From NCBI GenBank assembly GCA_027068765.1, contig JAMOMC010000040.1, positions 1-32,235 on the forward strand: a stretch of 32,235 nucleotides of DNA, given 5' to 3'. Source of the stretch: Campylobacterales bacterium. GTDB taxonomy: Bacteria; Campylobacterota; Campylobacteria; Campylobacterales; QNZT01. Each line of letters starts with the position of its first letter. Position 1 is the stretch's first letter. Position numbers and translations under genes: made by a program. The notes under the pieces were generated by a model, which saw only the letters and a list, made by a program, of their open reading frames with translations, was not told where the DNA came from and made no database searches. Positions 1-32,235 of the stretch are shown here, one piece after another.

Positions 1-48
1 CACTTCGTCTTTATCAAAAGATTTTGGTCTGCCTATAGGTTTTTTCAT
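1..48 (-). CDS. TetR-family regulator, N-terminus only (truncated by window edge)
   Basis: Reverse complement of 1-48 reads MKKPIGRPKSFDKDEV, the typical GRPxxFDxDE start of TetR regulators. Confidence 0.5.
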   Translation of the reverse strand, partial: MKKPIGRPKSFDKDEV

Positions 49-61
49 AAGATGTATTATA

Positions 62-75
62 GTACTAATTGGTAC
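62..75. promoter_or_regulatory. Candidate TetR operator palindrome
   Basis: GTACTAATTGGTAC, one mismatched pair, 13 bp upstream of the TetR-like start codon. Confidence 0.35.
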
Positions 76-110
76 AAAAGTCAATATTTCTAATTTTGTA
101 GTATGATAAG

Positions 111-272
111 TTGTCAGAAGATGATGTTTTAGGAGAAGAGGTGCACAATAGAAAACATGTTAAATTTGTACATGAGGGTAAATATGTAGCTGAAGTTGAA
201 ATCGAAATCATAGACAATGAAAATGGATGGGCTCCATATATCAATCTAGAGATAGTGAACTTGCAACTTTGA
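111..272 (+). pseudogene. Small ORF, probable remnant (TTG start)
   Basis: Open frame MSEDDVLGEEVHNRKHVKFVHEGKYVAEVEIEIIDNENGWAPYINLEIVNLQL*. Protein-like composition, but no clear RBS and an abrupt end. Confidence 0.35.
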
Positions 273-324
273 ACATTTAATTTAATAATTTTTGATAATA
301 TTATGATAAAAGAAAAGTTCTTAA

Positions 325-1059
325 ATGAAAAACATTAAAAAGTATCTAATCATATTGCTCATTTTCTCTATCTTTAGTAGTCTACTACTGCATTCAAGTA
401 TTATTAAACGAATGAGTGTACAATTTTCTGATTTTATACTGATTTCTAAAAATATTTATGTAGATCCACAAATGAAAAAAACTGAATATGAAAATATTGT
501 CTCTTTAGTACATAAAGCAAAACAGAGAATCATAGATAAATTTGGAGCTTTCTCATCAAGTCCAATTATTATTTTTACAAACAGTAGCAAAATGGCAAAA
601 GAGTATGGCACAAATGATTTTGGCTCGGCAATTAGAGTGCCATGGAATCAATATGTAGTCTTTGGACCAAAAGGACAAAATATCGATATAGTAGCTCATG
701 AATTACTTCATGCAGAGATTGGAGATAGATTAGGATACATAACAACACAATTTAAATTGCCTGTGTGGATTGATGAGGGAATCGGGATGCAAGTCGATTA
801 TCGTAAAAAATATCTAATCAATATCAACTCTATAAGTCAAAACGAAATCGATAGAGTAACATCAACAGGAACTTCTCAAATCATCAATGCTAACCCCTTT
901 TGGTCTGGTGGGAAAGAACAAGTGATTAGAAATTATCAAATTTCAAAGACACTTGTTACTAAGATATTAGCTCAAGATTTAAATCAATCTCTTTATGAGA
1001 TGTTGGATAAAGTTAAAAAATTAGAAAAGTTTGAAGATGTTTTTAGTTTAAAACCATAA
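325..1059 (+). CDS. Putative membrane-anchored zinc metallopeptidase-like protein
   Basis: N-terminal hydrophobic segment; HELLH motif with downstream WIDEGIGM (gluzincin-like HExxH...E). Confidence 0.6.
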   Translation: MKNIKKYLIILLIFSIFSSLLLHSSIIKRMSVQFSDFILISKNIYVDPQMKKTEYENIVSLVHKAKQRIIDKFGAFSSSPIIIFTNSSKMAKEYGTNDFGSAIRVPWNQYVVFGPKGQNIDIVAHELLHAEIGDRLGYITTQFKLPVWIDEGIGMQVDYRKKYLININSISQNEIDRVTSTGTSQIINANPFWSGGKEQVIRNYQISKTLVTKILAQDLNQSLYEMLDKVKKLEKFEDVFSLKP

Positions 1060-1148
1060 AAATTCAGCAATCACGGACAAGATAATCTCATAAAAATCAT
1101 TTATAATAACACAAGCAAAAAAAGGAGAGAGTTTGAACGAGCATATTG
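1048..1148 (+). repeat. 101-bp direct repeat, copy 1
   Basis: ttaaaaccataaaaattcagcaatcacggacaaga[t]aatctc...gagtttgaacgagcatattg; matches 1955-2055 with a single mismatch (T1083 vs C1990). Confidence 0.95.
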
Positions 1149-1196
1149 GAATAATAATAGTTCTGTAGATTCCATTGTTTCAGCTACTTATAACTT

Positions 1197-1214
1197 GGTA
1201 TCATATATAATACC
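1197..1214. promoter_or_regulatory. Candidate autoregulatory operator of the PIN/RHH module
   Basis: GGTATCATATATAATACC, 18-bp palindrome with one mismatched pair, directly upstream of the PIN ATG. Confidence 0.4.
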
Positions 1215-1217
1215 ATT

Positions 1218-1628
1218 ATGAACAATATAGTAATCGATACAAATGTCTTACTCTCAGCACTACTTTCAAACAGAGGTGCAAGTTATAAGCTATTGTCGAT
1301 GATTGATAGTCATAAGTTTACTGTTCATATCTCAAATCCATTGATTTATGAGTATGAAGAGATACTAAAACTCAAGTCAAATATGGAGTTTAAACATATT
1401 GATGCGATTATCAACTATATATGTTATGTGGGAAAGAAAAATAAAATCTTCTATCTATGGAGACCAAAATTAAAAGATATAGATGATGATTTTTTACTTG
1501 AACTTGCTGTAAAATCAAACTCAATTATCATAACTTTAAATGGAAAAGATTTTAAAAAGGCATACGAATTTAATATAAAAGTAATGACTCCAAAAGAGTT
1601 TTTACAACATATAGGAGAGATACCATGA
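1218..1628 (+). CDS. PIN-domain putative toxin
   Basis: MNNIVIDTNVLLSALLS N-terminus with DTN motif, D-rich C-terminal acidic motif (KDIDDDFLLELA), IITLNGKDF; COG1569-like. Confidence 0.8.
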   Translation: MNNIVIDTNVLLSALLSNRGASYKLLSMIDSHKFTVHISNPLIYEYEEILKLKSNMEFKHIDAIINYICYVGKKNKIFYLWRPKLKDIDDDFLLELAVKSNSIIITLNGKDFKKAYEFNIKVMTPKEFLQHIGEIP

Positions 1629-1867
1629 AACAAACTATGAGCCTAAGGATGCCAAGTTATCTAAACAAAGCTTTACAAGATATCTGCGATGATGAAAAGA
1701 TATCTAAAAACCAATTTATCTTAAGTGCCTTGTCAGAAAAAATTGCATCTTTACAAACAGTTGATATCATAGAAAAAAAGGCAAAAGAAGCATCAAGGGA
1801 GAGTTTTTTAGATGCACTTAAAAATATTTCATCTAATGAGCCAAAAGAGAGTGACAAACTAGATTAA
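1625..1867 (+). CDS. Ribbon-helix-helix-type putative antitoxin
   Basis: TMSLRMPSYLNKALQDICDDEKISKNQFILSAL resembles RHH/CopG N-terminus; ATGA overlap with the PIN gene. Confidence 0.65.
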   Translation: MKQTMSLRMPSYLNKALQDICDDEKISKNQFILSALSEKIASLQTVDIIEKKAKEASRESFLDALKNISSNEPKESDKLD

Positions 1868-1954
1868 CAACACCTTGTGGACTTAGATATAAATTTGGGT
1901 TTATCAGAAAGAGAGTCTAAAAAAGTTTCTTGGGTTTTACAATTGGTTGATGAC

Positions 1955-2055
1955 TTAAAACCATAAAAATTCAGCAATCACGGACAAGACAATCTCATAA
2001 AAATCATTTATAATAACACAAGCAAAAAAAGGAGAGAGTTTGAACGAGCATATTG
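1955..2055 (+). repeat. 101-bp direct repeat, copy 2 (contains leader and first codons of the AraC gene)
   Basis: Same sequence as 1048-1148 with one substitution. Confidence 0.95.
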
Positions 2056-2906
2056 AGAAAGTTCTTTATCATATTGAGACACATTTAGATGATGTTTTGG
2101 ATGTGGAGACTTTGGCAAGAGTTGCTGGTTATTCTCCTTATCATTTTTGCAGGGTATTTAAAGTTAGTGTTGGTGAGTCGGTGATATCTTATGCGACGAG
2201 GCTTAGGATTGAGCGGGCAACTTTAAAGATGATGAACAATGATCGCTCTATCATACAGATAGCTCTTGAAGCTGGGTTTGAGACACCAAATGGTTTTAAT
2301 AAAGCTTTTAAAAAGATATTTCATCTGACACCAACAGAGTATAAAAAACAGCAGCTAAGATTGCTTCAAAATTATAAGGATAAGATGATGCAAACACCAA
2401 AAATAGTAACAAGAGATGAGACATTTGTCGTTTACGAAAGGGAGTGTGGAGGGTATGAAAAAAGCTCAGATATAGCTTGGAAAAAATTATCAAAAGAATT
2501 AAATGATTTAATCGAAAAACTAAAAGACAATCCAGTGCATAAAGATATAACCATCGATGTAAAAGATGCAGAGCTACTTGGCATTTGTCATGATGATCCA
2601 AATGTTACAGATGAGAAAAATATCCGATATGATGCTGCTATCGCTTGGGATAAAAAAAAGATAGATTTTCTAAAAGAGCAAGGGCTTAATACCAAAAAAA
2701 TAGAGGGTGGAAAATATGTGATGGTTTTATACAAAGGAGGCTATGAAAAAGCGATGGATAGTTGGAGTGGCATCTACAACTGGATAGGAGAAAACGGCTA
2801 TAAGTTTAAAGATTCTCCACCATTTGAAAGATACTTAAACACGCCTATGGAAGTGAGTGAAGATAAACTTTTGACTGAGATTTATGTGCCTTTGGAAGAT
2901 AGCTAA
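2040..2906 (+). CDS. AraC-family transcriptional regulator with GyrI-like effector domain
   Basis: Two HTH helices (LARVAGYSPYHFCRVFK; IIQIALEAGFETPNGFNKAFKKIF) followed by a GyrI-like domain; TTG start preceded by AAAGGAGAGAG. Confidence 0.88.
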   Translation: MNEHIEKVLYHIETHLDDVLDVETLARVAGYSPYHFCRVFKVSVGESVISYATRLRIERATLKMMNNDRSIIQIALEAGFETPNGFNKAFKKIFHLTPTEYKKQQLRLLQNYKDKMMQTPKIVTRDETFVVYERECGGYEKSSDIAWKKLSKELNDLIEKLKDNPVHKDITIDVKDAELLGICHDDPNVTDEKNIRYDAAIAWDKKKIDFLKEQGLNTKKIEGGKYVMVLYKGGYEKAMDSWSGIYNWIGENGYKFKDSPPFERYLNTPMEVSEDKLLTEIYVPLEDS

Positions 2907-2921
2907 ATATTTTTAGCTATC
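2898..2921. terminator. Palindrome across convergent stop codons, possible bidirectional terminator
   Basis: GATAGCTAAA-TATT-TTTAGCTATC, perfect 10-bp stem; no following T-tract. Confidence 0.45.
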
Positions 2922-3610
2922 CCAATCATCTCACAAAATGCATTCACATCCCAACTAGCAGTTCCGACCAAAATACCTTCACAATTTTTAATACCAAGTA
3001 TCTCCTTGGTATTAGCAACCTTGACACTTCCACCATAAAGTATAGGTGCTTTAATCTTCTCTTTTAAAAGTCCCAAAGTCTCCTCTATCTGCTTAGTGCT
3101 TGCGGTGAGTCCCGTACCAATCGCCCAAACAGGCTCATAAGCAACGATAAGATTTTTATAAGATATGTCAATACCTTCTAATTGAGCAAAATTATAAGCT
3201 ATTACAGACTCTATGCCTTCTTCTCTCACTTTTTTTGGCTCTCCTATGCAGTAGATGATTTTAAAGCCTTTTGCTTTGTAAAACTCATATTTTTTTACAA
3301 TTTCATCTTGGCTTTCACCTAAAACATGTCGTCTTTCGCTGTGTCCTATCAAAATTGTATCTATACCAAACTCTTCGATTTGCTCATATCCAATCTCTCC
3401 TGTAAATGAACCTTTTTCTGTCGCATAGGCATTTTGTATACCAACAGAGATTTTATCGTTTAAATCAAAACTATCTAGTGCTGTACTTGGAGGAAAAACT
3501 AAAACACTATCTTTACTACCTAGATCATTAACATAGCTATTTAATTTTTCAATATACTCTTTTGTACTTTTTCTTGTGTGGTTAGTTTTAAAATTTGCTG
3601 CAATTATCAT
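2903..3610 (-). CDS. tpiA: Triosephosphate isomerase
   Basis: [31 protein letters not shown] motifs. Confidence 0.95.
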
Positions 3611-4812
3611 GATGGATTCTTCAACACGGCTTCAATTCCAGGCAACAATTTACCCTCTAAAAGCTCCAAACTAGCTCCACCACCAGTAGATATAAAAGTC
3701 ATCTCCTCAACATCGCCTGCTCTTTGACACACATCTGCTGTATCACCGCCACCTACGATAGTTGTAGCATGAGTTTCTGCTATATAGTGACTCATTTTAA
3801 CACTTCCTTTTGAAAATTTATCAAGCTCATACACTCCCATCGGACCATTCCAAAGGATAGTTTGTGCATCATTTAGTGCTTCACGAAATAGTCTACTTGT
3901 AGCAGGTCCTATATCAAGCCCCATCCAATCTTTTGGAATCTCTTGAATTGGTAAAAATTTTACAGGAGAGTCTTCGGAAATTTCAGGAGAAACAACCAAA
4001 TCAACAGGTAGATAAAACTTCACTCCAAGTGCCTGAGCTCTATAGATAATCTTCTTTGCATCTTCTATCAAATGATCTTCAACAAGAGATTTACCAATCT
4101 CATACCCTTGTGCCTTTAAAAATGTAAATGCCATACCACCACCGATGATAATCTTATCTACTTTTTCAACAAGATTTACAAGTGCTTGAAGCTTACCAGA
4201 GACTTTACTTCCACCTATAACTGCGATAAAAGGGCGAGAAGGATTTAAAACAGATCTATGAAAAAAATTCACCTCTTTTTGCATCAAAAATCCAGCAGCT
4301 TTATGCTCTTTGTCAAAATGTTCAGGAAGAGCAAAAATAGAGCCATGTCTTCTATGGCTCGCACCAAAAGCATCGTTTATATAGATATCTGCCATCGAAG
4401 CCAGCCTAGATGCAAACTCACTATCATTTGCTACTTCACCAGGGTTATATCTAAGATTTTCAAGAAGCATAACCTCTCCACCTTCAAGAGATTTTGCTTT
4501 TTTTATCGTATCATCACCAACAACATTGCAAGCCATGATAACATCCATTTTTAAAAGTAAAGAGAGTCTTTTTTGAACAGGTTTCAAAGAGTCTTTTTCA
4601 TCATTCCATTCACCTGGAGTTGGACGACCAAAATGACTTGCTAAGATGATTTTACAATTTCTATCCATACAGTATCTTATGGTTGTAAGAGCTGAACGAA
4701 TTCTTCTGTCATCACTGATGTTTCCAAACTCATCTTTAGGAACATTAAAATCGCATCTTATAAATACTCTCTTATCCTCAATATCCAAATCTTTAATAGA
4801 TAACAACTCCAT
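3607..4812 (-). CDS. pgk: Phosphoglycerate kinase
   Basis: [36 protein letters not shown] motifs. Confidence 0.97.
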
Positions 4813-5823
4813 CTATTTATCTCCTTTACAAATATGTACTGCCATATCAATTAATCTACACGAGTAACCCCACTCATTGTCATACCAAGCCATCACTTTA
4901 ACAAAATTTCCATCAACAACTTGAGTTAAATCCCCAGCGACAATGGCACTTATTTTTGAGCCTATAAAATCAGAAGAGACTCTTTTATCTTCATCAACTT
5001 CTATAATTCCTTTTAATTTTCCATTTTGCATCTGTTTAAAAACAGCATTTACTTCCTCTTTGCTTGTATCTTTTTTTACAAGAACATTAAGATCAATCAT
5101 AGATACATTTGGAGTTGGGACTCTTATGGCTTGACCGTTTAGTTTTCCTTTAAGATGAGGCATAACAAGTGCGATTGCTTTTGCAGCTCCTGTTGAAGTT
5201 GGTATCATATTTATAGCAGCAGCTCTTGCTCGTCTTGGATCTTTAGAGTGTTTAACATCTAATATATTTTGATCATTTGTGTAAGAGTGACAAGTTGTAA
5301 CAAGCCCTTTATCAATTCCAAAAGCATCATCAATAACTTTTACAATTGGTGCTAAACAGTTTGTAGTACAGCTTGCATTTGATACGATTTTTTCTCCTTT
5401 ATATTCTTCTTCATTTACACCTATAACAAAAGTGGCAGTTGCTTCATCTTTTGCGGGAGCAGAAAATAGAACTTTTTTAATACCTTTGTCAATGTAACTT
5501 TGTGATTTTTCTTGTGTATAAAATGCTCCTGTACACTCTAAAAGAACTTCTGCTCCATACTTGGCAAAGTCAAGATTTTTAGGATCTCTATCGTTTAGAA
5601 ACTTTACTTTTGATTTTCCTATCTGGATATAATCATCTTCAAGCAATTCAACATCACCTTTAAATGTACCGTGAACACTATCATATTTTAGTAGATATTT
5701 TGTCATATCTCTATTCGTTGTATCATTTACAACCACCAACTCTATATCATCTCTATCTTCTAAAATCCTAGCAACACATCTTCCAATTCTGCCAAAACCA
5801 GTAATCGCCACTTTAATCGCCAC
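4813..5823 (-). CDS. gap: Glyceraldehyde-3-phosphate dehydrogenase
   Basis: GFGRIGR, SNASCTTNCLAP, WYDNEWGYS motifs. Confidence 0.97.
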   Translation of the reverse strand: MAIKVAITGFGRIGRCVARILEDRDDIELVVVNDTTNRDMTKYLLKYDSVHGTFKGDVELLEDDYIQIGKSKVKFLNDRDPKNLDFAKYGAEVLLECTGAFYTQEKSQSYIDKGIKKVLFSAPAKDEATATFVIGVNEEEYKGEKIVSNASCTTNCLAPIVKVIDDAFGIDKGLVTTCHSYTNDQNILDVKHSKDPRRARAAAINMIPTSTGAAKAIALVMPHLKGKLNGQAIRVPTPNVSMIDLNVLVKKDTSKEEVNAVFKQMQNGKLKGIIEVDEDKRVSSDFIGSKISAIVAGDLTQVVDGNFVKVMAWYDNEWGYSCRLIDMAVHICKGDK

Positions 5824-5902
5824 TTCGTCTCCTTTTATTATGTTTAGTGTATAATCTTTTTATATTATATCAACTTAAGTTAAAAAAGGTTTAAATGTTC
5901 AA

Positions 5903-6778
5903 ATGAATGTAGCTGTTTTTGGAGGCAGTTTTGATCCTCCCCATCTAGGACACGAAGAAATTATAAAAAAAACTCTTCAAAACCTCGATATAGAGGTGCT
6001 TTTTATAGTTCCGACATTTTTAAACCCTTTTAAAGAGAGTTTTTTTGCACCCTCTTCAAAAAGATACAAATGGGTAGAAAAATTACTAAAAAACTATCCC
6101 AAAACAGAGATAATTGACTATGAGATGAGACAAAATCGTCCTGTTTCAACTATTGAGACAATCAAATATCTTTTAGAAAACTATAAATTAGATAAAATAT
6201 ACTTGATTATTGGAGCAGACAATGTACATACTCTTCCAAAATGGAGAAACTATAATGAGTTAAAAAAATTAGTACATTTTGTAATTGCTACAAGAGATGA
6301 TATAAAAACTCCTAAAAACTTGCAAAAATTGGACATTCATGTTAATATCAGCTCAACAAAGTTAAGAGAGAAAATCAAAAAAGAGTATCTACCAAAACTG
6401 ATATCTGATGAGATAATAAAATATTACGAAAAAAGAGGAAAAATGAACGACAAAATTGAGAAAATTGTAAACATATTAGATGAAAAAAAAGCTGAAAATA
6501 TACAGTTATTTGATATGAGAGATAAAGATTATGTAGTTGAAGATGTTATAATAGCTACAACACTTGGACCAAAACATGGTTTAGCACTTTTAGACTATGT
6601 TAAAAATGAGTTAAAACCAGATAGCAAAAGCTATTTCAATATAGAACCTAGTGACGAATGGACGATTATAGATATGGGCGATATAATGATACACTTAATG
6701 ACTCCAGAATATCGAGCTAAATACAATATAGAAGAGTTTTTATCACAGAGGATTAAGCAAAATAGTAACGAAATTTAA
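5903..6778 (+). CDS. nadD-rsfS: Nicotinate-nucleotide adenylyltransferase (NadD) fused in frame to ribosomal silencing factor (RsfS)
   Basis: N-terminal GGSFDPPHLGHEEI and ISSTKLRE (NadD); C-terminal from Met at 6443 MNDKIEKIVNILDEKKAENIQLFDMRD...WTIIDMGDIMIHLMTPEYRAKYNIE (RsfS). No stop codon between them. Confidence 0.88.
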   Translation: MNVAVFGGSFDPPHLGHEEIIKKTLQNLDIEVLFIVPTFLNPFKESFFAPSSKRYKWVEKLLKNYPKTEIIDYEMRQNRPVSTIETIKYLLENYKLDKIYLIIGADNVHTLPKWRNYNELKKLVHFVIATRDDIKTPKNLQKLDIHVNISSTKLREKIKKEYLPKLISDEIIKYYEKRGKMNDKIEKIVNILDEKKAENIQLFDMRDKDYVVEDVIIATTLGPKHGLALLDYVKNELKPDSKSYFNIEPSDEWTIIDMGDIMIHLMTPEYRAKYNIEEFLSQRIKQNSNEI

Positions 6779-6805
6779 TTTTTAACTCTATTTTGTCACT
6801 TTTTC

Positions 6806-6834
6806 TTGACAATATATCCCATTTATAATAAAAT
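6806..6834 (+). promoter_or_regulatory. Candidate sigma70 promoter of the PAS gene
   Basis: TTGACA (6806-6811), 17-nt spacer, TAAAAT (6829-6834), upstream of AAAAGGA RBS. Confidence 0.5.
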
Positions 6835-6865
6835 ATACATAGTTAAAATATAAAAGGATTGTTTT

Positions 6866-7558
6866 ATGCTAGCAAGCAAGAAGTACCCGCAACAACAGTT
6901 TTCAAATCCATTTGAATCAGAGTCAGGATTAAATTTAAAAATAGAAAATGAAGAGTTTATAAGACCAGAGCCTATTGACAAAGAAATTTGGCTTGATCCA
7001 AAAAAGTATATTATGAGTAAAACTTGTCCAAAAGGTGTTATTGAGTATGGAAATGAGTATTTTGTAGAGATTAGTGGATATAAAGAGAGTGAGCTTGTCG
7101 GAAGACCTCATAGTATTGTAAGACACCCAGATATGCCAAAAATCATCTTTAAACTTATGTGGGATCGCTTAGGAAATCGAAAAAATATATATGCACTTGT
7201 TAAAAACCTTGCAAAAAGCGGTAGGTACTATTGGGTATTAACTGATTTTGATGTTAAAGTTGATAAATCTACAAATGAAACCGTTGGTTACTTTGCTTAC
7301 AGAAGAGCTGCACCTAAAAATGCCGTTAAACAAATCGAAAAAATTTATGCAAAACTAGTTGAAATCGAAAAAGAGAGAGGTATGGATGGAAGTGAGAAGT
7401 ATCTACTTGGATTTTTAGAAGAGAGAGGTCAAACATACGATCAATTTATAGATGAGATAACTAAAAATACTGGTTTTGTAAAACTCTGGTTTAAAGCTAT
7501 GAAAAAATTCTTCTCTTCACAAAAAAATGAAAGAAGAGATCAAACTTCTCTTTCATAA
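6866..7558 (+). CDS. PAS-domain protein (Aer-like sensor)
   Basis: GNEYFVEISGYKESELVGRPHSIVRHPDMP...GRYYWVLTDFDV PAS signature. Confidence 0.82.
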   Translation: MLASKKYPQQQFSNPFESESGLNLKIENEEFIRPEPIDKEIWLDPKKYIMSKTCPKGVIEYGNEYFVEISGYKESELVGRPHSIVRHPDMPKIIFKLMWDRLGNRKNIYALVKNLAKSGRYYWVLTDFDVKVDKSTNETVGYFAYRRAAPKNAVKQIEKIYAKLVEIEKERGMDGSEKYLLGFLEERGQTYDQFIDEITKNTGFVKLWFKAMKKFFSSQKNERRDQTSLS

Positions 7559-7590
7559 TAAGCGATTTAAATAAGTCGCTTATTTTTTAA
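7557..7590 (+). terminator. Rho-independent terminator after the PAS gene
   Basis: AATAAGCGA ... TCGCTTATT 9-bp stem followed by a T run. Confidence 0.8.
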
Positions 7591-8134
7591 TTTCTGCTAC
7601 TATTACCCCTCTAAAATCACCTTCAACAAAACCCATCGCTTTATCATTTGGGTATGCTTTTGTGATTATAGATTTTAGCTTTTTATCTACATTAGTACCG
7701 TGACATTTTAGACAAGCACCTTTTGTTAAAAGTGGTTTATAAACTCTGTATGTATCAGCAAATTTAAAAACAACTATATCATCTGGAGCGAAAATCTTTT
7801 TTTCAATCTTTTTTAGGTAGACATCCATGATTCCTCTATCTACTCCATCTGCTTTATTGGACTCATTTCTATACTTTAAAGCTGCTCGTCTTACACTTGC
7901 ATGTTGAGGTAATTTTTTATTTACCTCAACTGTTATATCCTTTGCTGCACCTATACAAAATCCCAAAGCTGCCTCCCCACTTGGATCTTCTTTCATCTTT
8001 TTTACAAGATTACTTTTTAACTCACTTCCTAACATATTGATATATTTTATACCCTCTTGTTTTATCTTTTCATCATCTGCTTGTAAAAGACTTGTTGTTA
8101 TTGCAATTACTAAAATTATATTTTTTATCTTCAT
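7580..8134 (-). CDS. Periplasmic c-type haem protein, DUF3365/Tll0287-like
   Basis: Signal peptide, single CLKCH haem motif near the C-terminus, EAALGFCIGAAK ... VRRAALKYRNESNKAD typical of the DUF3365 family. Confidence 0.75.
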   Translation of the reverse strand: MKIKNIILVIAITTSLLQADDEKIKQEGIKYINMLGSELKSNLVKKMKEDPSGEAALGFCIGAAKDITVEVNKKLPQHASVRRAALKYRNESNKADGVDRGIMDVYLKKIEKKIFAPDDIVVFKFADTYRVYKPLLTKGACLKCHGTNVDKKLKSIITKAYPNDKAMGFVEGDFRGVIVAEIKK

Positions 8135-8150
8135 TTATTTTTCCTTATAT

Positions 8151-8822
8151 TTATTTCAAAGTATCTAACAATCTTCGCGCTTCTTTTGAGTCGTTATGTT
8201 TTAGATAGAGCGAAAGTGCTTTTTTAGCAACTGTTGGTTGCCCTAAAATTACTTTTGATTTTGCATAAAGTATCCAAGGAAGACTCTGTTTTGCATCTTT
8301 TTTACTAGCTTTAACAGCCCAAACAATAGACTTTTGATAATCTTTTTCATCATAATAGAACTTCGCAACATTTAAAGCAGAATTATAAGATTGATGCTCT
8401 TTATCTGATACCAAAAGCTTATATAGGCTTTTTCTCTCTTTTACCTCTAGTTTAAATGTCTCATCTTTATCTATATCTTTTGAAGCTCTTTTGTAAATTT
8501 CATCTGGAAGTTCTTGTGATTTTGGTGTTTCAACTTCTACTCTTGGAACTACCTTTGATTCAATATCTTCTTTTTTGACTTCTAGCTCTTTTGTCTCATT
8601 GTCACTTACTACTTTTTCTACACTATTTTTGATAGCAACTTCACTTTTTTCAGGTGTTGTTGTCTTGAAACTGTTCATAATAAAACTGCTATTTGTCGCA
8701 AGATAAAAACCAGCCAGACAAAGAGCAATAACCACTAGTAGAAAAAGAAATAACTTATCTCTTTTTCTATTTTGATATTTCTCATACTTTTTTACAAGTT
8801 CATTAAAATTATTATTTAACAT
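8151..8822 (-). CDS. TM-anchored TPR protein, MshN-like
   Basis: Single TM helix near the N-terminus, low-complexity linker, C-terminal TPR-like repeats; overlaps the ATPase gene. Confidence 0.6.
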   Translation of the reverse strand: MLNNNFNELVKKYEKYQNRKRDKLFLFLLVVIALCLAGFYLATNSSFIMNSFKTTTPEKSEVAIKNSVEKVVSDNETKELEVKKEDIESKVVPRVEVETPKSQELPDEIYKRASKDIDKDETFKLEVKERKSLYKLLVSDKEHQSYNSALNVAKFYYDEKDYQKSIVWAVKASKKDAKQSLPWILYAKSKVILGQPTVAKKALSLYLKHNDSKEARRLLDTLK

Positions 8823-9618
8823 CTAAAAGTCCTGTATCGATCGCAGCCATTGTAAGTGTTTTTGTATTTATTTTTAAGTAGCTATTTGATAATTTATCTT
8901 TTTCGGCTATGTTCATGATTTCAAAAAGTGTTCTTACCAATTTTTTAGTTGTTCTAAAGTTTCTATTTGCATATCTATTTATATGTTTTATATGTCTTGC
9001 TTTGAACATCGCAGCAAACTCTGAAAGATTGTTTGAAATTAGTCTATTTTCGATATACCTAGCCACTTCATGGTCTTGTAAAGATTGTATTTCTATTACT
9101 CTGTTTGTCCTTGATTTGAAGTGATCTTTGTCTAAGATATACTGCCCTTCTTTTTTATGCATGGCTAGTACAAACTGAAAAATCTTTTGATCACTTAAAA
9201 TTCTCACAAGCTCTATCTGCTCTTCTGTTAAAAGCTGTGCTTCATCTATAAAAACTGTATACTCTAAGTTATTAAAATTTTTAGATAAACTTGATATAAG
9301 AGCTTCGGTTGTAAGCTCATTTCGCTCTATATTTTTTCCAGCCATGCTTAAAAGTATCTCTAAAAACTCTTTTTCATCAAAATATGGATGAGTGAAATAC
9401 TTTGCAACCTTAACGGTTTTCACTCTTTTTGTAATGTAATTTAATAAAAAACTTTTACCACATCCAGGATTTCCTAAAACAAAAATCAAAGGTGTGTCGT
9501 GTGCTGTGATGGCATCAATTAAACTTTTTTTGGCATATTCAAATGTCAAAGAGTCAAAATATCCGCTTAAATCAAAATCATCACTAAACAGGTCTTTGGC
9601 AATCGCATATTGATTCAT
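8812..9618 (-). CDS. AAA ATPase, ExeA/MshM-like
   Basis: Walker A GNPGCGKSFLL, Walker B TVFIDEAQLL; N-terminus resembles ExeA/GspA/MshM ATPases. Confidence 0.75.
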   Translation of the reverse strand: MNQYAIAKDLFSDDFDLSGYFDSLTFEYAKKSLIDAITAHDTPLIFVLGNPGCGKSFLLNYITKRVKTVKVAKYFTHPYFDEKEFLEILLSMAGKNIERNELTTEALISSLSKNFNNLEYTVFIDEAQLLTEEQIELVRILSDQKIFQFVLAMHKKEGQYILDKDHFKSRTNRVIEIQSLQDHEVARYIENRLISNNLSEFAAMFKARHIKHINRYANRNFRTTKKLVRTLFEIMNIAEKDKLSNSYLKINTKTLTMAAIDTGLLDVK

Positions 9619-9664
9619 TAGTCCTCTTTATTTGTCGAGACCTTCAAGAGCAGGTACACTCTAA

Positions 9665-9760
9665 TCACCTCGAACTAGGTTTTGGAATTATAACTATAAT
9701 CAATTCGCTCTTAGAATTGACTGTTTTTTTACTTTTAAAAATATTTTCTAAAATTGCCAT
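9665..9760 (-). pseudogene. Secretin C-terminal remnant (MshL/PilQ-like)
   Basis: Minus strand encodes MAILENIFKSKKTVNSKSELIIVIIPKPSSR*. The same frame stays open upstream (IKPLQDKSKSKTTKALIFDT...). Resembles the secretin end 'PxLGxLFKSxxxxxxKSELVIxxTP'. Confidence 0.6.
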
Positions 9761-9970
9761 AGTATCAAAAATTAGAGCTTTGGTAGTTTTACTTTTACTT
9801 TTGTCCTGTAGAGGCTTTATGAGTAATATTTTTTTTACTGTTATGTTAAAAAATTTTAAGTAAAATCCTGTTAAATTTCTTTTTCAAAAAGCTAATGGTT
9901 TAAATAGATGTTACGATATCAGTCAATTTATAGTAAAACTAATAATTATAGAGATTTCAAGGGAAGAAAG

Positions 9971-10080
9971 ATGGATAGAAACGATATTCTTTTAAACGCA
10001 GTTTAACAGAGATTAATTCACAAACAGCAACAATTTTCTACCATTTGCAAATTAAGATTCTTCTAGTTAACCTATTTTGA
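9971..10080 (+). pseudogene. Short frameshifted ORF remnant
   Basis: MDRNDILLNAV then stop; shifting frame at the gtttaa site gives LTEINSQTATIFYHLQIKILLVNLF*. Good RBS-like GGGAAGAAAG upstream. Confidence 0.3.
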
Positions 10081-10491
10081 TTTACAAGCTGAAAACTTTA
10101 TATCAGCACTCTCTTTCTCTCCGCCTTCTTTTCCATCAGCTCCCAAAGAGATCATCTCTATGACTCCATCATTGTTTATGTAGATGTATGAATTTTTCCA
10201 TGGGTCAACTGGTACATTTCCATCTAAATAGCCTCCATCTGGGTAGCTTTTGTACTTTTCTGGATCAGGGTTTGATACTAATGCTTTCATGCCTTCTTCT
10301 GTGGTTGGAAGTAAGCCGTTGCTTAGTTTGAAGTTTTTAAATGCATCATTTATGCTTTGCATCTGAATACAGACTATCTTTTTTCTTGCTTCTTCGCTTT
10401 GTCCTAATAAGTTTGGTAGGACAAGTCCTGCTAAAAGTCCTAAAATAATGATAACAATCATAATCTCAATAAGTGAAAAACCTCTTCTCAT
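10072..10491 (-). CDS. gspG: Type II secretion major pseudopilin GspG
   Basis: Prepilin motif RRG|FSLIEIMIVIIILGLLAGLVLPNL and GspG C-terminal pattern (GYLDGNVPVDPWKNSYIY...GADGKEGG). Confidence 0.93.
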   Translation of the reverse strand: MRRGFSLIEIMIVIIILGLLAGLVLPNLLGQSEEARKKIVCIQMQSINDAFKNFKLSNGLLPTTEEGMKALVSNPDPEKYKSYPDGGYLDGNVPVDPWKNSYIYINNDGVIEMISLGADGKEGGEKESADIKFSACKSK

Positions 10492-10583
10492 GCTGGTTCC
10501 TTTTTTTAAATATATTGTACTTTAAGCATATAGTGTATAAAATTAAAGCTAAAACTATTATAAGAGAAAGTCACTTAAAGATA

Positions 10584-11516
10584 ATGAAAAAAGCTATTGT
10601 ATTACTTATGACTATTGGATTTATTGCTCTTATATCAGCATTAGTGCTTATATCGCTCTCTATCTCTAAAAAAAGTTTTGATCAAGTTGTCTATTTAGAT
10701 GCGAGAAATCAATTTTCTGTAGCTTTTAAAGATTTTGTGAAGATGCTTGATGAGGGTAGTGAAAAGGTTAATACAAAAGAGGAATTAGATATATTTGCAT
10801 ACCTTGTTTTGCCCCCTATGATTGAGCCAAAAACAGGTGTAGAGTTTGGTTTTTTTGTAGAGCCTTTGATGGGGAAGTTAAATATAAACTATATTTTAGA
10901 GCAGATGAGATTGGATGAAAATGGCTCAAAGTTAGAGTATCTTGAGAGACCGTTAGTCAATTTTTTTAATAAGTTTGAGTTAAAAGAGCAAAGGACTCTT
11001 TTAAATATCTTAAGAGATACTATAGATAAAGATGATATTGAGATGGGTGCTTATAGTGAGATTGCATCTTTGGATTTTGATTTTCGTGAGGGAAAAATTT
11101 ATAGTTTTAACCATTTGAAGAAGATTTTTGACCACTACAATAAAATAAGCTATGATGCAAATGTATATAAAATTACAAAAGAGATTTGGGAAGAGTCGTT
11201 TTATTTTGGTGATACAAATGCATCTAAACAGTTTTTAGATTGTGCTAAGATGCAAGGTGTTGTAAATCTTATAACAGACAATTTATACTTAGATGCAAAT
11301 GAAAGAGATTTTTGTAATGAGTTTAATCAAACTGAGGAGTTTGATTTGAAAAAGCTAAAAGAGATATATAATATTGCATCTTTTGATAAAAAAAGAGAAT
11401 ATCTGCTAAAATGCAATATTATATTTAATACAGAGAATTTTAAAACAAATGTGACATTTGATTATGATATTAAAGATGCAAGGATAGGTAATATTGACAA
11501 AAATTTTCAAGAGTGA
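10584..11516 (+). CDS. GspK-like type II secretion minor pseudopilin
   Basis: Likely start at internal Met (10584): MKKAIVLLMTIGFIALISALVLISLSISKK; position next to gspG and upstream of other T2SS genes. The ORF track starts at 10473. Confidence 0.6.
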   Translation: MKKAIVLLMTIGFIALISALVLISLSISKKSFDQVVYLDARNQFSVAFKDFVKMLDEGSEKVNTKEELDIFAYLVLPPMIEPKTGVEFGFFVEPLMGKLNINYILEQMRLDENGSKLEYLERPLVNFFNKFELKEQRTLLNILRDTIDKDDIEMGAYSEIASLDFDFREGKIYSFNHLKKIFDHYNKISYDANVYKITKEIWEESFYFGDTNASKQFLDCAKMQGVVNLITDNLYLDANERDFCNEFNQTEEFDLKKLKEIYNIASFDKKREYLLKCNIIFNTENFKTNVTFDYDIKDARIGNIDKNFQE

Positions 11517-12429
11517 TAGCAAGATACTTTATCTAAGTAGCAAAACTTCTATACAAAAAAGCGGTAAGTTTGATGTTATACTCTCTCCACAGTTTTATTG
11601 GGTTAAGAGAGTTTCTCTTCCAGTTTCAAGTTTGAGTGGTGCAAAGAGATTAGCACAGTCGATTTATGAGGGCTCTTTACCTGAGGGTGATTTCTCTTAT
11701 GAAGTTAGCAAAGTAGATGATGAGTTTATTATTATAGCTTATGATAAAAATAGCATATCTTCGATAATTTCTGAAAAATTTACACAAGATGCAAAAGTTT
11801 CTGGTATCTATTTTGCACAAAATGAGTTTTTAGATCTTCAGGGTTGTTGTGGGATTGATGAGACAAATTCACTTGTAAATATCAACTCTTTAATCATGCA
11901 AGTACCAAGAGTTTGTACTGAATCAAAAAAAGAGATAAGTTTTTTTCTTGAAAATAAAAAATTATCAAAAAACAAAATTACACTAGGCTCATTTGAAGAT
12001 AGTGTGATTAGTTTAAAAGAGTTTTATTTTGTAGCTGCGGCTGTTTTTATCTTGTTCTCCTCTTTTGTTATTGACTGGGTAAATTACAGCTCTTCGCTTG
12101 CAAATCTTGAAGATAAAAGAACTCAAATAATTACAAAAAATGATCTACCTCAAACTTCGATGCAGTTAAATAGCATAAAAGATAGCTTGACTAAAACTTA
12201 CAAAACACAAAAAAGCATACGAGATGCAGTTTTTGGTTTTAGTAAACTAAATCTTAAAAAGGGAGAGTATATTGAGCATATTTCAGCCTCTTCTAAAGAG
12301 ATGATAGTTGTTATAAAAGTGAATGATAAAAATAGAGAAAACGAAATAAAACAGAGACTTTCAAAAACATTTAAAATTAAAAGTTCAATTTTTAACGAAA
12401 AACATTTAACTATAAAGATAGCTTCATGA
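11494..12429 (+). CDS. GspL/PilM-like inner-membrane component
   Basis: Cytoplasmic domain, one TM segment (FYFVAAAVFILFSSFVIDWV), short periplasmic domain; position in T2SS operon. Confidence 0.5.
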   Translation: MTKIFKSDSKILYLSSKTSIQKSGKFDVILSPQFYWVKRVSLPVSSLSGAKRLAQSIYEGSLPEGDFSYEVSKVDDEFIIIAYDKNSISSIISEKFTQDAKVSGIYFAQNEFLDLQGCCGIDETNSLVNINSLIMQVPRVCTESKKEISFFLENKKLSKNKITLGSFEDSVISLKEFYFVAAAVFILFSSFVIDWVNYSSSLANLEDKRTQIITKNDLPQTSMQLNSIKDSLTKTYKTQKSIRDAVFGFSKLNLKKGEYIEHISASSKEMIVVIKVNDKNRENEIKQRLSKTFKIKSSIFNEKHLTIKIAS

Positions 12430-12821
12430 CACAAAAAAGGTTTATTTTATTTGTAGTTCTTAGTTTGGTTTTATTGTTGTTTGTCTATATAAAAAAAGAG
12501 GGTGCTAAAAAAGAGTATTTAGTTCAAAAAGTAGAGCTTTTGGCTTTTGAAAAAGAGGCAAAAGAGTTAGCCGTTCTTAAAAATAAGTACAAAGATAAAA
12601 AGACAACCGCAAGATTGATATCTTCTCTAAAGAGAATTAAAGCTCCATCAAAAGATTTTACAAAGCAAGATATAAGAGTTTTAGAGTTTGAAAAGTTAGA
12701 TATAAGAGCTTTAAATCAACTTATAAAAAAGATACAAAATGCGACATTTGTTATCACAAAACTTGAAATCATAAGAGAGAGTGATACAGATGCAAAACTT
12801 AGAGTGGAGATTAAAAAATGA
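12426..12821 (+). CDS. GspM-like protein
   Basis: Small bitopic protein with one N-terminal TM helix, between L-like and N-like genes. Confidence 0.4.
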   Translation: MTQKRFILFVVLSLVLLLFVYIKKEGAKKEYLVQKVELLAFEKEAKELAVLKNKYKDKKTTARLISSLKRIKAPSKDFTKQDIRVLEFEKLDIRALNQLIKKIQNATFVITKLEIIRESDTDAKLRVEIKK

Positions 12822-13336
12822 AGAAGATTTTGATATTTTTGATTGTTTTTTACATTGTAGCTATAGTTTTTATGCCTAAAGAAAATCTATATTTCACTCT
12901 TAAAAATACTCTAAAAAGTGAGCAAATTGGACTAAATGAAGAGAGTCTTAGTGATAATTTTGTATCTTTAAAAGCTTTAGGTCTTGTTGTGTCTTATGAT
13001 GGAATTAAATCACTTCAAGCCAAAGAGCTTATAGTAACTCCTTTTTTATTTTACAATAAAATAAAAGCTTATGAAGTATCAGCAGCTTCTTCTTTTAAAG
13101 AGATGTTTAGATTTTCTGCAGATGAAGTTGAGATAACTTATGCTATTTGGAATTATAATGAGGCAAAGATTTATGCTACTGGTGATTTTGGTGAGTTAAA
13201 TGGAGTTTTTGATTTGCAAAAAAAGAGTCTTCAAGTTGTATTAAAACCTAGTATGGAGTTTGAAAATTCCTCGATGTTAAGGCAGCATTTTAAAAAGAGC
13301 GAGGAGGGTTATATCTATGAAACAAAAATCAAATAA
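12818..13336 (+). CDS. GspN-like protein
   Basis: N-terminal TM plus β-rich domain; gene position between M-like and C-like genes. Confidence 0.4.
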   Translation: MKKILIFLIVFYIVAIVFMPKENLYFTLKNTLKSEQIGLNEESLSDNFVSLKALGLVVSYDGIKSLQAKELIVTPFLFYNKIKAYEVSAASSFKEMFRFSADEVEITYAIWNYNEAKIYATGDFGELNGVFDLQKKSLQVVLKPSMEFENSSMLRQHFKKSEEGYIYETKIK

Positions 13337-14150
13337 CTATTTTTATATAGTCGCTTTTTATATAATTCTCCCTATTGCATTAGCTAAATTGCTTTGGAGT
13401 GTGGCTATGTTTTTTTTAGATAAGGATGCATTAGAAGTTCCAAAACAAGAGAGTTTTGTTTATCATTATAATATCAACTTAGCAAAAGATATTATAGGAG
13501 CTAAAAGAGATGCTGTTGCAACTGTAGAGCAGATTGAGACAAACAATCGTATAGATAGTATTAAATTAAAAGGAACTTATGTATCTAAATCAAATAACTT
13601 TATTATAATTGAAGATGATTTAGGGACAACTTTTTTATATAAAAATGAAAAATATATGGGTTATGAATTGATAGAGATTTATGACCAGAGAGCTGTTTTA
13701 GAAAAAGATGGAAGAAAATATGATATAGTTTTGGAAGATAGTGATAAAAAAGCAGATAGAGCATCTTCTATATCACAAGATAAAAAATCCTCAGCTTCAA
13801 AAGCGACAACTCAAGAGGAGTATATACCTGGTGAGCCAATTATATTGACAAGAGAAGAGATAGACTCATATATCAAAGACCCTAATAAAATTTGGAAAAA
13901 CATAAGAATTCAAGAGCTTAGAAAAGATGGGATATTAGAAGGCTTTAGAGTAAATTATGTCAAAAGAAAATCGTTTTTTGACAATATTGGGTTAAAAAGT
14001 GGAGATGTTATAAAAAGTATTGATGGAAAAGAGATAAAATCTCTTGCAGATGTTATGAGGTATTATGAGGATGTAAATAATCTTGAAGGCTTATCTATAA
14101 GTGTTTTAAGAGGAGAAGATATCCTAGATTTTGAATTTAATGTTAATTAG
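13317..14150 (+). CDS. GspC-like protein with HR and PDZ domains
   Basis: N-terminal TM, IKLKGTYVSKSNNFIIIEDDLGTTFLYKNE (HR-like), PDZ-like C-terminus LEGFRVNYVKRKSFFDNIGLKSGDVIKSIDGKEI. Confidence 0.72.
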   Translation: MKQKSNNYFYIVAFYIILPIALAKLLWSVAMFFLDKDALEVPKQESFVYHYNINLAKDIIGAKRDAVATVEQIETNNRIDSIKLKGTYVSKSNNFIIIEDDLGTTFLYKNEKYMGYELIEIYDQRAVLEKDGRKYDIVLEDSDKKADRASSISQDKKSSASKATTQEEYIPGEPIILTREEIDSYIKDPNKIWKNIRIQELRKDGILEGFRVNYVKRKSFFDNIGLKSGDVIKSIDGKEIKSLADVMRYYEDVNNLEGLSISVLRGEDILDFEFNVN

Positions 14151-14161
14151 GGGTTTGAGTA

Positions 14162-16249
14162 ATGAATAAAATTTTTAAGATTATAGTTATAGCGGTGATG
14201 ATAAGTACTTTATCACTTAATGCAAAGACAAAAACAGATCCAAATGAGATAAATATCAATTTTAAAGATTTAAAAATTGTTGATTTTGTAAAGATGGTTG
14301 CAAGAATTACTGGTAAAAATATTTTAATCGGGGAAAATATCCAAGGTAAAGTTGATTTTGTCTCTGTTAAGCCTATAAAAAAAGATCAAATCTACACTCT
14401 TTTAGTAAATGTCTTAAACTCAAAAGGTTTTACCATAAGAGATACTAAAAATGGCTTTTTAAAAGTGATAAGAAGCTCAGATGCAACTAAAACTGCACCG
14501 CCTGCTTATGGTTCATCTGATGTAAGTGAAGTTCAAACAACTGTCATCTCTGTTCAAAATTTAAATGTTAGAACGATTTTAAGGCAGATTAATTTTCTTT
14601 TAAGTAAATATGGAAAGATAACTCTCTCATATGAAAACAATGCTGTAGTAGTTACGGATTTTCCTGACAATATCAAAAGTATTCAAAACCTTATTTATAA
14701 GTTAGACCGTAGAGAGAAAGCACAAGTTGAATTTGTTATTTTAAAAAATGCAGATGCAAAAACAGTGGCTCCAAAAATTCAAAAGTTAGCAAATATAATT
14801 TTTAATAAAAAAATCGAGACTCAAAAGATGGATATCTTTTCAGATGAAGCTACAAATGCCGTCATAGTTGTTGGAAAAAGAGCAAATATAAGAACACTTA
14901 TTCCAAATATAAGAGCTTTAGATAAAGAGAATGAGACAGTTGATAAAAGGATGGAAATTATCTATGTCAAAAATGCAGATGCGGTTGAGATAGTAAAAAC
15001 TTTAGAGAAACTTCTATCTGATAAAAGTTTTGCCCAAAGTATAAGGCACGAAGAGAGAGAAATTGTAACAAATACAGCAAAAACTGCACCAAATCAGCCA
15101 AAAGATATAAAAGCACCTGCTCAAACAAAAACAGAGATTATTCCTAGCATTGTAGGTAAAGATAAACCGACTGTAACAGTAGATGCAGAGCTTAATGCGG
15201 TTGTAGTTTATGCGACTGAGAGAGAGATAAAAGAGATAAGAAGTGTTGTCAATTCTTTAGATGTTGAGAGGCAACAAGTTTATGTAAAAGCTAGAATTTT
15301 TGAATTTTCTGATGAAAAAGCTTCTACTTTAGGTGTAAAGTATGGAATTGGCGGAGGAATGATAAGAAGTTCAGGTATCTATGGCTTTAGTGGCTCTCTT
15401 GGTGGGGATTTAGGGCCTGTTACTGCTTTTAGCACAATGCTAAGCCAACTTACAACTGGAAATACAAACTTAATTACAAATTTAAATCGAGCTTTAGCCC
15501 TTGGTGTTACTATGAATTTTTTTAAAAACAATGATGTAGCATCTATCATATCTGAGCCTTCAATTTTATGTGTAAACAATAAAGAGTCATCTTTGTACTC
15601 TGGAAGAACACAGTCAGTTTTAAGTCAGAGTGCAACACCAACAAGTACAACAGGTATGACACAAAACTCTTATACAAGAGAAGATATTGGTTTAACTCTA
15701 AAAGTTAAGCCTAGAATTTCTGCTGATGATAAAGTTTCCTTGGAAGTAAAAGTGAGTCTTGAAGATGTAGTTGGGGGAACAGTAGGACTTCCTACAACTA
15801 CTAAAAGTGAAGTTGAAACAGTTTCAATTGTTACAAATGGTGAGACTGTAATTATCAGTGGGTTAGTTAAAAATAAAGAGACTAAAAATAGAAGTAGTAT
15901 CCCTTTTTTGGGTGATATTCCAATTTTAGGTATACCGTTTCGTCATACTGTAAAAGATAGAGAGAAGTCAAATTTGATTATTATGATAACTCCTTATATC
16001 GTTAAAAAGAGTGAGGATTTGGCAAATATCAGAGAGATATTAGGAGAGATGGATCTTTTGGAGAACAAGCTAGCTTTGGAGCTTGAAGAGAAGTATAAAA
16101 AAAGAGCCAAGATAAGTACTCCTGAAATCTCAACCTCTGATGGAGAGTATTTTTTTAGAATTGATGAGTTTGGAGTTAGAACTAAGATTTTTGTAGATAG
16201 CCAAGGTCGTGAGATTAGAGCTGAAAAAGTTGAAACTTTTGATTTTTAA
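14162..16249 (+). CDS. gspD: Type II secretion secretin GspD
   Basis: N0/N1-type domains, secretin core EPSILCVNNKESSLYSG..., VSIVTNGETVIISGLVKNKETKNRSSIPFLGDIPILGIPFRHTVKDREKSNLIIMITPYIV. Confidence 0.95.
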   Translation: MNKIFKIIVIAVMISTLSLNAKTKTDPNEININFKDLKIVDFVKMVARITGKNILIGENIQGKVDFVSVKPIKKDQIYTLLVNVLNSKGFTIRDTKNGFLKVIRSSDATKTAPPAYGSSDVSEVQTTVISVQNLNVRTILRQINFLLSKYGKITLSYENNAVVVTDFPDNIKSIQNLIYKLDRREKAQVEFVILKNADAKTVAPKIQKLANIIFNKKIETQKMDIFSDEATNAVIVVGKRANIRTLIPNIRALDKENETVDKRMEIIYVKNADAVEIVKTLEKLLSDKSFAQSIRHEEREIVTNTAKTAPNQPKDIKAPAQTKTEIIPSIVGKDKPTVTVDAELNAVVVYATEREIKEIRSVVNSLDVERQQVYVKARIFEFSDEKASTLGVKYGIGGGMIRSSGIYGFSGSLGGDLGPVTAFSTMLSQLTTGNTNLITNLNRALALGVTMNFFKNNDVASIISEPSILCVNNKESSLYSGRTQSVLSQSATPTSTTGMTQNSYTREDIGLTLKVKPRISADDKVSLEVKVSLEDVVGGTVGLPTTTKSEVETVSIVTNGETVIISGLVKNKETKNRSSIPFLGDIPILGIPFRHTVKDREKSNLIIMITPYIVKKSEDLANIREILGEMDLLENKLALELEEKYKKRAKISTPEISTSDGEYFFRIDEFGVRTKIFVDSQGREIRAEKVETFDF

Positions 16250-16261
16250 AAGGTGTAAAAT

Positions 16262-17785
16262 ATGCAGTTAAACAATATAGCAGAGTTTTTTGATTTAGAT
16301 CTTTATCCTGAGATAATTGAAAATATTGACCATGACTTGTGTGTTAAAAATTCACTACTATTTACAAAAATAGATGATAAAATATATACAATTTTAACAA
16401 AAGAAAAGTTAAGTGATGGCTTTAACATGCTCTCAAAACTTCAAGTATCTTTTCCTATGGCTTTTGTTGACAATGACTCTTATGAGAGGCTTTATCATAG
16501 GTTTTTAGAGATTAAAACAGATAAAGAGCTCTCAGGTGCTATAAATGAAGAGAGTGAAGTTGAGCTTCTTGATGAGGAGATTTCTCTTACTGATTTTTTG
16601 AAAAATAGTTCAGATATTTTAACAAGTGAAGAGTCTGCTCCTATCATTAAGTTTGTAAATTCACTCTTTTATCAAGCTGTTAAAAAAGGTGCTTCGGATA
16701 TTCATATAGAGACTCATGAGAGTCGTGGAGTTGTCCGTTTTCGTGTTGATGGTGTATTGGTACGACATGTGGATTTAGATAAAAATATCATCTCTTTAGT
16801 TGTTAGTCGTATCAAAGTTATATCAAATCTTGATATTTCTGAAAAAAGAGTTCCACAAGATGGAAGAACTCAGGTAAAAATTGCAGGAAAAGGTTTAGAT
16901 ATAAGGGTTTCTGTACTTCCAACTTATCACGGAGAGAGAGTTGTTATGAGAATTCTTAGTGAATCTTCGGACATTCCAACACTTCAGATGCTTGGATTTT
17001 CAAAAAGTTTGACAGAAGATTTTGAGAAACTTCTTGAGCACTCTCATGGTATGATTTTAGTAACAGGACCCACGGGAAGTGGTAAATCAACTACTCTTCA
17101 CACCTTTTTACAACTTGTTGCAACCCCTGATAAAAATATCATAACCATAGAAGACCCAGTTGAGTACAAAGCAGAAAATATCAATCAGATACAAGTAAAT
17201 GCTAAAACTGGTCTTACATTTTCAGCTGGACTTAGATCGATTTTAAGACAAGATCCTGATATTGTGATGGTTGGTGAAATTAGAGATAAAGAGACCGCAG
17301 AGATTGCAATTCAAGCAGCTCTTACAGGGCATCTTATGCTTTCAACTTTACACACAAACAATACAGCGGCTGCAATTACAAGACTTGTTGATATGGGGGT
17401 TGATGATTTTTTAATTAGCTCTTCACTTCTTGGAGTTTTGGCTCAAAGACTTGCTAGAAAACTCTGTAACTCTTGTAAAGTAAGAGCTAATGTACCACAA
17501 GATATAGTAGTTGAATATGGTGTGAGTGAAGATGCAGCTGTTTATGAGCCAAGAGGTTGTAAAGAGTGTAACTTTACTGGTTTTTCAGGTCGTCGTGCAG
17601 TTGGAGAGCTTTTAATCATGGATGATGAACTGAAAATTATGTTAAAAGATAAGATGACTGATTTTGAGATAAGAGAGGCTATGCGAAAAAAAGGTATGAG
17701 ACTTATTCGTGATCAGCTTTTAGATCTTTATATTGAGGGTGAAAGCTCTTTAGAAGAGATTATCAGAGTGGGGTTGAAAGATTGA
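16262..17785 (+). CDS. gspE: Type II secretion ATPase GspE
   Basis: Walker A GPTGSGKSTTLH, Asp box, Walker B RSILRQDPDIVMVGEIRDKETAEIA, C-terminal CxxC...CxxC. Confidence 0.96.
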   Translation: MQLNNIAEFFDLDLYPEIIENIDHDLCVKNSLLFTKIDDKIYTILTKEKLSDGFNMLSKLQVSFPMAFVDNDSYERLYHRFLEIKTDKELSGAINEESEVELLDEEISLTDFLKNSSDILTSEESAPIIKFVNSLFYQAVKKGASDIHIETHESRGVVRFRVDGVLVRHVDLDKNIISLVVSRIKVISNLDISEKRVPQDGRTQVKIAGKGLDIRVSVLPTYHGERVVMRILSESSDIPTLQMLGFSKSLTEDFEKLLEHSHGMILVTGPTGSGKSTTLHTFLQLVATPDKNIITIEDPVEYKAENINQIQVNAKTGLTFSAGLRSILRQDPDIVMVGEIRDKETAEIAIQAALTGHLMLSTLHTNNTAAAITRLVDMGVDDFLISSSLLGVLAQRLARKLCNSCKVRANVPQDIVVEYGVSEDAAVYEPRGCKECNFTGFSGRRAVGELLIMDDELKIMLKDKMTDFEIREAMRKKGMRLIRDQLLDLYIEGESSLEEIIRVGLKD

Positions 17786-19002
17786 TATTTAAATATGTTG
17801 GTTATGACGATAATGGCAAAAAAGTAAAAGCTAGAATTGAAGCTTTAGATTTAACAGATGCAAAAAGCAGGTTAAAATCAAAAGGTATAATTTATGAGAG
17901 TATAACTTTAGCGGGTGATTCGTTACTAAAAAAATTTAATTTTAGAAGAAAACATACACTCTCTGCAAAACATCTAGCTTCACTCTCAAGAAACATAGCC
18001 ATTTATCTGAAATCTGGCATCCCGATTGTAAATGTTATCCGTTTAGCAAAACTTCAGTATGAAAAAGATCCTGTTTTGGTTGATTTTTTAACCTCCTTAG
18101 AGACTAGCATGGATGAGGGAAAGAGCTATTATGTTGCATTAGAGAGCCAAGAGATTATCGATTTGCCACCTTTTTATAAACAATCTATAAAAGTTGCAGA
18201 AGAGAGTGGAAGTCTTAGTGAAGTTCTTTTTGAGATGGCAAGATTTGTAGAAGAGGGTGATAAAGTCGCAGGAAAAGTGAAGCAGGCTTTGATATATCCT
18301 GCATTTATTGTTGTTATTTCTGTTTTTATGGTTGCATTTATGCTTACAACTGTTGTGCCAAAGATTACTGGAATGTTTACTCAATTAAAACAAGAGTTGC
18401 CAGCAGTTACAAAAGCTGTTATCTCCATGAGTGATTTTTTGGGTGCATATTGGCTTATAATTGCTATCTCTATTATGGTTTTTTCTTTTATTTTTGGCTA
18501 TCTTGTTAGAACTAGTGAGTCATTTAAACTCTCTTATCATAAATTTTTACTCAAACTTCCTATTTTTGGAAAGATTATTCAAACTTTTGAGTTGGCAAGA
18601 TTTTCTTATATCACCTCTGTTTTAACAAAATCAGGTGTTACTTTTGTTCATGCTGTAAAACTAGCTAGCGGAATTTTAGACAATGTTTCGATAAAAGCTC
18701 AATTTCAAAGTGCGGTTAAAGATTTGGTTGAGGGTAAAAAGTTCTCCTCTGCACTCTCAAAACATGGCACAAATATAGATAAATCATTTGCTCAAGCTGT
18801 GGCTTTAGGAGAAGAGACTAGCGAAGTTTCATTGGTTATGGAAAATTTGGCTGAACTTTATTTTGAAGAGAATAAAAATAAAATTGATCTCTTTTTGGCA
18901 CTTATGGAGCCTATCTTGATTTTGTTTGTTGGTGCGATGATAGGTTTTATCGTTGTTGCGATGCTTTTACCTATCTTTTCGATGAATTTAGGGGCGATGT
19001 AA
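17782..19002 (+). CDS. gspF: Type II secretion inner-membrane platform protein GspF
   Basis: Two T2SSF domains, three TM segments; overlaps gspE. Confidence 0.95.
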   Translation: MIFKYVGYDDNGKKVKARIEALDLTDAKSRLKSKGIIYESITLAGDSLLKKFNFRRKHTLSAKHLASLSRNIAIYLKSGIPIVNVIRLAKLQYEKDPVLVDFLTSLETSMDEGKSYYVALESQEIIDLPPFYKQSIKVAEESGSLSEVLFEMARFVEEGDKVAGKVKQALIYPAFIVVISVFMVAFMLTTVVPKITGMFTQLKQELPAVTKAVISMSDFLGAYWLIIAISIMVFSFIFGYLVRTSESFKLSYHKFLLKLPIFGKIIQTFELARFSYITSVLTKSGVTFVHAVKLASGILDNVSIKAQFQSAVKDLVEGKKFSSALSKHGTNIDKSFAQAVALGEETSEVSLVMENLAELYFEENKNKIDLFLALMEPILILFVGAMIGFIVVAMLLPIFSMNLGAM

Positions 19003-19042
19003 TATAATAACCCGAGTTTCACAGAAAAACAAAAGGCATTAG

Positions 19043-19684
19043 ATGCAAGTAGCACCAAGTATTTTATCAGCAGATTTTGGTATTTTAAATGAAGAAGTTA
19101 AATCAATTTGTGATGGAGGATGTGATTTAGTTCATGTTGATGTCATGGATGGTCATTATGTTCCAAATCTTACAATTGGACCTGTGGTTGTCAAGTCGGT
19201 AGCAAAAGTTAGTACAAAGCCTTTAGATATTCATCTAATGGTTCAAAATAACTCTTTTTTTGTAGATTTGTTTGCTCCATTAGAGCCAAAATATATCTCT
19301 TTTCATATTGAAGAAGAGAAGCATCCTCACCGTTTAATTCAAAAAATAAGAGCTTTGGGCATCTCCCCTGCGATTACTCTAAATCCACACACTCCTCCAG
19401 AGGCTATAGAGTTTTTGATAGAGGATTTGGATATGGTTTTGCTAATGAGTGTAAATCCAGGTTTTGGGGGACAAAAATTTATACCAAATGTATTAGAGAG
19501 AGCTAAGAGGCTAAAAGAGATAATTATGAAAAGAAATGAAAATTGTCTTATTGAAGTTGATGGTGGAGTTAATGATAAAAATATACATCAGTTAAAAGAT
19601 GCAGGTGTTGATATCGTTGTGGCTGGTAGTTATATCTATGGTAGTGATGATAGAGCTAAGGCTATAAAGAGTCTTCAGATTTGA
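19043..19684 (+). CDS. rpe: Ribulose-phosphate 3-epimerase
   Basis: APSILSADF, VHVDVMDGHYVPNLTIGP, MSVNPGFGGQKFI, VDGGVN. Confidence 0.97.
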   Translation: MQVAPSILSADFGILNEEVKSICDGGCDLVHVDVMDGHYVPNLTIGPVVVKSVAKVSTKPLDIHLMVQNNSFFVDLFAPLEPKYISFHIEEEKHPHRLIQKIRALGISPAITLNPHTPPEAIEFLIEDLDMVLLMSVNPGFGGQKFIPNVLERAKRLKEIIMKRNENCLIEVDGGVNDKNIHQLKDAGVDIVVAGSYIYGSDDRAKAIKSLQI

Positions 19685-20289
19685 CTAGAGTTAAAATCTG
19701 TGGCATAACAAATTTAGAAGATGCAATGTTTGCAGTTGAAGCTGGTGCATCTGCACTTGGGTTTGTATTTTATGAAAAATCTCCTCGTTTTATCTCACCC
19801 TTGGATGCTAAAAAGATTATAGAAAAACTTCCACCTTTTGTTGAGATGGTAGGACTTTTTGTAAATGTAGATGCTAATAGAGTAAACTCTATTATGCATG
19901 AGTGTAATTTAACTCTTGCTCAGATACATTTTTTTGCGAGTGATGAGTTTTATGAGAAGTTAAATTGTAGATATATCAAAGTAGTTCGTGCAAAATCCAA
20001 AGAGGATATCTTAAAATTTGATGGCAGTTATAGATTGGTAGATGCATTTGTTGAGAGTTATGGAGGTGAAGGAAAGAGAGTTAATGAATCTTGGTTTGAG
20101 GGAGTTGATTGCTCAAAAATCATCTTGGCTGGTGGATTAAATGAACAAAATGTAGCAAATATGCTCAAATTTGGCTTTTATGGGGTTGATGTAAGCTCTG
20201 GTGTGGAGAAAACCAAAGGAAAAAAAGATAGAATTAAGGTATATAACTTTATTAAAGAAGTGAGTCTATGGAAAAATTCGACAGTTTAA
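19681..20289 (+). CDS. trpF: Phosphoribosylanthranilate isomerase
   Basis: VKICGITNLEDAMFAVEAGASALGFVFYEKSPRFI, ILAGGLNEQNV, GVDVSSGVE. Confidence 0.95.
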   Translation: MTRVKICGITNLEDAMFAVEAGASALGFVFYEKSPRFISPLDAKKIIEKLPPFVEMVGLFVNVDANRVNSIMHECNLTLAQIHFFASDEFYEKLNCRYIKVVRAKSKEDILKFDGSYRLVDAFVESYGGEGKRVNESWFEGVDCSKIILAGGLNEQNVANMLKFGFYGVDVSSGVEKTKGKKDRIKVYNFIKEVSLWKNSTV

Positions 20290-21053
20290 TTAGTAAGCTT
20301 GAAAAAGGTGTTTTGGCAAAAGATGAGTTTGATACTTATGTAAAACGAGCTAAAAAGAATTTTGAGGTAGATATTGATCTTGAACTTTTAAGCTTTTATG
20401 GACTTCCTATCGAGGAAGATGAAGATGGAGTTTATCTAAAAACTCAGAAAAATAGCTTTAAAGATGAGATTTATTGTGTTGTAGACATAGAGACAAATGG
20501 AAGCTCCCCTGTTAAAAATCAAATTATCGAAATTGGTGCTATAAAATATAAAAACGGCGAAATCATAGATAAGTTTGAATCTTATGTTTATGCTGATTTT
20601 ATACCTGAGTCTATAGTAAGACTTACAAACATAGAGCAGGGTGATTTAAAAGATGCACCATCTTTAAAAAAAGTTCTTTTTGATTTTAAACTATTTTTGG
20701 GAGACTGTGTTTTTGTTGCACATAATGTAAAGTTTGATTATAGTTTTATCTCTCAATCATTGATGACTGTTGGCGTGGATGAGCTTTTAAATAGAAAACT
20801 TTGTACAGTTGATTTATCAAGAAAAACCATCAAAGCTGATAGACATGGGCTGGGGTATTTAAGGGAGCATTTAGAGATTGATTGCGGAGATCATCATAGA
20901 GCCTTTTCAGATGCTTTAAGTGCTGCAAAAGTTCTTGATGAGTGTTTTAAAAATATACCTCAAAATATAAAAAATACAGAAGAGCTTATAAAGTTTTCTA
21001 AAACCTCAGTTCATAGGAAAAAAACTCACAAACAGGTAAAAGCAACTCTTTAA
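20268..21053 (+). CDS. 3'-5' exonuclease, DnaQ/DEDDh family
   Basis: VVDIETNGSSP, VAHNVKFDYSFI, HRAFSDALSAAKV (DEDDh motifs). Confidence 0.88.
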   Translation: MEKFDSLISKLEKGVLAKDEFDTYVKRAKKNFEVDIDLELLSFYGLPIEEDEDGVYLKTQKNSFKDEIYCVVDIETNGSSPVKNQIIEIGAIKYKNGEIIDKFESYVYADFIPESIVRLTNIEQGDLKDAPSLKKVLFDFKLFLGDCVFVAHNVKFDYSFISQSLMTVGVDELLNRKLCTVDLSRKTIKADRHGLGYLREHLEIDCGDHHRAFSDALSAAKVLDECFKNIPQNIKNTEELIKFSKTSVHRKKTHKQVKATL

Positions 21054-21067
21054 AAAGGATAAGTTTT

Positions 21068-21787
21068 ATAAAAAATTTTGATACATTCATATCTGCTGTA
21101 ATAGAGGCAAATATTGAGTTAAAAAAAGAGATACTGAAAAATAGTGCTAGCCATTATATAATGGGCAAAGTTGGTGCTGGTGGAGATGTTAGCATAGGAT
21201 TAGATGTAGTTGCTGAAAAAATTTTTATAAAGCATCTGCAAAATTTTGGAAAAATTGATTCTGAAGAGTGTGGAGAAGTTGGAGAGGGTGCTTATAAAAT
21301 TACTCTTGATCCACTTGATGGTAGTAACAATTTTAAATCTAACTTTCCATATTTTGGTTCATCTGTGGCTTTAGAGTTAGATGGTGATGTGAAGGTTGGG
21401 ATAGTTGCAAATTTGGCAAATGATACACTTTTTTTAAAGACAAAACAGAGATTTCAATCTACAAAATTAGATCAAATAAGTTTTATTGATATTCATCCAA
21501 ACCCTTATACAAGTGTTGGTATTTTTGAGAGGGCTTATAGTTCAAAAAAGTATGCTCAAAAGTTAAAAAATAGCGGTTATAAGTATCGAATTCCTGGAGC
21601 TACAGCTCTCTCTTTGGCTTATACAAATCAGGTTTTGTTTTTTCTATATGAGGGAGATCTTAGAAGTTATGATATAAGGGCAGGGATGTTTATGTGTGAG
21701 GGGCTTTATCAGCATAAAGAAAAGGATTTAACGATAATATGCCAAGAATTAAATCATTTTGAAAAATTAAAAAAATTACTTTTGTAA
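21068..21787 (+). CDS. Inositol monophosphatase-family phosphatase; probable noncanonical ATA start
   Basis: DPLDGSNNF motif and C-terminal IMPase pattern. Frame is open upstream of the track Met (21161): IKNFDTFISAVIEANIELKKEILKNSASHYI; AAAAAGG RBS lies 9 nt before ATA at 21068; no ATG/GTG/TTG in frame before 21161. Confidence 0.75.
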   Translation: MKNFDTFISAVIEANIELKKEILKNSASHYIMGKVGAGGDVSIGLDVVAEKIFIKHLQNFGKIDSEECGEVGEGAYKITLDPLDGSNNFKSNFPYFGSSVALELDGDVKVGIVANLANDTLFLKTKQRFQSTKLDQISFIDIHPNPYTSVGIFERAYSSKKYAQKLKNSGYKYRIPGATALSLAYTNQVLFFLYEGDLRSYDIRAGMFMCEGLYQHKEKDLTIICQELNHFEKLKKLLL

Positions 21788-21796
21788 GGTGTTATT

Positions 21797-22735
21797 ATGA
21801 ACTTTGGTGATATGTTTAAAAACTTTAGAAAGACAAGCTCTACTATCGAAGATGCTCCAAGTCATTGGATTAAATGTCCTCAGTGTAACTCATTGATGTA
21901 TTATAAAGAGGTTGAAAATCTTTTTCATGTTTGTCCAAAGTGTCAACACCATATGAGAATAGGGCAAGAAGTTAGAATTGAATCTCTTATAGATAAAGGG
22001 TCGTTTGTTGAGTTTGATAGCACTTTGGCTCCTATAGATCCTTTGAAATTTGTAGATAAAAAATCGTATAAAAAAAGAGTAGAAGAGGGTGAGAAAAAAA
22101 CAGGTAAAAAATCTTCAGTTGTTTGCGGAGAGTGTACAATTGAGGGTATACCAACTCAGTTAGTTGTTTTTGATTTTAAGTTTATGGGAGGAAGTTTAGG
22201 CTCTGTTGAGGGTGAGAAAATTGTTCGCTCAGCTCATAGAGCAATAGAGAAAAAACATGCCCTCATAATCGTTAGTGCGAGTGGTGGGGCTAGGATGCAA
22301 GAGAGTACTTTTTCACTTTTACAGATGTCCAAAACATCAGCTGCACTTAAGAGAGTTTCACAAAATGGCTTGCCATTTATCTCAATTTTAACAGATCCAA
22401 CTATGGGGGGAGTTAGTGCATCTTTTGCAATGTTAGGAGATTTAATCATAGCAGAACCAGGAGCTTTGATAGGCTTTGCTGGGCAGAGGGTGATTGAGCA
22501 GACTATTGGTACTAAACTTCCTGAAGGTTTTCAAAGAGCAGAGTTTTTGTTAGAGCATGGATTTTTAGATATGGTTGTTAAGAGAAAAAATATGAAAAAA
22601 ACTTTGGCAGATTTGTTATACTTTTTTGATACAAATATCCATAATTCAAATGGAAGAAATAGAAAGATTTTACAAACTCGAAGAAGAAGAGATGATTTTG
22701 TAGAAGATGACTCTTTGGAAGTTGAAACAGGATAA
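21797..22735 (+). CDS. accD: Acetyl-CoA carboxylase carboxyltransferase subunit beta
   Basis: [32 protein letters not shown] zinc finger; [38 protein letters not shown]. Confidence 0.97.
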
Positions 22736-23299
22736 ATGAGTAAAATTTATGCTCTTTTTGATTTTGAATTAAATCAAAAAAAAGGTTTAACTATCGAAGA
22801 GTTTGTCAAAAGAGCTAATAAAAAAGAGGCTATCTATATACAATATAGAGATAAAGTAAATTTACAAACTAAAAAAATTGAGCATATTAAGAGACTAAAA
22901 GGGCTTTGGAAAGGGGTACTTTTAGTGAATGATGATATAGATTTGGTTGTTTATTGTGATGGTTTACATCTTGGGCAGGAGGATTTTTTTAGATTCGCAC
23001 AAGATAAAAAGATAGCTGTAAAAAAGATTCGAGAGATTATCGGAGATAAAATTTTGGGACTCTCTACTCATAATGAAGATGAAGTAAAAGAGGCAAATTC
23101 TCTTGATATAGATTATATAGGTCTTGGAGCTTATAGAGATACAAGTACAAAAGATGTTCAGACACTTTTAGGAGAGTCTATATCTACAATTGCAAAAAAT
23201 TCAAAACATAAAGTTGCTGCTATTGGTGGAGTGAAGAGTAGTGATAAAATTAAACATATTGATTTTTTAGTTTTGGGGTCAGATATTTATGAAGATTAA
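22736..23299 (+). CDS. thiE: Thiamine phosphate synthase family (ThiE/TenI-like)
   Basis: YIQYRDKVN, LVNDDIDLVVYCDGLHLGQEDF, LGLSTHNEDEV, DYIGLGAYRDTSTK, AAIGGV. Confidence 0.78.
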   Translation: MSKIYALFDFELNQKKGLTIEEFVKRANKKEAIYIQYRDKVNLQTKKIEHIKRLKGLWKGVLLVNDDIDLVVYCDGLHLGQEDFFRFAQDKKIAVKKIREIIGDKILGLSTHNEDEVKEANSLDIDYIGLGAYRDTSTKDVQTLLGESISTIAKNSKHKVAAIGGVKSSDKIKHIDFLVLGSDIYED

Positions 23300-23744
23300 T
23301 GTTTATACAATTGAGAAAAAATCTAATGATGAATTTACAAAATTAATAGAAAATAGTAAGAAAATGATACAAAAGTATGCACTTATTGAAGAAATTTCCA
23401 TTTTTAATAAAAAAATTACATCAGCACAAAATAGAGATGCTACAATAGCAAGAGAGTCTTACTCTGAGGTATTTGCTCCATTTATGAATGGGTACAATAT
23501 CGCACTAGACCCAAAGGGTAAAGAGCTAGACAGCTTTGAATTTAGTAAAAGTTTTGCTAATATTGCGACTCTGAATTTTTTTATTGCTGGTGCTTATGGT
23601 TTTGAGGATCAGTTTTTGAAAAAATGCAACAAAATTGTAAGTTTAAGTAAATTGACTTTTAGTCATAAAATTGCAAAGGTAGTTCTATTTGAGCAAATCT
23701 TTAGAGCGCTTAGTATTTTAAATAACCACCCTTATCATAAATAA
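23289..23744 (+). CDS. rlmH: 23S rRNA (pseudouridine1915-N3)-methyltransferase
   Basis: IALDPKGKELDSFEFSKS, FFIAGAYGF, LSKLTFSHKIAKVVLFEQIFRALSILNNHPYHK. Confidence 0.93.
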   Translation: MKINVYTIEKKSNDEFTKLIENSKKMIQKYALIEEISIFNKKITSAQNRDATIARESYSEVFAPFMNGYNIALDPKGKELDSFEFSKSFANIATLNFFIAGAYGFEDQFLKKCNKIVSLSKLTFSHKIAKVVLFEQIFRALSILNNHPYHK

Positions 23745-23760
23745 GGAAAAAGGAGAAGAG

Positions 23761-24111
23761 ATGGGAAAAAAAGATTATACTTTGTTAAAAGTAGAGTTAG
23801 AAGATAGAAAAGCTAGAATTCAAAAAGTGATTAGTGATAATGAAAAGGAGATGAAAGCATTAAGCAGCTCTGATGTTAGTGATGAAGCTGATCAAGCTAC
23901 AATTAGTACAGATGCAGCTATTGAACAAGCCATAACAAATAAGCAGTTAAAAGAGTTAAAAGAGATAGATTATGCTCTATTTAAGATGGAGAATGAGACA
24001 TATGGTATATGTGAAATGTGTGAAGAGCCTATTGGAAAAGAGAGGTTAAAAGTAAAACCGCAGGCAAAATTTTGTATAGTATGTAGAGAAATTGTTGAAA
24101 AAACCTCTTAA
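23761..24111 (+). CDS. DksA/TraR-family C4 zinc-finger protein
   Basis: Coiled coil, DEADQATISTD, YGICEMCEEPIGKERLKVKPQAKFCIVC. Confidence 0.9.
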   Translation: MGKKDYTLLKVELEDRKARIQKVISDNEKEMKALSSSDVSDEADQATISTDAAIEQAITNKQLKELKEIDYALFKMENETYGICEMCEEPIGKERLKVKPQAKFCIVCREIVEKTS

Positions 24112-24117
24112 AAAGGA

Positions 24118-25131
24118 TTGGTTGATATGGGTTTAAAAAAGTTTATCTCTTTTGGTTTGATGCTTTTAGTTGTTATGGGTGTAGTTGTTTATAGTTTTGT
24201 TGGAGATGTTTATTCTTTTTCATTTTTTGGTAAAACTATAGAGCTTCCTATTGCAGTGTGGGTTCTTTTTCCTGCACTTTTGATGTATGTTCTTACAATT
24301 TTGCATCTGATGTTTTATGGCTCTTTAGGTTTTGCTAAGATGCGAAAAGTAAAAAATGATGGTGAGACACTTTTGCAAAATTCTAAAAATGCACTTTTAG
24401 GAAAAATGGTTGAAACAGAGTATAAAACAGATATATTCAAACTCCCAGGAGCTGTATTGCCTCTTTTAAATGTTGATCCAAAACGATATGCAGATCATAG
24501 AGTTTATGATGATGGAATTCAAGATATTTTAGATATTAAGAGAAAGATAGATGAAGGTGAAGTTGTAGATTTAACTCCTTTTTCACTAAGAGAAGATAAT
24601 GCTCTGGTGATAAAAAATTATGAAAATAAAATAGCTATAGATAAAAATTATGCACAGATAGTTTTAAGAAGTAGCAAAGATAAAGAGTTGTGTCAAAAGG
24701 CTCATTTGGCTATAGCCTCTTTCTCCTCGCTAGATGAGATAAATAAATATGATATAAAGCCAACAAGAGAGCTTTTTAATGTTTTAGTTGATAGAGTCAA
24801 TGACAAAGAGAATTCTTTAGAGTTACCTGATGAGTCGATTGTTGTTTATGCAAGAGAGTTAGATTTTGTAAGTAGAGATTTTATAGAGCTCGCTAAAAAA
24901 CTCAAAACTAAACTAAATCCAGATAGATTAATGCTTCTTTTTGAGAGGTTAGCTCATGAGTTTCCAAGTGAAGCTGGTGAAGCTTATCTTTATGTTATGT
25001 TTGAACTTCAGATGGTGGACAATGCTAGAGATTTTTTGGAAAATACATCAGAAGATGAGTATATAAAGTTTAAGTATTTACTTTTTTTAAAAGATAGTGG
25101 TAAAACTTTTGATACAGAACTATTTATATAA
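24118..25131 (+). CDS. Conserved membrane-anchored protein of unknown function
   Basis: Long ORF with two N-terminal TM segments in operon; ATG at 24127 is the more likely start (AAAAAGGA upstream). Confidence 0.7.
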   Translation: MVDMGLKKFISFGLMLLVVMGVVVYSFVGDVYSFSFFGKTIELPIAVWVLFPALLMYVLTILHLMFYGSLGFAKMRKVKNDGETLLQNSKNALLGKMVETEYKTDIFKLPGAVLPLLNVDPKRYADHRVYDDGIQDILDIKRKIDEGEVVDLTPFSLREDNALVIKNYENKIAIDKNYAQIVLRSSKDKELCQKAHLAIASFSSLDEINKYDIKPTRELFNVLVDRVNDKENSLELPDESIVVYARELDFVSRDFIELAKKLKTKLNPDRLMLLFERLAHEFPSEAGEAYLYVMFELQMVDNARDFLENTSEDEYIKFKYLLFLKDSGKTFDTELFI

Positions 25132-25140
25132 ACTAAAGTT

Positions 25141-26070
25141 TTGATAGATTTTTCAAAAAAAGATATTGTTGCTTTAGCTCCACTCGCTGGATATACTGAT
25201 TTACCTTTTAGATCCGTTGTAAAAAAATTTGGAGTAGATCTTACATTTTCAGAGATGATAAGCTCAAATGCTCTTGTTTATAACTCCAAAAAAACTCTAA
25301 AGATGCTAGAGAAATCTCCACTAGAGACACCATATATTGTACAAATTGCTGGAGGAAGTGAAAATATAATCAAAGAGGCTGTTTTGATGCTTAATGATAT
25401 GGAGGGGATAGACGGTATTGATTTAAACTGTGGCTGTCCTGCACCAAAAGTTGTCTCACAAAAGTGTGGCTCCTCTTTGCTTGAAGATTTACCTAAGCTC
25501 TCAAAGCTTGTAGAGACAATTAAAAAATATTCAAACAAAGAGTATACAAGTGTAAAAACAAGATTAGGATTTAATGAAAAATATCCTGTACAAATTGCTA
25601 AAATATGTGAAGATAGTGGTGCAGACTTTATAACATTTCATGGTCGAACAAGAGCTGGAAGATATAAATCAAAGGTCGATTATGATGCTATAAAAGAGGC
25701 AAAGATGGCTATAAAAATTCCTCTTATTGCAAATGGCGATATCACCTCTTTGGAGGTTGCAAACTATGTTAGAGATTATACTAAATGTGATGGTATTATG
25801 ATTGGGCGAGGGGCTATTGGTAATCCTTGGATTTTTTATCAGATTAAAAACAATCTACAAAGTGTTCACAAAGATAAGATAAGAGAGATTGTGTTAGAAC
25901 ATTTTTTTGCGATGATAGATTTTTATGGAGATATAGGAGTTGCTATATTTAGAAAGCATCTGCACACTTACTCTAAATCTTTGCCAAATGCATCTGAATT
26001 CAGAGATAAGATTAATCGCATTGATAATAAAGATGATCTGAGAGTTGAGATTGAAGCATTTTTTGGTTAA
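25141..26070 (+). CDS. dus: tRNA-dihydrouridine synthase
   Basis: LAPLAGYTDLPFRSVVKKFG, DLNCGCPAPKVV, TFHGRTRAGRY, IGRGAIGNPW. Confidence 0.95.
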   Translation: MIDFSKKDIVALAPLAGYTDLPFRSVVKKFGVDLTFSEMISSNALVYNSKKTLKMLEKSPLETPYIVQIAGGSENIIKEAVLMLNDMEGIDGIDLNCGCPAPKVVSQKCGSSLLEDLPKLSKLVETIKKYSNKEYTSVKTRLGFNEKYPVQIAKICEDSGADFITFHGRTRAGRYKSKVDYDAIKEAKMAIKIPLIANGDITSLEVANYVRDYTKCDGIMIGRGAIGNPWIFYQIKNNLQSVHKDKIREIVLEHFFAMIDFYGDIGVAIFRKHLHTYSKSLPNASEFRDKINRIDNKDDLRVEIEAFFG

Positions 26071-26105
26071 AATTTATTTTTAAAATAAAAATATAGGGGA
26101 AAGAT

Positions 26106-26399
26106 ATGTTGGGAAATGATCCATTTTTGGAAGAGGATGATATATTTGGAGGGACAGCAGAAAAGAAATATTTTGATATTTTATTTCATGCAAATAGAAA
26201 TTTAGTTGAGTTTTATCTCACTGCAAACTTAGAGAAGATTGCTATCATGGAACATATGTTAGAGGATAAGCTTGAAGATGGAATAGAAATGGATAGGTTT
26301 ATCAGTAATTTTGCTGTAAATAATCCTGATATTGTAAGCAAAAGAGTAAAAGATTTATATATAAACGATATGGGGAGTATTCTTACTCAAAATGAGTAA
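26106..26399 (+). CDS. DUF2018 (HP0242-like) protein
   Basis: IFGGTAEKKYFDILFHANRNLVEFYLTANLEKIAIMEHMLE resembles the HP0242 family as I remember it. Confidence 0.65.
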   Translation: MLGNDPFLEEDDIFGGTAEKKYFDILFHANRNLVEFYLTANLEKIAIMEHMLEDKLEDGIEMDRFISNFAVNNPDIVSKRVKDLYINDMGSILTQNE

Positions 26400-26832
26400 A
26401 ATTTTAGCGACTCTTTTTTTTTCTACAGCTTTATTATTTGGAGCAAAGGGTGGTAAATTTGATTATACTCATACTTTCAGCCTAAAAAAAGATGAAGTCG
26501 CTAAAATATCAGTTATAAAAAAAGATTATAAAACAAGTCCAAGAAAAGAGAGTGAAGTATCTTTTCGATGGACACTTTTTCATAATCACCTTCTAGTAAT
26601 TCTTGTTAGTTATGAAGGTTTTACAACTCAGTATGTTTTAGAGAAAAGATATAAACGAGATAGTGTGAGTATCTGGCTTATGGGTGATTATGAGAGAGTG
26701 GGAGAGAGAGTTTTTTTAGCTTTGAAGTTTAGTGACTTTAAAGTTGATAAAAAGATAGCGATTTTAGATGTGATGATATTAGATCGTAAAAAGAGAGTTG
26801 AAGTTAGATTCATAAATCCAAAGAGAAGGTAA
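26392..26832 (+). CDS. Hypothetical secreted protein
   Basis: Signal peptide-like N-terminus; overlaps the upstream gene. Confidence 0.6.
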   Translation: MSKILATLFFSTALLFGAKGGKFDYTHTFSLKKDEVAKISVIKKDYKTSPRKESEVSFRWTLFHNHLLVILVSYEGFTTQYVLEKRYKRDSVSIWLMGDYERVGERVFLALKFSDFKVDKKIAILDVMILDRKKRVEVRFINPKRR

Positions 26833-26842
26833 AGGTGGGCAT

Positions 26843-27733
26843 TTGGAAGAGATAGAGGTGTTAATTAGCAACTTTATAAAAGAGATTGATGATGATGCAT
26901 TTTTGTTATATCAAAAAATTTCGCAAGGAAAGATGCTTAGAGCAAAATTAGTTTCAAAAATTGCAGGTGATAGTGAAGATAGTAAAAAATTATCAGCAGT
27001 TATAGAGATGATTCATACAGCATCTCTTCTTCACGATGATGTTATAGATGAGTCAAAAACAAGACGAGGAGTTCACTCTATCAATGCTCTTTATGGAGAT
27101 AAGAGTGCTATTATGCTTGGTGATATTCTCTATTCTAAAGGTTTTTTAGAACTTCTGTATTTTGATAAAGAGATTGCTAAGTTTATATCAGATGCAGTTT
27201 GTGAGCTTTCAGTTGGCGAGATGATGGATGTAAATCTTTCAAATGAGATAAATTTAGATAAAGTAAAATACTTTCAAATGATTTATAAAAAGACTTCTGT
27301 ATTGATAGAAGCGACTGCAAAAAGTGCGGCTTATTTAGCTAAAAAAGATGTTATATCTTATGGGCTTTATGGAAAAAATCTTGGACTTGCTTTTCAGGTG
27401 ATTGATGATGTTTTAGATGTTACTATGAGTGATGAACAGCTTGGAAAACCATCATTAGCTGATTTTAAAGAGGGAAAAACTACACTTCCTTATATTTATC
27501 TTTTTGAATCTTTAAATGATCAAGATGCACAAAGGTTAAAATCACTCTACAAAAAAGAGTTAACAGAAGATGAAAAAAACTGGATAAAGCAGAAGATGAG
27601 AGAGAGTGGGGCAATCTTAAGGGCAGTCGAATTTGCACAAAAATTGGGAAAAGAGGCATTAAAAGCTATTGAAGTTGATAAAAATGACGATTTACAAAGA
27701 GTTATTACAGATATGATAGAGAGAGATTTTTAA
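26843..27733 (+). CDS. Polyprenyl synthetase
   Basis: LLHDDVIDESKTRRG and GLAFQVIDDVLDV Asp-rich motifs (FARM/SARM). Confidence 0.93.
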   Translation: MEEIEVLISNFIKEIDDDAFLLYQKISQGKMLRAKLVSKIAGDSEDSKKLSAVIEMIHTASLLHDDVIDESKTRRGVHSINALYGDKSAIMLGDILYSKGFLELLYFDKEIAKFISDAVCELSVGEMMDVNLSNEINLDKVKYFQMIYKKTSVLIEATAKSAAYLAKKDVISYGLYGKNLGLAFQVIDDVLDVTMSDEQLGKPSLADFKEGKTTLPYIYLFESLNDQDAQRLKSLYKKELTEDEKNWIKQKMRESGAILRAVEFAQKLGKEALKAIEVDKNDDLQRVITDMIERDF

Positions 27734-29070
27734 TGCACTATTTTACACTAAGTTATACACATAAAAACACACCAATAGATACAAGAGAAAAATTAGCTTT
27801 TACAGATGATGAGGATTTAAAAAAATTTTATGAAAAAATTTTGGCACTTCCATGCATAAATGAAGTATTGATAATCTCAACTTGCAATAGAGTAGAGTTA
27901 TTAGCAAGTGTAAATGATGTAAGTGAAGTTGCTGAGAATATACTTTTTGAGTTTGTAAACCACCATGAGCTTTTACCAGATGAGTTAAATGAAAAAGGAG
28001 ATATTCATTATGATATAGAAGCTGTACATCATCTTTTTAGAGTAATATCTTCACTTGATAGTGTAGTTTTAGGAGAGACTCAAATTGTTGCTCAGATAAA
28101 AGATGCTTTCTCTTTTGCTTATGAAAACGGTTATTGTGGGCAAAAAGTTGCACGAGTTATGCAAAATGCTTTTAGATGTTCAGCTGCTGTTAGAAGCTCT
28201 ACTGATATTTCAAAAAACCCTGTATCTGTTGCTAGTGTAGCGGTTACAAAAGCAAAAGAGGTTTTTGATGGAAATTTAGGTGGATATACTGCTGTTGTTG
28301 TTGGAGCTGGTGAGATGGGAGAGCTTACGGCTAAACATCTAGCAAAAGCTGGAGTGAATATCATAATTGTAAATAGAGATATTGAGAAGGCTCATAAATT
28401 AGCTAGTATGATTGATAGTGTAACAGTTACTGTTGAGCCTTTTTCGGAGCTTAAAAATCTTGTAAATCACTATAGACTTTTATTTTCTGCAACAGGGGCT
28501 TCTGGAGTTGTTATAGGAGATGATATTACTGAGCAAGTTTCATTTACAAGGCACTGGTTTGATATAGCGGTTCCAAGAGATATATCTCAAACAAATTGCA
28601 AAAATATAACGATTTATGCTGTAGATGATTTAAAAGGTATCATGGATGAGAACATCAAACAAAGAGAAAAAAGTGCAGAGGTAGCTTATGGCATAGTTGA
28701 TAAGTTTACTCAAGATTTTTTTAAATGGCTTCAGACACTCTCTGTAAATCCCCTTATAAAAGAGATTAGAGATATGGCAAAAGAGTGTAGTGAAATTGAG
28801 ATAGAAAAAGCTATTAAAAAAGGTTATATTGATAAAGATGCAAGAGAGCAGATGGCAAAAATTTTGCATGGAGCATTTAATGCTTTTTTGCACCATCCAA
28901 CTCACAAATTAAAAAATATCGCTGAACAGCCCCAAGCTGATACAGTTGTTCAATCAATTCAGCTTGTTTTTGGATTAAAAACTAAACAAAGAAAAGCTCT
29001 TGATACATACAAGTGGGATTATCAAATAGAGAAAAAATCAAAAGATAGACCAAAGAAGGAGCTCTCTTGA
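27733..29070 (+). CDS. hemA: Glutamyl-tRNA reductase
   Basis: [43 protein letters not shown]. Confidence 0.97.
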
Positions 29071-30749
29071 GATTTTCTAAACTTTTTGCACCAACTACAA
29101 AAGATGCTCCAAAAGATGCTGTTCTTCCAAGTCATATATATTTAGTTCGAGGCGGTTTTATCTCACAAGTTGGGAGTGGGGTTTATAATTTTTTGCCTCT
29201 TGGAAAGATTGTGCTTGATAAAATCTCTAAAGTTGTTAAAGAGGAGTTAGATAGAGTTGGAGCATTGCAGACAGAGCTTGGATTTATAACTCCATCAAAA
29301 CTTTGGAAGCAAAGTGGAAGATATGATAAATTTGGAAAAGAGCTTTTAAGATTTAGTGATCGTAAAAACAATGAGTTTGTTTTAGGTCCAACTCATGAAG
29401 AGGCTATGGTAGATCTGGTAAAAGGTAGAGTAAAGAGCTATAAACAACTTCCTATAAATCTCTATCAGATAAACACAAAATTTAGAGATGAAGCTAGACC
29501 TAGATATGGACTTTTAAGAGGTCGTGAGTTTTTGATGAAAGATGGATATAGCTTTCATGAAAATGAAGAGAGTTTAAAAGAGGAGTTTGCTTTGATGGAG
29601 CAGACTTACGGAAAGATATTAGATAGGTTGGGGTTAGAGTATAGGGTAGTTTTTGCAGATAGTGGAGCAATTGGTGGTAGTGGCTCAAAAGAGTTTATGG
29701 TTTTGGCAAAAAATGGTGAAGATGATATTGTAACTTGTGCATCTTGTGATTATGCTGCAAATATTGAAGCAGCAAAACGGACTAAACCAAAGATAGATAA
29801 CCCTCAAATAGCTAAGGGTAAAACTCACACACCAGATATTAAAACTATCGAAGATGTTAGTAAGTTTTTCAAAGTTAACTCCTCTTGTGCTGTTAAGGCT
29901 ATTGTAAAAAAAGCGATATTTGCAGATTTTAGTGAAATTGTTGTTTTTTTTATTAGAGGAAGTGATACTTTGCAAGAGACAAAAGCTTTGAGTGCCTCTT
30001 TAGCATTAGAGCTTGTAGATGTAAGTGAAAAAGAGCTTGAAGATGTGGGGTTGATAGCTGGGTTTATTGGGCCTGATGTGGAGATTAAAAAGTTTGTTGA
30101 TTTAGAGTTAAAAGATGAAGAAAGTTTAATCTGCGGAGCCAATGAACTTGATTATCATTTTGGTGGATATAGTTTTAAAGATAGAGAGTTTGAGTATGTT
30201 GATCTGCTAGAGGTTTGTAAAGGTGATTTATGTAGCTGTTGTGGTGGAGTTTTGGATATAACAAAAGGTATTGAAGTTGGTCATATATTTGAGTTAGGAG
30301 ATAAATACTCAAAAGCATTAGATGCAAACTTTTTAGATAGAAATGGAAAAGCAAAACCTTTTGTTATGGGAACTTATGGCATTGGTATAAGTAGACTAGT
30401 AGCTGTTGTAGTAGAACAGCACCACGATGAGAAAGGCTCTCTTTGGACAAAAGAGACATCACCGTTTGAACTCACTATCATTATCTCAAACATAAAAGAT
30501 GAAGCACAAAAAAGCTTTGGTGAAGATCTATATCAAAAGTTAAAAGAGGAAGGTGTTGAAGTTTTACTTGATGATAGGGCTGAGAGATTTGGTTATAAGA
30601 TGAGTGATTTTGAGCTTTTAGGGTTTCCTAAAGCTGTGATTGTTGGTAAAGGTTTGGTCGATGGAGAGGTTCAAATTGTGGATAGAAAGAGCTTAGAAAA
30701 AACAAATATCTCCAAAGATGAGATATTTGATAAATTGATGGAGTTTTAA
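29067..30749 (+). CDS. proS: Prolyl-tRNA synthetase
   Basis: Class II motifs: [45 protein letters not shown]; YbaK-like insertion region. Confidence 0.97.
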
Positions 30750-31171
30750 TGCCGTTTTTAATTGTCTTTTTTTTTATTGAGGTTTTAGTTTCAGTTGAGA
30801 TAGCAGGTCGCCTTGGTGGACTTTTGACTTTTGTTGAGATTGTAGTCTCTGCGATGATCGGTTTTTTCTTATTAACAAACTTTCGATATACTTTATCTAA
30901 GAGTGCAACAGATCTTATGAATGGGTCTATCTCTATGCAAGATTTTCAGAAGATGAGTCTTTTTACTCTTATAGGTGCGGTGCTTTTGATAGTGCCTGGA
31001 TTTTTCAGTGATATTATAGGTGTTTTGTTGCAGTTTAGTTTTTTTGGGAAGCTATTTGCAAACAGAGTTTTAAATTTAAAAAATAAAAATAATGATAAAA
31101 ATATTAAAAATGAAGGAAAAGATGATGCGATTGATGTTGAAGTTATTGATGATAGCAATACTAAGCAGTAG
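30749..31171 (+). CDS. fxsA: FxsA family membrane protein
   Basis: FFFIEVLVSVEIAGRLGGLLTFVEIVVSAMIG; LLIVPGFFSDIIGVLL. Confidence 0.85.
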   Translation: MPFLIVFFFIEVLVSVEIAGRLGGLLTFVEIVVSAMIGFFLLTNFRYTLSKSATDLMNGSISMQDFQKMSLFTLIGAVLLIVPGFFSDIIGVLLQFSFFGKLFANRVLNLKNKNNDKNIKNEGKDDAIDVEVIDDSNTKQ

Positions 31172-31982
31172 TATAGTATATGCAAAAGAGGAGTTAAAAA
31201 GTGAAGTGGAGAAAGATATAGTCGCTTATGTTGAAAAGGCGATTAGTGTAAATAAAGACTTTACTTTAAAAGAGGTTAGAGTTAAAGAAGTAAAAGAGCT
31301 TGATGCGATAAAAGGTTGGAGTGTATATTTTTTAGATATTGATCTTTTAGTTATTGCAAAAGATAACAAAGTGATGACAGTACACGATAAAATCTTCTCA
31401 GATGGAAAATATATGACTAGAGACTTTATGAGTTTAAAAGGACAAATATCATTAAAAGATAGAATAGTTCCTGATATGGACAACTCATTTTATAAGAAGA
31501 ATCATTTAGTTTATGGTGATGAAAGTGCAAAAGATAAGATAGTGATTTTTTCTGATCCTTTATGTCCATTTTGCCAAACTTATATGCCAGAGGTTTTTAA
31601 AGCTGTAAAAGCTGATCCAAAAAAGATAGCTCTTTATTATTATCACTTTCCACTATCTATGATACATCCACAAGCCCCTACTATCATAAAAGCTACAATG
31701 GCTGCTGAGAAAAAAGGAGTTAAAGATATTTTGATAAGAGTTTATGAAGCAAAATTTGCTCTAAAAACAAAAAATGAAAATTCAACCCTTGAAGCATTTA
31801 ATAAAAAATTGGGAACAAATTTAACACTAAAAGAGATAAACACACAAGAGATATTAGAGACTTACAGTAAAGATTTAGAGTTAGCTGGCAAGATGATGAT
31901 AAGTGGCACACCAACTGTTTATGTGAATGGGAAGAAAGATTTTACAAGAACTAAGTACAAAGAGATATTGGGAATTAAATGA
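31122..31982 (+). CDS. Periplasmic thioredoxin-fold disulfide protein (DsbA/DsbC/DsbG-like)
   Basis: Signal peptide, [12 protein letters not shown] (CPFC), [10 protein letters not shown] cis-Pro loop; GAAGGAAAAG upstream favours start at 31122/31125 rather than 31092. Confidence 0.85.
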
Positions 31983-32235
31983 AAAAACTAATAATAGCAA
32001 CAAGAGGAAGCAAACTAGCACTTTGGCAATCTGAACATATCAAAGAGGTTCTTGAAAATGCTTATGAAGGACTTGAAGTTGAGCTTAAAGTTATGAAGAC
32101 AAAAGGGGATATTCTCCTTGAGACATCTTTGGCAAAAATTGGTGGAAAAGGGCTTTTTACAAAAGAGCTTGAAGAAGCTATGCTTAGAGGTGAGGCTCAT
32201 ATAGCTGTTCATAGTTTAAAAGATGTGCCAACAGA
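31979..32235 (+). CDS. hemC: Porphobilinogen deaminase, N-terminal part (truncated by window edge)
   Basis: [27 protein letters not shown]...[31 protein letters not shown]. Confidence 0.96.

Follow-up and report, generated by a model that had tools for sequence, protein, structure and literature searches.

The 32,235-nt stretch of DNA analysed here (the window; positions 1 to 32,235 of contig JAMOMC010000040.1 of the Campylobacterales assembly GCA_027068765.1) carries two intact genes of an MSHA-type pilus locus and the remnant of a third, all on the minus strand. mshM (8812..9618) encodes an ExeA/GspA-type AAA ATPase that is 82% identical to its counterpart in complete loci, while mshN (8151..8822), which overlaps mshM by 11 bp, encodes a protein with an N-terminal transmembrane (TM) segment and C-terminal TPR-like repeats and shows 55% identity to the mshN of a congener (G002). 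Upstream, ending 15 bp before mshM, lies a 3′ relic of mshL, the gene for the MSHA-type secretin (9634..9835). Within the relic is a 25-bp conserved DNA element, CTAAGAGCGAATTGATTATAGTTAT (9690..9714, minus strand), which matches a pattern found across the family without mismatch and is proposed as a cis-element of mshM. The upstream neighbour, outside the MSHA relic, is gspG, encoding the major pseudopilin of a type II secretion system (T2SS; 10072..10491, minus strand; PF08334, E = 1.8e-27), and it is followed by the divergent remainder of a complete-looking T2SS (gspK/L/M/N/C/D/E/F-like genes, 10473..19002, plus strand), whose gspD scores above the cut-offs of PF00263 and TIGR02517. Downstream, at the place that mshE takes in complete loci, is a gene for a Tll0287-like heme-domain protein (7580..8134, minus strand; PF11845, E = 2.6e-18). 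Elsewhere in the window are a gene for a PIN-domain protein with a small overlapping ORF behind it (1218-1867), which together resemble a toxin-antitoxin pair in reversed order, and a gene in which an AraC-type HTH is fused to a GyrI-like effector-binding domain (2040-2906).

An initial annotation, made from the sequence, had placed a secretin tail on the minus strand at 9665-9840, upstream of MshM/MshN-like ATPase and TPR genes, and had read the whole as a decayed MSHA-type locus. Reading of the window DNA confirmed the peptide in the minus-strand frame 9665-9883, and the tail is indeed that of a secretin gene at this location, although its true extent is slightly greater, from 9835 to about 9634. 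Alignment by blastn to the orthologous mshL of G002 (69% identity over 192 nt, E = 3e-25) extends over about 9644-9835, and the final codons, which are frame-shifted, reach about 9634; tblastn, with an 882-nt segment searched, gave 58% identity over 52 aa (E = 4e-13). The DNA alignment to the orthologous gene rules out a chance peptide resemblance. A six-frame PF00263 search that covered the whole genome also detected the relic without being pointed to it (9680-9808, E = 0.0145 genome-wide, profile positions 124-166 of 169), as the weakest of five matches in the window genome. The relic peptide alone gave E = 0.0015 over the same profile positions, a score below the gathering cut-off because just 43 of the 169 positions are present.

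The relic corresponds to codons ~405-471 of the 471-codon mshL open frame, i.e. the last ~67 codons. Its DNA and the PF00263 match identify C-terminal secretin domain sequence, and the complete N0/N domains and the pore-forming gate are absent, ∼14% of mshL being left. The reading frame shifts by 1 nt near 9680 and is also interrupted by one in-frame stop; beyond the shift, the last 15 mshL codons lie in the other frame (LVRGD*SVPALEGLD versus LIRGDENAPTLENLD), so that the relic is a pseudogene and not a secretin. Relocation of the secretin can be rejected as well: as first proposed, the rest of the secretin gene and mshE are missing, with no match at the level of mshL2 or mshE2 elsewhere in the window genome, a 99.98%-complete metagenome-assembled genome (MAG). 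Its three full secretins are the GspD of the window, a second GspD-like protein and an MshL on contig C54, the last of which belongs to a different MSHA/Cts-like locus and not to the lost one. The gene for the second GspD-like secretin (G000:C164:56678-57166, L002) adjoins a glycogen-phosphorylase-like gene.

The lost locus is intact in congeners, with the order pilins-pilM-pilNO-mshK-mshL-mshM-mshN-mshE-mshG, which bears out its description as a decayed MSHA-type locus. Complete versions in the congeners G002 and G004 encode prepilins, PilM-, PilN/O- and MshK-like proteins, MshL, MshM, MshN, MshE and MshG, and pilins. The full order, which is not confined to congeners but also occurs in other genera, is found in G002, G004, G007 and G016, and in G006, G008, G011 and G013 as far as their contigs reach, while the window has the tail of mshL, mshM and mshN only. 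The MshL of G002 scores 240 against TIGR02519, just below the cut-off of 250. The MshE of this congener has the MshE-type c-di-GMP-binding N domain (NF053729, 52.4 bits, cut-off 38); the window genome lacks that mshE. Complete loci are flanked by moeA in G002, G007, G013 and G016, and rsmE-copD flanks the locus in G001.

Some of these relatives show irregularities of their own. On contig C340 of G001 (L151:1269-2321), mshL is truncated, starting at codon 39, and is separated from copD by an IS-like transposase gene, an arrangement that would fit the removal of pilM-mshK by an insertion element. On contig C211 of G016 (L059:7784-7915), the locus is otherwise complete but its mshL falls into two parts near codon 410, with ∼120 extra nt, which reflects either early decay or an assembly error. 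Both cases are possible early stages of locus loss. Separately, in mshK2 (L011:8085-8537), the stretch that encodes the peptide INQDIVVL, ∼90 nt from the 3′ end of the gene, has high synonymous conservation and may be a further internal signal upstream of mshL. In the type-1 loci of the family, the DNA at the start of mshL1 (L007:7040-7090) is near-invariant across the compared genomes; there, the high synonymous identity arises because mshL1 overlaps the end of mshK1.

The two surviving genes, unlike the relic, are intact. Between the window mshM and intact congener copies, dN is 0.11-0.12 and dS, which is near saturation, is 1.2-1.5, giving a dN/dS of about 0.09; two copies from intact loci compare in the same way with each other (dN 0.113, dS 1.18), and two orphan mshM genes of another genus (G012 and G014) have a dN of 0.044 and a dS of 1.19. 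Purifying selection therefore acts on mshM. mshN evolves faster, with a dN/dS of about 0.3, and its frame is open. The window MshM has the Walker A motif GNPGCGKS and the Walker B motif VFIDEAQ, and both motifs are intact in every orphan MshM except that of G019, where the Walker B pattern was unmatched. PF13401 recognises the AAA domain (51.8 bits), and the AlphaFold2 model (pLDDT 89) has an AAA fold that is closest to Orc/Cdc6, MuB and TnsC; a sequence search of the PDB returned a weak P-loop match only. At 268 aa, MshM consists of the AAA domain only, with modelled helices that stop with the AAA lid, and it has neither the C-terminal TM segment of GspA (ExeA) nor, among the profile matches listed, a peptidoglycan-binding domain. 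We take the mshM-mshN pair to be still functional.

This pair has outlived its locus repeatedly. Orphan mshM-mshN genes occur in 8 of the 22 family genomes (the window genome, G000, together with G003, G010, G012, G014, G015, G019 and G021), and orphan status is scattered on the mshM tree, with 7 changes (bootstrap 5-7). When sister genomes are grouped, this suggests about 5-6 independent losses around mshM-mshN, in a set of genomes that are largely MAGs and in which some orphan pairs sit at contig ends. Outside the window, most orphan pairs are flanked by rsmE-copD, moeA or both, or by a lipoprotein gene. In G015 and G021, rsmE-copD directly borders the pair on one side and moeA on the other; the pair adjoins rsmE-copD in G012 and moeA in G003 and G010. 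As these are the borders of the complete locus, the rest of it must have been removed around the pair. The window pair is sited differently, with gspG on one side and the Tll0287-like gene on the other. Because G004 has its Tll0287-like gene linked to moeA, the window arrangement may be a rearranged form of the same site. A natural operon split is seen in G014 (contigs C269, C153 and C242), where mshL is followed directly by mshE and the mshM-mshN pair stands alone elsewhere. G012 (C72 and C66) resembles this split, with an mshL contig that stops before the junction.

It could be argued that all of this is pure decay, with the mshL tail and mshM-mshN as functionless leftovers and the tail conserved only because the loss was recent. 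The frameshift and stop in the tail and the fast evolution of mshN fit such a view, as does G018, which demonstrates that everything can be lost. We nevertheless regard it as very improbable: mshM has the same dN/dS in the window as in intact loci, the low ratio also holds between the orphans of G012 and G014, the same two genes outlast each of the separate losses, and the element within the relic is constrained in intact mshL too.

That element emerged from an alignment of the DNA upstream of mshM, where the stretch CTAAGAGYGAATTGATTATAGTWAT is identical in intact mshL genes and relics. Of the 22 family genomes, 12 contain it, in every case near the mshL terminus and as one copy per genome, except that G014 has a second, degenerate copy with three mismatches. 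The reversed control pattern had no match in the family genomes, and among other genomes of the order there were four isolated single matches, each with three mismatches, in 4 of 377. In intact mshL, synonymous (codon) identity reaches 84-92% at the element versus a gene mean of 47-49%. The codons AAG-AGY-GAA-TTG-ATT-ATA are invariant in 8 of 9 family mshL genes, namely those that are not known to be separated from mshM; AAG accounts for 12% of Lys codons and TTG for 11% of Leu codons, yet both are fixed in all eight. In 13 mshL genes of other families that encode the homologous peptide before mshM, the codons vary freely.

The relics and the split operon of G014 carry the same signal. Four relics, which begin at codon 405, 425, 430 or 437, retain 23-25 of the 25 positions relative to their nearest intact genes, versus flanks that are mostly 53-75% identical (Fisher p from 8e-5 to 0.013 per pair, with generous flank alignments). 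If the relics are young, this preservation may partly be lag. In G014, the mshL that precedes mshE keeps the peptide and has three synonymous changes in the element, while the element beside the mshM copy on another contig is perfect, and the element therefore follows mshM and not mshL. Codon usage, the relics and the erosion in G014 together demonstrate a DNA-level constraint on the element that is independent of coding. The constraint is not universal: upstream of mshM in G015, G010, G019 and G021, the best matches have 9-14 mismatches, no better than shuffles. In the orphans of G015, G019 and G021, the mshL tail and the element are both missing, so another control can take over mshM-mshN; for G010, the available upstream DNA is only 83 bp long.

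The element is most likely a cis-element of mshM-mshN, either a promoter or an operator, although both its function and its orientation are inferred from conservation and position. A scan for consensus sigma-70 hexamers gave 3 promoter-like sites versus 2.6 expected by chance, with none on the element. Campylobacterota promoters often lack a -35 box. The strand of mshM carries TATAGT (5/6) and the opposite strand TATAAT (6/6), so the sequence fits either orientation. That perfect TATAAT could instead indicate another kind of DNA signal, such as an antisense promoter, a recombination or mobile-element site, or a genome-level binding site, and loci have been cut and moved around the element in G014 and in G001, with its IS-like transposase inside mshL. 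We consider a signal of this kind unlikely. The single copy per genome (with one degenerate extra in G014) rules out a repeated genome signal and speaks against a regulon, the borders of the relics fall at varying distances upstream of the element and not at the element itself, and in G014 the element went with mshM. An Rfam search yielded no family match, and the RNA between the element and mshM folded no better than shuffles. A cis-element of mshM in the end of mshL would also account for the survival of this end alone.

If the pair is maintained, it should have a client. The initial annotation pointed to the adjoining GspD system, and mshM-mshN might accordingly have been retained to help insert the neighbouring GspD, in the manner of GspA-GspB (ExeAB), with the mshL tail as inert debris. 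The pair does adjoin gspG and a complete-looking T2SS locus, MshM is ExeA/GspA-like, GspA-GspB is implicated in GspD insertion through peptidoglycan (PMC9239104), and G003 has kept mshM-mshN and a T2SS with no MSHA-type locus found. The proposal finds no support in the comparison of genomes, however. Adjacency to gspG is private to the window genome; the other orphan pairs lie away from T2SS genes, no gspD or gspE was found in the orphan genome G012, and congeners have the same T2SS gene order with no mshM-mshN beside it. MshM is also without the part of classical GspA that binds peptidoglycan in the periplasm. By gene order, nothing special ties the orphan mshM to the adjoining T2SS, and we hold this explanation to be improbable.

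A better candidate is the second MSHA/Cts-like locus, on contig C54. In sister families (G243, G235 and G375), the C54-type (type-1) locus has mshM between mshL and mshN. In the family of the window genome, all 20 of the 20 C54-type loci examined lack mshM, with a gap of about 100 bp at most in its place, and a search for a second mshM in these family genomes found one only in G010, where it belongs to a third-type locus. The window genome thus has no MshM besides the orphan, which probably serves the C54 machine, as the absence of an mshM of its own from that locus suggests. Two genomes run counter to this and weaken the case for the second MSHA/Cts-like secretin machine as the client: G018 (99% complete) has a C54-type locus but is devoid of MshM, so the locus can do without this ATPase, and G003 (94% complete) has kept mshM-mshN with no C54-type locus found.

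Taken as a whole, the explanation that we slightly favour is that an MSHA-type pilus locus was lost and that only mshM-mshN and ∼200 bp from the 3′ end of mshL remain. MshM and the membrane-anchored TPR protein MshN would help to assemble or position the secretin of the C54 locus, while the mshL tail would have been kept as the carrier of a 25-bp promoter or operator of mshM-mshN that lies within mshL coding sequence, with deletions extending past the element selected against. A more general version, in which MshM-MshN is a portable secretin-assembly module that has its promoter in the 3′ end of mshL and repeatedly outlives its pilus locus because it is needed in trans by a second machine, is a tentative proposal to which we give a little less than even confidence. 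If this reading is true, the tail of the dead mshL is no debris but serves as promoter for a two-gene operon that is still alive.

What is new here is the repeated survival of mshM-mshN and a conserved element in a dead gene. Natural deletions that spare just these two genes imply that their job is separable from their own pilus, and a testable client can be named in the second secretin machine, which lacks this ATPase. More broadly, a pseudogene fragment may persist by carrying the control element of the next gene, and such fragments would be a trap for annotation and for counts of 'decayed' loci. Our limited literature search found no report of internal promoters kept in pseudogenes. Nor did it find one on stand-alone mshM-mshN or the element, in a search that covered few subscription papers.

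MSH systems have already been reported in Epsilonproteobacteria, normally as one locus, and the MSH model of Denise et al. (2019) includes mshM by name; no mention of stand-alone mshM-mshN without the rest of the system was found there (PMC6668835). Our proposed client has a known counterpart in the Campylobacter Cts transformation machine (CtsD secretin, CtsP ATPase and CtsX), with which the C54 locus and its sister-family versions share a layout of secretin, ATPase, TM-TPR protein and GspE- and GspF-like genes; unlike the Cts machine, the C54-type loci of the family lack the ATPase between the secretin and TPR genes. This likeness depends in part on what we take to be the Cts gene order. It also draws on PMC10046745. 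GspA-GspB (ExeAB) of the T2SS likewise pairs an AAA ATPase with a membrane-anchored partner, and has a proposed role in secretin assembly (PMC9239104). Unlike GspA, MshM has no TM or periplasmic peptidoglycan-binding parts; unlike GspB, MshN is a TPR protein and is not recognised as a GspB homologue, and the mshM-mshN pair is not tied to a T2SS by synteny outside the window. The closest parallel in gene order is the Vibrio cholerae MSHA locus (mshI-J-K-L-M-N-E-G), whose L-M-N-E-G order is the same as in the intact locus of the congeners, while the window has lost all but M, N and a piece of L, and the pair stands alone. Surface pili of V. cholerae were abolished by deletion of mshL or mshE, whereas deletion of mshM or mshN did not lower them (PMC4624765), which makes the conservation of mshM and mshN in MSHA loci puzzling. 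The absence of a pilus effect in these mutants leaves room for a job of MshM and MshN outside the pilus.
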